A DNA stretch of 64,000 nt, taken from positions 3,844,001 to 3,908,000 of the forward strand of contig NZ_CP052766.1 in NCBI RefSeq assembly GCF_002499975.2, read 5' to 3'. Under the pieces are notes generated by a model. It saw nothing but the letters and a program-made list of their open reading frames with translations, did no database searches and was not told the DNA's origin. Source of the stretch: Alteromonas pelagimontana. Lineage in GTDB: Bacteria; Pseudomonadota; Gammaproteobacteria; Enterobacterales; Alteromonadaceae. Positions 1 through 64,000 of this stretch are shown in pieces; position 1 is the first letter of the stretch, and every line of letters begins with the position of its first letter. Position numbers and translations under genes: made by a program.

Positions 1-63
1 AAACCCGCCGGAATCAACCACAGCTTTAAACATTCGCCATTGTTCGAGGGTTGCTTTTAGCAT
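1..63 (-). CDS. LysR-family transcriptional regulator, N-terminal fragment cut by the window edge
   Basis: Reading leftwards from the ATG at 63, the first 21 codons encode a peptide ending in AVVDSGGF. That is the usual opening of a LysR winged-helix DNA-binding domain, where the first helix is followed by a glycine-phenylalanine turn. The gene runs off the left edge, so its effector domain and target cannot be seen. The 92 bp up to the rhodanese gene hold no obvious terminator. The family call rests on about 20 residues; any more specific name would be a guess. Confidence 0.55.
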   Translation of the reverse strand, partial: MLKATLEQWRMFKAVVDSGGF

Positions 64-154
64 TTTAAGAATCAGTTAATGAGAATGGTGATGCTATTCT
101 AAACCTTCTACTAAGAGATTGAGTAGCGTTTCCTTTTGTGCTTTAGCGTTTTAC

Positions 155-523
155 TTACCCCTGTTTTGTCACAGTTTTTTCAAACGCCTGCTGAACGTCT
201 TTGATGTTACTCGTAATCGCTGAGACATTTTCGTAGCCCATTTTTACCAGTTGTTCCGCTGCTAACAGGGCGCGTACGCCAGATGCGCAGTGCAGATAAA
301 CCGGTAGCGATGGATCAGGGTAGGCCTGCAGCATCTTCATTTCCAACATGCCACGGGAAAAACGTATGGCTGAAGGGACAGGCGCGGTTTCCTGCTCTGC
401 AGTTTCGCGTACATCAACTATGATCCCCTTATTGCTCGAACTCTCTTCAGCAGCTTCTTGAGCTGACACGCGTCTGATAGCGCCGGGTATAGCAGCTAAT
501 CGATCCTCAATGGTAAGTAACAA
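155..523 (-). CDS. Single-domain rhodanese-like sulfurtransferase
   Basis: This 122-residue protein is one rhodanese domain. The conserved aspartate-arginine appears in VDVRE near residue 38, and the active-site loop is HCASGVRA near residue 79, with the sulfur-carrying cysteine followed by the usual small loop. Such proteins carry persulfide sulfur and act in sulfide detoxification or sulfur relay; no signal peptide is present, so it should be cytosolic. The start is a TTG with AAGGAG six bases upstream. An ATG four bases earlier is out of frame and soon stops. The gene diverges from an ArsR-type regulator across 175 bp that contain two candidate operators, suggesting sulfur-responsive control. 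The physiological sulfur donor is unknown. Confidence 0.88.
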   Translation of the reverse strand: MLLTIEDRLAAIPGAIRRVSAQEAAEESSSNKGIIVDVRETAEQETAPVPSAIRFSRGMLEMKMLQAYPDPSLPVYLHCASGVRALLAAEQLVKMGYENVSAITSNIKDVQQAFEKTVTKQG

Positions 524-564
524 TCATGACTCCTTAATATCTTCCATTCTGTTAACTCAAAGTA

Positions 565-598
565 GAAGTATCTTGTCATAATTTCAACAAGTTACTTC
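565..598. promoter_or_regulatory. Long inverted repeat, candidate ArsR-family operator
   Basis: GAAGTATCTTGT at 565-576 is matched on the opposite strand by ACAAGTTACTTC at 587-598, with 11 of 12 positions complementary and a 10-bp spacer. It lies between the divergent rhodanese and ArsR genes. The left arm shares an AAGTAG...AGTA core with the second palindrome at the ArsR start, as expected for two sites of one autoregulator. Binding is inferred. Confidence 0.5.
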
Positions 599-682
599 GA
601 TAGGCTTTAAGTGGTGGCATTTTCAAGATAAACGCACTTGCCATTCACGAGCAGGACGCGCTTCAATATATACCCTCTCTAA

Positions 683-698
683 GTAGTAAAGTAACTAC
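683..698. promoter_or_regulatory. Short palindrome abutting the ArsR start codon, candidate autoregulatory operator
   Basis: GTAGT at 683-687 and ACTAC at 694-698 form a perfect five-base inverted repeat around a six-base centre and end one base before the ATG at 699. A repressor bound here would cover the translation start region. It resembles the longer inverted repeat 100 bp upstream. Its small size makes chance occurrence possible. Confidence 0.35.
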
Positions 699-1025
699 AT
701 GACTCTAATGCAAAATACAAAAAAAACGCGAGAACTGCTTACTCACGCTGAGGATGTAGAACGTTATTTAAAACATTTGGCGAACAAAACGCGCTTAAGA
801 GTGATGGGCTCACTTCTGGAGCAGGAACTTTCTGTGACTGATCTTCTCAAGCGTATTCCAGTGACTCAACCGGTGCTGTCTCAACATCTGGCGTTGCTCA
901 GAGACGCCAGCCTTGTCGCCACTCGCCGCGACGGCCAAGTCATTTACTATCGTATAGCAGATACGCGTATCCATCGCACAATGTCTCTCCTTACTGATTT
1001 TTTCTGTAAAAGCGGTGACGGCTAA
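699..1025 (+). CDS. ArsR/SmtB-family transcriptional repressor (BigR/SqrR-like)
   Basis: The 108 residues form one winged helix-turn-helix domain. LANKTRLRVMGSL (about 27-39) is the typical ArsR first helix, and TQPVLSQHLALLRDASLV (about 56-73) is the recognition helix, followed by the wing RRDGQVIYYRI. Pairing with a rhodanese gene resembles persulfide-sensing BigR/SqrR regulators, which use two cysteines. Here only the C-terminal cysteine (DFFCKSG) exists; the helix position usually holding the first reads VMGSL. Metal-binding motifs are not evident. The start is either ATG 699 or ATG 708, and neither has a clear Shine-Dalgarno. The stop codon overlaps the end of convergent fumC by four bases. 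Sulfur sensing is inferred from context. Confidence 0.85.
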   Translation: MTLMQNTKKTRELLTHAEDVERYLKHLANKTRLRVMGSLLEQELSVTDLLKRIPVTQPVLSQHLALLRDASLVATRRDGQVIYYRIADTRIHRTMSLLTDFFCKSGDG

Positions 1026-2338
1026 ACAAGATTGGCCGGGTCCAGGAGCTTTTTGAGCTCAGCGGTATCTAAATCGGTCATTTCCTGCGCAACTTCGAAA
1101 ATGTCCCGTTTTTCCTGATAGGCTCTTTTGGCGATTTCTCCTCCTTTTTCATAACCGATTCGTTGATTGAGAGCGGTGACAAGTATGGGGTTTTTTGCCA
1201 ATACTTTGCTCAACTGCTGTGTGTTTACAGTAAAAGTATTTATTGCTTTTTCACTAAGGTGGTTGCAGCTATTGGCCAGCAATTGAATACTGCGCAATAT
1301 GTTATTGGCAATTAACGGCAGCATCACATTTAACTGAAAATTACCTGACTGCCCTGCAACCGTCACTGCTGTGTGATAACCCATGACTTGTGCAGCGGCC
1401 ATCGCTGCTGCCTCCGGGATGACGGGGTTCACCTTGCCCGGCATAATACTGCTACCAGCCTGCAATTTGGCTAACGCAATTTCGCCCAATCCGGCTAATG
1501 GCCCGCTGTTCATCCATCGCAAATCATTGCTGATTTTCATAATCGCTACAGCCAAAACAGACAATTGCCCAGAAAATTCTACAGCGGTATCTTGCGCAGA
1601 CAGCGCGGCAAAATGATTATCAGTTACTGTAAAGGTGATACCGAGTTGTTCTGTAAGTACCGACGCGACGCGAGCGGCAAATTCAGGATGAGTGTTAACG
1701 CCTGTACCCACTGCAGTGCCGCCTATGGCGAGTTGACTTAACCGCTGATGAGTATCTGACAAACGAGCCTGAGCTTGTTTAAGCTGCGCATACCAACCCG
1801 ACATTTCCTGCGCAACAGTGACGGGCATGGCATCCATTAGATGCGTTCGGCCGGTCTTTATCACCGTTTCAAATTCCACCATTCTGCCTTCAATGCTTTC
1901 GCAAAGCTTATCTATCGCAGGCATTAATGTATGGGTTGATTCAATTAGCGCGCTGACATGAATAGTAGTAGGAATAACGTCATTAGAACTTTGTCCTTTG
2001 TTCACATCGTCATTGGGATGTACGGTGCGCCCGGCATGTTCGCTAGCTAATGACGCAATCACTTCATTGGCATTCATATTGGTACTGGTACCAGAACCGG
2101 TTTGAAAAACATCGACGGGAAATTGATGATCGTGTTGCCCTTGCGCAACTTCAGTTGCCGCTTCCCAAATAGCATCTGCCACTGTTTTATCGAGTAAACC
2201 AAGTTGCTCATTTACCTGCGCACAAGCACCTTTAACATAGCCTAAGGCACGAATAAAAGTGGCAGGCATCGGCGCATCGCCAATTGCGAAATTTTCTGCT
2301 GCAAGAGAGGTTTCCTTCTGGTATAGCGTCTTATTCAT
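1022..2338 (-). CDS. fumC: Class II fumarate hydratase
   Basis: FumC hydrates fumarate to L-malate in the TCA cycle without an iron-sulfur cluster. The 438-residue protein carries the family fingerprints in order: GSGTSTNMN (about 81), KGQSSNDVIPT (about 113), GRTHLMDAMP (about 162), and the catalytic loop GSSIMPGKVNP (about 297). These supply the substrate-binding Ser/Thr, Asn and His and the mobile-loop serine, lysine and asparagine. The sequence begins about 20 residues later than typical FumC, and the usual GAQTQR element is replaced by QKETSL. No earlier in-frame start is available before the PRC-barrel gene, which ends six bases upstream. Aspartase or argininosuccinate lyase is less likely given the overall match. 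Confidence 0.93.
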   Translation of the reverse strand: MNKTLYQKETSLAAENFAIGDAPMPATFIRALGYVKGACAQVNEQLGLLDKTVADAIWEAATEVAQGQHDHQFPVDVFQTGSGTSTNMNANEVIASLASEHAGRTVHPNDDVNKGQSSNDVIPTTIHVSALIESTHTLMPAIDKLCESIEGRMVEFETVIKTGRTHLMDAMPVTVAQEMSGWYAQLKQAQARLSDTHQRLSQLAIGGTAVGTGVNTHPEFAARVASVLTEQLGITFTVTDNHFAALSAQDTAVEFSGQLSVLAVAIMKISNDLRWMNSGPLAGLGEIALAKLQAGSSIMPGKVNPVIPEAAAMAAAQVMGYHTAVTVAGQSGNFQLNVMLPLIANNILRSIQLLANSCNHLSEKAINTFTVNTQQLSKVLAKNPILVTALNQRIGYEKGGEIAKRAYQEKRDIFEVAQEMTDLDTAELKKLLDPANLV

Positions 2339-2343
2339 ACTCG

Positions 2344-3075
2344 TTACTCCGCTTTTAGCAGCATTGACTGAACGTAACTTTCATCCTGTAGCTTATCCAT
2401 ATCTACTTCTGGACGCGCCATTAATTGATCATGACTCAGTTTAAAAACCACCTTGTGGCTTGACCAGTCAATCTTCTCAAGATCAGCAGGACGCACAGCG
2501 AGTTTTTTACCGCCCGGAAGCCAGTTGCGCGTATCCACCACCAGCAGCTTCAGTGACCAGCTCTCGGGATCAATAAGAAAATCGGTAATATGTCCAATTT
2601 CATCATCCTGAGTGGAAACTTCATAACCATGTACTTCACTGCACGAACGCAAATGATTGGAGGGCTTTTCACTCAGTTCATTAAGCGATTCCTGCATTTC
2701 CTGGTCGGCCAGTTCAGTAGGGTGGGTAAAATCGCCCCAAGCACCCGGTCCAATCCAGTAATAGCCGTAACCAAAGTATTTAAAAAGGGTCTCTTCGTAC
2801 TCGCGTGATAAAGGTTTATGTTCATCAATTGAGGGACTATCCTTTAACGCCTGAGACGTCATGTTGACATGAATTTTCTCTTCATCTCGGGCCACACGCG
2901 CAATGGAAATAGGGGAAATGACCACTTTGCGGCTCAATGGCAGCCAATTATTTGTGTCTACTACCAGATACCGGACCACAAAATCCTGGTCATCAAACAG
3001 AACATCTTTGCATCCACCAATATCACCGTCAGTGGCGTGTATATCAAAATCTCTCAACTGCTTATATGAAATCAT
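2344..3075 (-). CDS. PRC-barrel domain protein with two barrels
   Basis: The 243-residue protein contains two copies of the PRC-barrel fold. The first spans about residues 1-75 (DIGGCKDVLFDD ... LVVDTNNWLP). The second spans about 145-225 (DEIGHITDFLIDPES ... LVVDTRNWLPGGKK). The duplicated VVDT.NWLP segment makes the internal repeat plain. Between them lies an aromatic and charged linker. PRC-barrels occur in photosynthetic reaction centres, RimM and many stress-related proteins of unknown role, so no biochemical function is assigned. There is no signal peptide or membrane segment. It lies immediately upstream of fumC in the same direction, six bases apart, so co-transcription is likely. Confidence 0.8.
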   Translation of the reverse strand: MISYKQLRDFDIHATDGDIGGCKDVLFDDQDFVVRYLVVDTNNWLPLSRKVVISPISIARVARDEEKIHVNMTSQALKDSPSIDEHKPLSREYEETLFKYFGYGYYWIGPGAWGDFTHPTELADQEMQESLNELSEKPSNHLRSCSEVHGYEVSTQDDEIGHITDFLIDPESWSLKLLVVDTRNWLPGGKKLAVRPADLEKIDWSSHKVVFKLSHDQLMARPEVDMDKLQDESYVQSMLLKAE

Positions 3076-3225
3076 CTTACCTGATCCTTTTGTTCCACAA
3101 CGAATAAGCGATTATACGTGTAGTGCTAACTGTGAGTTCATACGGTTTTGCGGTAAGAATTGGATTCGTTCGCGGGCAGGGAAGGATCATTGCCCTCAGG
3201 GCAGGCACTGGAAAATTAGGAATAA

Positions 3226-3258
3226 AAAGCAAGTAGAGCGCACAAGGATACGCTCTAC
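3226..3258 (-). terminator. Rho-independent terminator of maoP
   Basis: GTAGAGCG (3233-3240) and CGCTCTAC (3251-3258) form an eight-base perfect stem. On the minus strand a T-rich tract follows it, just past the maoP stop codon. Confidence 0.7.
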
Positions 3259-3292
3259 AACCATTAGAGACTACAGACGGCGTGAGATACGT

Positions 3293-3652
3293 TTAGGCGA
3301 CGTCAAATTCTTCGTCAGTGAAGTCATCATCGTAATCAGACTGGTTACTGGCGGCGCTGCTGTGCAGCGTATAGAAATGACGCTTACCGCGTGCCAGATG
3401 AACATATTTCTGCCAGGCTTTCTCAAGATTATTGACAGCTTCTGCTTTTCCGCTGATGAATTCCATAAAATGACTTTCATCTACAGAGGCTGGGGCTAGT
3501 TCGCCGCTTTCTAATGCTAATAAGGTTTTCCCGTAGCGGGTCAGTAAGTCAGCTTCGCTGATACTGAAGTCTCCGGATTTGCGAAAACCGTAGGGAAATT
3601 TACTACGGTCAATAAAAGGCTTTGGTGATACGCGAACGTCAGGAGCTTTCAT
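3293..3652 (-). CDS. maoP: MaoP/YifE-like DUF413 protein (Ori macrodomain organiser)
   Basis: The protein matches the E. coli YifE/MaoP family: FPYGFRKSGDFSISEADLL near the start, a central segment with EKAWQKYVHLARGKRHFYTL, and an acidic tail rich in Asp and Glu. In E. coli MaoP confines long-range DNA contacts of the Ori macrodomain together with its site maoS. The reading frame extends to a TTG at 3682, but the ATG at 3650-3652 follows a GAGA Shine-Dalgarno and starts where the family starts, so it is preferred. As in enterobacteria, hdfR lies nearby in the opposite direction, here separated by a small ORF. That synteny strengthens both names. The chromosome-organising role is carried over from E. 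coli. Confidence 0.82.
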   Translation of the reverse strand: MKAPDVRVSPKPFIDRSKFPYGFRKSGDFSISEADLLTRYGKTLLALESGELAPASVDESHFMEFISGKAEAVNNLEKAWQKYVHLARGKRHFYTLHSSAASNQSDYDDDFTDEEFDVA

Positions 3653-3970
3653 AGAGTTGTCTCGTTTCAATGGTAATTTCAAGGTGACTTTTAGTGCAAA
3701 TTATCCAAAAAATGAAACAAAAATTTTTGTTCTTCTCCACAAATTATTTTGCATACACTTGAAACGATTTGTATTGCTGTAGGTACGAGGCCCAAGACCC
3801 GGTTTATCAGGTGTGAAAGCAGAATTTATAACTCCAGTTGCAACTCATTTTAGATAAAAAAGATCCCTCTTGATGATTAAAAAATATTCATCGTAACGAT
3901 AATAAATATTTGTTTCCCATTTTTTTTCAGAGGCTGATAATGCGAATGAGGCAACAACAACGAGACTGCA

Positions 3971-4135
3971 ATGAGCAAAGACTATCGTTACCACCGTGAA
4001 GAATGGGACTCGGTAGAAGATGAAGACGTTTCAGGCAAGAAAAACCCGGATCGTCGTCATCAGGTGAAGACTAAGCAGAAGCGCGACCTTCAACGTCGCG
4101 AGAAGCAAAAACGTCTGCACCAGGAAAGTTACTAA
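3971..4135 (+). CDS. Small highly charged 54-residue protein between maoP and hdfR
   Basis: An ATG at 3971, preceded by ACGAG, opens a 54-codon frame starting MSKDYRYHREEWDSVEDED. The N-terminal half is acidic. The C-terminal half is strongly basic and rich in Lys, Arg and Gln (KTKQKRDLQRREKQKRL), probably helical. It ends 30 bases before a perfect 11-bp stem terminator, which marks it as its own transcription unit. The composition is protein-like, and the basic tail suggests contact with nucleic acid or ribosomes, but no family was recognised. A longer frame on the opposite strand over the same bases lacks signals and is taken as a shadow. Confidence 0.65.
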   Translation: MSKDYRYHREEWDSVEDEDVSGKKNPDRRHQVKTKQKRDLQRREKQKRLHQESY

Positions 4136-4165
4136 ACGCGGGTAACATCCTCCAGATAAAGAACA

Positions 4166-4203
4166 CAGCGCATCAGGAAACTGATGCGCTGCTATGCTTT
4201 TTT
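4166..4203 (+). terminator. Rho-independent terminator after the small charged ORF
   Basis: CAGCGCATCAG (4166-4176), GAAA tetraloop, CTGATGCGCTG (4181-4191): a perfect 11-bp stem. A run of six T at 4198-4203 follows after a short gap. Confidence 0.85.
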
Positions 4204-4267
4204 GTTTACTTAGCACCGAAACTATGACAGTTTTACGGTCTTGTCACGTCGAAATTTCGTAAAAAGC

Positions 4268-5110
4268 ATGGATATCCGCTTTCTTACCACCTTCATAGAA
4301 GTTGTTAATACTCGCCATTTCGGTAAAGCTGCCGAAAATCTTTATCTTACTCAGTCAGCAGTCAGTGCGCGCATCAAATTGTTGGAAGAGTATTTTCAAA
4401 CTACGCTATTCGTGCGCCACCGGAACAGTATTCAGTTAACGCCAGCTGGAAAAAAGCTTCTACCCTTTGCCCACCAGCTAAGCGATACATTAAAAGAGGC
4501 CAAGCGGGAACTGCAGCTCGAATCCGGAGAATATGTCGTTTGCGGTGCTACTCAGTTGGCGAGTGAACTCTGCTTAACGTCAACGCTGTCTCGTATTCAT
4601 CAGTCTTTTCCCGACTGGTCGGTGAAAGCAGAAGTGCTTACGCCGGATAACCTTACCCGCCAACTCCATGAACGTGTTATCGATTTAGCGTTCTCTACGG
4701 AACCGCTGAAGTCGGAAGAAATTCAGAGCGAACTTATTCTTCAACAGCCTTTAAACGTGTACGCGGTGAATTATAATGCAGACGAAATTGCGCCTGCTGA
4801 TTTCATTGCTATAGATTGGGGGAGTAAAGCCCGGGACGTATTACTTACGCATAATCATCACCTACGGGACGCTAAACTACAAACGAATTCTTTACGGTTA
4901 GCTGTCTCAGCACTGGAAGAAGAGGGCGGAATAGCAGTATTGCCAGCAGACAGTGCATCATTGTTTAGCAAAGGTACTTCTATTCGCAAAGTTATGGCAC
5001 TGGATGCGATTCACTCGTCGGTTTATATGAACAGCATGAAGATTATCAAACGTTCTGGCTTATCTGAACTCATTGCTCAATTGTCGCCGTCCCACGCGAT
5101 TATGGCGTAA
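4268..5110 (+). CDS. hdfR: HdfR-like LysR-family transcriptional regulator
   Basis: The N-terminus (MDIRFLTTFIEVVNTRHF, then KAAENLYLTQSAVSARIK) is a LysR winged helix very close to E. coli HdfR. The RTRHFG/LYLTQSAVS signature and the following RHRN.I.LT.AG.KLLP segment are shared. A periplasmic-binding-protein-like effector domain fills the rest, giving about 280 residues, normal for the family. The frame can be extended to a TTG at 4241, but ATG 4268 matches the family start. In E. coli HdfR represses flhDC and activates gltBD, and it sits beside maoP as it does here. Its targets in this organism are unknown. Confidence 0.85.
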   Translation: MDIRFLTTFIEVVNTRHFGKAAENLYLTQSAVSARIKLLEEYFQTTLFVRHRNSIQLTPAGKKLLPFAHQLSDTLKEAKRELQLESGEYVVCGATQLASELCLTSTLSRIHQSFPDWSVKAEVLTPDNLTRQLHERVIDLAFSTEPLKSEEIQSELILQQPLNVYAVNYNADEIAPADFIAIDWGSKARDVLLTHNHHLRDAKLQTNSLRLAVSALEEEGGIAVLPADSASLFSKGTSIRKVMALDAIHSSVYMNSMKIIKRSGLSELIAQLSPSHAIMA

Positions 5111-5431
5111 TTGCGGTTGTGGGGGAGTCAGCGCGTTGAATGCGAATATGGTGAGTAAACTATGACGACTTCTCCGCGTCGTAACTTAGCCTTGTTTAAC
5201 TCGCCATAGCTTTTCGTATCCGAGAGGACCCTTCCTACACAAAAACGACTTTCGCCGCTAATCTTGCTTTGCTCAATGACCGGGGGAAGGCGGATTAGTA
5301 TAATAGCGCCCATTATTTCGATACTTATGATCTACCGCCAGCAAGTCCTACTAACTATATTCGTATATTATAGAATAGTGACGAGCAAATGGTGGTTCGT
5401 CTTGTCCATTTATTCACAACGAGGTTTCACT
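5111..5431. other. Intergenic region with a weak promoter candidate
   Basis: No coding sequence is convincing in these 321 bases. A minus-strand frame at 5128-5313 has no ribosome site or recognisable content. TATAAT at 5299-5304 sits 17 bases after ATGACC and could be the promoter of the DUF2750 gene with a leader of about 120 bases. Confidence 0.4.
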
Positions 5432-5791
5432 ATGTCCTTAGATACGCATCCTTTGATTTCTGCAAATGCAGAACGCCGCCTAAACGATACCATCGCACTT
5501 ATTCGGGAGAACAAAGCAATCTGGATATTAAAAGATGAAGATGGCTGCGTTATGCTGACGGCCGATGACGAAGACGGTGTGCCGGTGTGGCCCGATGCTG
5601 AGTTAGCAAAGCTCTGGGCCACTGAGGACTGGTCTCACTGTGAACCCATGGCTATTTCTTATGACGATTGGTTGAAAAAGTGGACGCCAGGACTGATACA
5701 AGATGATCTTATGCTTATGATTTGTCCTGTTCCCGGAGAAGATGGCGAGGTCTATCCGCCGGAAGAATTTGCAGATCGTTTATTAGCGTAA
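5432..5791 (+). CDS. DUF2750 family protein
   Basis: The 119-residue product fits DUF2750. It begins near SANAERRLNDTIALI, continues WILKDEDGCVMLTADDED and VPVWPDAELAKLWA, and ends with the WTPGL block and an acidic PEEFADRL tail. The family is widespread in proteobacteria and has no established function. The protein is acidic, cytosolic and Trp-rich. The start is the ATG at 5432 with GAGG eight bases before it; the longer frame from 5264 has no family counterpart. It stands alone between intergenic regions and is followed 144 bases later by another small DUF protein in the same direction. Confidence 0.85.
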   Translation: MSLDTHPLISANAERRLNDTIALIRENKAIWILKDEDGCVMLTADDEDGVPVWPDAELAKLWATEDWSHCEPMAISYDDWLKKWTPGLIQDDLMLMICPVPGEDGEVYPPEEFADRLLA

Positions 5792-5935
5792 GTCAAAGGC
5801 GGCAGCGGAGCTTTGGGTTCTGGCAACGTCAAAATACATCTGCCTGGCCATATTTATTTGAGCAATACCTATGACTGATCTTTGCTTTGCAGGGGCACGT
5901 TTAAGGTATTAATTGATATAGCTAAGGAGAGACGT

Positions 5936-6199
5936 ATGGTTGTACAGCATCCCAGTATGCAGGATTTGTTCATGCAGCTTGGTTTAGACTCTAGTGAGGA
6001 AAAGATAGAAGAATTTATCGCGAAACACCGCGGCGTTCACGATAGTCGCCATCTGGAAGACGCTCCTTTTTGGAATGAAGCGCAAGCCGAATTTATACAG
6101 AACGCCTATGTTGCAGATGCTGAGTGGGTGGTCGTTATCGATAAGCTTAATGTGCGGCTGCACCAGGATAAGGAAAACTACGACTCACGTGCTTCGTAG
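5936..6199 (+). CDS. DUF2789 family protein
   Basis: The 87-residue protein matches DUF2789: MQDLFMQLGLDSSEEKIEEFI followed by DAPFWNEAQAEFIQNAYVADAEW and a C-terminal helix. The family consists of small helical cytosolic proteins of unknown role in gammaproteobacteria. The start is the ATG at 5936 with AAGGAGA five bases upstream. An earlier in-frame ATG at 5882 would add 18 residues absent from the family and has a poorer ribosome site. A diverged copy of the dispersed repeat begins about 20 bases after the stop. Confidence 0.82.
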   Translation: MVVQHPSMQDLFMQLGLDSSEEKIEEFIAKHRGVHDSRHLEDAPFWNEAQAEFIQNAYVADAEWVVVIDKLNVRLHQDKENYDSRAS

Positions 6200-6217
6200 T
6201 TCCCAGCAAAGCTTTAG

Positions 6218-6370
6218 CGAGAAGGCGATACTTTTAATTGTGAGTGAAGGTTTGCCAGCCGAAGGTCTGGAGCAGGATGCTCCGGTGAAGCCACTAGGGC
6301 TGACTTAGCGCGGTATGGAATTTCGGGATCCAGGGGATGAACTTTCGCTCATGCGTTTAGCTTGGCAAAG
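6218..6370 (-). repeat. Dispersed intergenic repeat, diverged copy A
   Basis: Read on the minus strand, this stretch aligns along its length with the repeats near 19.5, 32.7 and 48.6 kb. It has the GGCT...GGAGCATCC.GCTCCAG hairpin core, the TTCGGCT block and the TTTCGCTCAT end, with many substitutions. The hairpin core is at 6266-6285. The remaining intergenic DNA up to 6600 is the promoter region of the S46 peptidase. Confidence 0.6.
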
Positions 6371-6600
6371 CCAGGAAAGCTATCTGTTTTAACGTTTTCC
6401 TTTATTCTTCTAGATAGCAAACGATACCGACGCTTCGCGACCGCAAACCCGCTTATCTGAAAAAGGCATTTGTATGCGGTTCATCTGCTGGCAATATTTT
6501 TTCACAGCTGTCACGTCTGTTTAGGCATTGGTGTTGTGCGCAGGTTCAAAAAATGTGTAACATCTCGCTGTACATAATAAAAACGTAAAAAGGAAATTTA

Positions 6601-8769
6601 ATGTCACGCATATTGTTTGCTTGTGCTTCTACTGCACTGTTGCTTGTAGGTACCAACGTAATGGCAAAAGAAGGAATGTTTACTCCAGAGCAATTACCTC
6701 AAATAGCCGAAGATTTGAAAGCTACTGGATTAAATATACCGCCAGAGCGTTTGAGCGATCTTACGGCTTTTCCTATGGGCGCCATTGTTTCATTAGGCGG
6801 TTGCTCCGCGTCGTTTGTTTCGCCGAAAGGTTTAGCTGTAACTAACCATCACTGCGCACGAGGCTCTGTGCAGTACAATAGTACGCCAGAGCACAACTAT
6901 CTGGAAAATGGCTTTCTGGCGAAAACCATGAATGAAGAATTACCGGCTGCGCCTGGCACGAGAATGTGGGTGACGGTAGCATTCTCCGATGTTACCGAGC
7001 AGGTGCTCGGCGAGCTGGACAACGACATGTCCGGACGAGAGCGGTATGACGCCATCGAACAGAAGCAAAAAACACTCATCGCTGAATGTGAAGCCGAAGA
7101 AGGCTATCGCTGCTCCGTACCGGCATTTTTTGAGGGGCTTGAATATAAACTGATTAAACAAATGGAAATCCGAGATGTGCGTATTGCTTACGCGCCCGCT
7201 GATTCCATAGGGAAGTACGGTGGGGATATAGATAACTGGATGTGGCCACGTCATACTGGCGATTTTTCTTTTTACCGCGCTTATGTAGGACCAGACGGTA
7301 AACCAGCAGATTTCAGTAAAGATAACGTGCCATATCAGCCAAAACACATGTTGAAGGTTTCTGCCGCCGGTTTGAACGAAGGGGACTTCGTAATGGCAGT
7401 GGGATATCCGGGTTCTACAAATCGTTACGCTCGCCTGGCAACGGTAGACTATACCTTTGGCTGGATGTATCCAACTTATGTCGATTTAATTTCCACTTGG
7501 ATAGACACCATTGAAGACGCCGCCCCAGAAGGGAGCGAAGCGCGAATCAAGTACGAGTCAACTTTGGCCGGGCTGAATAACTTTTTGAAAAATACCGAAG
7601 GGCAGCTAGCGGGAGCAAAGCGGGTTGGCTTAGTTGAGCGGCGGGAAAAGCGCGAAAAATCGCTGAATCAATGGCTGCAAAATGCTGGAAATAAGCCGGA
7701 TCTCCTTGATGCCATTAGCGCGTTAGATGATGTGTCGGCGCAACAAGCGACGAAAAGTAAGCAGAATTTCTGGTATAACAATATTACGCGCTCCCAATTA
7801 CTTGCTGCTGCACAGACGTTGTATCGTAATGCGATTGAGCAGGCCAAACCTGATGCTGAACGAGAACCTGGGTTTCAGGAGCGTGATAGCTCTCGCCTTG
7901 AGCAAAGTATGCAGCGGATCGATCGCCGTTATGATGCCAAAGTTGATAAAGCCGTGTGGCAGAAATTTATCAATATGTACCGTGAGCAACCAGCTACAGC
8001 ACATATCGATGCTTTTGATGAAGCGCTGGGGTTAAGCGGCAAAAACGATGACAGCTCTTTAGATGCAACGCTGACGTCTTTTTATGAAAATACTCAGTTA
8101 GATGAAGCTAAATATCGTCTATCCCTGTTATCTGCTAATAAAGAGGAACTTGAAGCCAGTAATGATCCCTTCATAAAACTGGCAGTGGCGTTATACCCTA
8201 CCGAAATGAAAATAGAAAATGACGCCAAAGCCCTGGCCGGTAGAGCTGCCGCGCTGCAACCTAAGTATATGAGGGCAATTATCGATTGGCAGAAAGCGCA
8301 GAATAGTCTGGCTTATCCAGATGCCAACAGTACTTTGCGAGTCACTTACGGCACCGTGCTTGGCGGAAAGCCGAAAGATGGTCTCATTTATGAACCCTTT
8401 ACCCGGCTTGAGGGAATTCTCAAAAAGGACACCGCCACGGAGCCATTCAATTCACCTGCCAAGCAATTAAGACTGATTGAGGATAAGAAGTACGGCCCTT
8501 ATCAACTGGAAAGCATTGGTAGCGTACCGGTTAACTTTCTTACTGATTTAGATTCCACTGGCGGAAATTCTGGTTCCGCGACCTTAAACGCTGATGCGGA
8601 ATTGGTGGGACTGCTGTTCGATGGCACTTTTGAGAGCGTAAACTCCGACTGGGATTTCGACCCCAAAACCACTCGTACTATTCATGTGGATACCCGTTAC
8701 ATGCTGTGGGTAATGCAATATGTGGATAACGCGCAAAACCTCATTGATGAAATGACAATTGTAAAGTGA
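6601..8769 (+). CDS. Periplasmic S46-family dipeptidyl-peptidase (DPP7-like)
   Basis: The 722-residue protein has a signal peptide cleaved after MA at residue 22. The S46 serine peptidase features follow: VTNHHCA with the catalytic histidine (about 82), DNWMWPRHTGDFSFYR with the aspartate (about 211), and TGGNSGSATL with the serine (about 650). The family removes dipeptides from the N-terminus of oligopeptides in the periplasm. The residue that sets P1 preference in DPP7/DPP11 lies in LVGLLFDGTFE and is glycine here. That favours a DPP7-like taste for hydrophobic residues over the arginine of acid-specific DPP11. A ribosome site AAGGAAA precedes the ATG, and a 15-bp stem follows the stop. It fits a peptide-scavenging marine heterotroph. 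Confidence 0.92.
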   Translation: MSRILFACASTALLLVGTNVMAKEGMFTPEQLPQIAEDLKATGLNIPPERLSDLTAFPMGAIVSLGGCSASFVSPKGLAVTNHHCARGSVQYNSTPEHNYLENGFLAKTMNEELPAAPGTRMWVTVAFSDVTEQVLGELDNDMSGRERYDAIEQKQKTLIAECEAEEGYRCSVPAFFEGLEYKLIKQMEIRDVRIAYAPADSIGKYGGDIDNWMWPRHTGDFSFYRAYVGPDGKPADFSKDNVPYQPKHMLKVSAAGLNEGDFVMAVGYPGSTNRYARLATVDYTFGWMYPTYVDLISTWIDTIEDAAPEGSEARIKYESTLAGLNNFLKNTEGQLAGAKRVGLVERREKREKSLNQWLQNAGNKPDLLDAISALDDVSAQQATKSKQNFWYNNITRSQLLAAAQTLYRNAIEQAKPDAEREPGFQERDSSRLEQSMQRIDRRYDAKVDKAVWQKFINMYREQPATAHIDAFDEALGLSGKNDDSSLDATLTSFYENTQLDEAKYRLSLLSANKEELEASNDPFIKLAVALYPTEMKIENDAKALAGRAAALQPKYMRAIIDWQKAQNSLAYPDANSTLRVTYGTVLGGKPKDGLIYEPFTRLEGILKKDTATEPFNSPAKQLRLIEDKKYGPYQLESIGSVPVNFLTDLDSTGGNSGSATLNADAELVGLLFDGTFESVNSDWDFDPKTTRTIHVDTRYMLWVMQYVDNAQNLIDEMTIVK

Positions 8770-8776
8770 GTTCACG

Positions 8777-8812
8777 CGAATTAAGGGCGCGTTAGTCCGC
8801 GCCCTTAATTCG
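8777..8812. terminator. Perfect 15-bp hairpin after the S46 peptidase
   Basis: The arms at 8777-8791 and 8798-8812 (CGAATTAAGGGCGCG and its complement) pair without mismatch around a six-base loop, immediately after the stop codon. The distal AATT ends provide only a weak U tract in either direction. Confidence 0.7.
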
Positions 8813-8978
8813 ATCTCCTTGAAAAGCTTTCCGTGATATTGCGATCGGAGTTAATCAGGGCAGTGCGGATGATCGGTGACTCAAATTGCCATTGTAAATG
8901 AGTAACAAGAGGCGAGTATGACACTAGGAGATGACTAAAATCGAAAGTTAGCTGGTAGACGCGCGCGGGTAAGTAAAT

Positions 8979-10409
8979 TTGTTGCAGGCAGGGTTATGGT
9001 TTTGCGGTTGGGAGGTCACTATTTCAAGTTCGGATACGTCACATTTGGTTCCTGGGGATGAGGACCTATGGTTTCTGCCACTGGGAGGAACCGGAGAAAT
9101 CGGTATGAACCTCAACCTGTACGGGCACGCCGGGCACTGGTTGATGGTCGATTGTGGGGTATCATTTGATGAGCCGTTAGTACCACCTCATAAACCTGGC
9201 TCTCAAAGCAGTGATCGATACGAGGTAGTAGCACCAGATCCTGGTTTTATTGTTCAGCAAAGGGAGCGGCTATGCGGAATGGTAATAACGCATGCCCATG
9301 AAGACCATGTGGGCGCGGTACCCTATTTATGGCAGCGTTTTCGCTGCCCGATTTATACCACTGCTTTCACCGCTGAAGTGCTGCGCCGGAAATTGGCGCA
9401 GGTAGGCCTTAGTGCCAAGGTGCCAATTATCGAAGTATCTAGTGCTGCTGTATGTCAAATCGGGCCTTTCAGTGTTAGCTGGCTCGCCATGACTCACTCT
9501 ATTCCTGAACCTTATGCGTTGTTCATTGAAACGTTGGCTGGCAATGTATTACACACTGCGGATTGGAAAATCGATGCCCAGCCTGTTACTGGCAAAGCGT
9601 TTAATCCAAAGCTGTATCAACAACTCGCGAAGCGGAATGTTTTGGCAATGGTAGGAGATTCAACCAATGCTAACAAGCCGGGTTTTTCTATTTCAGAAAG
9701 AAGTTGCTATGACGGACTATTAGCTACCATAAAACCTAAGAAGGGTCGGGTAGTGGTAAGCTGCTTTGGAAGCAATATCGCCCGTTTATTATCTTTAGCC
9801 AAAGTGGCCGAAAAAACAGGCCGGTACATGGCACTGTTTGGGCGTTCTCTGTTAAATATGTATAGTATCGCTCGCTATCTGGAAATCTGGCCTGATACTC
9901 TAAAGGTTGTTGATTCTGCGCATATCGGTTATTTACCTCCCGAAGAAGTGTTAGTGGTAGCAACTGGCAGTCAGGGGGAGCCACGAGCCGCGTTACACCG
10001 GCTTGCAACAGACAATCATCCGCATCTTGCGCTTGCAAAGGGTGATACGGTAATTTTTTCCAGTATCGTTATACCTGGCAACGAAAAAGCGGTCGAAGCG
10101 CTTATGACCAGGTTTAACAGCAGTGGCATTATAACTGTGCAAAGTGAAGAAAGTGACTTGCCCATCCATGCCAGCGGGCATCCTTATGCCGAAGAATTAC
10201 GCCTTATGTTTTCATGGGTAAAGCCGCAGATAGCCATACCTGTACATGGTGAGCGAGAGCATCTGCTAGCGCATGCTGAAATAGCGAAATCAAGCGGGGT
10301 GCGTAAAAACTACGTCGGAGAAAACGGAGATTTATATCGTTTAGCCCCGCAAGCCGGAATTCGCCGTGGTGTGGTAAAAACGGGTCGAGTGCCTATTCGT
10401 CAATCTTAA
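8979..10409 (+). CDS. Ribonuclease J-like metallo-beta-lactamase/beta-CASP nuclease, short form
   Basis: The product has the RNase J motifs: FLPLGGTGEIGMNLNLYG at the N-terminus, HAHEDHVGA as the metal-binding motif, later MTHSIPE and HTADWKID, then the beta-CASP motifs VATGSQGEP, HASGHPYAEE and IPVHGE. RNase J is an endo- and 5'-exoribonuclease common in Firmicutes and alphaproteobacteria. It is scattered in gammaproteobacteria, which rely mainly on RNase E. At about 460-476 residues it lacks most of the usual C-terminal domain. The frame opens with TTG codons at 8979/8982 without a ribosome site. A textbook GGAGG at 9011-9015 instead places an ATT at 9021 as a likely rare start, giving a family-like N-terminus. 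No partner gene is adjacent. Confidence 0.85.
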   Translation: MLQAGLWFCGWEVTISSSDTSHLVPGDEDLWFLPLGGTGEIGMNLNLYGHAGHWLMVDCGVSFDEPLVPPHKPGSQSSDRYEVVAPDPGFIVQQRERLCGMVITHAHEDHVGAVPYLWQRFRCPIYTTAFTAEVLRRKLAQVGLSAKVPIIEVSSAAVCQIGPFSVSWLAMTHSIPEPYALFIETLAGNVLHTADWKIDAQPVTGKAFNPKLYQQLAKRNVLAMVGDSTNANKPGFSISERSCYDGLLATIKPKKGRVVVSCFGSNIARLLSLAKVAEKTGRYMALFGRSLLNMYSIARYLEIWPDTLKVVDSAHIGYLPPEEVLVVATGSQGEPRAALHRLATDNHPHLALAKGDTVIFSSIVIPGNEKAVEALMTRFNSSGIITVQSEESDLPIHASGHPYAEELRLMFSWVKPQIAIPVHGEREHLLAHAEIAKSSGVRKNYVGENGDLYRLAPQAGIRRGVVKTGRVPIRQS

Positions 10410-10753
10410 AAATTCTTGTTAGCCGCATCAGTTCGCAAGTTATTGTCTTAACGGGCAGAGCGTAGCTTTGAAAATAGCGAACGATTTCCCTGGCGTGGCT
10501 GTACTGCGTCCTGTGGTTCATCCGTCGTGGTTCATCTGTACATATTCTGTAGCCACCGCAGTGATGCAGTGCTTCTTTGTCAGCTGACAGCAGGGCGCGG
10601 GCCGAATAAAAATCAAGCTATGCAAATTGGTATCAAATCATCAGCCAGGTAATCGAAAAAAACCTTCACGTAAACGAACCTTCTGTCGATAAAGCATTAG
10701 TAGTACTTCAATGATGAAGCAATATTCTAAAACCAACTATCAAAGGAACTATC
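10410..10753. other. Intergenic region with a direct repeat
   Basis: No gene is visible in these 344 bases. TGGTTCATCCGT (10514-10525) is repeated as TGGTTCATCTGT (10528-10539), 14 bases apart. This could be a tandem binding site, but it has no clear promoter context. Confidence 0.35.
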
Positions 10754-10954
10754 ATGAAAAAGATCATTAAAATTGCAGTAGTCTCAGTTATCGGGTTATT
10801 ATCAACAACCGTAGCGGCAGCGCAGCTTGATAGAGGAGCTTCGGCAAGCTTTGTAGAAAATATTTGCGCCACTGTCCCTCTGCTTTGTAGTATGACTACC
10901 AATGGTAATGGCAGTGGTAATGAACTACCGAAGCCCGGAGATAAAAGGAAATAA
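10754..10954 (+). CDS. Small secreted peptide precursor, two-cysteine
   Basis: The 66-residue product has a clear Sec signal peptide: MKKIIKIAVVSVIGLLSTTV followed by AAA, with cleavage likely before QLDRG. It leaves a mature peptide of about 43 residues. That peptide contains two cysteines (ICATVPLLC) that could form one disulfide, then a Gly/Asn-rich stretch and a basic C-terminus (KPGDKRK). AAGGAAC precedes the ATG. The stop overlaps the next start as TAATG, so it is translationally coupled to a membrane protein gene. I recognise no family. Its size and coupling allow a signalling, bacteriocin-like or membrane-partner role, but none is shown. Confidence 0.7.
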   Translation: MKKIIKIAVVSVIGLLSTTVAAAQLDRGASASFVENICATVPLLCSMTTNGNGSGNELPKPGDKRK

Positions 10955-11457
10955 TGGCAGATATTCTCAATATCGTACCATCGACAACGCTGCTCTATTT
11001 AGCAGCGTTGTTTGTTTATACCTTATGTGTAAAAAAATTAACGGCTTTTTCCTTTATATTTGTTGGAGTGCTTATTCTTGAAATCCTACACGTAGGATTA
11101 GAGTTTTACTTATATAGCAGTAATGAATATAGCAGCTACTATGAATTAGTTTACTACTCCTGGTATATTGGATTCGCTGCAACAGACTTTTTATTTATTT
11201 GGGTTGCTTGTTTATGGAGCAGAAAGGCGCAAGTTCCTTTTGATACGATTAGTAAAGTTGTTTTATGGCTTCATGGTTTTATGGGAGTTATTCAAATCGT
11301 ACGCCTTGTTGAAAGAAGTTATATCGACAGCTATTTAATGTCTTTGATGTATAGTAATAGTATCGTATTGATTAACATGATTATCGCTCTACTGCTTATT
11401 GGTTTTGTAGCGAAAGTAATATTAGAAAATTTACGTCAAAGTTTCCGATCCCTCTAG
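10954..11457 (+). CDS. Five-helix membrane protein of unknown family, paralogue 1
   Basis: The 167-residue protein is almost entirely hydrophobic, with about five membrane segments near residues 8-27, 31-54, 62-88, 98-118 and 126-157. Conserved-looking features are YYSWYIGFAATDFLFI and VIQIVRLVERSYIDS, both echoed in the next gene, its paralogue. Charged residues cluster in the short loops, and it has no recognisable catalytic motif. The start overlaps the stop of the small secreted peptide gene, with AAAGGA upstream, so the pair is coupled. The DNA here is distinctly richer in A and T than the flanking genes, which may mean recent acquisition. No function is assigned. Confidence 0.7.
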   Translation: MADILNIVPSTTLLYLAALFVYTLCVKKLTAFSFIFVGVLILEILHVGLEFYLYSSNEYSSYYELVYYSWYIGFAATDFLFIWVACLWSRKAQVPFDTISKVVLWLHGFMGVIQIVRLVERSYIDSYLMSLMYSNSIVLINMIIALLLIGFVAKVILENLRQSFRSL

Positions 11458-11501
11458 CAGTTACTGGAAAACGTCGCTATCCATTCTCTTTAAAAAATAT
11501 T

Positions 11502-11996
11502 ATGTCCTTTGATATATCACCGATAACCATTATCAACCTTACATGTCTTATTGTCTATTCTGCCGTTGTTCGACGCTTAACGAGCTTCACTTACGTGATG
11601 GTGGGCATTATTGCTATTGAGGCTCTACATCAAGCTCTTACCTTAACATTAATGCCTTTGGCTAACAGCGAACATCATAATTATCTAATTTTCTCATTAT
11701 GGTACTTAGGTTTCGCGTTTTCGGATTTTCTTTGTGTGGGTCTGGTGATACTGGGAGTGAAATATTCCCGCCAAAAAATGGAACGAGCATCGAAGTTTAT
11801 TTTAGGGCTACTAATTGCCTTTGGGGTATTCCAAGTGGTGCGTTACATCGAGCGATTGCTCATAGATTCGGAATTTATGGGATACGTGTACGCTTACGTT
11901 ATAGTGGCTATGAATTATTTTGTATCTTTAATTTTAGTTATATATATCGGTAAGTGTATATATGAGCGAATAATCAATGATAGTTCCTATGGCTGA
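11502..11996 (+). CDS. Five-helix membrane protein of unknown family, paralogue 2
   Basis: The 164-residue protein repeats the plan of its upstream neighbour. TM1 carries VVRRLTSFTYVMVGIIAIE, matching VKKLTAFSFIFVGVLILE. LWYLGFAFSDFLCV matches WYIGFAATDFLFI, and VFQVVRYIERLLIDSEF matches VIQIVRLVERSYIDSYL. The conserved VRxxER-xxID block sits between TM4 and TM5, probably at the membrane face. The genes are 44 bases apart in the same direction and are best read as a tandem duplication. No ribosome site stands out before the ATG. A large cyclic di-GMP protein gene follows after 128 bases. Function is unknown. Confidence 0.7.
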   Translation: MSFDISPITIINLTCLIVYSAVVRRLTSFTYVMVGIIAIEALHQALTLTLMPLANSEHHNYLIFSLWYLGFAFSDFLCVGLVILGVKYSRQKMERASKFILGLLIAFGVFQVVRYIERLLIDSEFMGYVYAYVIVAMNYFVSLILVIYIGKCIYERIINDSSYG

Positions 11997-12124
11997 TAAT
12001 AATGGTTAAAATGCGCAGGTTGCATCACGGTATGCTTTTCGTTCAATCGTTATTACGGAGGATGATGTTTACAAGAAAGAATCTTAGGCGTTTTTCATGC
12101 CTTACGTAGTATGAGGATACCCCT

Positions 12125-15100
12125 GTGGCCTTAAAACAATATAAAAACAAATCATGGCTACTGCAGGGGACAAACGTGCTTTTGCAGCGCATGGTTTTCT
12201 TTTTCTCGGTGCTGGTATGCTGCTTCAGCAGCATTTCTTTTGCCGATCCTCTTGTTCAGGATCCCAACTTCACTTATCTGTCTACGCGGCAAGGCCTCAG
12301 CCAGGACACAGTCAACGACATTCTCGTGGATAGAACCGGCTTTGTGTGGATTGCCACCGAAGGCGGCCTGGATCGCTGGGATGGATATCGATACGACCAT
12401 ATCGCTGGTCCTGATCAGGTATTTACCAATGCCAGCATCACCAAACTATTCATGGATAGCCACGGTAACCTTTGGATCAGCACGTATAGCTCAGGCATCT
12501 TCCGCTACAATTTAAACACCAATACTATTCAAAATGTTCTCTCTGCCCCGTTTAAATACGAGCCTGAGTGGATCCAATCGGCAGCGTCCTTTCAAGAGGA
12601 AGACTCTGGCAACGTCATTATTGCAATCGATCAAAAAGTCTATCGTTATAATGTGCGGGATAATACCGCCACAGTGATTTTTGAACTTCCTGACGCAATG
12701 ATAAAGGAAGGAAACTATATTCGCATGGCACTCGTTGTTGATGAAACAATGTTACTGGCGACAGAACGCGCGTTACTGGCGGTAAATTTTCGAGATCCGG
12801 AAAGCCAACCGGAAGCGGTAGATTATCTTGGCGGATCACTTCCTAACCGCGACAAACGAGATTCTAAATATCTCTTTATCGATGAGAAGCGCAATTTTTT
12901 TGTGGGCACCGTTGAAGGGTTGTACGTGACGCCCCTGGATAATTTACTCGCGAGTTTAAAGAAGCCTGGATCGACTGCGCGATTCAAAGAGGTAGTGCCG
13001 TACCGCAATATCTGGGAAATTACTCAAGGCGCAGGAAACAACCTATGGCTTGGAACTGATATAGGCCTGATGTCTTTAAAGCAAAACGAGCAGGGGCAAT
13101 GGGAGTCGGCCCATGTTTTGGAACCCAATAATGGCAAAGATGAGCTGGCGAAAAAAGATATAAAAGCAGTTACCGTTGATAAGACTAATAACCTTTGGTT
13201 AGGTAGCTCTTATGGTGGCGCCCTTTATTGGTCTGCTAACAGCCTTTCTATTTTTACTGTTCAGAACAATTACCGTCGTCAAGATGATGTGCTGAGCAAC
13301 AATACTATATGGAGCATATATCAAAGTGATCCGCAAACGTTATGGCTGGGGACCGACAATGGGCTAACTAAGTACCGACAGGATTCTAACACGTCTGAGC
13401 TTTTCTTAATGTCTTCCGGTGTCAAAGCTGCCAGAACGGATACCACCATTGAAAAAGTTTTTAAAGGCAGCGGCAATACCTTGATTCTGCAAACGTTGGA
13501 CGGGTTACGTTTGTTTGACATTAAGACCAGTAAAACGCAGGTTTTACCGGTTAATGACATCCAACAACAAAGCGAACTTGAAAAGTGGACTGGCGCAGCA
13601 GCGATGGATTCAAAAGGTAGATTATTTTTCATTGGCGATAAAAGCTTCTATCGTTACGACACTTCCAGCCAAGAACTGATCGAGCTGAACTTTGATGAAC
13701 CCACTGTTAATGTGCCATTTTCATACGGATTTATTGCTGCTCCCGACTTTTATAACGGCAGTGTATTTTTGTCTATGTTGGACGGCCTTTGGTTAGTTGA
13801 TGAGGATACTTTCAAACTAACACTCGTATATCGGTATCCTCCCGAACAACGAAATAACGCCGTGGCTGTTACCTCATTGGTTGTCGATCGGGAGCGAAAT
13901 ATACTGTGGCTAGGGTTTCCACGATTTGGTTTGCTGGGTCTGGATGCGACGACATTTGAGTTAAAACATCATTTTCATAAAGACAATCTCCTTTCCACCA
14001 ATATCGTCTATTCGTTGCAGCAGGATAAACAAGGCTTTTTATGGTTTAGCTCACATAGCGGGTTGCACCGTTTTTCGCCGGATACTAAGCAAGTTAGTAA
14101 CTTTATCTATGGTCAGGATCTGGAAGTTTCAGAATTTAATGAGGATGCCGTACTTGAACTAGATGACGGCAGACTGGCTTATGGCTCCACAAACGGGCTA
14201 ATAATTTTTGATCCAGAGAAAATTGCAGCAGAAGCGGACCGAAATCGTTTTACCCCGACCATGGCAATTAGTTCCGTAGAACTGGATTCCCGCAAGCTCA
14301 ACACTCCTATGATAAATTTATCGGGAAAGCATTTTGAGCTACAGCATGATGACTTTGGCGTTTCCATCCATTTCTCATCTTTGTTCATGAGCCAGTACCA
14401 TGATGAAGTTTACCGTTACAACTTGTCACGGGGGAACGACATAATTAGCGAAGCAAAGACCAAAGACAACAATGTTATTTTTGCTTTCCTGGCACCAGGA
14501 ACCTACCGATTTGAAGTCAGTCCTGCGGTGCAGCAATTTGATTATACGGTGATGCCAGCCGCCATTACTTTCACGATTCCCTACCCGCCGATGCGCTCGC
14601 CGCTAGCATATAGTATTTACGTAGGCGCAATTTTGCTAACGCTTCTTTTGTATTTTTATCATCGTCAGCGTCAGCTTAATCGGCTGCATCAAGCGCAGCA
14701 TCAAGTGCGTTTGTTTGGTGACGCATTTAAGCAGACCCGGGATTGGGTAATAATTTTTGATGCCAACATGGTTCCCGTTGCCGCAAACCCGGCATGCAAG
14801 CATGTGTTTGGGATTGAACCCGATCAACATCTGGATCGCCAGCTAAATCGTCTTTATCAGCGTTTTCCCAAACTGCAACGCCAGTTATCCGGCAGGTTAT
14901 CAAATTTACGTGCGGGAGAGTTCTGGAAAAATGAAGATGTTATCGAAGGCGCCGACGGACGTCGCTACGATGTTCTGGTTGATATCACTGCCATTACAGA
15001 AGATAAAAACAGCGCCAAGGTTGATCATTATCTCGTAGTTATTTCTGATATCAGCGAACAGAAGAATGCTGAGCGAAAACTGTTGAAAATCGCTAATTAC

Positions 15101-16402
15101 GATAGCCTGACCGGGCTGGTCAACAGGAGCCTGTTACTTGATAGGCTTGAGCATGCGATAGCAAACGCCAGTCACCATAATACTAAAGTGGCAGTGCTGT
15201 TTGTAGATTTAGATCGTTTCAAAGGAATAAACGATTCTCTCGGACACGATTATGGTGACAAACTACTTAGGATTATTGGGAGCCGCATGGCAAATCTTGC
15301 TTCCAGTAATGATACCGTCGCCCGCTTAGGTGGTGATGAATTTGTACTGGTTATGGAAGAGGTGGAAAATTCAGATGCGTTAAGCTCTTTTGTCGGTAGA
15401 CTGATTGAAGCGGTAGAAACTCCTGTAGCACTTGGCAATGAAGTACTTCGCGTGTCATGCAGTGTGGGAGTATCGTTTTACCCTGATGATGCCAGTGTAC
15501 CGGCTGAATTATTAAAGCAAGCTGATGTGGCAATGTACACGGCGAAGAAAGATACCTTAAACGGGTTTACTTACTACACCAGTGAAATGAATGAGCGTGC
15601 TAAAAAACGTCTGCATCTTGAAAATCAGGTTAAAACTGCTTTTCAGGAAGACTGTTTTCATAATCATTATCAGCCAATTGTCAACGTAAAAACAGGGCGA
15701 ATGGAAGGCGTTGAATTGTTGTTGCGCTGCAAACTCAATGACGAAACGCTTTTCCCTAATGATTTCATTCCCATTCTCGAACAACTGCGTTACATCATTG
15801 AAGTAACGCGCGTAGCTTTAAATAAAGCCGTAGAAGATCTCACTCAATGGTATCAGAAAGGTTATCGTGGTTATGTGTCCGTTAATCTTTCTGCACTTCA
15901 CTTTAAAACCGAATTTGATGTAGACGGTATTTTATCTCAGCTAACTGAAGCCAGTTTACCTATCAGCGCCTTGCGATTTGAAATTACAGAGGGCGTGCTG
16001 ATGGATGATACCGACAACGCGCTTTACCAAATACAGCGTTTTATTGATGCAGGATTTGTCCTGGCCCTTGACGACTTTGGCACCGGCTACTCATCATTAA
16101 GCTACCTAAAAAAGTTTCCGCTGCAGGTACTTAAAATAGATAAAAGCTTTGTCGATGATCTTCAGCCTGGACACCATAGTGATGCGCTGGTATTAACCAC
16201 AATCAGGCTGGCCGCAAGTTTAAATATGGTAAGTGTCGCCGAGGGAGTTGAGACCTATGCACAAGCAAAATATCTTGCCCAAAAAGGATGTTATTGCCAA
16301 CAAGGCTATTACTATTCTAAACCGATTGAAGCTGACAGGATTCTTTCCTTGCTTGATAAGAAATGGCCAGTATTAGCAGTAACGGACGTTAAGAATCTCT
16401 AG
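12125..16402 (+). CDS. Beta-propeller sensor with PAS, GGDEF and EAL domains
   Basis: This 1425-residue membrane sensor has a signal/anchor (about 20-40). A periplasmic two-component-regulator-type propeller follows (about 45-700), with repeated LW.GT..GL blades such as NLWLGTDIGLMSLK, then a Y_Y_Y-like domain. A membrane helix near 820 leads to a cytosolic PAS, GGDEF and EAL. The cyclase motif is intact (ARLGGDEFVLVM), so c-di-GMP synthesis is plausible. The EAL signature reads VELLLR, but the metal and catalytic residues seem kept (SVNLSA, FEITEG, DDFGTGYSSLSYLK, EGVET), so hydrolysis may also occur. The start is GTG with GAGGA seven bases upstream. A 14-codon ORF with a strong ribosome site lies just before it. 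The ligand is unknown. Confidence 0.92.
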   Translation: MALKQYKNKSWLLQGTNVLLQRMVFFFSVLVCCFSSISFADPLVQDPNFTYLSTRQGLSQDTVNDILVDRTGFVWIATEGGLDRWDGYRYDHIAGPDQVFTNASITKLFMDSHGNLWISTYSSGIFRYNLNTNTIQNVLSAPFKYEPEWIQSAASFQEEDSGNVIIAIDQKVYRYNVRDNTATVIFELPDAMIKEGNYIRMALVVDETMLLATERALLAVNFRDPESQPEAVDYLGGSLPNRDKRDSKYLFIDEKRNFFVGTVEGLYVTPLDNLLASLKKPGSTARFKEVVPYRNIWEITQGAGNNLWLGTDIGLMSLKQNEQGQWESAHVLEPNNGKDELAKKDIKAVTVDKTNNLWLGSSYGGALYWSANSLSIFTVQNNYRRQDDVLSNNTIWSIYQSDPQTLWLGTDNGLTKYRQDSNTSELFLMSSGVKAARTDTTIEKVFKGSGNTLILQTLDGLRLFDIKTSKTQVLPVNDIQQQSELEKWTGAAAMDSKGRLFFIGDKSFYRYDTSSQELIELNFDEPTVNVPFSYGFIAAPDFYNGSVFLSMLDGLWLVDEDTFKLTLVYRYPPEQRNNAVAVTSLVVDRERNILWLGFPRFGLLGLDATTFELKHHFHKDNLLSTNIVYSLQQDKQGFLWFSSHSGLHRFSPDTKQVSNFIYGQDLEVSEFNEDAVLELDDGRLAYGSTNGLIIFDPEKIAAEADRNRFTPTMAISSVELDSRKLNTPMINLSGKHFELQHDDFGVSIHFSSLFMSQYHDEVYRYNLSRGNDIISEAKTKDNNVIFAFLAPGTYRFEVSPAVQQFDYTVMPAAITFTIPYPPMRSPLAYSIYVGAILLTLLLYFYHRQRQLNRLHQAQHQVRLFGDAFKQTRDWVIIFDANMVPVAANPACKHVFGIEPDQHLDRQLNRLYQRFPKLQRQLSGRLSNLRAGEFWKNEDVIEGADGRRYDVLVDITAITEDKNSAKVDHYLVVISDISEQKNAERKLLKIANYDSLTGLVNRSLLLDRLEHAIANASHHNTKVAVLFVDLDRFKGINDSLGHDYGDKLLRIIGSRMANLASSNDTVARLGGDEFVLVMEEVENSDALSSFVGRLIEAVETPVALGNEVLRVSCSVGVSFYPDDASVPAELLKQADVAMYTAKKDTLNGFTYYTSEMNERAKKRLHLENQVKTAFQEDCFHNHYQPIVNVKTGRMEGVELLLRCKLNDETLFPNDFIPILEQLRYIIEVTRVALNKAVEDLTQWYQKGYRGYVSVNLSALHFKTEFDVDGILSQLTEASLPISALRFEITEGVLMDDTDNALYQIQRFIDAGFVLALDDFGTGYSSLSYLKKFPLQVLKIDKSFVDDLQPGHHSDALVLTTIRLAASLNMVSVAEGVETYAQAKYLAQKGCYCQQGYYYSKPIEADRILSLLDKKWPVLAVTDVKNL

Positions 16403-16632
16403 CCCACGCCTATTGTCACACCGACAGTACAAAACCTTCTGATCAGTATTGACGCTGCACCAGACGCGCTTGCTCAGGCAATACTAAAACGATGTGCGGC
16501 TTCCCCCGTCATTTCGCGAGAGCGCTCACGCTATATAATTATCCTAATTCGCAATGTTGTGGAATAGTATAACTACAATAATGTAAACTTTATGTTAATG
16601 TTAAGGCGCGCTAGTTAAGAGGCTCAGCAGTT

Positions 16633-18306
16633 ATGCCACTGGATCCCACACTTATCACGAATCACCCCGTTATGTCCCCACTTACCATGCTTTATCAGTG
16701 GGAGGCAAGCCAGGGCGAATCGGTATACTTAACCCAGCCGGTTAGCGGCAACTATGAAACATACACCTGGAAAAACGTGGCGAATCTTGCTCGCAGAGTG
16801 GCTGCGCGCCTTCAAGACCTGCAGTTAGAGCCAGGTAGTCGCATCGGTATTTTTTCAAAAAATTGTGCAGAGTGGTTTATAGCAGATCTTGGGATTATGA
16901 TGGCTGGCCATGTGTCGGTGCCAATTTTTTCCACTGCTGGTGAACAGACTATTCAATACATTCTGCAACATGCTAACGTTAAACTGCTTTTTGTGGGAAA
17001 ACTTGACGATGCAGACAAGCAAATTGCTGCTATCCCCGAAGGTTTACCAACCGTGGCGTTTCCCTATCCGGGCGCTGGTGAAGGCACAGCGTGGTCAGAT
17101 TTTATAGATTGTGCGCCTATTGAGGGATCTCCTGCGCCTGATATACATCAGGTAATGACAATTATCTACACCTCTGGTAGTACCGGACGTCCTAAAGGCG
17201 TAGTGCATACTTTTAAATCAGTGTGCTGGGCTGCACAAAATGCCATGATCACATTGGCGCTTAATCGGGATGACAGATTATTAAGCTATTTACCGTTGGC
17301 TCATATTACCGAACGAGTGCTGGTGGAACTTGCCAGCTTGTATGCCGGTGGACATATTTATTTTGTTGAGTCCCTGGAAACCTTTCATCGCGATATCCAC
17401 ACTTGTGAGCCAACACTATTTATTTCTGTTCCGCGGTTATGGACGAAATTTCAGCTGGGGATTCTGGCGAAAATCCCCCAGAAAAAACTCGATATTTTAT
17501 TGAAGATCCCTCTGCTTAATCAACTGGTAGCCAGCAAGATTCGGCGCGGCTTAAGCTTACAATGTACCAGACTATGGGCAAGTGGTTCGGCACCTTTAGC
17601 ACCTGCAATAACCGAATGGTTCCATAAAATTGGAATTCATATTTCTGAAGGGTGGGGAATGACAGAAAACAGCGCATACGGCACTGCCAGCGTACCTTTC
17701 AGGAAAGACAAGATTGGCACAATAGGAAAAGCTTACGAGGGCGTAGATATTCGCATTGCTGAGAATGGTGAAATTCAGGTGAAATCGCCCTGTAACATGC
17801 ATTCATATTATCTTGAACCGGAAAAAACGGCTGAAGTGTTAACCGCTGATGGCTACTTAAAAACCGGTGACAAGGGGGAGATGGACAGCGAAGGGTATAT
17901 TCGCATTACCGGCAGATTAAAAGATATTTTTAAGACTGCCAAAGGTAAATATGTTGCACCTGCCCCCATAGAAGCGAAGCTAATGGAAAATCCATTTGTT
18001 GAGCAGGTTTGCGTGTCAGGTACCAATTTGCCTCAGCCGGTGGCTCTGGTGGTGTTAAGTAAAGAGGCGTATCAGCATGATCTTCAATCTGTGGGAAGCA
18101 GTCTTCTGGAGACGTTTAACAACGTTAATGCGGCGCTGGAAAGTCATCAGGTGCTTGACAGGTTATTAGTGATGGAGCAGGAGTGGACTATTGAAAATGA
18201 TCTGCTGACGCCTACGCTAAAAGTGAAACGGCACGTACTGGAAGCCAGATTTGAAACCGTTATTCAGGAAAATTATCGAGATAAACTGGTATGGATAAAC
18301 CGATAA
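16633..18306 (+). CDS. AMP-dependent acyl-CoA synthetase (long-chain FAA1/FadD15-like)
   Basis: The 557-residue enzyme belongs to the adenylate-forming superfamily. The P-loop motif IIYTSGSTGRPKG is near residue 178, SEGWGMTENSAYG near 338, and the hinge block GYLKTGDKG and GYIRITGRLKDIFKTAKGKY near 415-440, with the catalytic lysine close to the C-terminus. It activates a fatty acid to acyl-AMP and then acyl-CoA. The order and the GRLKDIFKTAKGK hinge resemble COG1022 long-chain synthetases rather than E. coli FadD. No signal peptide is present. AAGAGG stands upstream of the ATG. It is followed by an esterase gene after 119 bases; whether lipid hydrolysis and activation are linked is only suggested by adjacency. 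Confidence 0.9.
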   Translation: MPLDPTLITNHPVMSPLTMLYQWEASQGESVYLTQPVSGNYETYTWKNVANLARRVAARLQDLQLEPGSRIGIFSKNCAEWFIADLGIMMAGHVSVPIFSTAGEQTIQYILQHANVKLLFVGKLDDADKQIAAIPEGLPTVAFPYPGAGEGTAWSDFIDCAPIEGSPAPDIHQVMTIIYTSGSTGRPKGVVHTFKSVCWAAQNAMITLALNRDDRLLSYLPLAHITERVLVELASLYAGGHIYFVESLETFHRDIHTCEPTLFISVPRLWTKFQLGILAKIPQKKLDILLKIPLLNQLVASKIRRGLSLQCTRLWASGSAPLAPAITEWFHKIGIHISEGWGMTENSAYGTASVPFRKDKIGTIGKAYEGVDIRIAENGEIQVKSPCNMHSYYLEPEKTAEVLTADGYLKTGDKGEMDSEGYIRITGRLKDIFKTAKGKYVAPAPIEAKLMENPFVEQVCVSGTNLPQPVALVVLSKEAYQHDLQSVGSSLLETFNNVNAALESHQVLDRLLVMEQEWTIENDLLTPTLKVKRHVLEARFETVIQENYRDKLVWINR

Positions 18307-18425
18307 TGCGGTTTAACGTTTGAACCCATAATTATCTATTGAGCATCCGGTCAATTTGCCATTGCACAATAGTTGCTCCTGCAAATATTCTGAGACTGTA
18401 AATTATTAAAAGGACATTAGAAACT

Positions 18426-19460
18426 ATGAAAATTAATTCGCGCTTAGTGTCAATGGCGTTGCTGATTTTTCTGCAAGGCGCTATTTCAAGTACTGCTCTG
18501 GCCGATTCCGTTAAGGTTTTCGAAGATGTTGAATGGGCGAAACCAGACGGACACGCGTTGACCATGGATATTTATCAGCCTGAAGGATTGCAGAATAAAC
18601 GACCGGTAATCGTGTTGTTCCATGGGGGTGGATGGTTAATTAATTCAAACGCTATTATGGAACAAACCTCCAAATACCTCGCCGAACATGGTCAATATGT
18701 GGTAGCCAACGTTAACTATCGGTTGTTAGGTGACAGTAATAATTCTGTCCATATGAATGATATCATCGAAGATGCTTTAGGTGCCGTGCTGTGGGTTAAG
18801 GCAAATATTGAAAGATACCATGGTGATCCGACGCAAGTTGCCGTAACCGGCGATAGTGCAGGTGGGCATCTGGCTGCCATGGTAGTTACTGGTGGGGATA
18901 TGCTGGGCAACGAAGGCTTTACCGCGGATAAAAGGGAGTTTGTGCCGACATGGCTACCACCTGGCAAGTCCGCCAGCGATGTAATGAATAACGGCGGAGT
19001 GACGGTGCAGGGCGCTGTTGTTAGCTATGGTGCATTTAATCTCAAGGCTGCCTCAGAGAATGGCTTTGAAAGTGACAAGAATATTTTCTGGCAAATGGGC
19101 AAAGCCACCGCCCGAGGCATTTTTGGCAACAAGATTACCGTTGCTGCCAACCCCTCATGGTATGAAGCGGTTTCACCAATATTTTTGATTCCCAACGCCG
19201 ATAGCAAAAAGCTGCCGCCACAGTTTGTTTATGTCGGCGCGCTGGACAAAACTACACCTCCTGAAGCGGTAAAAGCGTACGCGGATGCTTTGGAAAAAGC
19301 CGGCCAGCCTGTCATGTATCGCGTATATCCCGATAGAAATCACGCCTTTTTGGATAACGGATGTAACGCTTTTTTGGACGTGTGCTTCGACAAACACGCG
19401 CCAGAAGTGCTTGATGACGCAATACAGTTTTTGAAGCAGCGAGTGTTTCGGGCTGACTAA
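18426..19460 (+). CDS. Exported alpha/beta hydrolase (HSL-type esterase)
   Basis: The 344-residue protein begins with a signal peptide (to about residue 26, ending TALA). The fold-3 hydrolase pattern follows: oxyanion-hole motif HGGGWL (about 62), nucleophile GDSAGGHLAA (about 139), an acid residue near YVGALDKTTPPEAVK, and the catalytic histidine in PDRNHAFL. It should be a periplasmic carboxylesterase or lipase-like enzyme acting on short or medium acyl esters. Two cysteines near the C-terminus (NGCNAFLDVCF) may form a disulfide, consistent with export. AAAGGAC precedes the start. A copy of the dispersed repeat and a hairpin terminator follow the stop. Confidence 0.88.
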   Translation: MKINSRLVSMALLIFLQGAISSTALADSVKVFEDVEWAKPDGHALTMDIYQPEGLQNKRPVIVLFHGGGWLINSNAIMEQTSKYLAEHGQYVVANVNYRLLGDSNNSVHMNDIIEDALGAVLWVKANIERYHGDPTQVAVTGDSAGGHLAAMVVTGGDMLGNEGFTADKREFVPTWLPPGKSASDVMNNGGVTVQGAVVSYGAFNLKAASENGFESDKNIFWQMGKATARGIFGNKITVAANPSWYEAVSPIFLIPNADSKKLPPQFVYVGALDKTTPPEAVKAYADALEKAGQPVMYRVYPDRNHAFLDNGCNAFLDVCFDKHAPEVLDDAIQFLKQRVFRAD

Positions 19461-19478
19461 TAACGCAGCGGTAGATCA

Positions 19479-19650
19479 AAGCAACCGCATGAGTGAGCGA
19501 AAATCCATCAACTGTGAAAATATAAAAAAGTTTCTTATCCGAAACGCCGTAAAATCGTCCCTGATGGCTCTGCTGGAGCATCCATGTTCCAGAAGTTCGG
19601 CTAAGAAACTATCACTTATTGTTTAAAGAATATTCGCGTTCTCGCTCTGA
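19479..19650 (+). repeat. Dispersed intergenic repeat, copy B (full length)
   Basis: About 170 bases run from the GCAACCGCATGAGTGAGCG end, through CCGAAACGCCGTAAAATCG and the hairpin core CTGGAGCA...GTTCCAG (19573-19592), to TTCGGCTAAGAAAC and CACTTATTGTTTAAAGAAT. The same order recurs at five other places in this window, always between genes. No ORF in it is shared between copies. Confidence 0.8.
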
Positions 19651-19652
19651 GC

Positions 19653-19686
19653 GGTAGATAACATTTATCTACCTTCTCTTTTTTCA
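19653..19686 (+). terminator. Hairpin terminator downstream of the esterase
   Basis: GGTAGATA (19653-19660), a five-base loop and TATCTACC (19666-19673) are followed by a T-rich tract ending in six T. It lies just after repeat copy B. Confidence 0.65.
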
Positions 19687-19735
19687 GAAGTTACACTATT
19701 GGCAATTATTGTTGATCATTTAGCAAGTGCTAAGG

Positions 19736-19863
19736 GCTTGAACGAAACATCGTTAAGTGAATGTCGTGGTGCTTTTGTAATTGGAGTAACGCGAGGCAAG
19801 AAGTTTCAACCTCGCCCTATGAGGAACGCACCAGCAGCTAATGCTGTACGTGTCACTCATAGG
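19736..19863 (+). ncRNA. Candidate structured RNA: three consecutive hairpins
   Basis: Three stems occur in tandem. AACGA/TCGTT spans 19741-19754. GCGAGG/CCTCGC pairs 19791-19796 with 19810-19815. A long hairpin pairs CCTATGAG (19816-19823) with CTCATAGG (19856-19863) and has an inner CAGC-TAAT-GCTG stem. An upstream terminator isolates the region from the esterase gene. A 61-codon TTG frame spans the hairpins but does not look like protein. No known riboswitch or RNA family was recognised. It may be an RNA or a palindromic DNA element. Confidence 0.4.
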
Positions 19864-19970
19864 ATGGGAGCCGCCATGGGATGATGCAACATTGCACCTT
19901 GTTTGTTAACCCCTGACTTAGTATAAGTTCCTAAACTGGTTCAACGGTGAACAAACGCAAAACGAGATTG

Positions 19971-20624
19971 TTACTGAGGATATCGCGCTTTTAATCCTTG
20001 ATAGACACTCTCACTGTAATTATCGTCATGAATATTAAGCGCAGATAATACTTCCACCAGATGCTGATTATCTTCCTGCCCATTCCATACTTTACAATAA
20101 GTGCCCGCTTTGTAACCGTGATCCTGGCGGAAAAAGTTCAAGACATTCTTGCCTACATATTGGCGATATAATTCTTCACTATCCATATCGCATTCTGTAA
20201 CAATGTGCATAAACAAGGGAACGGAGAAGCGTTTTGCGGCACATAATCCTGCCATTAGCTCAAGATTATCCAAAAGATTCATGTTTTCAGGCAAATACTC
20301 CTGCCCATCAAACTGAACGGTAGTCTTTGCTTGAGCCAGCTGAGAAGCAAGGGCGGTGGCTGTAGCAGCAATATCGCCCTGATGCTGAATAATGCTGTCA
20401 GAAAGCGCAAAGTGCCATATATCTACCAGTTCCATCTGAAGCTGGGGCAAATCTTTATTTTGTGCCTTCCACCATTTCCAGCCATGATGTTCAATAGCTT
20501 CGACTGATTCCACCATCGCTGCCCGCAAATAGGCGTAGCCTGCAGTTAACCATTTGGGGTTAACTTTTGTGTTCATTTTATTTTGCAGTGCCAGCATAGT
20601 GGCCAATTGTTGTTGGGTAAGCAT
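19971..20624 (-). CDS. Dimeric all-alpha dUTPase-like nucleotide pyrophosphohydrolase
   Basis: The 217-residue helical protein fits the dimeric dUTP diphosphatase group of the all-alpha NTP pyrophosphohydrolases. The metal-binding pattern is visible as ESVEAIEHHGWKWWK (about 41-55) and ELVDIWHFALSD (about 66-77), with a later KNVLNFFRQDHGYKAGTY segment typical of the group. These enzymes hydrolyse dUTP to dUMP and pyrophosphate, limiting uracil in DNA; some accept other nucleotides. It is unrelated to the trimeric Dut of E. coli. The gene is divergent from recC across a 547-bp region rich in regulatory features. Substrate preference is inferred from the family. Confidence 0.82.
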   Translation of the reverse strand: MLTQQQLATMLALQNKMNTKVNPKWLTAGYAYLRAAMVESVEAIEHHGWKWWKAQNKDLPQLQMELVDIWHFALSDSIIQHQGDIAATATALASQLAQAKTTVQFDGQEYLPENMNLLDNLELMAGLCAAKRFSVPLFMHIVTECDMDSEELYRQYVGKNVLNFFRQDHGYKAGTYCKVWNGQEDNQHLVEVLSALNIHDDNYSESVYQGLKARYPQ

Positions 20625-20724
20625 ATTCGAATCCTGTTTTCGAGATACGCCGATTGTATCGGATGAAAAGTCGTTAAGGAAGCTAACAAAAATCTACGGA
20701 GGCTCATAAGAAGGATGGGCATTC

Positions 20725-20742
20725 TTGGTGCGCCTGCACCAA
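20725..20742. promoter_or_regulatory. Perfect inverted repeat, candidate enhancer-binding-protein site
   Basis: TTGGTGC (20725-20731) and GCACCAA (20736-20742) form a perfect 7-bp inverted repeat about 75-90 bp upstream of the -24 element at 20817. That is where sigma-54 activators usually bind. It also lies upstream of the divergent dUTPase gene. The binding protein is unknown. Confidence 0.45.
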
Positions 20743-20775
20743 AATAAAAAACGCGCTTTCCTCAGAGAAAGCGCG
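20741..20775 (-). terminator. Strong minus-strand terminator without an obvious gene
   Basis: CGCGCTTTC (20752-20760) and GAAAGCGCG (20767-20775) make a 9-bp stem. On the minus strand it is followed by TTTTTT-A-TTTT. No annotated minus-strand gene ends here, so it would stop antisense transcription heading into the dUTPase promoter. Confidence 0.7.
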
Positions 20776-20815
20776 CTTCTTGTGTAACGTTTTGAATTTT
20801 ATCGTTATTCTTTAT

Positions 20816-20831
20816 TGGCACGAACGGTGCT
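20816..20831 (+). promoter_or_regulatory. Sigma-54 (RpoN) promoter candidate
   Basis: TTGGCACGAACGGTGCT fits the -24/-12 consensus TGGCACG-N4-TTGCW with one mismatch. GG at 20817-20818 and GC at 20829-20830 are separated by exactly ten bases. It points towards a folded RNA ending in a strong terminator. The predicted start is near 20842. Confidence 0.65.
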
Positions 20832-20841
20832 TTAACAATAT

Positions 20842-20973
20842 TGTTAACTGCGCTTCATACTAGCGCTAACTTGGAGAGGTGCCAGGCAACGCCGAAACCA
20901 GGTTGTTAGTATGCGGCCCGTAACCTTGCCCGCACAGATTTTTCGTGTCCTGAGATCTGTGTGGGTTTTTTTT
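20842..20973 (+). ncRNA. Candidate sigma-54-dependent small RNA (~130 nt)
   Basis: Downstream of the RpoN-type promoter the transcript folds into nested stems. CATACTA (20856-20862) pairs with TAGTATG (20907-20913). AACTTGG (20868-20874) pairs with CCAGGTT (20898-20904) with one G-U pair. A terminator CCCGCACAGAT/ATCTGTGTGGG (20929-20939/20955-20965) is followed by eight T. Both G-U pairs become mismatches on the other strand, which favours the plus strand. No ORF of note is inside. It does not resemble Qrr, GlmY/GlmZ, Spot 42, 6S or 4.5S RNA as I remember them. recC begins about 200 bases further on. Confidence 0.6.
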
Positions 20974-21171
20974 CTCGGCATTAATATACATCACCGCTCA
21001 ATTATTCGCCAAACTTTATTTTTCTATTATCTGACATTCTATTGTCGCTTACTGACCATTTGCTCGGGCAATAAACTACAGATGGTGATTTCCTTTTAAC
21101 GCCATGAATTATCCAGCGGCATGTGGAGGAAATTCTACAGATGCCGTAACATGCTCTAAAGCATCCTCAAA

Positions 21172-24100
21172 ATGTGGTTTATTTTGCTCGCACTATACCC
21201 CTCAAACAAACTGGAACATCTCAGTTATTTACTGGGTGCGTTGTTAGAACAACAACCCGGTCATATTTTTAGTCCGCAAACCATTCTGGTGGAAAATCCA
21301 GGTATGCAGCATTGGCTGAACATGGAGTTGGCCCAGCAAAAAGGGATTGCAATGAATCTGGCATTTCCGCTGCCAACCCGGTTTATGTGGAATACTGCCC
21401 GCGCGGTGTTGGGAAAAGATGTGGTCCCTCAACAATCGGCATATCGGCGTGAAGTGCTGGTTTGGCGAATTGAAAATATCCTGCGCAGCGATACATTTTG
21501 CCACTCACCAGAAACCGAAAAAGCGTGCCGCTATTGGCAGCATCTGGCTGATGCTGAGGAGCAGGGGGTGCAGCGTTTGCAATTCGCTACTGCGTTGGCT
21601 GACATTTTTGAGCAATATTTATTGTATCGGCCTGATTGGCTATTTTCCTGGGAGCAGGGTGAACTTGTATTAAATAGTGAAGATGAAATCTGGCAATCAC
21701 TGATATGGCGCCACCTGGTTGCCCAAAGCCCGCTTCACCCGGCGCGCCTGCACAAGATGGCGATTGATGCGTTGCAGCAAGATTGTGAGATAACGTTGCC
21801 AGCCAGAGTCATTGCGTTTGCTATTAATACCATGGCGCCTCAACTGGTGCAGTTTTTCGATGCACTGGCAAAATACACTGATATTCATATTTTTCATTTA
21901 AACCCAAGCGTTAACTATTGGGGGGATGTGAAAAGCGACAGAGAACGGGCAAGGCTGTTGCGTCAGCAGGGCGTAACGCAGTGGCAATTAGATCAACAGG
22001 ATAATCCGCTGCTTGCAAACCTAGGCAAACAAGGGCGCGATCTTTTTAATCTTCTCACCAGCGTTGATACCTTTGAAATCAGCGGCTTTGACGTTCCTGC
22101 CCAGCAAGGTAATACCGTGCCCACAGGTTATTTACATGCGGTGCAGCAAGATATTTTGCAGGCGACAGCGCCGTCGCGCACGGTACCCGTATCACAAGAA
22201 GATAACAGTATTATTATTGCCAGAGCGCATAGTTCGTTAAGGGAAGTTCAGGGCTTACATGACCAACTCCTTCATTTAATGAACAACAACAGTGGAATTA
22301 AACCTGCTGATGTGGTGGTAATGTGCCCCGCTATTGAGGATTATGCTCCGCTCATTGATGCGGTTTTCCACCGCATTGGCACACCGTCTACGGATAATTC
22401 CGGCGCACCACGGGTCCCCTGTTCCATTGCCGATCGTTCACCACTGGATTCAGAACCTTTAATTGCCTCCTTCATCAGTTTGCTCAGCCTTCCGGATAGC
22501 CGATTCGAGGTGAGCAAAATTATGGATTATCTGCGTCTTGATGCGCTTCAGGCCAAGTTTTCTCTTACCAGTGACGATCTTGATTCGATGAGCTATTGGC
22601 TACAACAGGCCAAGGTTCACTGGGGGGTAGATAGTCACCATAAAAGCGTGATTACACACGGTGCTACAGACTCCTTTTTACATTCCTGGTCATGGGGACT
22701 GAAGCGTTTATTGATGGGGATGGTGTTTGCTGATGAAGAGAAAATTTCTCATGATATTCTTACTGTGCCGGACGTGGAAGGTCAGCAAACAGTGGTGCTG
22801 GGGAAGCTGATTCACTTACTGGATCAGCTTGGCCATTATTGCACACAGCTAAAAAAGACCAGAACGCCTGAGCAATGGCGTGAATTTTTAACAGAATTAC
22901 GAGAAGCCTGTTTTTCGCCATTACCAGAACAACAGGATACCTGGGAAACCTTAGAAAGGGCTACTGCGGATTTAGAGCATCACTGCCGCGAAGCTGGTTT
23001 CGTCGGCGACCTGTCACTTCGTCAGGTTCGAGAGGTTCTGCTTAAACGCTTTTCTTCACCAGATGTAGGCAATCATTTTATGACGGGGCAGGTAACATTC
23101 TGTTCAATGCTGCCAATGCGCAGTATTCCGTTCAAAGTAGTATGCATTTTAGGATTAAATGATGGGGAATTTCCACGCCAGTCTCAACCTATCAGCATTG
23201 ACTTGATGCCTAAAAATGCAGCCAGAATTGGTGACCGCTCGCGGCGGATGGAAGACCGCTATCTGTTTCTGGAAGCGCTGATTTCTGCACGGGATTATCT
23301 TTACCTGAGCTATCAGGGAAACAGTGAAAAAGATAACAGTGAGCGCCAGCCGAGTTTAGTATTGGCTGAATTGCTTGACGTGCTTGAGCGAGGCTATGGG
23401 TTCGACAGCAAAATTCAGCAGCGACAATTGCCACTACACCCTTTTAGCGCCGGCAATTTTTCTGCGGATTTTATCAGCTTCGAGCCGGGCTGGTACCGCC
23501 TTGCTGAATCGATTTCAACTGCCAGTAAGCCGGCCCGGACGACCTTTGCTCCACTGGAAGAACCACGGCTGCCAGAGACAGTTTCTGTTCAGCAGATTGC
23601 TCGTTGCCTGCGCCATCCGCTGCAATATTTTGCAAATCAGGTTTTAGGTGTGCGTCTGGATAATCAACAGCCAGATTTAAGTGATGCAGAACCCTTTGCC
23701 GAAAGCCCTTTAATTCGATATCAGGTAATGGATGCCTTAGTAAATACCTGTGTTGAGCAGAACAATACCGCTACGGTACTGACGCGCTATCAGCTTAGCG
23801 GAGAGCTGCCGGCAACGCCATTAACTGCTACCTTGCTGGAACGTTGGAATACTGCATCTGAAGCGTTAGGTGAGGCGCTGGCGTTAACTCACAGCGATGC
23901 TATTGTTGCCAGTTGGCAAGGACACCAATGTACTGTTGAGGCAAAGGCTTGGACTGATGGCCTGACTCTCAAGCATATGCATGTAGGTAAGCAGCACGTT
24001 CAGCGGTTGCTGTCTCAGTTTTTAACCATGCTGGTATTTAATGCCAGCGGCCGCGCGCTTCCCTTGGAAGCTTATTACTTAAGTTGGAAAAGTGACAAAT

Positions 24101-24465
24101 TCACTATTCGACGCGCCAGCTTTAGCGCTTTTTCTTCCGAAGAGGCACAACACTTATTAGCTCAGTATGAAGCGGTATTTACAAAGGCGCATCAAGGCCC
24201 CTACCTTGGCTTTGCTGATATTGCTATTGCCGCGTTAAATGCTGCTCAAGATCAGCTTTTATCCGATTGGGTGACGACACCCAAAGCAACACAAATGTGG
24301 CAGCAATTGGCTGAAGGCCAGTCACAGCAGCAAAAGGGCTTAAATGAAGATGATTATGTTAAATGGTTTTATCCCAACGGCATTGCACTGACCGATATTC
24401 CGCTTGCGGACATAGAAGCGCTATTTCTACCGCTGATGCAATGTCATGGAGACAAAAAACGATGA
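21172..24465 (+). CDS. recC: Exodeoxyribonuclease V subunit gamma, RecC
   Basis: RecC is the subunit of RecBCD that splits the duplex and reads the Chi sequence during double-strand-break repair. The 1097-residue product is close to the usual 1100-1120. It shows the family features ILVENPGMQHWLNMELAQ near residue 40, the inactivated helicase-like core with RSIPFKVVCILGLNDGEFPR and DRYLFLEALISARDYLYLSY (about 650-710), and the C-terminal inactive nuclease fold. The start ATG 21172 gives MWFILLALYPSNKLEHL, a little unlike the usual N-terminus, and has no good ribosome site, so the true start may lie a few codons in. Its stop overlaps the recB start as ATGA. Unlike E. coli, ptrA is not inserted between recC and recB. 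Confidence 0.95.
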   Translation: MWFILLALYPSNKLEHLSYLLGALLEQQPGHIFSPQTILVENPGMQHWLNMELAQQKGIAMNLAFPLPTRFMWNTARAVLGKDVVPQQSAYRREVLVWRIENILRSDTFCHSPETEKACRYWQHLADAEEQGVQRLQFATALADIFEQYLLYRPDWLFSWEQGELVLNSEDEIWQSLIWRHLVAQSPLHPARLHKMAIDALQQDCEITLPARVIAFAINTMAPQLVQFFDALAKYTDIHIFHLNPSVNYWGDVKSDRERARLLRQQGVTQWQLDQQDNPLLANLGKQGRDLFNLLTSVDTFEISGFDVPAQQGNTVPTGYLHAVQQDILQATAPSRTVPVSQEDNSIIIARAHSSLREVQGLHDQLLHLMNNNSGIKPADVVVMCPAIEDYAPLIDAVFHRIGTPSTDNSGAPRVPCSIADRSPLDSEPLIASFISLLSLPDSRFEVSKIMDYLRLDALQAKFSLTSDDLDSMSYWLQQAKVHWGVDSHHKSVITHGATDSFLHSWSWGLKRLLMGMVFADEEKISHDILTVPDVEGQQTVVLGKLIHLLDQLGHYCTQLKKTRTPEQWREFLTELREACFSPLPEQQDTWETLERATADLEHHCREAGFVGDLSLRQVREVLLKRFSSPDVGNHFMTGQVTFCSMLPMRSIPFKVVCILGLNDGEFPRQSQPISIDLMPKNAARIGDRSRRMEDRYLFLEALISARDYLYLSYQGNSEKDNSERQPSLVLAELLDVLERGYGFDSKIQQRQLPLHPFSAGNFSADFISFEPGWYRLAESISTASKPARTTFAPLEEPRLPETVSVQQIARCLRHPLQYFANQVLGVRLDNQQPDLSDAEPFAESPLIRYQVMDALVNTCVEQNNTATVLTRYQLSGELPATPLTATLLERWNTASEALGEALALTHSDAIVASWQGHQCTVEAKAWTDGLTLKHMHVGKQHVQRLLSQFLTMLVFNASGRALPLEAYYLSWKSDKFTIRRASFSAFSSEEAQHLLAQYEAVFTKAHQGPYLGFADIAIAALNAAQDQLLSDWVTTPKATQMWQQLAEGQSQQQKGLNEDDYVKWFYPNGIALTDIPLADIEALFLPLMQCHGDKKR

Positions 24466-27400
24466 GGGAAAAAGTGGCAAAACCGTTAGACGTTGTAGGC
24501 ATGCCGCTTGCTGGCAGACACCTGATCGAAGCCAGTGCTGGTACCGGTAAAACCTTCAATATTACGCGTTTATATTTGCGTTTATTGCTGGAAAAAAACC
24601 TTTCTGTGCAGCAAATACTGGTGATGACATTTACCAATGCCGCCACCGAAGAAATCCGCGGCAGAATTGCAGCAACTTTACGCGAAGCTTTGCTGTTTTG
24701 GCTGCTTGTCGGGCAAAAGGGGATTGAGGCTGCTCCAGACGCAGATCCCGTTTATCGGCATCTTTATCAACAGTATCCCGAGACAGGAAGACGAACACTC
24801 GAGGCTGCGCTGCTGGAATTAGATGAAGCCTCGGTGTTCACTATTCATGGCTTTTGTAACAAGGTGCTAAGCCAGCTGGCGTTTTCCGGTGGTACACCGA
24901 TGGAACTGTCGTTGGCTACAGATACGAGGATGCTTTACGTAGAAGCGTCTCGTGACTGGGTGCGCATGATTGCCGGCAACGCAGAACACTACCCGTTGTT
25001 GGTGCAAAATAACTGGCACGATCCAGAGACGCTTTTGGCGCAATTTGGAGCGGCAATACGTAGTGGTCTTGTACCCAATGTTCTGACGAAAGCGCAGATT
25101 GAGGAGGATTTTGCAACCGGTCTGCAGCAGGAAGAGCAAACTCTGGAGACAGAGTTTGTCCGCATTCGGGAGGGGCTTCTTAACGAAGAACATGCCATTG
25201 CTTCTACGCTCATCGAAGGAAAGAAAGATGCAGCAGTAAGACAAGAGGAATGGAGCGAAACGCTCGCCTGGTTACAGCAAGCTGCCCTTACTGCACCGCC
25301 GGCCGCTATCGGCAAGTTTATCAATGGCAATCGCTATCGCGGGAATGAACACCTAAAAACCGTTTTTGCCCCACTTAAAGAATTTCTGGCTCACGTTAAA
25401 AAGACGCTTGTAGCACTGGAAAGTGACCGGGATAAACGGGTTGAAGCCGCTGATAGCTACGCCTTGGTGGCCCAGGCCTTTGAGTTTATTCGTCAACATG
25501 TTGCTACGCAAAAGCGACGACTGGGGATTGTTGATTTTGATGATCTGATTCGGTTACTGGCCGAGCAGGTGAGCGATAGAAATAACGGCCTTCAGGCTGA
25601 ATTACGCTCGCTTTTTCCCGTTGCCCTGATTGATGAATTTCAAGATACAGATGCTAACCAGTACCAAATTCTTGCTACTGTTTATCCCCCGGGCAGCACC
25701 GATAATGTGTTGATGATGATAGGCGATCCCAAACAGGCTATCTATGGGTTTCGTGGCGGCGACATTTTTACTTATCTGGAAGCTGGACGCCAAGCCGATC
25801 ATCGCTGGGTAATGAACACCAACTGGCGCTCAGTTGAAAAAATGGTAACCGCTTATAACCGGCTGTTTTACGGCAATCTATTAACTGAAGACGCGGCAAA
25901 CGTATTTGGTTATGGTATTGATTATGAGCCGGTCAATAGCACTGCTGGCGCGAAAGCTGCTGCTACGCCGCTGAATGATCCCAACCCCCATCGAGCGGCG
26001 TTAAACTACGTGCTGTTGCAGCCTAACGATGAAAATGACGCGCCAGCCAAAACGCAGATGCAGCATCAGTTAGCGCTATGGATGTGTACAGAAATTTCCC
26101 GCTTGCTTGATGAGGCACGGCTAGGTGATAGGGCGGTAGAGCCTGCAGATATTGCCATTCTGGTGCGAAGTACGCCCGAAGCTGTAATTGTTCAGCAAGC
26201 GCTAAAACGAGCCGGATTAGGCGCGGTTTTTCTCAGTAACCGGGTAAGCCTGTTTGCTTCTGCGCAAGCGCAGGATTTATACCGGGTGTTGGACGGTATC
26301 TGGCACTGGGAGAATAAAAGCCGTCTTGCTGCTGCCTTAAGTAGCCCGCTATTAGGGTTGTCGCATCAGAACCTGATTGATTTGTTATATCACGAAGATG
26401 ACAAGCAGTGGGAAGCCGTGATGAGTCAGGTGCTGTTGTTACGCGATATGTGGCAGAAAAGAGGCTGTATGGCGGTAATATTGCATTTGCTGCAAACGCA
26501 GTTCTGTGGGCTGGATGAGTCAACTGAACGTACGCTTACTAATTACGTACACCTTGCCGAAGTCGTGGAGCGAGCGGCCACCACTCAGCCACAGCCAGAA
26601 CAGTTGCTGATTTGGCTGCATCGCCAGGTTAGTGCTCCTGAACAGGCCGATGAACAGGTTCAGCGTTTGGAAAGCGATGCACGTTTAATTCAGCTGGTTA
26701 CGCAACACGGCTCTAAAGGATTAGAGTATCCCATCGTTTTTGTTCCCTTTGCCAGCGTTTATCGAGACCCAGCGAAAGCAGGTAATCAGTGGATACAGCA
26801 ATTCCGTTTTTACGATAGTGAGCAAAAACAATTGGCGCTGCAACTGGGCCGCAGCTACCGGGCGGTGGAAAAAGTGCGCCAGGAAGGGCACGCAGAAGCC
26901 ACGCGATTACTGTACGTGGCGGTCACCCGCGCAGCCCATAGATGCTATTTAGGAATAGCACCATTTAACGACAGTGAACAGTCGCCGCTTGCTCAGGCGT
27001 TAGGGGTAAAGGATAAACAAAACTGGCAGCAGATACTTACCAGTCTACAAAACGAACCGGGTGATCATACCGCCCTTGTCGAGGTTCAGCACCCGTTTGA
27101 GCACCGGGCTCGCGCGCCTAAAACGGCGTCAGAAGAGGCGCTTTCTCTTGCAACGTTTTGTGGTTCAGTTGAAGAAAACTGGCGACTGTATTCTTTTTCT
27201 GCTTTAGCTCGTCAGCAGGCGGTAGTAAAACACACCCGCCGTGAGTCGGAACCTGTTGCTGCTGTAGCGCCCGAAACCATACAGGCAGCTTCTCCGGAAT
27301 CCGCGGCCTTTCGTTTTCAGTTTGAAAAAGGCGCGGGTGCGGGAAATTTGCTACACGATCTTTTGGAAGTTGTGAATTTCAATAGCGCCGACTGGGCCAG

Positions 27401-28070
27401 TAGCGCCAGTGAAGTTATCAGCCGTTTTCACCTTGCTGCCGACAAACATGATGCGCTTTTCAACTGGCTGAATGAAGTACTGGCGATGCCTTTACACCTG
27501 CCTCATTCTTCGCCTGTTTGTTTGAAGGATTTGGCAGAGACATCCATATTACGAGAAGCGAAATTTTATTTCCCCGTCAAAAACGCGCGCTGGCAAGGCA
27601 TTTCGCAGGTGCTGATGGCGCATCGCCAAAGCTTTAGCCAAGAGCAGTTGCTAAGCCCGCCTTCACTGGACCGACAAAGCCTGGAAGGGATGATGCACGG
27701 GTTTATTGACTTAATTTTCGAACATGAAGGAAAGTTTTTTGTCGCTGATTATAAATCTACGTACCTTGGCGACAGAATTGAAGACTATCACTTTGCCGCT
27801 TTGCTGCAAAACAACCAGCAGCACCTTTACGACGTGCAGTACCTGATTTATTGCCTGGCATTGCACCGGTATTTACAGAAAATGATACCGGATTATGATG
27901 CCGACGTTCATTTCGGTGGCGTGTTCTACCTCTACCTGCGTGGTATGCATGCTGAAAATACCCGGCAAGAGGGCGTTTTTTATACGCCAGTAACAGCATC
28001 GTTATTAAATGACCTGGACACGCTATTTGGCGGCACTGCGGAAGTCCCTGAGACGGAGCAAACATCATGA
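24462..28070 (+). CDS. recB: Exodeoxyribonuclease V subunit beta, RecB
   Basis: RecB is the 3'-5' helicase and the nuclease of RecBCD. The 1202-residue protein has Walker A EASAGTGKTFNITRLY (about 18-33), then TFTNAATEEIRGRI, DFDDLIRLL and the DEFQDTD helicase motif. MIGDPKQAIYGFRGGDIFTY and NWRS come next. The late helicase motifs TQHGSKGLEYPIVFVPF and LLYVAVTRAAHRCYLG follow. The nuclease domain near the C-terminus carries GMMHGFIDLIFEH and the metal motif VADYKS, so it should be active. The start is the ATG overlapping the recC stop; the longer frame from 24363 lies inside recC. The stop overlaps the recD start, so the three subunits are translationally coupled. Confidence 0.96.
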   Translation: MREKVAKPLDVVGMPLAGRHLIEASAGTGKTFNITRLYLRLLLEKNLSVQQILVMTFTNAATEEIRGRIAATLREALLFWLLVGQKGIEAAPDADPVYRHLYQQYPETGRRTLEAALLELDEASVFTIHGFCNKVLSQLAFSGGTPMELSLATDTRMLYVEASRDWVRMIAGNAEHYPLLVQNNWHDPETLLAQFGAAIRSGLVPNVLTKAQIEEDFATGLQQEEQTLETEFVRIREGLLNEEHAIASTLIEGKKDAAVRQEEWSETLAWLQQAALTAPPAAIGKFINGNRYRGNEHLKTVFAPLKEFLAHVKKTLVALESDRDKRVEAADSYALVAQAFEFIRQHVATQKRRLGIVDFDDLIRLLAEQVSDRNNGLQAELRSLFPVALIDEFQDTDANQYQILATVYPPGSTDNVLMMIGDPKQAIYGFRGGDIFTYLEAGRQADHRWVMNTNWRSVEKMVTAYNRLFYGNLLTEDAANVFGYGIDYEPVNSTAGAKAAATPLNDPNPHRAALNYVLLQPNDENDAPAKTQMQHQLALWMCTEISRLLDEARLGDRAVEPADIAILVRSTPEAVIVQQALKRAGLGAVFLSNRVSLFASAQAQDLYRVLDGIWHWENKSRLAAALSSPLLGLSHQNLIDLLYHEDDKQWEAVMSQVLLLRDMWQKRGCMAVILHLLQTQFCGLDESTERTLTNYVHLAEVVERAATTQPQPEQLLIWLHRQVSAPEQADEQVQRLESDARLIQLVTQHGSKGLEYPIVFVPFASVYRDPAKAGNQWIQQFRFYDSEQKQLALQLGRSYRAVEKVRQEGHAEATRLLYVAVTRAAHRCYLGIAPFNDSEQSPLAQALGVKDKQNWQQILTSLQNEPGDHTALVEVQHPFEHRARAPKTASEEALSLATFCGSVEENWRLYSFSALARQQAVVKHTRRESEPVAAVAPETIQAASPESAAFRFQFEKGAGAGNLLHDLLEVVNFNSADWASSASEVISRFHLAADKHDALFNWLNEVLAMPLHLPHSSPVCLKDLAETSILREAKFYFPVKNARWQGISQVLMAHRQSFSQEQLLSPPSLDRQSLEGMMHGFIDLIFEHEGKFFVADYKSTYLGDRIEDYHFAALLQNNQQHLYDVQYLIYCLALHRYLQKMIPDYDADVHFGGVFYLYLRGMHAENTRQEGVFYTPVTASLLNDLDTLFGGTAEVPETEQTS

Positions 28071-29941
28071 GCAGGGAATCTTTTACTGCTGCCACTAAAA
28101 GACTGGCTGGATTGGAAGCCATTGATTTCTATTTCGCCCGACTGATGACAGAGCTTTTCGACGCGACGCCTGAAACGGCAGATGATTGGTTTCACATCTT
28201 GCTGGCTTTATCTTACGCACAACGCCAGGGAAACACATGCCTGAATTTATCGGCAATTGCTAATCAAACCTGGTTTGCGCAACCGGACGATGACAAAGCT
28301 GGGTATAGGTTTCCCGATTATGACCGGCTACATGCGCTTACTCAATTTTGTCTTCAAGGCGATGCTGATGGCTGCTTAGTTTACTGGCAGGGAAGGTTGT
28401 ATTCGCAACGTTACTGGCAGTTTGAAACAGATGTGGCTGAGACAATCGCGGCTCGACTTGCAGTGGAACCGCTGGATGATGGGCAGTACAGCCGGTTGGC
28501 AGCCCTCTGGCCGGAAATCTTTGATGTGGACCCGCAGTCACAGCAAAACTGGCAACAAATAGCGACAGCAAGTAGTCTCTCCCAGCGTTTTACCATCATA
28601 AACGGAGGGCCGGGAACAGGCAAAACTTATACTGTTACTCGTTTAATGTTAGCGCTACAGGCTGCTTACGAAAATAAACTACATATTCAACTGGCCGCAC
28701 CAACGGGAAAAGCAGCACAACGCTTATCTGAATCGGTAAGTGCGTCGTTGCACGCCATAGCGGGCGAGAAAACAGCCGCATTAAAGCCTTACATTCCTAA
28801 TGAAGCCGTAACCTTGCATCGTTTATTGGGTCTTCAGCGGTTTGGCGTCCAGACCCGAAAAAATGCGGTTTCTCCACTCACTTGCGATGTATTAATAGTG
28901 GACGAAGCATCGATGGTCGATCTTGCTTTGATGGCGCGGCTTTGTCGCGCGTTACCTGCCAATGCGCAGCTTGTTCTGGTGGGTGATGCAGAGCAATTAC
29001 CTGCTGTTGAATCAGGTAACGTACTCGAAGCGCTGCTGGCAGAGCATTCATCAGGTAGCGTAACGCCTGCCATGGCCGCACATATAAAACGCTTGTGTCC
29101 GCACTTGCCGGCGCTGCCAGTAAGCGAGACTAGCCGCAGCTATGTTCAAACGCTACAGGTAAGCCACCGTTTTGCCGGCAACATTGCGCTTGTCGCCACC
29201 GCAATTAAAAACAGCGATGCGGAATTTGCTTGGCGCAATATAAAACAAATCGACACTGTGCAAGGTTTTAATTTGTTGGAAAATCAAGAAGTGAGACAAC
29301 TTCCTTCGCAGGATTTATCACAACAGCTACGCACGTTGGCGAGGAAAAGCTTTAGCAATATAGTGAAAAGCCAATCTTTGGAAGAAGCCATGACAGCGGT
29401 AAATTACTGTCGCTGGCTATCACCCGTACGCAAAGGGCCCTTAGGCGTTGAGCAGCTTAATCAGCAAATCGAAAGTGCCTTAGGTTTGGGGGGCGCATTA
29501 AACGGGCGAACCTATTACCGCGGCAGGCCTGTAATGGTGTTGGAAAATCAGTATTCTCAAGGGCTGTTTAATGGTGATGTCGGGCTTATCTGGCCAGATG
29601 ATGAGGGGAATTTAAAAGCCTGGTTTGAAAAGGCGGAAGGCGGTTATCGAGGTCTGAGTATTTCCCGGCTTCCTCGTGTAGAAACTGTTTTCGCTATGAC
29701 GGTACATAAATCTCAGGGATCAGAGTTTGCGCAAGTAGTGCTGTTTATTCCCGACGCCACTGGCAGCCAAATGGACAGCGTATGCACCCGCGAGTTGTTG
29801 TATACCGGTTTGACGCGCGCCAGGCAAGGAGCGTTGTTAGTATCGTCGCAATCACGCTTTGCAGATGTAGTGGCTACAAGACAGCAGCGCTTTTCTGGTC
29901 TGGCACAAGCAATTGTCACAAAGTTGGGTGGAAATTCGTAG
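28067..29941 (+). CDS. recD: Exodeoxyribonuclease V subunit alpha, RecD
   Basis: RecD is the 5'-3' helicase motor of RecBCD. The 624-residue product has the superfamily 1B motifs: Walker A IINGGPGTGKTYTVTRLML (about 178-196), LAAPTGKAAQRLSES, VLIVDEASMVDLALMARL with the Walker B, LVGDAEQLPAVESGNVLEAL, and at the end the UvrD-C-like MTVHKSQGSEF and CTRELLYTGLTRARQG. The length matches the 608-residue E. coli protein. The N-terminal domain that contacts RecC is present (about 1-150). The start overlaps the recB stop by four bases, closing the recC-recB-recD operon. A hairpin follows 30 bases after the stop. Confidence 0.96.
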   Translation: MSRESFTAATKRLAGLEAIDFYFARLMTELFDATPETADDWFHILLALSYAQRQGNTCLNLSAIANQTWFAQPDDDKAGYRFPDYDRLHALTQFCLQGDADGCLVYWQGRLYSQRYWQFETDVAETIAARLAVEPLDDGQYSRLAALWPEIFDVDPQSQQNWQQIATASSLSQRFTIINGGPGTGKTYTVTRLMLALQAAYENKLHIQLAAPTGKAAQRLSESVSASLHAIAGEKTAALKPYIPNEAVTLHRLLGLQRFGVQTRKNAVSPLTCDVLIVDEASMVDLALMARLCRALPANAQLVLVGDAEQLPAVESGNVLEALLAEHSSGSVTPAMAAHIKRLCPHLPALPVSETSRSYVQTLQVSHRFAGNIALVATAIKNSDAEFAWRNIKQIDTVQGFNLLENQEVRQLPSQDLSQQLRTLARKSFSNIVKSQSLEEAMTAVNYCRWLSPVRKGPLGVEQLNQQIESALGLGGALNGRTYYRGRPVMVLENQYSQGLFNGDVGLIWPDDEGNLKAWFEKAEGGYRGLSISRLPRVETVFAMTVHKSQGSEFAQVVLFIPDATGSQMDSVCTRELLYTGLTRARQGALLVSSQSRFADVVATRQQRFSGLAQAIVTKLGGNS

Positions 29942-29970
29942 CTGCAATAGCAGTATGCGCTGAAAATAGA

Positions 29971-30007
29971 GGGAGCGAGAAAAGCGCCTTATCTCGCTTC
30001 CTGTTTC
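29971..30007 (+). terminator. Hairpin terminator candidate of the recCBD operon
   Basis: GGGAGCGAG (29971-29979) pairs with CTCGCTTCC (29993-30001) with one G-U pair and a 13-base loop. Only a weak T tract follows. Confidence 0.45.
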
Positions 30008-30220
30008 GTAGCAAAAATTTCCTATCTTATTGAAACGGGTTTTCGCCGCCAGACAGTTCAAAAAATCTGCAATTGCGGTAGGGCAAGGATGTCGACTGAC
30101 GGGCTTACCGCCGCAGTCAGCCGTTAGCTAACAATATAACTACGACAAGTTGCCTGCCGAAGGCGGCAAACGAGAAAAACGACAATAATGTAATTTGCAT
30201 GTTCAAAGGGAGAACTTACT

Positions 30221-32602
30221 GTGTATAAATGGTTATTAGTATTGCTGACGTTCGCCAGCAGTCAGTTGTGGGCGGTCACCACGAAACTGAGCGATTTCAC
30301 CGCTGCCATGTCTCGACATGACGGCTATATTCCTTTTTATTATGACAGCGAAAACGACAAAATCTTTTTAGAAATTACTGATTTTGATCAGCCCCTGTTA
30401 TTTCTTTCCAGTATGCCGCAGGGAGTGGGATCAAACGACATCGGGTTAGACCGGGGGCAACTCGGTGATACCCGTATCATTGAATTTGAGCGTTACGGTA
30501 ATAAGGTATTATTGAAGCAGCTTAATACGCAGTACCGCGCAGATTCTGATAATCCAGCAGAAAAAGCCAGTATCGATGAAGCCTTTGCGGACTCAGTGTT
30601 GGCGGGTTTTACTGTCGCTGCAGTCGATGGCGATAAAGTGCTCATCGATTACACACCTTACCTGCTAAGCGATGTGCACGGTATCTCGACCGCGCTTTTC
30701 CAATCCGAGCAAGGAAATTTCGCTCCTGACGCTTCTCGTAGTGGGGTGTTTTTGCCAAGAAGTAAAGGGTTTAAAAAAAACACTGAACTTGAAGCGCTCG
30801 TCACCTTCGGTGGAAAGAATGCTGGAGATTATGTGAGACAGGTAACGCCGGATCCCGATAGTATCTCTGTGCATCTTCATCATTCTTTTATTGAGCTACC
30901 CGATGATAATTATACGCCGAGGCCGTATCACCCTTATTCGGGGTATTGGAAGCGCGGCTATTACGACTACGCAACTGCCATATCTGAACCGATTGAAAAA
31001 CGCTTTATCACCCGTCATCGGCTAACAAAAAAAGATCCGGAAGCCAAAACGAGCGAAGCGGTAAAACCCATTGTTTACTATTTGGATCCCGGCATTCCGG
31101 AACCGGTGATGAGCGCTTTGAAAGAGGGGGCAAGCTGGTGGGATCAGGCGTTTGAAGCCATTGGTTATCAAAATGCGTTTCAGGTAAAAGTGCTTCCGGA
31201 AGGCGCTGATCCCATGGATGTGCGCTATAACATGATCAACTGGGTGCATCGCGCTACCCGGGGCTGGTCCTACGGTTCATCTGTAGTCGACCCCCGTACC
31301 GGCGAAATTATTAAAGGCAACGTAACTTTAGGCTCGTTGCGAGTACGTCAGGATTATTTGATTGCCCTTGGATTAACCAGTCCGTTTGATGGACAGCATG
31401 CCACTGAGGCGCAGAAGGAAATGGCGCTGGCGCGCATCCGCCAGTTGTCTGCCCATGAAGTCGGACATACGCTGGGAATCGCCCATAATTTTGCCGCAAG
31501 TGAAAATGGTCGCGAATCGGTGATGGATTACCCGCATCCCAAACTGTCGGTAGAAAATGGCAATATTGTATTGGACGACGCCTACGATACAGGCATGGGT
31601 GAGTGGGACAAATACACCATTGCCTTTGGATATCAGAATTATCCAAACGCGAAGGCAGAACAAGAAGGGCTTGCCAAAGCCATTGCTGAAACGCGCGCCA
31701 GCGGCCTGAAATTCAAAACCGACTGGGATACCCGCTCATCCAGTTATCCCTCAAGCAACGGTCATATGTGGGACAACGGCGACGATCCGTTAGCTGCCTA
31801 TGAAGACATAGTGGCTGTGCGCGAATTGGCATTAAAACGGCTGGGGATAAACTCTATTCCTGATAATGCCACTCTGTCGTCGTTAGAAAATGTGGTAGTG
31901 CCGATCTATTTACTACACCGCTATCAATTAGAAGCAGTAGCAAAGCAGGTAGGTGGACTGGTTTATGAATATGAACGTAAAGGCGATTACTCTAAACCGG
32001 TAGGGCAGACGATGGTAACGCCACAGTCGCAGGAAAAGGCCATTCAGCAATTGTTGGCGGCGACGTCGCCAGCGTTTCTGCAGTTTCCTGAAGGACTGAT
32101 TAGACTTATTCCTCCTACTGCGTTTGGTGATGATCTTACCCGCGAGGAATTTAACAGCCGTATGGGGCTGGCGTTTGATCCTCTAAGCGCCGCTGAATCT
32201 GCTGCTGATTTTTCGTTTTCGCTGCTGCTGAACCCTGAGCGACTCAACCGTTTATCCTGGCAGGCGACTCAGGCGAAGGCGTTGCCGGATTTGGAACAGT
32301 TGGTAAACCAGATTTTTACTATGCACTGGTATCGTGCTGATAACTCTGATTCCGGATTAAACCCGCGGTTGCGAATGGTAGCACTCAATGCGGTGATGCG
32401 TGCGTTGCAGAACCCTGATTTAGCCCCTGAGGCAAAACTGGCAATGGAAAGTGCGGTGGCAGAGTTTGAAGAATGGCTGGATGATGAAAGTAAGCTACCT
32501 GGCAGCAGCATTCTACAGAATCAACTCGAAGCCTATTGGGAAACTGGCAAGTGGGCAGGGGCGTTTGAAGTGAAACCTTTGCCGCCAGGTTCACCCATTT
32601 AA
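30221..32602 (+). CDS. Exported zinc-dependent metalloprotease (metzincin, DUF5117/DUF4953-like)
   Basis: The 793-residue protein starts with a signal peptide (MYKWLLVLLTFASSQLWA). A long N-terminal region follows (GYIPFYYDSENDKIFLEI ... LSSMPQGVGSNDIGLDRGQL) typical of the large secreted metalloprotease family with DUF5117 and DUF4953 segments. The zinc site is HEVGHTLGIAHN near residue 415, the extended metzincin HExxHxxGxxH, and SVMDYPHP serves as the Met-turn. It probably degrades proteins or peptides in the periplasm or outside the cell. The start is a GTG with GGGAG about nine bases upstream; no ATG nearby fits the signal peptide. A dispersed repeat follows the gene. The natural substrate is not known. 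Confidence 0.88.
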   Translation: MYKWLLVLLTFASSQLWAVTTKLSDFTAAMSRHDGYIPFYYDSENDKIFLEITDFDQPLLFLSSMPQGVGSNDIGLDRGQLGDTRIIEFERYGNKVLLKQLNTQYRADSDNPAEKASIDEAFADSVLAGFTVAAVDGDKVLIDYTPYLLSDVHGISTALFQSEQGNFAPDASRSGVFLPRSKGFKKNTELEALVTFGGKNAGDYVRQVTPDPDSISVHLHHSFIELPDDNYTPRPYHPYSGYWKRGYYDYATAISEPIEKRFITRHRLTKKDPEAKTSEAVKPIVYYLDPGIPEPVMSALKEGASWWDQAFEAIGYQNAFQVKVLPEGADPMDVRYNMINWVHRATRGWSYGSSVVDPRTGEIIKGNVTLGSLRVRQDYLIALGLTSPFDGQHATEAQKEMALARIRQLSAHEVGHTLGIAHNFAASENGRESVMDYPHPKLSVENGNIVLDDAYDTGMGEWDKYTIAFGYQNYPNAKAEQEGLAKAIAETRASGLKFKTDWDTRSSSYPSSNGHMWDNGDDPLAAYEDIVAVRELALKRLGINSIPDNATLSSLENVVVPIYLLHRYQLEAVAKQVGGLVYEYERKGDYSKPVGQTMVTPQSQEKAIQQLLAATSPAFLQFPEGLIRLIPPTAFGDDLTREEFNSRMGLAFDPLSAAESAADFSFSLLLNPERLNRLSWQATQAKALPDLEQLVNQIFTMHWYRADNSDSGLNPRLRMVALNAVMRALQNPDLAPEAKLAMESAVAEFEEWLDDESKLPGSSILQNQLEAYWETGKWAGAFEVKPLPPGSPI

Positions 32603-32689
32603 AACAGACTCGCTAAGGGACGGCAAACAGCTGTGCAGATTTTGGCTTCTGTTTGCCCTTACCCATACCAGCAACACGCCCGACGGTAA

Positions 32690-32847
32690 GAGCATGAATG
32701 AATAAAGATTCAGCCGTCTCAAGGGATAAGCAAAATTTCTCACCCGAAACGCCGTAAAATCATCCCTGATGGCTCTGCTGGAGCATCCATGCTCCAGAAG
32801 TTCGGCTAAGAAATTTTCACTTATCGCTTAATCATCATTCGCGATCT
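32690..32847 (+). repeat. Dispersed intergenic repeat, copy C
   Basis: The core is almost identical to copy B: CCGAAACGCCGTAAAATC, CTCTGCTGGAGCATCCATG, CTCCAGAAGTTCGGCTAAG. The hairpin CTGGAGCA-TCCA-TGCTCCAG is a perfect 8-bp stem here. The left flank is more diverged (GCATGAATGAATAAAG). It occupies most of the 281 bases between two convergent genes. Confidence 0.8.
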
Positions 32848-32883
32848 CTCCGGGCAACACGGCCCTGGTAAAATCCCTCAATT

Positions 32884-33681
32884 TTATACATCGGTGCCAC
32901 AAACCGAGCAGTGAGCGAATTTTGGTACGCGAAAGCATTCCCACTGCTGCGTTAGTCCGTCGAACAAACGCAGTTCGCTGACGGGGCAGTGGCCAAAGCC
33001 AATTAGTAACTGCATAGCCAGGAGCGCCTGTTGTACACCAATAATATTAACCACTGGCGAAAATATTCCCCCTTCAGTACAGGATAAATCCGGCGCCGCA
33101 AATAGCCGCTCGACGCACGCATAACAAGCGCATGATTCACTGGGGTTATAAACAAATAGTTGCCCCTCAAACCGAATGGCTGCACCACTGATAAGAGGTG
33201 TTTGCTGAACAACGCATGCGTTGTTTATTTGACTTCTGGAAGGCAGATTGTCGGTACAATCAAGCACCAGATCATGCTTTGCAACCAGTGCTGTAAGGTC
33301 AACAATGTTCGGCCGTTCGCGCCATATTTGTATGTTACAGGCAGGTTGCAAAGCATAAAGTGTATCTCTGGCGGCATCCACTTTATGTTGCCCTACCTGA
33401 TGGTCCCGAAACAATATTTGCCGAGGTAAGTTGGTGGCATCAACGTAATCGTCATCAACCAAGGTTAAATATCCTACGCCGCTGGCGCACAAGCTTTGTG
33501 CCGAAGCATTGCCCAGTCCACCCATTCCCATGACTAAAACACGAGCATTGAGCAGTTTTTCCTGCCCGTCCAGGTCAATTTGTGGCAATACAATCTGTCG
33601 ATTGAATCGCATTACTTGAGTCTTGCTAAGCGAATCTGGCATAGTGAGTAACGGTGCAAGTGAATAAATTTGAAAAGGCAT
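32884..33681 (-). CDS. moeB: Molybdopterin-synthase adenylyltransferase MoeB
   Basis: MoeB activates the C-terminal glycine of MoaD by adenylation before sulfur transfer. The 265-residue protein has the E1-like nucleotide site GMGGLGNASAQSLCASGVG (about 52-70), the arginine of NLPRQILF, DCTDNLPSR with the conserved aspartate, and two CxxC pairs (CYAC and CSVC) for structural zinc. A longer ThiF/MoeBR would add a rhodanese domain, which is absent. The start at 33681 lacks a good ribosome site. The ATG at 33642 (MPDSLSKTQVMRFNRQI) matches the family N-terminus better and may be correct. It is divergent from moaB across 75 bp, beside its substrate gene moaD. Confidence 0.9.
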   Translation of the reverse strand: MPFQIYSLAPLLTMPDSLSKTQVMRFNRQIVLPQIDLDGQEKLLNARVLVMGMGGLGNASAQSLCASGVGYLTLVDDDYVDATNLPRQILFRDHQVGQHKVDAARDTLYALQPACNIQIWRERPNIVDLTALVAKHDLVLDCTDNLPSRSQINNACVVQQTPLISGAAIRFEGQLFVYNPSESCACYACVERLFAAPDLSCTEGGIFSPVVNIIGVQQALLAMQLLIGFGHCPVSELRLFDGLTQQWECFRVPKFAHCSVCGTDV

Positions 33682-33756
33682 AAAATTCTGCCGTTTGAAC
33701 TACCAATGTACCACATTCTCAACATTCAGCCTGTATAGAATTTTTCAAGGAACATC

Positions 33757-34266
33757 ATGACAACTGCAAGCGTTGCGCTTAACATTGCTGTACTTACCAT
33801 TTCAGATACACGAACGGTGGAAACCGATACCTCTGGTGAGTATCTCGTAAATGCTCTAAAAGAGGCCGGTCATAATCTGGTGGCTCGGGAACTGGTGAAA
33901 GATGATATTTATGCTCAACGAGCCGTTGTGTCGAAATGGATCGCTGATGACAGCATTCATGCGGTGCTAGTCACTGGCGGCACCGGATTCACGCAGCGGG
34001 ATTCTACCCCCGAAGCGCTTAGCGTGCTGTTCGATAAAGCAGTAGATGGATTTGGTGAGTTATTCCGTAGCCTTAGTTTTGAAGAAATCGGCACCTCTAC
34101 TATTCAGTCTCGTGCGGTAGCGGGATTCGCTAATCGTACAGTTATATTTTGTTTACCAGGATCAACAGGAGCCTGTCGCACAGGCTGGGAAAAAATCATT
34201 AAAAGCCAGCTTGATGCCAGCTTTAAACCGTGTAACTTTGTGGGTCATCTAACGGGGCAGCACTAA
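33757..34266 (+). CDS. moaB: Molybdenum cofactor biosynthesis protein MoaB
   Basis: The 169-residue product matches MoaB: NIAVLTISDTRTVETDTSG, VTGGTGFTQRDSTPEAL (about 72-88) with the molybdopterin-binding aspartate, and FCLPGSTGACRTGWEKII near the C-terminus. The family adenylates molybdopterin before molybdate insertion; in E. coli Mog does this and MoaB seems dispensable, so here MoaB may be the working enzyme. AAGGAAC precedes the ATG. It is the first gene of moaB-moaC-moaD-moaE-modA-modB-modC, with TAATG overlap to moaC. moaA, moeA and mobA are not in this window. Confidence 0.93.
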   Translation: MTTASVALNIAVLTISDTRTVETDTSGEYLVNALKEAGHNLVARELVKDDIYAQRAVVSKWIADDSIHAVLVTGGTGFTQRDSTPEALSVLFDKAVDGFGELFRSLSFEEIGTSTIQSRAVAGFANRTVIFCLPGSTGACRTGWEKIIKSQLDASFKPCNFVGHLTGQH

Positions 34267-34745
34267 TGGCAGAATTCAGCCATCTTAACGCTGGTGGTGA
34301 AGCCAATATGGTAGATGTGACTGAAAAAGCCGTCACCATCAGAGAAGCAACCGCAGAAGGGTACCTTTATGCTTCTGCGGAAGTTATAGAAAAGATATCC
34401 TCGCATAATATTGCCAAAGGCGATGTTTTCGCTGTCGCCAGAATTGCTGGTATTCAAGGGGCAAAACGTTGCGCGGAACTCATTCCCCTGTGTCATCCTT
34501 TGCCTTTGTCGAAAGTCGATGTCACTTTTTCTATTGAAGCAGATAAAGCAAGAATTCAGGTGCGCTGCTTTTGCAAGTTGAGCGGCAAAACCGGCGTAGA
34601 AATGGAAGCACTTACGGGAGTCAACATTGCGCTGCTAACCCTCTTTGATATGTGTAAAGCCGTTGATCCGGGAATGCGACTGGAAGGTATTCGAGTATTG
34701 GATAAGAAAGGTGGCAAGACCGGCCACTGGCAAACGGACGTATAA
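34266..34745 (+). CDS. moaC: Cyclic pyranopterin monophosphate synthase MoaC
   Basis: MoaC converts the MoaA product into cyclic pyranopterin monophosphate. The 159-residue sequence has the family blocks NMVDVTEKAVTIREATAEG, AELIPLCHPLPLSKVDV (about 72-88, with the active-site histidine), KTGVEMEALTGVNIALLTLF, and the C-terminal KKGGKTGHW. The length is normal. The ATG overlaps the last base of the moaB stop, indicating translational coupling. moaD follows after seven bases. Its partner MoaA must be encoded outside the window. Confidence 0.96.
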   Translation: MAEFSHLNAGGEANMVDVTEKAVTIREATAEGYLYASAEVIEKISSHNIAKGDVFAVARIAGIQGAKRCAELIPLCHPLPLSKVDVTFSIEADKARIQVRCFCKLSGKTGVEMEALTGVNIALLTLFDMCKAVDPGMRLEGIRVLDKKGGKTGHWQTDV

Positions 34746-34752
34746 GAACATT

Positions 34753-34998
34753 ATGATTACCGTAAAATGCTTTGCCCAGGTAAGAGAAGTTGCTGGTGAA
34801 GGCCAGACTGTCATTCCCGCGCAGCCTGATATGACCATGCAAGCCGTGGTCGATTATTTGTCTGCCCAAGATGGAAAGTGGGCACAGGCATTGAGCGATG
34901 GTGTACTAATGGCATGCAATCATGTATTGGTCGATGGTGAGCACCCGGTAAGTGATGGCGATGAAGTGGCGTTTTTTCCACCGGTAACGGGCGGGTAG
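34753..34998 (+). CDS. moaD: Molybdopterin synthase small subunit MoaD
   Basis: MoaD is the ubiquitin-like sulfur carrier of molybdopterin synthase. The 81-residue product begins MITVKCFAQVREVAGEG and ends EVAFFPPVTGG, with the C-terminal Gly-Gly that MoeB adenylates and that then carries the thiocarboxylate. The frame can be read from 34645 inside moaC, but the ATG at 34753 gives the normal small size and family start. The stop TAG is immediately followed by the ATG of moaE, so the two subunits are translated in tandem. Confidence 0.94.
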   Translation: MITVKCFAQVREVAGEGQTVIPAQPDMTMQAVVDYLSAQDGKWAQALSDGVLMACNHVLVDGEHPVSDGDEVAFFPPVTGG

Positions 34999-35466
34999 AT
35001 GTTCGTTAACGTGACTTTTGATAATTTTAATCAGCAGGCATTGTATGATGAGTTGTGTTCTCAAGCTGCTGATAAGCCGTTTGGAGCAGTAGTGACATTT
35101 ACCGGTCTTGTTCGCGATTTCAATCACAGCGGTAGTATAGAGGGGATTGAGCTTGAGCATTACCCGGGAATGACAGAGGCCGCCATGAACCGCTTGGCTG
35201 AACAAGCTATTGCCCGTTTTTCCCTGGCAACCGCAGGTATTGTGCACAGAGTAGGTAAAATTGCTAACCATGAACAGATTGTATGGGTGGGGTGTGCTGC
35301 AATCCATCGCCAGGCAGCTTTTGACGGTGCATGTTTTATTATGGATGTTCTCAAGAATACCGTTCCGCTATGGAAAAAAGAATATCAGAATGGCCAGCCT
35401 GCATGGGTGCAAGCAAAAGAAAGTGATGAACGTGCTGCCACGAAATGGCTGCAACAGCAGAAATGA
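34999..35466 (+). CDS. moaE: Molybdopterin synthase large subunit MoaE
   Basis: MoaE is the catalytic subunit that adds two sulfurs to cyclic pyranopterin monophosphate. The 155-residue sequence shows GAVVTFTGLVRDFN near residue 29, IEGIELEHYPGMTE, HRVGKIANHEQIVWVGC, and the lysine-rich active site DVLKNTVPLWKKEY (about 115-128). The length matches the family. It starts directly after the moaD stop codon, and modA begins ten bases after its own stop, linking cofactor synthesis and molybdate uptake in one probable operon. Confidence 0.95.
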   Translation: MFVNVTFDNFNQQALYDELCSQAADKPFGAVVTFTGLVRDFNHSGSIEGIELEHYPGMTEAAMNRLAEQAIARFSLATAGIVHRVGKIANHEQIVWVGCAAIHRQAAFDGACFIMDVLKNTVPLWKKEYQNGQPAWVQAKESDERAATKWLQQQK

Positions 35467-35476
35467 AAAAGGCTAA

Positions 35477-36304
35477 ATGGTGATGATAGGGAAATTAATC
35501 GAGCGCATTGTTGCCGTACTTACGTTTGTAATAGCACTATGCCCTGTCTTTCTTTTCCCAAACCAGCTTTGCGCCGCGCAAGCCACACAAGAAGAAACGC
35601 TGCATATAGCGGTGGCCGCGAATTTTGCCAAACCGGTAAAGGCAATATCTGAGGAGTTTGAGACGCGCTCTGGCGTCCATGCAATCATTACCGTCGCCTC
35701 AAGCGGAACCTTGTATGCGCAAATAAAAAGCGGTGCCCCTTTTGATGTATTTTTGTCTGCCGATGCAGAAAGGCCATTACAGTTAGTTGAAGACGGACTG
35801 GTTGCTTCGAGCGCTGTGAAAACTTATGCAGTAGGGCGGTTAGCGTATCTTAGTCGCAGTTTGGCCGAGCCTGCCATCGATGATTTAAAAACTGCTGCTT
35901 TAGCTCCCAATGAAAAACTTGCAATCGCCAATCCCCGTCTTGCTCCATACGGATTAGCAGCCCAACAAACCTTATTAAAGCTGGCGTTGTGGCAACAGAT
36001 GCTGCCATCACTGGTCTACGGCAAAAATATACTCCAAGCCTATCAGTATTATATTTCCGGCAATGTCGATAATGCGCTGGTGGCGTGGTCGCTAATTAAA
36101 GATCGCAGTAGTCACGTTGTTCTTATTCCCGAGCATTATCATGAACCGATTGTGCAAAAAATGGCAGTGATGAAAGCAGCGGCACATCCCGAGGCCGCCG
36201 CTCGCTTTATGGAATATCTGCTGTCACCTAAGGTGCAAAAATCTTTAGATGATTGGGGGTATGGCCAGGCATTAGATACTCCAGGGGAAAGCCTTGGCAA
36301 CTGA
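35477..36304 (+). CDS. modA: Molybdate ABC transporter periplasmic binding protein ModA
   Basis: ModA captures molybdate in the periplasm and delivers it to ModBC. The 275-residue precursor has a long signal peptide (to about residue 36, QLCAAQA). The mature part opens with the family signature LHIAVAANFAKPVKAI. SSGTLYAQIKSGAPFDVFLSAD (about 75-96) follows with oxyanion ligands, then ANPRLAPYGLAAQQTL and a late VALVAWSL-type hinge. The last codons overlap modB by 11 bases. The start ATG 35477 has only a weak purine stretch upstream and probably depends on coupling to moaE. Confidence 0.94.
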   Translation: MVMIGKLIERIVAVLTFVIALCPVFLFPNQLCAAQATQEETLHIAVAANFAKPVKAISEEFETRSGVHAIITVASSGTLYAQIKSGAPFDVFLSADAERPLQLVEDGLVASSAVKTYAVGRLAYLSRSLAEPAIDDLKTAALAPNEKLAIANPRLAPYGLAAQQTLLKLALWQQMLPSLVYGKNILQAYQYYISGNVDNALVAWSLIKDRSSHVVLIPEHYHEPIVQKMAVMKAAAHPEAAARFMEYLLSPKVQKSLDDWGYGQALDTPGESLGN

Positions 36305-36974
36305 TGTTACTGCAATTTTACTGACCTTGAAATTAGCCGTTATAACCAGTGTGCTGCTGATGGCAATAGCTACACCCTTAGCCTGGTGGTTATCCAGAAG
36401 TCAGCACCCTTTGAAAAACCTGTTGCAGTCGATAATTGCTTTGCCGCTGGTGTTACCTCCAACGGTACTGGGGTTTTATCTGCTTATTGCTTTTTCCCCT
36501 AACAGCGCGCTTGGTCAGCTTTGGCTCACCACTACCGGTAGCCAGTTAGCATTTTCGTTCACCGGACTGGTAGTTGGCTCGTTAATATATTCTTTACCCT
36601 TTGCTGTGCAACCGCTTTACACCGGTTTTGTGCAACTGGATAAGCGTTATCTGGACGTAGCAAAAACACTGGGGATGAAACGCTTTACCTGCTTTCGTAA
36701 AATCGTAATACCTTTATGCCGTCCATTCTTCGTTATCGCCTTTGGTCTCAGCTTTGCTCATACGGTTGGGGAATTTGGGGTGGTGTTAATGATAGGTGGC
36801 AATATTCCCGGAGAAACCCAGGTGCTCTCCATTGCACTGTATGATCATGTGGAATCGTTGGAATACCAGAAAGCGCATTTACTGGCCTTCGGCCTATTGG
36901 TTTTCTCCTTTGTATTGCTAAGCATTTTGTATCGTTATAATCGCAAGGGGATAAACGAATGGAATTTGCAGTAA
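36294..36974 (+). CDS. modB: Molybdate ABC transporter permease ModB
   Basis: The 226-residue protein has about five membrane helices and the permease signature EFGVVLMIGGNIPGETQ near residue 160, the EAA-type loop that docks on ModC. The segment IIALPLVLPPTVLGFYLL (about 46-63) is characteristic of ModB. It forms the inner-membrane channel for molybdate. The frame begins at a TTG inside the end of modA; no ATG fits, so a TTG start with coupled translation is assumed. It overlaps modC by 16 bases. Confidence 0.93.
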   Translation: MATDVTAILLTLKLAVITSVLLMAIATPLAWWLSRSQHPLKNLLQSIIALPLVLPPTVLGFYLLIAFSPNSALGQLWLTTTGSQLAFSFTGLVVGSLIYSLPFAVQPLYTGFVQLDKRYLDVAKTLGMKRFTCFRKIVIPLCRPFFVIAFGLSFAHTVGEFGVVLMIGGNIPGETQVLSIALYDHVESLEYQKAHLLAFGLLVFSFVLLSILYRYNRKGINEWNLQ

Positions 36975-37975
36975 AAATTCTGCGTCCCCCGCACAAAATT
37001 GCCGATAATCAAATTACAACTCATCATACTACCCAACTATTGGGTCTTACCGGCCCTTCAGGCGCGGGTAAAACGACATTACTACGCTGTCTGGCAAAAC
37101 TTGAAGCCAACGCCACGGTAACCGGCAAATGGGGCGACGCCAACTTACAGCAAGCTCGTGTGGGAATGGTATTTCAACAACCTGCATTATTTCCTCATCT
37201 TTCTGTTGGGCAGAATCTTGCTTTTGCTGCTGACTTAGCATGCAGCCCTGGGTTTGCTATCGATGATGTATCCGAAGGGTGTAGCTGCTCGCACCTGGTA
37301 AATAAGATGCCGGCGCAGATCTCAGGTGGAGAAGCGCAGCGAGTAGCCATCGCCAGAGCTATCTTAAATTCTCCTGATATTCTGTTGCTGGATGAGCCTG
37401 TTAGTGCGATGGATCAGGCACTTAAACGTAAGACGCTTGCTTATTTGCGCCAACTTGCCACTGACGGGCTACCCATGATTCTGGTATCCCATGATTTGCG
37501 AGATCTCACCTTATTTTGCGACGCTCTGCTTTACATGGAAAACGGAAAAATAATGCAGGTAGGCGAGCCGTCTCAGGTTCTTGAAGGCGTCATCAACAAC
37601 AATCAAATGTCTGAGCAGTGGTTTAGCCTGTTAAGTGGTAGCGTGGTACAACATCACGCTAACTACAGTTGCTATGAAATTGAATGCGAAGATCAAAAAA
37701 TTTACGCCCGCCATCCTGTGATTGATAGTGGCGTTGCCAAAATAACCATTGATGCCAGAGAAGTCAGTTTAGATCGGCAGCATCGAAGCGAATCATCTAT
37801 CGTAAATGCTTTTGAATGCGAAATTGGTGATATTAACACGCTACCGGACGGGCAGGTTCTGGTAAGGTTAGAACGCCAACAGACCACGCTTTATTCCTTG
37901 ATAAGCCAGCTGTCGCTGGAAAAAATGGCGCTAGAGCGCGGGGAAACCGTCACCGCCAGGTTTAAAATGAGATGA
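36959..37975 (+). CDS. modC: Molybdate ABC transporter ATP-binding protein ModC
   Basis: ModC powers molybdate import. The 338-residue protein shows Walker A LTGPSGAGKTTLLRCL (about 30-45), Q-loop MVFQQPALFPHLSV, signature QISGGEAQRVAIARA (about 120-134), Walker B ILLLDEPVSAMD, and the switch histidine in LVSHD. A C-terminal TOBE region (about 275-335) is expected to bind molybdate and sense its level. Its ATG overlaps the end of modB. It closes the seven-gene moa-mod unit and converges with hemN, 57 bases away. No clear terminator was found in that gap. Confidence 0.94.
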   Translation: MEFAVKILRPPHKIADNQITTHHTTQLLGLTGPSGAGKTTLLRCLAKLEANATVTGKWGDANLQQARVGMVFQQPALFPHLSVGQNLAFAADLACSPGFAIDDVSEGCSCSHLVNKMPAQISGGEAQRVAIARAILNSPDILLLDEPVSAMDQALKRKTLAYLRQLATDGLPMILVSHDLRDLTLFCDALLYMENGKIMQVGEPSQVLEGVINNNQMSEQWFSLLSGSVVQHHANYSCYEIECEDQKIYARHPVIDSGVAKITIDAREVSLDRQHRSESSIVNAFECEIGDINTLPDGQVLVRLERQQTTLYSLISQLSLEKMALERGETVTARFKMR

Positions 37976-38032
37976 CGTTTCCTGATATTCTGATTATCGC
38001 TGTTCAGGTAATCGATTTCCCTGTTTCGGCAT

Positions 38033-39403
38033 TCAGATAACTTTGGAATACCGATGAAACTGCACCGATTGCTGTAAGTACGCGTCGAAGGTCATGCAAA
38101 TTATTCGAATAAGCAAGCGGGCATGAGGATGAACAACGATTCCTTGTGCAGTAACCTCCACTAATCCATCGTCTACAAACGTTTGTAATGATATCAGCTC
38201 CTGTTTGAAATAATCGCTAGCGCGAATACCAAACTGACTGTTCAGTACAGAAAAATCTGCACGTAAATGACACATAAGTTGCGTGATGATAGTGCGCCTG
38301 ATTTGATCATCTTCGGTTAACTCTATCCCTCTGCTAACCAAAGTTGATGCACTATCTAGCGCACCGTAATAGTTGCTAAGGTCCGTAGGATTTTGAACAT
38401 ATAAATTAGCAATTGAGCTTATAGAAGAAACGCCCAGCCCCAGCAGATCTAAATCTCCACGAGTGGTATAACCTTGAAAATTGCGATGAAGAGTACCGTT
38501 GGTCTGCGCTATAGCCAGTTCATCATGTTGTAGCGCAAAATGATCCATGCCAATGATCCGATATCCTGCACGGGTTAAACGCTGCGTCGCCAGCTTCATT
38601 AATTCGGTTCTGGCTGCGCCATCTCCCAGCCAGACATCTTTAATTTTACGTTGTGCGGCAAATTTTGAAGGTAAGTGCGCATAGCCAAACAACGATACCC
38701 GCTCCGGTGCTATGGCTTTTACCGCTGCCAGGGTGGTAGTAAATGTTTCTGGAGTCTGATGGGGAAGGCCGTAAATGATATCCAGATTTATAGAGTTGAA
38801 GCCTTCATTTCGGGCTTGTTCCGCTAAATCGGCGATATGCGCCGTGCTTTGCACTCGGTTGATCGCCGCCTGCACGCGATAATCAGTGTCTTGAACGCCA
38901 ATGCTTAAGCGATTATATCCTAATGCGTAAAGCGCTTTAATGTAATTCTTGTCAATTCGTCTGGGATCTACTTCAATACTACATTGCGTTTTTGCTGCAA
39001 AGTGAAAATGCTTCTGCAGCACTGTCATTAACCGGTGTTGTTGAGCGAGGGTAAGAAAACTGGGCGTACCGCCACCTAAATGCAACTGAGACACTTTCCG
39101 ATACCTAAATAATTTGCTGCGTAAAACAATTTCCTTTTCCAGATAATCAAGATATCGATCGGCTTTATCTTGTTGTCGAGTCACAATTTTATTGCAGCCA
39201 CAGTAAAAACACATGCTGTGACAAAAAGGGATGTGAATGTAAAGCGATAATCCTGTGGCAGTTGAATTTTCTGCCGCACGCGCTAAATCGCCGTCCTGAA
39301 CGTCCGACCTAAATTCCAGCGCCGTAGGGTAAGAAGTATAGCGGGGGCCTTGAATGTTGTACTTACTCAGTATTGCGGGATTAAACAGGTCGATAGCTGG
39401 CAT
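38033..39403 (-). CDS. hemN: Oxygen-independent coproporphyrinogen III oxidase HemN
   Basis: HemN is a radical SAM enzyme that decarboxylates coproporphyrinogen III to protoporphyrinogen IX without oxygen. The 456-residue product has YIHIPFCHSMCFYCGCNKI near residue 55, supplying the CxxxCxxC cluster ligands plus the extra HemN cysteine. It also has GGGTPSFLTLAQ, and the HemN-specific YKTPLxRY-like N-terminal segment YNIQGPRYTSYPTALEF. The YCGCNK motif and full length separate it from HemW. An FNR-type box lies 71 bp upstream of the start, as expected for anaerobic induction. Confidence 0.94.
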   Translation of the reverse strand: MPAIDLFNPAILSKYNIQGPRYTSYPTALEFRSDVQDGDLARAAENSTATGLSLYIHIPFCHSMCFYCGCNKIVTRQQDKADRYLDYLEKEIVLRSKLFRYRKVSQLHLGGGTPSFLTLAQQHRLMTVLQKHFHFAAKTQCSIEVDPRRIDKNYIKALYALGYNRLSIGVQDTDYRVQAAINRVQSTAHIADLAEQARNEGFNSINLDIIYGLPHQTPETFTTTLAAVKAIAPERVSLFGYAHLPSKFAAQRKIKDVWLGDGAARTELMKLATQRLTRAGYRIIGMDHFALQHDELAIAQTNGTLHRNFQGYTTRGDLDLLGLGVSSISSIANLYVQNPTDLSNYYGALDSASTLVSRGIELTEDDQIRRTIITQLMCHLRADFSVLNSQFGIRASDYFKQELISLQTFVDDGLVEVTAQGIVVHPHARLLIRIICMTFDAYLQQSVQFHRYSKVI

Positions 39404-39467
39404 GGCTGTAACTGACTTTACGCAGAAGAAGATTATCGAAGTGTAAAAGATATCTATTTTTCAAATA

Positions 39468-39481
39468 TTGATCTCGTTCAA
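39468..39481 (-). promoter_or_regulatory. FNR/Anr-type box upstream of hemN
   Basis: TTGAT-CTCG-TTCAA matches the consensus TTGAT-N4-ATCAA at nine of ten positions. Its centre is 71 bases from the hemN start codon. A class II position at -41.5 would put the transcript start about 30 bases before the ATG. Confidence 0.65.
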
Positions 39482-39693
39482 TAGACTGTATATTTCTTAA
39501 CGGAGAATCCGTTATCTATTGTTGTATTTGCGAAAGTAGTGAGATAATAGCGCGTCCGGATAAGGCGTTCTGCCTCTCTTATTATCCTTGTGACATCGAA
39601 TGTAAATCTGATCACCGGTTGTACCGGAATGTATTTTGATGCCAACCCAGAATTCGCTGGTTGTTGTGCACGTAGTGTGGAGCAAAAAGTAGT

Positions 39694-40020
39694 ATGAATC
39701 CTTGTGTTCAATGTGGTGCATGTTGTGCCACCTTTCGCGTGTCTTTTTACTGGGCTGAATCCGATCCGTTTCTTGGCGGTACTGTGCCTGAGGCGCTTAC
39801 CGAAAAAGTTAATGCCTCCTGCGTAGCAATGAAAGGAACCAATCAACCTCAACCTCGTTGCGTGGCATTGGTTGGCAATATTGGTGAAGATATCCGATGC
39901 GAAATATACGAGCAGCGTTCTACGACGTGCCGCGAATTTGAGCCCGGTTCAGTGGCTTGCCTTAAGGCGCGGGTGAAACACGGCCTATCGGCAGATCTGA
40001 TTCCGGTTGTTGCTGCGTAA
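39694..40020 (+). CDS. YkgJ-family cysteine cluster protein
   Basis: The 108-residue protein opens with MNPCVQCGACCATFRV, the CxxCGxCC signature of YkgJ-type proteins. Further cysteines follow in NASCVAMKG, PRCVALVG, RCEIYEQRSTTCREF and VACLKARV. The family is thought to bind zinc or an iron-sulfur cluster, with possible oxidoreductase or metal-handling roles; none is proven. There is no signal peptide. The spacing of cysteines suggests one or two metal sites. It diverges from hemN and shares its upstream region, but a functional link to heme synthesis is not demonstrated. Confidence 0.85.
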   Translation: MNPCVQCGACCATFRVSFYWAESDPFLGGTVPEALTEKVNASCVAMKGTNQPQPRCVALVGNIGEDIRCEIYEQRSTTCREFEPGSVACLKARVKHGLSADLIPVVAA

Positions 40021-40074
40021 GATAATTCCCGCGCTTAGTGAGCACACATCGACGCGGTTTGGCATTATGCCCGG

Positions 40075-40560
40075 CTATAAGTTCTTTTGCACTGTGAGGC
40101 CATAAGTCCCGGGTTGACCGGGATACGCCATGACTTTTCCCGTTTTTACGGGAGCATCGAATCCGTTTTTAACGGCGTAGTTTCCATTTAATACATTTTG
40201 GCTCCAGGCAATTATGGTGAGATCATAATCCGGTATATTGAGCTGCCACCGAAGATTTACCAGCGAAACGATAGCAAAATCAAGATCGAGATTTTGGCTG
40301 AAATAATAAGCGCCCAGCATTGTATCTATATCATCTTGCTGAAATTGCAAACGGACTGCTTTAGGAGAAGCCTGTTGGCGGGCATTATTTTAAGCGCGGA
40401 GTAAATCCGCATCAGTGAAGTTGGTATCCACATTCTCAACGCCGTCAAAAACCCTAAGCGCCGTAACGCTTACCAATGAAAGCGCCTTAGTTATTGCCTG
40501 AGTACGCTCACGAAAAGAGTAATGATTAATGTTGGTGTTAGTGGATGTTAAAGTAGAAGA
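40075..40560 (-). pseudogene. Possible decayed gene: two protein-like segments without starts
   Basis: Two adjacent minus-strand frames look protein-like but neither has a proper start. Upstream (about 40393-40560) is a segment containing RERTQAITKALSLVSV and VFDGVENVDTNFTDADLLRA, ending in TAA. Directly after that stop the same frame reopens through a TTG at 40350 and reads ...LQFQQDDIDTMLGAYYFS... to the stop at 40075. This may be one gene broken by a nonsense change and loss of its start. An alternative is a genuine 91-residue protein from TTG 40350 with no ribosome site. No family was recognised. The remaining bases to 40724 hold no gene. Confidence 0.35.
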
Positions 40561-40724
40561 TTACTATGGTCTGCATTCATTCCACATCGGCAGCGAACTT
40601 TACGAGATCGTCTTAAGCTACTTCGACGGGAAGGAGGCAAAAGGGCTGGGAAGGCCATTTTTTCACCGAATGGTGTTTGGGTAGTGAAGACGTAGAAAAA
40701 TCTAAGTAAAAAGGATTTTTTAAT

Positions 40725-41021
40725 TTACCGGCTTGCGACCATGTTAGCGGGCAGTTTTTTGTGCAAAAGCGCGTCTGCTTCAACCGATTGCAACAAAAAT
40801 TGTTCAGGAAACTTACTATTTGTCGCGCAGTTGCTGCGAACAGATTCTGCCAATAAATTAACTTCACGCAGCGAGCTGCGGGCTTTTTTTACAACCACCC
40901 CTTCGCTTAACGTAGAGGAAAAACTACAATGGGTGGCGTCGCTTTCATTCTGAGATGCCATCGCCATGCCGCTGGATAACAACAGACCTAAAGCGATAGA
41001 GTTTTTAACAATTTTAATCAT
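40725..41021 (-). CDS. Short, diverged DUF3718-like exported protein
   Basis: The 98-residue product has a signal peptide (MIKIVKNSIALGLLLSSGMA, then MAS). The C-terminal part SNCATNSKFPEQFLL...VEADALLHKKLP parallels the core of the three neighbouring DUF3718 proteins (SCDGNSLIRTAML...VEAGTLLVKKMP). Two cysteines are retained. It lacks the N-terminal LANICTIVQADDKGELRKK block in recognisable form and the acidic C-terminal tail, so it is a diverged or shortened paralogue. The frame can extend to a GTG at 41057, but the ATG at 41021 suits the signal peptide. It does not carry the three-hairpin 3' region of the others. Function unknown. Confidence 0.65.
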   Translation of the reverse strand: MIKIVKNSIALGLLLSSGMAMASQNESDATHCSFSSTLSEGVVVKKARSSLREVNLLAESVRSNCATNSKFPEQFLLQSVEADALLHKKLPANMVASR

Positions 41022-41302
41022 AGTCAGCACTCTAAAAAAAGAAGGAGAAAGCTTCACAGCTGCTCCTTAAGTAGTTTGTTTGTTCATAATCATTTAATGC
41101 TAAACCGGATAAAAACAAAACCTGTAAAGCCATACAAGGGTATACATTTTCATATCTTAATGTTTACCTGAAACCCGGTAATCGTTCAAGAGCAATTTCC
41201 AACGAGCAGCTAGATTTTTCGACGGCAATCAGTTTGTTGGCAAAAAAGGGGGAAACGGCCGCAAAGAAAGAGATAGGGGCGAAGATATACTTCCTTTCAT
41301 AT

Positions 41303-41374
41303 AAAAAAGGCGCCGGTTAAGGCGCCTGAACTGTGGGCGTACCCACTTACCATGTTGATCGGTGACATCATGGT
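41303..41374 (-). other. Three-hairpin 3' region of DUF3718 paralogue 2, ending in a terminator
   Basis: On the minus strand, 15 bases after the stop: hairpin I ACCATG...CATGGT (41349-41374), hairpin II GTGGG-TACG-CCCAC (41333-41346), then the terminator GGCGCC-TTAACC-GGCGCC (41309-41326) with six U. The same order follows two other paralogues. Confidence 0.75.
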
Positions 41375-41389
41375 GTCTAATAGTTTTTA

Positions 41390-41785
41390 TTAAATGCGTT
41401 CAGCAAGAGCCTGTGCTACAGGATTACTCTGAAGACCTTTCTCATCTATCCACGTTTGTAACGTTTTGCCGTCATTTTCTGGCTCGCTAAGTTGCTTCTT
41501 AGGCATTTTCTTAACTAGCAGAGTACCGGCTTCTACCGCGTTACTCAGCATTGCAGTACGGATAAGGCTGTTACCATCACAGGAAATTCCGGTGTAGTAA
41601 TCTTGCAATTTGATACGGAAGTCATCTTCTACGTTTTTCATTTTCTTACGTAGCTCGCCTTTGTCATCCGCTTGCACAATAGTACAGATGTTAGCTAACG
41701 CATCATTAATATCCGCCAGAGCAGACGTACAAAATCCAAAGCCAACAACAGACGCTAATACGGTTAATTTTACTGATTTCAACAT
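41390..41785 (-). CDS. DUF3718 family exported protein, paralogue 2
   Basis: The 131-residue precursor has a signal peptide ending near SALA, then DINDALANICTIVQADDKGELRKKM, a central DYYTGISCDGNSLIRTAML and VEAGTLLVKKMP, and an acidic-to-Gln-rich tail. Two cysteines (NIC and ISC) could form a disulfide in the periplasm. These are the hallmarks of DUF3718, a family of small secreted proteins in Alteromonadales and relatives with no known function. The ATG at 41785 has GAGGAA upstream. An in-frame start 30 codons earlier has no signal-peptide logic. It is one of three same-length copies in 2.5 kb, each with its own terminator. Confidence 0.85.
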   Translation of the reverse strand: MLKSVKLTVLASVVGFGFCTSALADINDALANICTIVQADDKGELRKKMKNVEDDFRIKLQDYYTGISCDGNSLIRTAMLSNAVEAGTLLVKKMPKKQLSEPENDGKTLQTWIDEKGLQSNPVAQALAERI

Positions 41786-41921
41786 GGTAGGTTCCTCAAG
41801 CTGCCACACTGCGTGGCTCAACGAGGCGGATTTAATAGCAAATTTAAAAAGCGCACTAGCGAAAAGGTGATACATCGGTATGCAAAGTTATACAAGATGC
41901 GTAGAGAGATATGAAGAAAAT

Positions 41922-41990
41922 GTGGCCCTTGAATAAGGGCCACTGAGGGCGGGGCCGAAACCCCGCAACCATGTTGACTGTTTACATGGT
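41922..41990 (-). other. Three-hairpin 3' region of DUF3718 paralogue 3, ending in a terminator
   Basis: On the minus strand: hairpin I ACCATGT...ACATGGT (41968-41990), hairpin II GCGGGG-TTTCGG-CCCCGC (41949-41966), then GTGGCCCTT-ATTC-AAGGGCCAC (41922-41943) followed by TTTTC. Order and spacing match the other two copies although hairpin III differs in sequence. Confidence 0.75.
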
Positions 41991-42006
41991 GATATAAATG
42001 TTCAGG

Positions 42007-42402
42007 TTAAATACGGTCTTTCAACTCAGCGGAAATAGGATTACTTTGAAAGCCATTTTCTGCAATCCATGCCTGTAGAGTTTTGCCGTCCGCTTCTGGA
42101 GCTTCCAGCTCACGAGCAGGCATTTTTTTAACTAATAAGGTGCCGACCTCTACCGCATTGTTTTGGATTGCAGTGCGTATCAAGCTGTTGCCGTTGCAGC
42201 TGATGCCAGAGTAATAATCGCGCAATTTCAGACGATAATCAGACTGTACGGAGCGCATTTTTTTACGTAGCTCTCCTTTATCGTTGGCCTGAACAATGGT
42301 GCAAATATTGGCAAGTGAATCTTCAATATCGGCGTGAGCTGTATTGGCGAAAATGATTGAAGTAACAGCAACAGTCAAAGAAGTTTTAACGATTTTCAAC
42401 AT
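42007..42402 (-). CDS. DUF3718 family exported protein, paralogue 3
   Basis: This 131-residue precursor shares layout and length with its neighbours: a signal peptide to NTAHA, DIEDSLANICTIVQANDKGE, a YSGISCNGNSLIRTAI core and VEVGTLLVKKMPARELE, then a C-terminal TLQAWIAENGFQ segment. Both conserved cysteines are kept. AAGGAAACT precedes the ATG. Differences from paralogue 2 are spread along the gene, so the duplication is not very recent. It ends 16 bases before the conserved hairpin block. Periplasmic location is inferred from the signal peptide; function is unknown. Confidence 0.85.
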   Translation of the reverse strand: MLKIVKTSLTVAVTSIIFANTAHADIEDSLANICTIVQANDKGELRKKMRSVQSDYRLKLRDYYSGISCNGNSLIRTAIQNNAVEVGTLLVKKMPARELEAPEADGKTLQAWIAENGFQSNPISAELKDRI

Positions 42403-42834
42403 GGTTAGTTTCCTTGTGTTTATAGTTAATAGTTAGTGTGGAATCTATTTAAGTACAAACGGTTATTTACTAAAACATGTCTCCCAATACTGAGGTATAT
42501 AGCCTTATACCATCTGCGTCAAAGCGGTTGTAGTTAGGTGGTTAGTCTATGATTTAAAAATAGAAATTATTGGTATTCAACTTTGGGAACGCCTTGATTT
42601 TCGTTAGAAATCTCTTCAGTATTAACAGGTTGTTCCCTTTTTTGAATGTTTAAAATATTGTAGCCAAGCGTAAATGACGAAATTTAAAATGTTTATTTCG
42701 TCCATTTCGCATAAATACAAATTAAACGTATTGAATGTATTTTCTTCAATTCACCCGCTATTCACACTCCATCACAACACCCCTGAAACCCGGCCTAGCA
42801 AGACTATAAATCCAACACCCTTGAGTAATAAGAA

Positions 42835-42935
42835 CAAACTTCTCAGTCAAACATCGTATGATCACCTCTGATGGCTCTGCTGAAGCACTTCTTGCTCCAG
42901 AAGTTCGGCCATAAAATATTCACCTATTGTTAAAA
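42835..42935 (+). repeat. Dispersed intergenic repeat, copy D (diverged, left end lost)
   Basis: CTGATGGCTCTGCTG, a damaged hairpin (GAAGCA...TTGCTCCAG), AAGTTCGGCCATAAAATATTCACCTATTG: the order of copy B with several substitutions. The GCATGAGTGAGCG end is not recognisable. Confidence 0.65.
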
Positions 42936-42986
42936 AGGCAGTTGCGGTCTTTATCTTGGAAGCCAACCGCAGAAATAATTTATACC

Positions 42987-43169
42987 AGGGCGTGTTGACC
43001 TTTTCTGTTCAATCGCTGCCTGTAGGGTTCATCATAAACCTGTCTTGCTCTTTGTTGCTTACTATTTACTTGGGCGACTTTTTTACTAAGAAGGGGCTCC
43101 ATAGCTCGCGGCGCCATCAAAACAGGTTTATTTTGAACAACATTCGGACAGCAAAGATCAACACGCCCT
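42987..43169. mobile_element. MITE-like element bounded by 12-bp inverted repeats
   Basis: AGGGCGTGTTGA (42987-42998) and TCAACACGCCCT (43158-43169) are perfect inverted repeats bounding 183 bases with no intact gene. Small size, terminal repeats and lack of coding capacity fit a miniature transposable element or solo IS remnant. No target-site duplication was found. Confidence 0.45.
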
Positions 43170-43434
43170 TGAGCGCGCTGAGTGAGCACACATTGAGGCG
43201 GATGAGTATTAACGCGTTACATGACGGCTATTTGAAAGGGAGTTGCTATTACCGAATCGTGACGTCTTGTTTATTCGCCGCTGGATGCGCTGAGGGAGTC
43301 AGGCGGGTTGGACATTCTCCTCGCTAACTAAAAGTAGCGAATTGGAGAAGGGGGTTTTACCAGGAGGGATTTATTTTCTTGTGAATGTGAAATAAGTGCA
43401 GTTTATTTAGGTGAAGTGAAAAACAAATAAAAAA

Positions 43435-43502
43435 AGCGGCTTCGAGAAGCCGCTTTTAGTGCGGGGAATGTCCCCGCTACCATGTTGACTGGTCCACATG
43501 GT
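43435..43502 (-). other. Three-hairpin 3' region of DUF3718 paralogue 4, ending in a terminator
   Basis: On the minus strand: hairpin I ACCATGT...ACATGGT (43479-43502), hairpin II GCGGGGA-CAT-TCCCCGC (43461-43477), then the terminator AGCGGCTTC/GAAGCCGCT (43435-43454) followed by seven T. Confidence 0.75.
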
Positions 43503-43512
43503 GTGGAAACAT

Positions 43513-43908
43513 TTACATGCGTTCTTGAATTACCGCTGCAATTGCGCTGCCTTGTAATCCGTTCTCTGACACCCATGCTTGCAGAGTTTTGCCGTCTTTT
43601 TCTGGCTCAGATAAATCGCCTTTTGGCATTTTTTTCACTAATAGCGTACCGGCTTCAACCGCGTTTGCCAGCATAGCTGTGCGAATCAGGCTGTTTCCAC
43701 CACAAGAAATTCCGGAGTAGTAGTCGTGTAATTTCATACGGTAATCTGACTCAACTGTACGAATTTTTTTACGAAGTTCGCCCTTATCATCAGCTTGTAC
43801 AATGGTGCAAATATTAGCTAAGGCATCATTGATGTCAGCTTGTGCAGTATTGGCAACACCGACGCTAGCCAGGGCTAATAAAACTGAAGTTTTAACGATT
43901 TTCAACAT
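43513..43908 (-). CDS. DUF3718 family exported protein, paralogue 4
   Basis: The third full-length copy also has 131 residues: a signal peptide to NTAQA, DINDALANICTIVQADDKGELRK, YYSGISCGGNSLIRTAML, VEAGTLLVKKMPKGDLSEPE and TLQAWVSENGLQ. It is closest to paralogue 2 in the body and to paralogue 3 in the signal peptide (MLKIVKTS). The CGAGGAA ribosome site lies before the ATG. Separated from paralogue 3 by 1.1 kb of repeats, it seems to be an independent transcription unit with its own terminator. Function is unknown. Multiple copies suggest dosage or functional variants. Confidence 0.85.
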   Translation of the reverse strand: MLKIVKTSVLLALASVGVANTAQADINDALANICTIVQADDKGELRKKIRTVESDYRMKLHDYYSGISCGGNSLIRTAMLANAVEAGTLLVKKMPKGDLSEPEKDGKTLQAWVSENGLQGSAIAAVIQERM

Positions 43909-44176
43909 GGTTAATTCCTCGAAATAAGAGTTTAAGTTATTAGGGCCTGCGTTATTCTTTTTTTTGCAGGCCGCTGGTTCGGTGAGTATTTAAGCTAAAA
44001 AAGACGTTTCAAAATAGTAGTAAAGCGATACTTCGGTATTTGAAGTTATACTTAAAGTGGCTATGAAACAGGGATTCCTGGGATAGGGAGCGATATTAAG
44101 CAGGCAGATAGAATTGCTCGCGAAGCTTTAGGTTATTGGCCTTCAGCGCTAGAGGACTTAAATAAGTTGATGCTTT

Positions 44177-44265
44177 ATCCAGGGCAACCGCATGAGTGAG
44201 CGAAAAGCCATCAACTAAGAAACTCCCACTTATTGTTTAAAAAATATTAACGATCTCGCGCTGAT
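44177..44265 (+). repeat. Dispersed intergenic repeat, copy F with central deletion
   Basis: The left part (TTATCCAGGGCAACCGCATGAGTGAGCG, then CCATCAAC) joins directly to the right part (TAAGAAACTCCCACTTATTGTTTAAA). About 80 bases, including the hairpin core and the TTCGGC block, are missing. It shows that both flanks belong to the same unit. Confidence 0.7.
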
Positions 44266-44384
44266 TTTTATTGAAGAATGATGCCAGTCTAACTGGTAGA
44301 AGGACAAATTATTCTCAATAAGAGAATTGCCGTATGAAATAACCTGCGGGTTCCTGATGTCCAACACCAAATTCAGCAAAACGG

Positions 44385-44420
44385 CATGCGGTAAAGCCGC
44401 AACAACGACCTTACCGCATG
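44385..44420 (-). terminator. Hairpin after the 44440 gene
   Basis: CATGCGGTAA (44385-44394) and TTACCGCATG (44411-44420) form a perfect 10-bp stem with a 16-base loop, starting 20 bases after the stop. On the minus strand CCGTTTTG follows. Confidence 0.55.
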
Positions 44421-44439
44421 TATATGTTTACCTGAGATA

Positions 44440-44943
44440 CTACTTATTTTTACGTGAAGAAAGCCACCATGCGACACCAGTTACTACAACCGCCGTTACT
44501 GCTGCTTTTTTTATCACAGCCGGACGATTATGCTCCCACTGCGCTTTCATGCCTTTTTCTTTAAAAACGTTTGTGACGCGGCCGTGACATAAATCGCTCA
44601 CAATTCCTTCAACTGAATTGATGCGATCTGCCAGAACAAGAGGGAGCCAGTGGGCGAACCTGCCTTCACCGTATCGAAACGCTATGCGTCTTAACATGCC
44701 GCTGATCCCTGAGGGTGCTGCTGACGTCCCGTACACCGCAGTAACATCTGGACGTTCAATAGAATGCAGTACCTCTTGATCCACTGGTTGTTGCTTGGGG
44801 CGATCCCATTTTACCTCATGAGCGGCCTTGTCGCGCTGCTGCAGCGGATACGTGGGGTCGTTATCAGGATCAGCATCAATGCCCCAGCCATTAATGTGTT
44901 TCATGTCTTCAGCAGATACTTCGGGTTTTTTTATATCATTCAT
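44440..44943 (-). CDS. Conserved hypothetical protein with C-terminal membrane helix
   Basis: The 167-residue protein has a polar, Pro- and Asp-rich N-terminal half (KHINGWGIDADPDNDPTYPL), then MLRRIAFRYGEGRFAHWLPLVLADRINSVEGI. A single hydrophobic helix near the end (VIKKAAVTAVVVTGVAWWL) precedes a basic SSRKNK tail. It is likely anchored in the inner membrane with most of the chain cytosolic. The ATG at 44943 has AAGGAG seven bases upstream, whereas the one six bases earlier is too close. The alcohol dehydrogenase gene ends 11 bases before it, so they form an operon. I recall similar proteins beside such dehydrogenases, but no function is established. Confidence 0.75.
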   Translation of the reverse strand: MNDIKKPEVSAEDMKHINGWGIDADPDNDPTYPLQQRDKAAHEVKWDRPKQQPVDQEVLHSIERPDVTAVYGTSAAPSGISGMLRRIAFRYGEGRFAHWLPLVLADRINSVEGIVSDLCHGRVTNVFKEKGMKAQWEHNRPAVIKKAAVTAVVVTGVAWWLSSRKNK

Positions 44944-44954
44944 CGTCATACTCC

Positions 44955-46109
44955 TTATTTGTCAGCCGAGGGGGTAATAAGAACGGTTTTGATACAGCCA
45001 TCAAGCTTGTCGCTGAAGATACGATACGCATCAGAGACTTCTTCCAGCGGTATCCGATGGGTGATCAACTCTTTAGGTTTCAGCACGCCGTTTTGCACGT
45101 GCTCGATAAGTCGCGGGAGCAGACGTTTGACCGACGCCTGGTTGGCCCGCAGTGTGATGCCTTTGTTCACCACATTACCCATTGGCACCAAATTGAGGGT
45201 AGGGCCATAAACTCCAACTACTGAAACAATACCGCCTTTTTTCACGGAATTGATTGCCCATTGCAAACCTGTGGCTGAACCAGCCTGCAACAATGTTTTA
45301 CGGCCTGTAATAGTTTGTAATGCATCACCAGCAGCTTCTGCTCCCACTGCGTCGATACAGACATCGGCTCCCAGCGAGTCGGTGAGCTTTTTAATGAATA
45401 CCACGGGATCGGCCATTGACAGGAAATTATACGTCTCGCATTGCGCATAGTTCTTAGCGAATTCTAATCGGTAATCTTCTTTATCGATAATAATGACGCG
45501 GCCAGCACCAAACAGCCAACTGCAACGAGCCGCCATAATACCAATAGGGCCAGCACCAAACACCACTACGGTATCACCGCGCTGGATCCCCCCCATTTCA
45601 GCCGCTTGATAACCGGTGGGTACCACATCAGTCAACATCACTGCATCGTCTAAATCCATGCCTGGGGGAATGACTGTAGGCCCGATATCGGCATAAGGAA
45701 CACGCACGTACTCAGCCTGGCCTCCGTCATAGCCGCCAGCGGTGTGGGAGTAACCAAAAATACCGCCCACTGCGGTGGCCTGGGAATTGGCTTCGTGGCA
45801 GTTGCCGTATAACCCTTTTTTACAAAACGCGCACTGGCCGCAGGCGATGTTAAAGGGAACCAGCACGCGATCTCCAACGTTAAGGTTGTGAACATCTGGA
45901 CCCAGCTCCTCGATTACACCTGTAAATTCGTGGCCGAAAGTCGTTCCCACTCGTGTATCTGGTACATTGCCGTTATACAGGTGTAAGTCGGACCCGCAGA
46001 TACAGGATCGGGTGACCCTGACAATGGCGTCGCGCGGGTGTAGAATTTCGGGCATTGGCTTTTGGTCGGCGCGAACCCGTTGAGGGCCACGGTAGTTCAT
46101 GGCGAGCAT
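44955..46109 (-). CDS. Zinc-dependent alcohol dehydrogenase (MDR superfamily)
   Basis: The 384-residue protein is a medium-chain dehydrogenase. The catalytic zinc ligands are in SCICGSDLHLY (about 37) and GHEFTGVIEELG (about 60). The structural zinc cysteines are in CGQCAFCKKGLYGNC (about 91-105), and the Rossmann motif is VVVFGAGPIGIMAARCS (about 182-198). It oxidises alcohols or aldehyde adducts with NAD(P). The arrangement resembles COG1063 enzymes related to formaldehyde dehydrogenases, but the substrate cannot be fixed from sequence. AAGGAG precedes the ATG. The downstream membrane-anchored hypothetical protein is co-transcribed. Confidence 0.9.
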   Translation of the reverse strand: MLAMNYRGPQRVRADQKPMPEILHPRDAIVRVTRSCICGSDLHLYNGNVPDTRVGTTFGHEFTGVIEELGPDVHNLNVGDRVLVPFNIACGQCAFCKKGLYGNCHEANSQATAVGGIFGYSHTAGGYDGGQAEYVRVPYADIGPTVIPPGMDLDDAVMLTDVVPTGYQAAEMGGIQRGDTVVVFGAGPIGIMAARCSWLFGAGRVIIIDKEDYRLEFAKNYAQCETYNFLSMADPVVFIKKLTDSLGADVCIDAVGAEAAGDALQTITGRKTLLQAGSATGLQWAINSVKKGGIVSVVGVYGPTLNLVPMGNVVNKGITLRANQASVKRLLPRLIEHVQNGVLKPKELITHRIPLEEVSDAYRIFSDKLDGCIKTVLITPSADK

Positions 46110-46493
46110 AAATATATCTCCTTAATGGCTAAAAATTTCAGCGGGTTGAACGGGAGGACACGCTAAGAAACCGTCAGTCCAGCAAAAGGACGCTAGCGAA
46201 ACCGTTGCCACTGCAAAATAGAAAGAGCAAATTTCGATTACCAGAGGCAAATTGCAAGAGGTGTGCCTTATCTCTGGCGATCAATATTTAATTCCAGCGC
46301 AAGCGGTACGTTTATGTTTAACATCTGTAATGTGTCGCAGCTATTGCCGAGTAGGCAAGGGACGAGAAGTGTGAGAGACATCTTTTCGCATTGGTTTGAA
46401 CAATATTTTTTGCTGTCACAAAACGAAATGCATGGCCGTTGCCGCAAAGCGAGGAAGTTGAGGCCCCTGTAGGGACGGATACACGATAGCAGT
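46110..46493. other. Intergenic region without visible features
   Basis: Apart from the presumed promoter of the alcohol dehydrogenase, no gene, strong repeat or RNA was seen. Minus-strand frames at 46268-46530 have no ribosome site and unlikely composition. Confidence 0.5.
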
Positions 46494-46525
46494 GAAAGAG
46501 GCAGCAACGGTCATCTGTTGCCGCC
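46494..46525 (-). terminator. Hairpin terminator after the entericidin-like gene
   Basis: GGCAGCAAC (46500-46508) pairs with GTTGCCGCC (46517-46525) with one G-U pair. CTTTC follows on the minus strand. Confidence 0.6.
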
Positions 46526-46535
46526 TGCAAATTAC

Positions 46536-46703
46536 CTAGTTTTGTGCATCTTCTGATGCATCTTCAACAGATTCCCCGGCCGATTGAATATCCTCGCCGG
46601 CTCCCTCCATTGTGGCGCATCCTGTTAGCAGTGAACCCAGAAATGCCATCAACAGCACCAGGGATTGCGAGCGTAAGCGTCTTGATGTGTATAGTGACTT
46701 CAT
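46536..46703 (-). CDS. Entericidin-like small lipoprotein
   Basis: A 55-residue frame not reported by size-limited ORF calling starts at the ATG at 46703 with AAGGAG upstream. It has a signal sequence (SLVLLMAFLGSLLTGCATM) with the lipobox LTGC, so the mature protein is a lipoprotein of about 26 residues. The tail is acidic and Ser/Ala-rich (GEDIQSAGESVEDASEDAQN), the pattern of entericidin A/B proteins. In E. coli EcnA and EcnB are an antidote/toxin pair; many single homologues elsewhere are of unknown function. It is 31 bases downstream of mscS in the same direction, so both may answer to envelope stress. Confidence 0.8.
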   Translation of the reverse strand: MKSLYTSRRLRSQSLVLLMAFLGSLLTGCATMEGAGEDIQSAGESVEDASEDAQN

Positions 46704-46734
46704 ATATTACTCCTTGTTACGATTGTTTATTAAG

Positions 46735-47727
46735 TTACTCAGAAGACGCATCCTTATTTTCGTCAGATGCTTGTGTTCTAAGTGGGGGTGAAGAGGAAGT
46801 TGAATTTTCATTTTTTTCATCGGCGTTGCCTTGAGCAACGGGTTTTAGCATGGTATCCAGCTTTTCGCCGCCTTTGGCGCCAAAATCGAGAGTACGGATT
46901 GGAAAGGGTATGAGAATATCAGCGTCACTGAGCGAACGTTGTACGGTAACAATGGCGTCGTGTCTGACCTGCATAAAGCCGGGTTCACCGGGATAGCGGA
47001 TCCAAAACCACAGCAGTAAATTTATACTGCTCTCAGCAAAGGATTCTGCGAATACAGCGGTGTCATCCTTATTGATTACGTAGTCTTTTTTATTCATCGC
47101 TTCAACAATAACTTTTGCTGCTTTATCTGGATCATCAGCGTAAGAAATACCGACAGGCACTTCTATTCGACGATGACCAAGCACACTGTAATTGGTAAGA
47201 ATATTTCGGAACAATATTTTATTGGGAATGATTTCACGCTGGCCGAAAAACGTTTCCACGTGAGTGTTACGAAGGTTGATAGACGCTACCGTCCCAAACA
47301 CGCTTTCCGCCTCAATCACGTCCCCGATTTGAAATGGCTTTCGAATACCCATAGCCACGCCAGCAATAAAGTTTTCGGTAAGATCTTGAAAGGCGAAACC
47401 GATGGCAAGTCCCACTATGCCAGCGCCAGCAAGAAGCGACGTTACAGTGCCGCGCAGGCCGACGAAATCAAGAGCAAGGAAAATCCCTGCTAGTACCACC
47501 AGAGCCTTGATGATAGACGTAATAAGATCGGCAATTTGAACTGAATCAAATGTACGATGAAGTACGCCTCTGATGACTCTTCCCACAATCTTAGCAAGAA
47601 CACCAAATGCAACTGCAATGATAATTGCAACGATGATATTTGGGATATGCTTTATACCAATGACAAGCCAGTGTTCCAGCTTCTCGCTAATCAGTTGATA
47701 AAACTTTTCTAGTTCCGGAAAATCCAT
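46735..47727 (-). CDS. Small-conductance mechanosensitive channel, MscS family
   Basis: The 330-residue protein has three membrane helices. The pore helix is GTVTSLLAGAGIVGLAIGFAFQ (about 89-110), followed by the MscS beta domain (DLTENFIAGVAMGIRKPFQIGDVIE) and the alpha/beta carboxyl domain with VPVGISYADDPDKA. The family opens under membrane tension to release solutes during hypo-osmotic shock. The glycine/alanine packing of the pore helix is preserved. The last 35 residues are polar, acidic and poorly conserved. CAAGGAG precedes the ATG. A small entericidin-like lipoprotein gene follows closely. Confidence 0.92.
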   Translation of the reverse strand: MDFPELEKFYQLISEKLEHWLVIGIKHIPNIIVAIIIAVAFGVLAKIVGRVIRGVLHRTFDSVQIADLITSIIKALVVLAGIFLALDFVGLRGTVTSLLAGAGIVGLAIGFAFQDLTENFIAGVAMGIRKPFQIGDVIEAESVFGTVASINLRNTHVETFFGQREIIPNKILFRNILTNYSVLGHRRIEVPVGISYADDPDKAAKVIVEAMNKKDYVINKDDTAVFAESFAESSINLLLWFWIRYPGEPGFMQVRHDAIVTVQRSLSDADILIPFPIRTLDFGAKGGEKLDTMLKPVAQGNADEKNENSTSSSPPLRTQASDENKDASSE

Positions 47728-48251
47728 GCCACTCCTTGCTTGTGGTGATGTGTGCAGCGAGTTCGGAAAATAGAGTCACCCGGCAATTAATGCTGAGATA
47801 TCTGAATTAGTCTTGGCTCATTACCTCTCACTGCACCCAAACGGATTCAAAATACGTTCCGGTTTGCGAAATTCTTTCGGTGAACATATCAAGCCTGCGT
47901 GGGCGCTCTTAGCCTTTGTTATTTTTAACAAAGGAAAGTAGAGGACATGACTACATAATAGTTATTGCCTGCAAGATCTACTGCTACCGTGAAAAAATGA
48001 CAAAATCATTTGCGGCTTTGAAAATGGCGATTACCACTACTAAATTGTACGCGATCAAGATGTAAACGAAGATTAACGCAGCTTAATTAACGATAAAGCG
48101 AAACCTATATTGTTTGTGAGGTTTAACGAGTAGGCTGAGCTATCTTCAACGATGAAGTACGTTGGAAAAATGCCGTTGAGGAGAAAGCAATAGGAGTTAA
48201 AGCCACTCAAAGCATGCTATTAATTTAATAATGATTAAAAGGAACTGGTAA
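47728..48251. other. Intergenic region between mscS and phhB
   Basis: The 524 bases hold the divergent promoters of mscS and phhB. CCTTTGTTA-TTTT-TAACAAAGG (47913-47934) is a 9-bp hairpin of unclear role. A 22-codon frame at 47998 has no ribosome site. Nothing else is recognisable. Confidence 0.5.
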
Positions 48252-48557
48252 ATGTCAAGAAAGTATAACGATGAAGAAATTGCTGAAGCGTTGACGCTAT
48301 TAAATGAAAAGTTACAAGAAGACGAGCAATGGTCGAGGAATGGCGATGGTATTACCAAGACGTTTTCATTTAAAAATTTTATAGGCGCGTTTGGATGGAT
48401 GTCGCAGGTGGCGATTTGGGCGGAAAAACTTAATCATCATCCAGAGTGGTTCAATGTGTATAACAAAATTGAAGTGAAGCTGACTACCCATGATGCAGAT
48501 GGACTTAGTGAACTTGATTTCAAATTAGCTGAGAAAATGGAGAAGCTGAAGCCATAA
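48252..48557 (+). CDS. phhB: Pterin-4a-carbinolamine dehydratase
   Basis: The 101-residue protein matches the DCoH/PhhB family: [22 protein letters not shown], the active-site motif [28 protein letters not shown] (read in two parts, HHPEW and TTHDADGLS), and a closing helix. It dehydrates 4a-hydroxytetrahydrobiopterin to recycle pterin for aromatic amino acid hydroxylases. No phhA is in this window, so the partner hydroxylase must be elsewhere or the role differs. AAAAGGAAC precedes the ATG. A full-length dispersed repeat in reverse orientation begins about 15 bases after the stop. Confidence 0.92.
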
Positions 48558-48570
48558 AATGACAGAGGAA

Positions 48571-48742
48571 GATCGCGAATAGTTGTTAAACAATAAGTGA
48601 AAGTTTCTTAGCCGAACTTCTGGAGCATGGATGCTCCAGCAAAGTCATCAGGGACGATTTGACGGCGTTTCGGATAAGGAACTTTTACCTATTTTCACAG
48701 CTGATGGTTTTTCGCTCATTCATGCGGTTGCCCTGGATAAAA
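48571..48742 (-). repeat. Dispersed intergenic repeat, copy E (full length, reversed)
   Basis: Read on the minus strand it has the whole unit: TTTATCCAGGGCAACCGCATG, TTATCCGAAACGCCGTCAAAT, the perfect hairpin CTGGAGCA-TCCA-TGCTCCAG (48620-48639) and TTCGGCTAAGAAACTTTCAC. Confidence 0.8.
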
Positions 48743-48815
48743 TGATGTTGTTTTCACCATATCGTTCAATAAACCAGCTATCGATAAAAATGTGTCACAT
48801 AATTGAAATAGATAC

Positions 48816-48843
48816 TTGCCAAGGCCTGAGGCCTATGTATAAT
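48816..48843 (+). promoter_or_regulatory. Sigma-70 promoter of the initiator tRNA pair
   Basis: TTGCCA (48816-48821), a 16-base spacer and a perfect TATAAT (48838-48843), followed by a GC-rich discriminator typical of stable RNA promoters. The tRNA starts about 50 bases downstream. Confidence 0.75.
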
Positions 48844-48892
48844 ACGCACCACTTGGAAGGCATGTGAAGCACATACCACTAAGATTTACAGT

Positions 48893-48969
<77 letters not shown>

Positions 48970-49045
48970 CATACAGATAGGTTGCTTAAGTAAAACCAAG
49001 TGGCATATCAACAAAGCGAAAGCGTCTCGCTTTAAAATAGACAGA

Positions 49046-49120
<75 letters not shown>

Positions 49121-49122
<2 letters not shown>

Positions 49123-49163
49123 CATACAAAAACACCGCCTAAATGGCGGTGTTTTTGTATGTG
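49121..49163 (+). terminator. Terminator of the tRNA operon
   Basis: Arms at 49121-49139 and 49145-49163 pair perfectly over 19 bases (core ACACCGCC/GGCGGTGT) with a five-base loop. The right arm includes TTTTT. Its first bases are the last two of the tRNA CCA end. No gene is seen from here to 49436. Confidence 0.9.
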
Positions 49164-49436
49164 GAATAAAAAGCGGACATAGCGTCTCGCGACGCCTCTT
49201 TATTATGGCATCGGGAACATTGTGAACTTCCTCCGTTCCGGTGTAGCGCAAGTGTATGGAATGAAGGGATGGCGGCTTGTTAAAAAGGAACAGCAAAGGC
49301 CCACGCCCTGGTAAAGATCCTGTAATCCCGATGTGAGCATAAACGGAGGGGACAGATGGCTTCTATCGTCGTGTTTGGTATTAACGCCGTGCTGAATGAG
49401 CACATAACGATGTGGGTTAGTATCTGGCCTCTAAGG

Positions 49437-49742
49437 TTAGTGCATTCGAGAAGATAAATCTGTCATTATCCACAGGGTGCCCCCCACCATGATAATGAGA
49501 AGCAGCACCGTAAACAGGATCAGGTGCAAGTCTTCTCTTTTTTGCTTGCTGAAATTTATGTGCAAAAAGAAACGAAACTGCACTGCAATTTGCGTCACTG
49601 CTGCAATAGCGATAACAATGTACAGGGTGGCTGGGGAAAATGCTTTTGTGTAAACGGCGTAAAAGGGGATGCTGGTAAGTATTACGGAAAATACAAAGCC
49701 CATGATATAGCTTTTTAGTTCATTGTATTTTTCAGCATTCAT
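49437..49742 (-). CDS. cyoD: Cytochrome bo3 quinol oxidase subunit IV, CyoD
   Basis: The 101-residue protein has three membrane helices (about 10-30, 36-57 and 74-96) and the subunit IV pattern LKSYIMGFVFSVILTSIPF and AAVTQIAVQFRFFLHINFSK. It assists assembly of the copper site in subunit I. The start is the ATG at 49742 with GGGAGG eight bases upstream, overlapping the cyoC stop; the longer frame would run into cyoC. It is the last gene of the operon. No cyoE (heme O synthase) follows, so that gene must be elsewhere. Confidence 0.9.
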   Translation of the reverse strand: MNAEKYNELKSYIMGFVFSVILTSIPFYAVYTKAFSPATLYIVIAIAAVTQIAVQFRFFLHINFSKQKREDLHLILFTVLLLIIMVGGTLWIMTDLSSRMH

Positions 49743-50377
49743 ATAAATCCTCCCAGGAAAACGCCAGAGAAAATTCCCACCCATACAATATCCAGAAAAT
49801 GCCAGTATAAGCTCCAGCGCATCAGGCGTGTCTTAACCTTATCCTCTAAGCCAAACTGTAGTGCCTGTACAACCAAAACCAAGGCCCACAGACAACCTGC
49901 GATCATGTGCAGCCCATGCAATCCTACTAACGCATAATACGAAGTTAACCATCCACTTCGCGAAGGTATTCCCCCTTTTTCAGCCATGGTGCTGAAATCG
50001 CGATACTCCAAACCAATAAATACCATTCCTAAAAGCGTGGTAACAAGTATCCAGAACACCAGAAAAAAGATACTGTGTTGCTGATTATCGCTGTGCTGGT
50101 GTTTAAGGGACATGCTGACCATACCGCAGGTCAGGCTACTGAAAAGAAGCACCGCAGTCTGAAGGCAAACACTTTTAAATTCAAAGAGATCCTTGGCTGT
50201 TGGTCCGCCTGCAGTGGCACCCATGGCGGTGCCATACACTGCAAATACTAATCCGAAGGTGATAAAATCGCTCATTAGAAAAATCCAGAAACCGAACATC
50301 GCGATTTCTGCTCGCTCGTCTGCGCTGCCGTGACCTTCTCCTAGATTTAAACCAGGATGTCGGCTCCCTGTACTCAT
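49739..50377 (-). CDS. cyoC: Cytochrome bo3 quinol oxidase subunit III, CyoC
   Basis: The 212-residue protein has five membrane helices and the heme-copper subunit III features: EIAMFGFWIFLMSDFITFGLVF near the start, ALVGLHGLHMIAGCLWALVL with the conserved HxxH-type segment (about 152-171), and WHFLDIVWVGIFSGVFL at the end. Its ATG overlaps the cyoB stop, and its stop overlaps the cyoD start, giving tight coupling. It has the quinol-oxidase length rather than the longer seven-helix cytochrome c oxidase form. Confidence 0.93.
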   Translation of the reverse strand: MSTGSRHPGLNLGEGHGSADERAEIAMFGFWIFLMSDFITFGLVFAVYGTAMGATAGGPTAKDLFEFKSVCLQTAVLLFSSLTCGMVSMSLKHQHSDNQQHSIFFLVFWILVTTLLGMVFIGLEYRDFSTMAEKGGIPSRSGWLTSYYALVGLHGLHMIAGCLWALVLVVQALQFGLEDKVKTRLMRWSLYWHFLDIVWVGIFSGVFLGGFI

Positions 50378-52461
50378 ACCGATACCGCTCCTTCTGTTGA
50401 CGCCTTACCTTTGTTGCTGGCGGTACTTTCCAGATCCCGTTTAATACCGGGAGCAGACTGCGTTTGGTTACGCCACGCTGAATCTTTTTGACGTACTGTC
50501 GCGGCGCTGATCACCTGACATTTTTCGGCACGAAAACTGTGCCAAATTAAAACCACGGGAATAGCCAGGCCGCACAGTAAGGCTAACCAGTATATCCACC
50601 ATGTAAGAGCGAATCCTAACAGGGTAAACAGGCACATGAATATAAAGCCTAACGAGCTGGGCGCGGGCAGTACAATTTCATGGTATTGACTGGGCACATT
50701 ATATGGAGCGCCACTTTCTTTAGCATAAGCGAATGCGTCTATGCCTGAAATTTGGGGCGGATGTGCAAAATTCCATTCATCAGGCGGAGAGGGCGTCCAC
50801 CATTCCAACGTTCTGCCGTTCCAGGGATCGCCGTGAGGCACCGCTAACGTATGGCGGTTTTTAATGCTCACCCAAAAAGTAGCAAAGAGCATCAACATGG
50901 CGCTTACCAGGCAAAGGGCGCCGAATCCCGTAAGAATCATCCAGGGTTCAAATTCGGCATTGTAATAGCTGGGGCTGCGTCTGGGCATGCCCATTAAGCC
51001 TAGCCCGTACAACGGTAAGAAGGTAACGGAAAACCCGATTGCCCAAAGCAGCGCCGTAATTTTCCCCAGCTTTTCATCCAGTCTGAAACCAAAAGCTTTG
51101 GGGAACCAATAATGAATGCCCGAGAGCATACCGAACAGAAGCCCCGGCAGCAGTACATTATGAAAATGTGCTACCAGAAAAAGAGAATTGTGGACCTGAT
51201 AATCAATAGTGGGATTGGCAAGTACAATGCCGCTCAAGCCGCCTATGACAAACAATATAAAAAAACTGGTTAAATAAATGATGGGAACAGTTAATCGAAT
51301 GCGCCCGCGAAACAATGTCGCCAGCCAGTTATAAACTTTTACGCCGGTTGGGATGGCAATGAGCATTGTTGCCACGCCAAATGCGGCATTAACAGTGGCA
51401 CTTTGCCCCATAGTGAAAAAGTGGTGCAGCCAAACAGTGAAAGACAGAACAGCAATACACATCGTCGCCACCACTAACGATTTATAGCCGTAGAGACGCT
51501 TACCCGCAAACGTTGCAGAGGTCTCAGAAAATACGCCGTAAGCGGGCAAGATTAAGACATAGACTTCCGGATGACCGAACATCCAGAACAGGTTGGCGTA
51601 ATTCATCATATTGCCACCCAAATCATTGGTAAAAAAATGGAAGTCTAAGTAGCGATCCAGCGCTAACATTAAAACAGCAACGGTGAGTGCTGGCATTGAA
51701 AAAATAATCAGAATGGAGGTGCACAACGTAGTCCAGGTGAACAGCGGCATATAAAGCAGGCGCATGCCCGGCGCCCGCAATTTGTAGATGGTCACCGCAA
51801 AATTAATTCCGGAAAGTAAGGTGCCTACTCCAGAAATTGCGATGGCCCAAATCCAGTAATCCGGTCCTACGCCGGGAGAAAACGCTTTGGCGGTGAAGGA
51901 GGGATACGCGGTCCAGCCGCCGGTTTCAAATTCTCCGATAACCAGCGAAATCATTACCAGCGCCGCTCCCGCTGTAGTTAGTCCTAGGCTGATCTGGTTC
52001 ATTAGCGGGAATGCCATATCCCGCGCGCCGATTTGTAAAGGCACCAGATAATTAATCAGTCCGATGATAAACGGCATGGCAACGAAAAATATCATGATCG
52101 TGCCGTGAGTGCTGAACAGTTCCGCAAAGTGATGCGCGGAAAGTATACCGTTGCCACCGAGGGAGGTTGTCTGATGGGCTCGCATCACTGCGCCCTCAAT
52201 TACACCCCGGCTCATCATCACAAGGCCCAGTACAATATACATGATGCCAATTTTTTTATGGTCTACGCTGGTTAACCATTTTTCCCAAAGCGGCTTCCAA
52301 AGCCGGTAACGAGTTAATAGTGCCACCGCCACCAATATTCCGATGACTTCTGTTGATGCCGCGCCACTGACCACTGCGTTATTAATAGAGGGATCTTTAA
52401 ATACATCAAACAGCGTGACTACATCTGGTGATAGCCGACCTGTCAAAGACCAGGTGCTCAT
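50374..52461 (-). CDS. cyoB: Cytochrome bo3 quinol oxidase subunit I, CyoB
   Basis: Subunit I binds both hemes and CuB and pumps protons. The 695-residue protein keeps the heme ligands (STHG near 100; AHFHN near 410) and the CuB ligands GHPEVY, with its cross-linked tyrosine, and LHHFF. It starts from the ATG at 52461, which overlaps the cyoA stop, with AGGAA upstream; a frame extended by nine codons is less likely. Of the quinone-site residues known in E. coli (R71, D75, H98, Q101), Arg and His are kept, but the others align with Glu (RGVIEG and HHFAEL). The 15-helix length is typical of CyoB. It reduces O2 with electrons from ubiquinol. Confidence 0.95.
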   Translation of the reverse strand: MSTWSLTGRLSPDVVTLFDVFKDPSINNAVVSGAASTEVIGILVAVALLTRYRLWKPLWEKWLTSVDHKKIGIMYIVLGLVMMSRGVIEGAVMRAHQTTSLGGNGILSAHHFAELFSTHGTIMIFFVAMPFIIGLINYLVPLQIGARDMAFPLMNQISLGLTTAGAALVMISLVIGEFETGGWTAYPSFTAKAFSPGVGPDYWIWAIAISGVGTLLSGINFAVTIYKLRAPGMRLLYMPLFTWTTLCTSILIIFSMPALTVAVLMLALDRYLDFHFFTNDLGGNMMNYANLFWMFGHPEVYVLILPAYGVFSETSATFAGKRLYGYKSLVVATMCIAVLSFTVWLHHFFTMGQSATVNAAFGVATMLIAIPTGVKVYNWLATLFRGRIRLTVPIIYLTSFFILFVIGGLSGIVLANPTIDYQVHNSLFLVAHFHNVLLPGLLFGMLSGIHYWFPKAFGFRLDEKLGKITALLWAIGFSVTFLPLYGLGLMGMPRRSPSYYNAEFEPWMILTGFGALCLVSAMLMLFATFWVSIKNRHTLAVPHGDPWNGRTLEWWTPSPPDEWNFAHPPQISGIDAFAYAKESGAPYNVPSQYHEIVLPAPSSLGFIFMCLFTLLGFALTWWIYWLALLCGLAIPVVLIWHSFRAEKCQVISAATVRQKDSAWRNQTQSAPGIKRDLESTASNKGKASTEGAVSV

Positions 52462-53474
52462 TGCAATTCCTTTTTCATCTGTGTGCAAAAGTTTGTCATT
52501 GGCAAATCCAGTGAGGGCAGGGAAGCACGTTCAGCTTCGTACGTCGGACTACCTGGTTGGGCAGTGTCGGGTACGGCGCTGTGAGTGTGGTAGCGGTTCA
52601 CTATGCGATGAAACAAATGTGCAGGCAGCGCATTGAAATTTAATGCTTCATTGTTCTTTAAATCCAGCTGTTTGCGCGCTAAGGCGGCATTGCCGGGTTT
52701 TGCTAAAATGTGGTAATTTTCAGCAGTAAGCTGATTACCTGTATCTTTTACCTGACTTACCCATTGTTGGAAGTCTGCTGTAGATAAGGCTTTCACTGCA
52801 AAACGCTGTTCAGCAAATTTGTCGCCGTTGTATTGTGTGTTTTCGCCCAGCGTTTCCCCTTTTTTACTCGCTATAAAATTAAGCTGCGTTGTCATTCCGG
52901 GCATTGCATAAATTTGCCCGGCAAGAGCCGATATCCGAAAGCTTTGCATTACAGTATCTGTGGTTAATTGCAAAGAAACCGGGCGACCAACGGGAAGATT
53001 AAGTGCATTGACTGTGGCAATATTGTACTGAGGATAGATAAACAGCCATTTCCAGTTTAAGCCTACAACCTGAACACATAACGGCGCGACATTTTCTTGT
53101 GATTCAATGGGTCTATAGGGGGCAAGTTCGGCAACCGAGTGCCATAACTTAAATGCTAGCGCCGTAACAATAATAGAGGGAAGCCCCCAGAGAACGTATT
53201 CCAGCTTTATGCTGAACGCCCAGCTAGGGAGGTATTTGGCTTTTTTATTCTGATAACGATAACGCCAAAGAATTAAAGGTGTAGCTATTAACACCGGCAC
53301 AATTGCGCCTAGTGTCAGCACAATTACCCATATCAGGTGAGAGCGCTGAGCTTCCGCGACGCTACCCAGTGGCGCGAGAAATGTTGCGCTTGCATTTGCG
53401 GGCGGTATCAGTAATAGCAGTGACAAAAGGGGAAGGCTAGCTGCTATACGTTGGATCTCGCGCTGACAAATCAC
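52458..53474 (-). CDS. cyoA: Cytochrome bo3 quinol oxidase subunit II, CyoA
   Basis: The 338-residue protein has a signal peptide, two membrane helices (about 45-68 and 88-110), and a periplasmic cupredoxin-like domain with VGLNWKWLFIYP. The cysteines and histidines of the CuA centre are absent, so electrons come from quinol and not from cytochrome c. Unlike E. coli CyoA, no lipobox cysteine follows the signal sequence (PPANASATF). The C-terminal region is longer and polar. The start appears to be a GTG. It is the first gene of cyoABCD, with a 265-bp upstream region shared with a divergent sensor kinase. Confidence 0.92.
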   Translation of the reverse strand: MICQREIQRIAASLPLLSLLLLIPPANASATFLAPLGSVAEAQRSHLIWVIVLTLGAIVPVLIATPLILWRYRYQNKKAKYLPSWAFSIKLEYVLWGLPSIIVTALAFKLWHSVAELAPYRPIESQENVAPLCVQVVGLNWKWLFIYPQYNIATVNALNLPVGRPVSLQLTTDTVMQSFRISALAGQIYAMPGMTTQLNFIASKKGETLGENTQYNGDKFAEQRFAVKALSTADFQQWVSQVKDTGNQLTAENYHILAKPGNAALARKQLDLKNNEALNFNALPAHLFHRIVNRYHTHSAVPDTAQPGSPTYEAERASLPSLDLPMTNFCTQMKKELQ

Positions 53475-53739
53475 AAGACGAAGGTATTTTGTTCAATACA
53501 CAGGTAAATTTTTGAGTACCAGGTAAACATATCAATCGGCGTCCATTTCAAGGATTATTCTGTGTTACGCAGGTTTTATAGTCTGCACGAAAAAATAAAG
53601 TTTAACCGAGTCGCCAATTTTACTTTTTTGCCTTACCAGTCATGCGCAGTACGGACACCCCGCAGTAGGCAGTAAATGCACTTTAGCTTCATCAAGGCCA
53701 GAGATGCAAACCGTTAATACTATTGTAGGCTAGATTGAA

Positions 53740-56700
53740 ATGAATGTTGGGTTGTCCTCTTTTTTTGAAGTGCCAACGGGGGCTTTAGTACTTGCCGGAG
53801 AAAGCTCTCTGCCGCTGGTTGCTGTATCAGTGTTTATTGCGATCTCCGCGTCATATATTGCTTTTCGTACTGCCGGTCAGGCAAGAGGTACAGATAACCC
53901 GTTATATAAGCAAATTCTGCTCGGTGTGGGTAGCCTGGCACTAGCTGGTGGCATCTGGGCAATGCACTTCATCGGCATGCTGGCACTCGAAGTATGCACG
54001 CCGATCAGCTACAACGTCACCCTAACTGCTGTTTCATTCTTACCTTCTTTAGCCGCTGCATGGGTCGCGCTATATAACATAATATTCAAACGAGTGAGTC
54101 CAGGGCAGATTATGCTTGCTGGATTACTGGTGGGTGCTGGTATTGGTTGTATGCACTATACAGGTATGGCGGCAATGGAAATGGCGCCGCTATTGCGTTA
54201 CGACCTTGGATTATTTTTACTGTCTTTGGTTGTGGCTGTCGTTTTGTCGATGTTGTCGTTGTGGATAAAGTTCGGCCTTACCCGCTTTACCAGACTTAGT
54301 AAGACAGGTATCAAATTACGGCTTATCGCCAGTATTGTCATGGGCTCAGCCATTTCGGGAATGCACTATACGGGAATGATTGCTGCGCGTTTTGTGATGC
54401 CACCAGGGCTGGAAAACTCCACTCAAAGTGACACCATTTCACTTTATCTTGCCAGTGGCGTAGTTTTCTTTACCAGTGTGATTATCGTCCTGGTGCTGGG
54501 CGTCAGCTTACTGATTAGATATCGCGAAATTTCTGAACAGGCATATCGTAGCCAACAAACGCAGCAAGCCATTCTGGATACTGCCATAGATGGCATTTTA
54601 AAGATTGACGAAAACGGGATTATCCGTAAAGCCAATCCTGCAATCACCGACATTCTTGGATGGGAAACTGAAGAAATGGTTGGGCAGTCGGTGCTAATGA
54701 TTATTCCAGAACACAAGCGTTATCTGTACGACAACAATGTCTTTCTTCATCGTACAGTGCCGGCTCATGAAAAAATTATTGGGGCCAGCAGAGAAGTCAC
54801 TGTGCTTAACAAGCAAGGAGAAGAAATTCCTGCTCGTGTGGGGCTAGGGCATACTCAGGTTCACGGGCACAATTATTTTGTAGCTTTTATCGCCGACATC
54901 CGCGAACGTATCGAAATGGAATCTGCAATTCGAGAAAGCGAAGCAAAGTTCCGCTCCTTTATCGGGAATATTCCCGGCATTGCCTACCGCTGTATGGATC
55001 GCGCAGATTGGCTAATGGAATTTATCAGTGATGCAGTAGAAGATATTACAGGCTATCCGGCGTCAGATTTCTTATTACCTAACCCTATCCGCAGTTTTGC
55101 TGATCTTTATCATCCTGATGATTTGGCTAACATTTATGGTCAAAGGGGAGATAGCCAGAAATTCAGTTTAGAGTATCGCATTATTCATCGCGACGGCAGC
55201 ATTCGCTGGCTGCGAGAGGAAGGAGCATACATGTTAAGTGACGATAAATCCAAAACCTGGCTGGATGGATTTATTATGGATATTACCTCACGTCGCCTAA
55301 TGGAAAACGAACTAATAAATGCAAAAGTAGATGCAGAGCAAGCCGCTGCTGCACGCTCGGCTTTTTTAGCGAATATGAGCCACGAAATTCGCACCCCCAT
55401 GAATGCCATTATCGGTTTCAGCGATTTTCTTCTTGATGAAGTATTAGAAAAAGAGCAGCACAAGCACGTCGTTACGATTAACCGTTCGGCGCGTTCTCTT
55501 TTACATCTTTTAAATGACATTCTGGACAGCGCCAAGCTTGATAAAGGGAAGCTTGAGCTGGAATACCGGGATTTTATTATTACCGATGAAGTCGATACCG
55601 TTATTTCTACATTCTGGTTGGAAGCCAAGCGGAAGGGGCTGGAGCTGAATGTTGAGTTATCGCCGGACTTAGCGCATACGTATCATGGTGTACCGGAACG
55701 AATTCGTCAGGTTCTGAATAATTTGTTAGGTAACGCTGTAAAATTCACGGGTGCGGGTGAAGTGACGGTTACGGTTACACCACACTTAAAAGATCAGGTG
55801 CAATTTACCGTAAAAGACACTGGCATCGGCATGACCGAAGATCAGCTCGCCCATGTTTTCGATGCGTTTGCGCAAGCAGATGCCTCTATGAGCAGAAAAT
55901 ATGGCGGTACCGGTCTTGGCACCACTATCAGTAAACAACTGGTAGAGTTAATGGGGGGAACTATCGAAGCCTTCAGTAAAGAGAAGAGCGGCTCCGAATT
56001 CAAGTTTGTTTTACCGCTTAAGGCGGCAAAACCCGCTGAACTCATTGTTGAAACCAGCGAAATAAATTTACCGCCACTGCGTGTATTGGTGGTGGATGAC
56101 ATCACGCAGAACGTCGACCTGATTGCATTGCTGTTGCGCAGGCATGGCCACGTTGTGACGTCGGCATGTGACGGAGTGCAAGCGCTGGAGAAAATGGCCG
56201 CCGATTCCTTTGATGTGGTATTGATGGATTTGCAGATGCCGATAATGGATGGCTTAACTGCCACAAAAAAACGTCGCGAATATGAAGCGTTACATCATCT
56301 TAAACGTCTTCCCATCGTGGCGCTTACGGCGAGCGTTCTGGTTCAGGATAAAGATGCGGCATCTGAGGCGGGCATGGAAGGGTTTGCCAACAAGCCAATT
56401 GATTTCCCATTGCTGAATCGCGAAATCGCTCGAGTCTTAGGTATTGACTTATCACTTTCGCCAGAAAAAGCGCATAAGCAACAGGCTGCTATCAAGGTCA
56501 TAGACAGAGTGAAAGGCGAGGCTCTATGGGGCGACCGTAAGACCCATAACGCTGAAATTCTTCGTTTCATGGCTAATCTTGAGGAGTCCCTCGACCTGTT
56601 ACAACAAGCGCAAGCCGAAAACAGCGATAGGGATATTCAACGTATTAGCCACAGTTTAAAGGGTGTCACCGGTAATCTCGGGCTGTCTCGACTAATGCAG

Positions 56701-57057
56701 CTATTTAAGAAAATGGAACATGCGGCGCAAAGAAACGCCTCTATCAAGACGTTGCTTGCTCAATTGCAAGAGGAAATTCAGGCGCTCGAATGTCAGTTGG
56801 AAGTGGGAACCACAGAACCGGCAGCCGAATCCTCTGGCCTGGTTGATATGCGGGCGTTGCACAGCACGTTGCAAGCGGTACTCGCCAGCGTAAAACATAA
56901 TCGTCTCGATGAAAATTTGCTTTTCGAGCTGTCTGAGCTGGAGCAAGGACGCTATTGCAAAGATATTCGTAGTATTTGTACCGATATCGATGAATTTGAA
57001 TTTGAGCGAGCTGAGCAAAAATTAAAACTTGTCATTGACAGAATAGAAATAGAGTGA
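53740..57057 (+). CDS. MHYT-domain hybrid sensor histidine kinase with REC and HPt
   Basis: The 1105-residue protein begins with a seven-helix MHYT module (about 20-260) carrying three motifs, AMHFIGM, CMHYTGM and GMHYTGM, proposed to bind copper and sense O2, CO or NO. Two PAS domains follow (about 265-395 and 400-525). Then come HisKA with MSHEIRTPMNAIIGFSDF, an ATPase domain (NNLLGNAVKFTG, DTGIGM, GGTGLG), a receiver (VLVVDD, LMDLQMPIMDG, ALTA) and an HPt domain with ISHSLKG. All phosphorelay residues are present. The next gene is an HD-GYP response regulator nine bases later, its probable output. It diverges from the cyo oxidase operon, which would suit a respiratory gas sensor, though this is inference. 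Confidence 0.93.
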   Translation: MNVGLSSFFEVPTGALVLAGESSLPLVAVSVFIAISASYIAFRTAGQARGTDNPLYKQILLGVGSLALAGGIWAMHFIGMLALEVCTPISYNVTLTAVSFLPSLAAAWVALYNIIFKRVSPGQIMLAGLLVGAGIGCMHYTGMAAMEMAPLLRYDLGLFLLSLVVAVVLSMLSLWIKFGLTRFTRLSKTGIKLRLIASIVMGSAISGMHYTGMIAARFVMPPGLENSTQSDTISLYLASGVVFFTSVIIVLVLGVSLLIRYREISEQAYRSQQTQQAILDTAIDGILKIDENGIIRKANPAITDILGWETEEMVGQSVLMIIPEHKRYLYDNNVFLHRTVPAHEKIIGASREVTVLNKQGEEIPARVGLGHTQVHGHNYFVAFIADIRERIEMESAIRESEAKFRSFIGNIPGIAYRCMDRADWLMEFISDAVEDITGYPASDFLLPNPIRSFADLYHPDDLANIYGQRGDSQKFSLEYRIIHRDGSIRWLREEGAYMLSDDKSKTWLDGFIMDITSRRLMENELINAKVDAEQAAAARSAFLANMSHEIRTPMNAIIGFSDFLLDEVLEKEQHKHVVTINRSARSLLHLLNDILDSAKLDKGKLELEYRDFIITDEVDTVISTFWLEAKRKGLELNVELSPDLAHTYHGVPERIRQVLNNLLGNAVKFTGAGEVTVTVTPHLKDQVQFTVKDTGIGMTEDQLAHVFDAFAQADASMSRKYGGTGLGTTISKQLVELMGGTIEAFSKEKSGSEFKFVLPLKAAKPAELIVETSEINLPPLRVLVVDDITQNVDLIALLLRRHGHVVTSACDGVQALEKMAADSFDVVLMDLQMPIMDGLTATKKRREYEALHHLKRLPIVALTASVLVQDKDAASEAGMEGFANKPIDFPLLNREIARVLGIDLSLSPEKAHKQQAAIKVIDRVKGEALWGDRKTHNAEILRFMANLEESLDLLQQAQAENSDRDIQRISHSLKGVTGNLGLSRLMQLFKKMEHAAQRNASIKTLLAQLQEEIQALECQLEVGTTEPAAESSGLVDMRALHSTLQAVLASVKHNRLDENLLFELSELEQGRYCKDIRSICTDIDEFEFERAEQKLKLVIDRIEIE

Positions 57058-57066
57058 ATTTTTGAA

Positions 57067-58059
57067 ATGTTAACGACTGAATCCGTTTCTACTCTTCTTC
57101 TGGTCGATGATGAACCAGTTAATTTGCGGGTACTAAAGCAGCTTTTAGCACCGCACTATACGCTTGCGTTTGCTAAAAATGGTGAAGAAGCCATTCGTGT
57201 GACTAAGGAACAATTACCTGATTTGATCCTAATGGACGTGATGATGCCTGGAATGACAGGATTTGAAACGTGCCGCGCTTTAAAGAAGGATGCGGGTACA
57301 CGTTCCATTCCTATTATTTTTGTCACTGCATTAAATGATACTCATGATGAAACAGAAGGATTTGAAGCTGGGGCGGTAGATTACATTACCAAACCCATTT
57401 CTCCCGCCGTAGTACTGGCGCGGGTAAAAACGCACTTGTCGCTGGTGCAGTCAGATGAGCTCAAGCGTACCCGCTTACAGGTAGTGCAACGCTTAGGCAG
57501 AGCGGCGGAATATAAAGATAATGAAACCGGTATGCATGTGCTGAGAATGAGTCACTACTCAAGAATACTGGCCCAAGCCTACGGCTTTTCTGCGGAGCAG
57601 GCCGAAACCTTGCTGCATGCTGCGCCTATGCACGATATCGGTAAAATCGGCATTCCCGATCATATTATGCTTAAACCCGGCAAGCTGACGGATGAAGAAT
57701 TCGCGATAATGAAAACTCATCCGCAAATAGGTGCGGAAATTCTTGGCGAAGCTGACTCCGAGCTGCTTAAGGTGGCTAAATCTGTAGCGCTTACCCACCA
57801 TGAGAAATGGGATGGTTCCGGCTATCCGCTAGGTTTAGCGGGCGAAGATATACCCATTGAGGGACGAATAGTCGCTATTGCCGACGTATTTGATGCGCTG
57901 ACCAGCACCCGTCCTTATAAAGCGGCATGGTCGGTAACTGAGACGATGGATTTTATTCAGGAACAAAGTGGTAAACACTTCGATCCGCGTTTGGTTGCAT
58001 TAATGGTAGAAAATTTACCCGCTATTCTTGAAATTAAAGCTCACTGGCAGGAAGAGTAA
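57067..58059 (+). CDS. Response regulator with HD-GYP phosphodiesterase domain
   Basis: The 330-residue protein has an N-terminal receiver (LLLVDDEP, LMDVMMPGM with the phospho-accepting aspartate, VTALND, YITKP) and a C-terminal HD-GYP domain with MHDIGKIGIPD and HHEKWDGSGYPLGL. Metal-binding residues and the GYP loop are intact, so hydrolysis of cyclic di-GMP is expected. It starts nine bases after the MHYT hybrid kinase, and phosphotransfer from that protein's HPt is the obvious input. With the GGDEF-EAL protein at 12 kb it gives this window two cyclic di-GMP control points. A ribosome site is not distinct, consistent with coupled translation. Confidence 0.94.
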   Translation: MLTTESVSTLLLVDDEPVNLRVLKQLLAPHYTLAFAKNGEEAIRVTKEQLPDLILMDVMMPGMTGFETCRALKKDAGTRSIPIIFVTALNDTHDETEGFEAGAVDYITKPISPAVVLARVKTHLSLVQSDELKRTRLQVVQRLGRAAEYKDNETGMHVLRMSHYSRILAQAYGFSAEQAETLLHAAPMHDIGKIGIPDHIMLKPGKLTDEEFAIMKTHPQIGAEILGEADSELLKVAKSVALTHHEKWDGSGYPLGLAGEDIPIEGRIVAIADVFDALTSTRPYKAAWSVTETMDFIQEQSGKHFDPRLVALMVENLPAILEIKAHWQEE

Positions 58060-58165
58060 TCAGTCTGATGGCACTGGGTCAGGCAAGGTAAGCGCATGAG
58101 GGATAAAAATTTATCTGCACTGAATGTATTAAACCCTAAAGCTTTAATACATTTGGATTCGTTAG

Positions 58166-58194
58166 TTGCTTAATGGTGTGCCGGTAGGTATAAT
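58166..58194 (+). promoter_or_regulatory. Strong sigma-70 promoter upstream of the rimP leader
   Basis: TTGCTT (58166-58171), exactly 17 bases, then a perfect TATAAT (58189-58194). The expected start is near 58201. It is the main candidate promoter for the rimP-nusA-infB operon. Confidence 0.75.
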
Positions 58195-58200
58195 ACTCGC

Positions 58201-58363
58201 ACTTTTCAGCGAGAGCGGGCTTCGTTCTTTGAACGGCGGCATAGCGCTTTGCTAGTTTAGCAAACCGTACCACGATAGGTGGTAGTACCCATGCGTTTGC
58301 AACTGTCTCTTGACAGTGATGGGTTCAGATTTGTATAAAAGCCCCGCTAGTCCGGGGCTTTTT
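58201..58363 (+). ncRNA. Structured leader RNA with terminator before rimP (attenuator or small RNA)
   Basis: About 160 bases fold into successive hairpins: TTTGCTA/TAGCAAA (58248-58264), ACCAC/GGTGGT around 58269-58283, and CCCAT...ACTGTC-TCTT-GACAGT...ATGGG (58288-58323). A strong terminator AAAGCCCCG/CGGGGCTTT (58338-58361) with a T tract closes it. It contains no tRNA, although metY often sits here in other gammaproteobacteria. The operon must read through this terminator or use another promoter. Rfam lists a rimP leader in gammaproteobacteria, but I could not compare sequences. Confidence 0.55.
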
Positions 58364-58419
58364 GTTGTACTTGAATCGGAATTTATGCTGACTGCAAGAG
58401 TCTTAGTAAAAGGTAGTTT

Positions 58420-58438
58420 GGGCTTTAAGCCCTTTTTT
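58420..58438 (+). terminator. Second short hairpin with T tract directly before the rimP ribosome site
   Basis: GGGC-TTTAA-GCCC is followed by six T, seven bases before the GGAGG of rimP. The 4-bp stem is weak; with the first terminator it would form a tandem attenuator. Confidence 0.45.
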
Positions 58439-58456
58439 CGTTTTTGGAGGTAAGGA

Positions 58457-58915
58457 TTGTTAAAGCTTGAAGAAAAACTGACCACGATGCTTGAACCTGG
58501 CGTTGAAGCTCTGGGCTTTGAACTGGTAGGCGTAGAGTTTGTTCGTGCAGGAAAACATTCAATCTTGCGTGTTTTTATTGATCATGAAGACGGCATAACC
58601 GTAGATGATTGTGCAGAAGTCAGTTATCAAGCCAGCGCAATTTTAGATGTCGAAGATCCCATCAGTACGGAATATAACCTTGAAGTGTCTTCACCTGGTA
58701 TGGACAGACCGCTGTTCAAAGAGAAGCACTACGAGGAAGTGATAGGCCAGATTGTGCAGGTAAAGCTGTCAATGCCTATGGATAACCGGCGTAATTTTAA
58801 AGGAAAATTGCTCACGTGCGAAAATGGCACGATCAGCATTGAAGTGGACGGCCAGCAGTTCCAGTTAGCTGTGGCGAATATCGAAAAAGGTAACGTTGTT
58901 CCCACATTCGACTAA
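58457..58915 (+). CDS. rimP: Ribosome maturation factor RimP
   Basis: RimP binds the 30S precursor and aids late maturation of the small subunit. The 152-residue product shows [38 protein letters not shown] (about 36-55) and [21 protein letters not shown] (in parts), as expected. The start is a TTG, with GGAGG six bases upstream; no ATG fits. It is the first gene of rimP-nusA-infB-rbfA-truB, the conserved gammaproteobacterial order. Control by the structured leader is likely because two terminator-like hairpins precede it. Confidence 0.93.
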
Positions 58916-58961
58916 TGGAACAGCACACGCTTTCCGTCTGGAAAGCATTAGTGAGGCGAAA

Positions 58962-60455
58962 ATGAATAAAGAAATTTTGTTAGTGGCGGAAGCCGTTTCA
59001 AATGAAAAACAAGTGCCTAGAGAAAAGATTTTTGAAGCACTGGAATTTGCCATTGCCAGCGCAACCAAAAAGAAAAACGTAGGCGATATTGAAGTACGCG
59101 TTAGCATCGACAGAAAAAGCGGTGATTTTGATACATTCAGACGCTGGTTGATTATTCCTGATGATCAGGAGCAGGAAAATCCATATGCGGAACTTACTCT
59201 CTCGGCAGCGCAAATTGATGAACCTGAAAGTCAGGTTGGCGATTATGTCGAAGAGCAAATCGAGTCTATCGCTTTTGACCGTATAACTACACAAACCGCT
59301 AAACAGGTTATTGTACAAAAAGTTCGTGAAGCTGAACGTGCACAAATGATTGCGGAATATCAGGACCGGGTCGGCGAGCTGGTCACCGGTACGGTGAAAA
59401 AGGTAAATCGCGACAATATCATTATCGATTTAGGTAATAACGCAGAAGGTGTTATTTACCGCGATGATATGCTGCCACGGGAAACCTTCCGCCCAGGCGA
59501 TCGGGTACGGGGTTTGCTTTATGTTATTCGTCCGGAAGCACGGGGTGCGCAGTTATTTATTAGCCGTACTCACCCCGATATGCTGGTTGAGTTGTTCAGA
59601 CTGGAAGTACCGGAAATAGCAGAAGAGACGTTGGAAATTAAGTCGGCGGCACGGGATCCCGGTTCTCGCGCTAAAATAGCGGTGAAAACCAACGACAAGC
59701 GTCTCGATCCAGTGGGCGCTTGCGTAGGCATGCGCGGTTCGCGGGTACAAGCGGTTTCTGGCGAATTGGGCGGTGAGCGCGTAGATATCGTGCTTTGGGA
59801 TGAAAATCCGGCCCAGTTTGTTATTAACGCTATGGCTCCAGCTGAAGTTGCGTCGATAGTGGTAGACGAAGACAGCCACACCATGGATGTTGCGGTAGAA
59901 GCGGACAATCTTGCGCAGGCCATTGGTCGCAGTGGCCAAAACGTTCGTCTTGCTGGTCAGTTGACTGGCTGGGAACTGAACGTAATGACTATTGACGACC
60001 TGAACAATAAGCATGAAGAAGAAAATGCAAAAGTGCTTAAATTGTTCATGGATGGTCTGGATATTGATGAAGAATTTGCAGAAGTGCTGGTCGATGAAGG
60101 TTTCAGCACGTTAGAAGAAGTCGCTTATGTGCCGGTAAGTGAATTGCTGGCAATAGAAGGATTTGAGGAAGATACCGTTGAAGAGTTGCGTACACGCGCA
60201 CGAGCATTCCTGACAACGCGGGCATTAGCGAACGAAGAGTCATTGGAAGGTGTAGAACCAACGGAAGCCTTGCTTAATCTTGAAGGTATGAGCAGACATG
60301 TTGCGTTTGTTCTGGCAAGTCGGGGTATTACCGACTTGGAAGGGCTGGCGGAACAGGGCACTGATGAGATCAGTGATATTGATGAGTTAGATGAAGAAAA
60401 AGCGGGTGCCCTGATTATGGCTGCGCGCAACATTGTCTGGTTTGGTGAAGAATAA
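58962..60455 (+). CDS. nusA: Transcription termination/antitermination protein NusA
   Basis: NusA binds RNA polymerase and tunes pausing, termination and antitermination. The 497-residue protein has the N-terminal polymerase-binding domain starting [20 protein letters not shown]. An S1 domain follows ([16 protein letters not shown]). The KH1/KH2 pair comes next ([20 protein letters not shown] and [18 protein letters not shown]), and then two acidic C-terminal repeats as in E. coli. The start is the ATG at 58962 with GAGG upstream; the frame open from 58896 overlaps rimP. NusA is known to regulate its own operon through leader terminators, which suits the layout here. Confidence 0.97.
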
Positions 60456-60479
60456 GGTCAACAAGGGGATTAACACGTA

Positions 60480-63101
60480 ATGGCAGAAGTATCGATTGAA
60501 AAGCTCGCCAGTGACATTGGAACAACCGTTGACCGACTAGTGAGTCAGTTTAAAGATGCCGGTATCGATAAGAGTGCAAATACTCAAGTCACTGAAGATG
60601 AGAAACGCCTGTTGCTGGACCATTTAAGTAAGCAGCACGGTAGTTCAGGTTCGGGAGAGCCGAAGCGCATGACGTTGCAGCGAAAAACAACCAGCACGCT
60701 TAGTGTGGGAAAATCTAAATCTGTGAAAGTAGAAGTGCGTAAAAAGCGTACCTATGTAAAACGAACGGATCTAGACGAGCAACGTCAGGCTGAAGAAGAG
60801 GAAGCCAGACGCGCTGAGGAAGAAGCACAGGCGCAGAAAGAAGCGCAAGAGCGTGCAGCGGCGGCAGAAGCAGAAGCAAAACGCGTGGCAGAAGAAAAAG
60901 CCAGGCAGGAAGCGGAAGCGAAAAAAGCAGCTGAAGAAGAGCGTGTAAAACGCGCAGAAAGAGCGAAGCAAGAAGCTGAAGCTCGTAAGCGTGAAGAAGC
61001 CAATATGACTGACGAAGAGAGAGCTGAACAGGCTAAAGCTCGTCAGGAAGAAGAGCGTTTACGTAAGGCGCAGGAAGAAGAGACGAAGAAAAAACTCGAA
61101 GAAGAAGCAAAACGCGCTGCAGAAGAAGCACGTAAACTTGCTGAAGAAAACGAACGTCGTTGGAAAGAAGAAGAGGAACGTCGCAAAAAAGAAGAAGCTC
61201 AAGACGTTCACTTGCATTCAAACCGTTACGCTCAGGAAGCGGAAGACGAAGAAGATATGCAGGTTGAACGCTCTTCTCGACGTCGCAAGAAGTCGAAGAA
61301 AAACGCGGGAGAACACTTGAAGCAAAGCTTTAATAAACCAGCTCAACCGGTTGAGCGTGTCGTCAAAATAGGTGCAACTATCACTGTGGGTGAATTGGCT
61401 AATCGTCTGGCTGTTAAGTCAAACGAAGTCATTAAAGCCATGATGAAGATGGGCGAAATGGCGACCATTAATCAGGTGCTGGACCAAGATACAGCTGTAC
61501 TTGTGGTGGAAGAAATGGGCCACAAGTATGAACTTGTTAATGATAATGCGTTGGAAGATGAATTGCTGGCAGATGCCGGTGAAGGTGATAAAACACCGCG
61601 CGCACCCGTTGTTACTATTATGGGGCACGTTGACCACGGTAAAACCTCGCTGCTGGATTACATTCGTCGAGCCAAAGTGGCCGCCGGAGAAGCCGGGGGT
61701 ATTACACAGCACATTGGTGCTTATGTAGTGGAAACCGATAGTGGCAAAATTACCTTTTTGGATACACCAGGTCACGCCGCTTTTACGGCCATGCGTGCGC
61801 GTGGAGCCACTGCAACAGATATCGTGGTACTCGTAGTCGCTGCTGATGACGGTGTGATGCCGCAAACGAAGGAAGCTGTTCAGCATGCTCGTGCTGCCGG
61901 CGTACCGCTCATTATTGCGGTGAACAAAATGGACAAAGAGGCAGCGGATCCAGATCGGGTAAAAACCGAATTGTCTCAGCTAGACGTAATTTCAGAAGAG
62001 TGGGGCGGTGAGCACCAGTTCGTCAATGTATCGGCAAAAACCGGTATGGGCGTGGACAGCCTGCTTGAAGCCATTAATTTGCAAGCTGAATTGTTGGATC
62101 TGCAAGCCATCACTTCTGGCCCTGGCCGCGGAATCGTTATCGAATCTCGTCTTGATAAAGGTCGTGGTCCGGTTGCGTCAGTGCTTATCCAGAATGGTAC
62201 GCTGCGAGCGGGTGACATCTTTTTATGCGGCGAAGAATATGGCCGTGTTCGCGCAATGCGTGACGAAAATGGTCAAACGCTGGACCAGGCTGGACCTTCC
62301 ACCCCAGTAGAAGTGCTGGGCTTATCTGGCGTGCCTGTTGCCGGTGAAGACGCCGTAGTGGTTAAAGATGAACGCAAAGCGCGGGAAGTTGCAGCTAAAC
62401 GTCATCAGAAGAAACGTGAACTGAAACTGGCTCGCCAGCAAAAGGCGAAATTGGAAAATATGTTCGCCAATATGGAAGCTGGTGATGTTAGTGAGTTGAA
62501 CATCGTACTAAAAGCGGACGTACAAGGTTCTGTAGAAGCTATCGCCGAATCGTTGATGAAGCTGTCTACTGATGAAGTGAAAGTTAACATTGTCGGCAGC
62601 GGTGTAGGTGGAATTACCGAAACTGATGCAACATTGGCAGCGGCTTCTGGCGCTATTGTCGTGGGCTTTAACGTACGTGCTGACGCCACTGCCCGTCGGG
62701 TTCTGGAAACCGAAGAAGTCGATTTACGTTATTACAGCGTTATCTATGACCTGATTGATGAAGTGAAGGCAGCGATGAGCGGTATGTTGTCACCAGAGTT
62801 CAGACAAGAAATTGTCGGCCTTGCTCAGGTGCGTGACGTATTTAAATCGCCTAAACTCGGAGCCATTGCAGGCTGTATGGTAACCGAAGGTACGGTTAAA
62901 CGTAGCAGTCCAATTCGTGTTCTGCGTGAAAACGTGGTGATATACGAAGGTGAGCTGGAATCTTTACGTCGCTTCAAAGACGACGTTCAGGAAGTGCGTA
63001 ACGGTATGGAATGTGGTATCGGCGTGAAAAACTACAATGACGTTAAAGTCGGTGACCAAATTGAGGTCTTCGAAGTTATTGAGGTTGCACGTCAGATCTA
63101 G
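60480..63101 (+). CDS. infB: Translation initiation factor IF-2
   Basis: IF-2 brings initiator tRNA to the 30S subunit and hydrolyses GTP at subunit joining. The 873-residue protein has an N-terminal IF2-N domain ([17 protein letters not shown]) and a long charged Glu/Ala/Lys/Arg coiled-coil-like region (about 100-260). A second IF2-N ([20 protein letters not shown]) precedes the GTPase with [27 protein letters not shown] and NKMDK, and then domains II-IV. The length and composition match enterobacterial IF2-alpha. Internal starts for shorter isoforms are possible but not clear. AAGGGG precedes the ATG, with a terminator hairpin after the stop. Confidence 0.97.
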
Positions 63102-63131
63102 TTGCCAGCCAACGTAGTATAGTATGTAAAG

Positions 63132-63155
63132 CGGGGGTCGAAAGCCCCCGTTTTT
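63132..63155 (+). terminator. Intra-operonic terminator between infB and rbfA
   Basis: CGGGGG (63132-63137), loop TCGAAAG, CCCCCG (63145-63150) and five T. It lies inside the conserved operon and should reduce expression of rbfA and truB relative to infB, unless antitermination occurs. Confidence 0.75.
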
Positions 63156-63202
63156 GTCTGTATTAGGAAATCTTTGGCAGACATAAAATCAGGAGAGTGA
63201 AT

Positions 63203-63601
63203 ATGGCACGGGAATTTTCTCGAACCGACAGGGTAGCTCAGCAAATTCACAAAGAAGTTGCGAGTATTTTGCAAAACGAATACAAGCATCGCGTAGGACA
63301 ATTGCCTCTTATTACGGTGTCTGATGTTGAGGTATCGCGAGACTTAGCGCACGCAAAAATTTTTGTCACTATTTATGAGAACGATGAAGCAGAAGGCAAA
63401 GCGCAAGTAAAACAACTGGTGGAATATAAAGGTTTTATCCGGAGTATTTTAGCTAAACGCGTTCGTATGCGAAGTGTGCCGGATTTACATTTTTTCCAAG
63501 ATACTTCTATCACTGAAGGTATGCGGATCTCTAATCTTGTTTCCGAGACAGTGGCTCAGGATAAAGCCAGAAGTCAGGACAGAGACGAAGAGCAGGAGTA
63601 G
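63203..63601 (+). CDS. rbfA: Ribosome-binding factor A, RbfA
   Basis: RbfA is a cold-shock-linked factor for 16S rRNA 5'-end maturation. The 132-residue product begins MAREFSRTDRVAQQIHKEVA and has the KH-like fold segments ITVSDVEVSRDLAHAKIFVT and RMRSVPDLHFFQDTSITEG. The ATG at 63203 has AGGAGA six bases upstream and matches the family start; a GTG two codons earlier is less likely. truB begins with the base after its stop codon, so the two are coupled. Confidence 0.95.
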   Translation: MAREFSRTDRVAQQIHKEVASILQNEYKHRVGQLPLITVSDVEVSRDLAHAKIFVTIYENDEAEGKAQVKQLVEYKGFIRSILAKRVRMRSVPDLHFFQDTSITEGMRISNLVSETVAQDKARSQDRDEEQE

Positions 63602-64000
63602 ATGGCTAGACGACGTAAGGGCCGTGACATAAACGGCATCGTGTTACTTGATAAACCCCGTGGTGGTTCCTCCAACCAGATTCTGCAAAAAGTCCGTTGG
63701 TTGTTTAATGCTTCTAAAGCTGGCCATACCGGGGCGCTGGATCCTCTGGCCAGCGGCATGTTGCCGATTTGTCTTGGCGAAGCCACAAAATTTTCTCAGT
63801 TCCTGCTGGAAGCCGAGAAAACTTATGAAGTTACAGCGCATCTTGGCATCCGTACTACCACATCAGATGCCGATGGTGATGTGGTCGAACAACGCGAAGT
63901 TAATGTGGATGAAGCCGCGGTAAGAGAAGTCTGTGAAAGTTTTAAAGGGCCGGGTAAACAAATTCCCTCCATGTTTTCCGCCTTAAAATACCAAGGTAAA
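63602..64000 (+). CDS. truB: tRNA pseudouridine-55 synthase TruB, N-terminal part cut by the window edge
   Basis: The first 133 codons encode Tru[20 protein letters not shown], then [20 protein letters not shown] with the catalytic aspartate, [17 protein letters not shown], and [12 protein letters not shown]. TruB makes pseudouridine 55 in the T loop of tRNAs. The gene starts directly after the rbfA stop and runs off the right edge; rpsO and pnp would be expected next. Confidence 0.96.

Follow-up and report, generated by a model that had tools for sequence, protein, structure and literature searches.

A conserved sigma-54-type small-RNA gene next to recC in Alteromonas, with apparent kinship to nitrate leader RNAs

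The 547-nt gap between the dUTPase gene and recC of Alteromonas pelagimontana raises the question of whether it holds a small-RNA gene of its own and, if so, what controls that gene and how its RNA might act. A preliminary description, made from the letters of the 64,000-nt stretch that was analyzed (hereafter the window), had proposed a sigma-54-dependent small RNA upstream of recC. Analysis of the window together with its relatives identified a sigma-54-type small-RNA gene at 20816-20973 (+) in this gap, and the proposal is supported: the predicted structured RNA, its promoter and its terminator are all kept in relatives. The RNA is predicted to be ~130 nt long (20843-20973, +), with its start placed by promoter spacing and by the onset of conservation at GTTA, and it scores 129 bits with R1, a model built from recC-side RNAs only.

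A conserved structured RNA in the dUTPase-recC gap

At the DNA level the RNA locus was matched in 22 of 23 same-genus relatives (best E values 1.4e-8 to 2.5e-34), one of which (G015) matches over the terminator only, and in none of 16 relatives from other genera. When the gap was compared by BLAST with 21 relatives, the bins at 20825-20984 were covered in 17 to 21 of them and bins elsewhere in 3 at most, such that conservation begins with the bin at 20825, ends with that at 20965-20984, and is poor between the RNA and recC. In 65 of 67 loci the RNA is followed by recC in the same orientation, at a variable distance of 74-820 nt from the terminator loop; the recC match is absent from L052 and L072, where the sequence examined ends near the RNA. 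As in a sigma-54-dependent sRNA gene, RNA structure and terminator are conserved and there is no conserved downstream unit. A pattern scan of genome contigs, which demands the conserved words and so gives their distribution but says nothing on conservation, found 39 stretches in Alteromonas, Salinimonas, Aestuariibacter, Marisediminitalea and metagenome bins. A mechanically called 62-aa ORF (20911-21099) overlaps the 3' part of the RNA.

The predicted fold of the segment has an energy of -51.4 kcal/mol (z -4.08), and none of 200 shuffles was as stable. Covariation was assessed in an alignment of 22 sequences, comprising the window and 21 relatives, from which the diverged locus L023 of G015 was omitted given its unalignable 5' part. 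The fold consists of a nested long stem at 20853-20916 (+), in which 20853-20864 pairs with 20905-20916 and 20868-20881 with 20890-20904 (26 pairs, two-sided changes in 21), and an intrinsic terminator at 20928-20973 (+), in which 20928-20942 pairs with 20952-20966 (15 pairs, two-sided changes in 8) ahead of eight T at 20966-20973. The terminator is the best-paired helix, with 98.5% of cells pairing. Overall, 29 of 41 pairs had two-sided changes, double-change cells numbered 126 versus 34.6 in shuffles, and the covariation score was 0.434 versus 0.203 for shuffled alignments and 0.05-0.11 when the structure was slid. The nested stems and terminator read from the single sequence are borne out by this covariation. 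The plus-strand orientation, which had been argued from two G-U pairs, also stands, as 93.0% of cells pair on the plus strand versus 77.1% on the minus strand in these 22 sequences; the count of two does not, since G-U pairs occupy 154 of 902 cells on the plus strand versus 10 on the minus strand.

Unlike the stems, the loops are invariant in sequence. The apical loop CCAGGCAA (20882-20889, +) caps the long stem, and GCCAGGCAAC is present in all 22 rows, as is TTTTCGTGTCCTGAG of the terminator-loop element TTTTTCGTGTCCTGAG (20939-20954, +), whose core GTGTCC at 20945-20950 is also found in nitrate leaders. Between the two helices lies the linker CCCGTAACCTT (20917-20927, +), whose UAAC could form pairs with GUUA at the 5' end (20843-20846), both being invariant. 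A kissing interaction of CAGG in the apical loop with CCUG in the terminator loop was considered and rejected: both are invariant in the alignment, but L101 breaks the pairing. In L023, at the same dUTPase-recC place, the 5' part of the RNA is unrelated and the terminator keeps CGTGTCCTGA.

Qrr, GlmY and GlmZ are sigma-54-dependent sRNAs which the preliminary description had judged by eye not to match, and in agreement with this none of them was among the seven sub-threshold Rfam matches obtained up to E = 10 over 20650-21180. No family reached its gathering score at the locus in whole-window or locus scans, and scans of eight relatives gave no accepted family for the recC-side RNA, so that the covariance comparison with Rfam that had been proposed yields no family that fits. 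Sub-threshold matches to Trp_leader (E 0.38, minus strand), trpB (0.6), NsiR1 (2.3; 0.27 in L161) and C0465 (0.82, in L023) were set aside as chance. We found no published report of this RNA in the literature searched, and no link emerged between it and two A. macleodii transcripts of unassigned identity, 424 and 309 nt long, in the section that describes them (PMC4223743).

Promoter and upstream sites

The putative -24/-12 promoter TGGCACGAACGGTGC lies at 20816-20830 (+), and its assignment is based on sequence match and on conservation. As had been claimed, TGGCACGAACGGTGCT at 20816-20831 has the GG-N10-GC spacing and one mismatch to TGGCACGNNNNTTGCW; the E. coli consensus is given as TGGCAC-nn-TT-n-TTGC in the portion of PMC8743547 consulted. 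Taken alone the match is not beyond chance, as the window contains 10 sites with up to two mismatches versus 13.6 expected, two of the 10 having one mismatch. It gains weight from conservation across loci: when 61 loci were reduced to 44 distinct ones, a suitably spaced promoter was found ahead of the RNA start in all 44, using a script that required GG, tolerated one mismatch per half and was confined to the 80 nt preceding the RNA core. No locus departs from TGGCA or from the TG of the -12 element (44/44), and 39 have the full TGC. Conservation of stems and promoter in relatives, which had been named as a check, was thus observed for both, with strong covariation in the stems.

Upstream of the promoter are sites that go beyond the preliminary description, as do the invariant terminator loop and the kinship with nitrate leaders considered below. 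An IHF-like site, TAACGTTTTGAAT, is found at 20785-20797, fitting the pattern YAA-N4-TTGAWW taken from the IHF consensus. Among the 44 loci this pattern is exact in 25, has one mismatch in 14 and two in five (raw counts), and in 36 the end of the best match is 17-18 nt upstream of the -24 element. Farther upstream is an NtrC-type enhancer (20716-20741), made up of TGGTGCGCCTGCACCA at 20726-20741, which is two outward TGCACCA-type half-sites, and, at the spacing of an NtrC box, a weak left half with its TG at 20716-20717. In 34 of the 44 distinct loci the palindrome TGGTGCRYYTGCACCA is intact or has a single mismatch and is situated 72-75 nt upstream of the -24 element; in the other 10 it is weaker or absent. 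To its left, those 34 loci have G at -9 without exception, T at -10 in 28 and C at -8 in 24; at -10, -9 and -8 the window reads T, G and G. The palindrome and invariant G match the spacing of the NtrC box, TGCACCAnnnTGGTGCA, as given in PMC8743547, and the second half-site faces outward, unlike that of the textbook box. The sole exact GCACCA-N3-TGGTGC of this genome precedes glnA. Based on the half-sites, the spacing and this exact box in the same genome, NtrC is the best candidate activator, and we infer that NtrC and IHF act at the promoter. A strong terminator-like hairpin on the minus strand, AAGAAGCGCGCTTTCTCTGAGGAAAGCGCGTTTTTT (20746-20781), lies between the enhancer and the IHF-like site, in a stretch covered in at most 2-3 of 21 relatives.

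Relationship to nitrate leaders

Model R1, which favours leaders carrying the loop, matched 27 of 196 family genomes in six of 52 genera. Three matches in another genus (L099-L101) are orthologues adjoining recC, and with strict filters R1 found no recC-side RNA in the remaining genera. Eighteen further loci (L102-L119), also of other genera, are related RNAs at places other than recC. Seven of these precede a gene for an NrtA-like periplasmic protein (L102, L104, L110 and L117, tested with PF13379; L108, L109 and L114, called by a shared N-terminal motif), five precede a NarK-type transporter gene (L111 by TIGR00886; L112, L115 and L116 by MFS_1; L113 by motif), one precedes moaA, and two have an Alginate_exp porin gene downstream. 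The latter two, L118 and L119, also have an NrtA/NasS-like gene upstream (PF13379 tested in L119), an arrangement that suggests a porin linked to nitrate. The promoter TGG[CT]A-N7-TG[CT] is present in 17 of the 18 (it was not found for L118), and an ANTAR-type hexaloop hairpin, GGCA..G..GCC, whose 3' side runs into the terminator, is present in 14, being absent from L105-L107 and L119. GTGTCC occurs near the 3' end in 17 of the 18, a proportion biased by discovery with R1, which favours sequences of this sort; a second model, R2, found four leader-type loci in other genera (L153-L156) that are without it. In L105-L107 the loop persists though the hexaloop hairpin is lost. These three sigma-54 leader-type RNAs face a convergent gene (an amidohydrolase gene in L105), with no nitrate gene seen within 1.5 kb on either side, and each may be a leader that was orphaned and then retained as a free RNA.

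The recC-side RNA has in common with the sigma-54/ANTAR, NalA-like nitrate leaders of other Alteromonadaceae a 3' module, consisting of GGCAA and the terminator loop CGUGUCC, as well as the word AGGCAA, and the nitrate leaders likewise carry TGCACCA half-sites. R1 and R2 cross-detect the two kinds of RNA. We infer common descent from these likenesses.

R2 was built from 13 leader-type sequences plus L105 and also detects leaders without the loop. Within the genus it detected RNAs in 55 of 59 genomes, 39 of its matches being additional to the first in a genome, whereas across the order 13 of 394 genomes matched, all of one family. The second match in the window genome precedes nirB, ~10 kb from the gene for a NIT+ANTAR protein. 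Among the 25 of the 39 extra matches that were examined, all have the hexaloop hairpin and 24 are without GTGTCC, the exception (L120) being before a NarK-like gene. The next gene starts like nirB in 19 of a set of 20 genus leaders and is NrtA-like in L269. Conversely, the hexaloop hairpin was found in none of 22 recC-side RNAs, directly downstream of which there is recC and no nitrate-assimilation gene. An ANTAR protein was detected in 46 of the 59 genus genomes. Of the 13 without one, nine keep the full RNA adjoining recC (L012, L015, L016, L020, L022 and L235-L238), one has the diverged form that keeps CGTGTCCTGA (L023) and three gave no match; of the 17 genomes with a single R2 match, all except G231, G248, G255 and G261 were examined at recC. 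Given its retention in nine of 13 genomes lacking a detected ANTAR protein, the recC-side RNA does not need the antiterminator, and the distributions of loop and ANTAR protein indicate that the GUGUCC loop survives in the recC-side RNA where the genus leader has lost it.

Candidate mode of action and neighbouring features

We consider it reasonably probable that the recC-side RNA is an NtrC-controlled, trans-acting sRNA of nitrogen limitation that is related to the nitrate leader. By this account, the stand-alone gene in the dUTPase-recC gap would be switched on when nitrogen is short, with phosphorylated NtrC binding the TGCACCA half-sites, IHF bending the DNA and sigma-54 polymerase then making an RNA of ~130 nt that ends at 20973. 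The product would be kin, through its 3' module and promoter, to the NalA-like leaders that attenuate nitrate-assimilation operons, and would base-pair in trans via the exposed terminator loop (GUGUCC), the loop CCAGGCAA, or both. Action in trans is suggested as most likely by the lack of an ANTAR hexaloop hairpin and of a constant tie to any gene downstream; other possible routes are pairing by way of the linker or CCAGGCAA and the binding of a protein. NrsZ of Pseudomonas is an NtrC/sigma-54 nitrogen-regulated sRNA with the same promoter logic, a likeness of general description only.

In the parts of the sources consulted, NalA is a sigma-54/NtrC-dependent nirBD leader of Pseudomonas aeruginosa read by NasT (PMC12830290, PMC3973561), and it is like the recC-side RNA in its -24/-12 promoter and short RNA ending at an intrinsic terminator, and would be like it in NtrC-type control. 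The Alteromonadaceae nitrate leaders, which have the 3' module of the recC-side RNA, are likened to NalA by that description and not by sequence. Unlike NalA, the recC-side RNA precedes recC, has no hexaloop hairpin overlapping the terminator, and is kept in genomes without detected ANTAR proteins. The ANTAR hexaloop rule calls for a hairpin with A1 and G4 (PMC8164766, as excerpted), and this hairpin overlaps the terminator (PMC5821096, likewise).

Several other explanations were weighed against the trans-acting, NtrC-controlled sRNA. The RNA might be a decoy that captures the NasR/NasT antiterminator in the way that EutX/Rli55 captures EutV; PMC5821096 describes EutX/Rli55 as an sRNA sponge that sequesters its ANTAR protein, and it too is a free RNA related to an ANTAR attenuator. 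Kinship with ANTAR-type leaders, the shared word AGGCAA and the NIT+ANTAR protein encoded in this genome are in keeping with such a role, which is nonetheless improbable: the recC-side RNAs, unlike EutX/Rli55, have no hexaloop hairpin (0/22, versus 14/18 leader-type loci and 25/25 genus leaders examined), and nine of the 13 genomes of the genus in which no ANTAR protein was detected keep the full RNA. We consider it just as improbable that the RNA is a cis leader or attenuator, with sigma-54 transcription passing through the terminator into recC under some condition. The position of recC downstream on the same strand (65/67 loci) would fit, but the distance to it varies from 74 to 820 nt, the intervening stretch is not conserved and the terminator is the best-paired helix of the RNA (98.5% of cells).

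The remaining alternative retains a sigma-54-dependent sRNA and differs in its activator, which would be an enhancer-binding protein other than NtrC answering another signal. The half-sites of TGGTGCRYYTGCACCA, turned outward relative to the NtrC box, speak for it, and it is unlikely rather than negligible. The half-site itself is of the NtrC kind, no exception occurs to the G at -9 (34/34) in NtrC-box spacing, nitrate leaders carry TGCACCA half-sites as well, and the LuxO site is TTGCAWWWTGCAA in the portion of PMC10162802 available. Standing against the preferred reading, that of an NtrC-controlled sRNA acting in trans, are this outward second half-site, the 10 of 44 loci in which the palindrome is weaker or absent, and target searches that gave no target.

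Those searches covered CAGGACACG, TCAGGACACGAAA, AGGACACG and AGGACAC. The 9-mer CAGGACACG has seven occurrences in the genome (10 for the reversed control), one being the RNA gene and none coinciding with a plausible start of a gene in sense orientation. In both genomes searched, AGGACAC ahead of ATG is less frequent than the reversed control (18 versus 32 in G000, 21 versus 29 in G001), and among the places with AGGACAC-N2-8-ATG that were examined (15 of 18 in G000, 18 of 21 in G001) no gene common to both was seen; gene-like starts, named by eye, included maeB-, accA- and rseC-like ones in G000 and astD-like in G001. With one mismatch TCAGGACACGAAA is found at six places, one of them the RNA gene itself and the other five not in a clear upstream region of a gene start. 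AGGACACG-N1-7-ATG occurs at 19 places in four genomes, with no real gene start in G000 and gene-like starts (again named by eye) in G004 (a 501-aa open frame, carB-like), G009 (ftsE-like) and G001.

The recC-side RNA looks like an NtrC/sigma-54 sRNA and lacks what marks an ANTAR leader. The interest of the locus lies in the parts that leader and sRNA appear to have exchanged. We tentatively raise the possibility, which we regard as doubtful, that the terminator loop of the nitrate attenuator is itself trans-acting, that in some Alteromonadaceae the ended leader doubles as a nitrogen-stress sRNA, and that the two jobs were split in Alteromonas. There, the leader would keep antitermination only, with an ordinary loop, and a separate NtrC/sigma-54 gene beside recC would keep the GUGUCC seed. 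If the trans-acting sRNA is real, nitrogen control in this widespread marine genus would gain a post-transcriptional arm, and the locus would offer a testable case of a cis-acting leader and a free sRNA exchanging parts in evolution. That the loop is found in the leader of some genera and in the free RNA of Alteromonas makes trans action of ended leaders directly testable.

The neighbourhood has features of its own. The dUTPase gene of the window (19971-20624, -) encodes dUTPase_2 (PF08761) and that at the same place in L099 (825-1307, -) a trimeric-type dUTPase (PF00692); two unrelated enzymes with the same function have thus been exchanged at a locus that is otherwise conserved. Elsewhere in the window are a rimP leader (RF01770, 50.5 bits; 58302-58439, +) and two tRNA genes, at 48893-48966 and 49046-49119.
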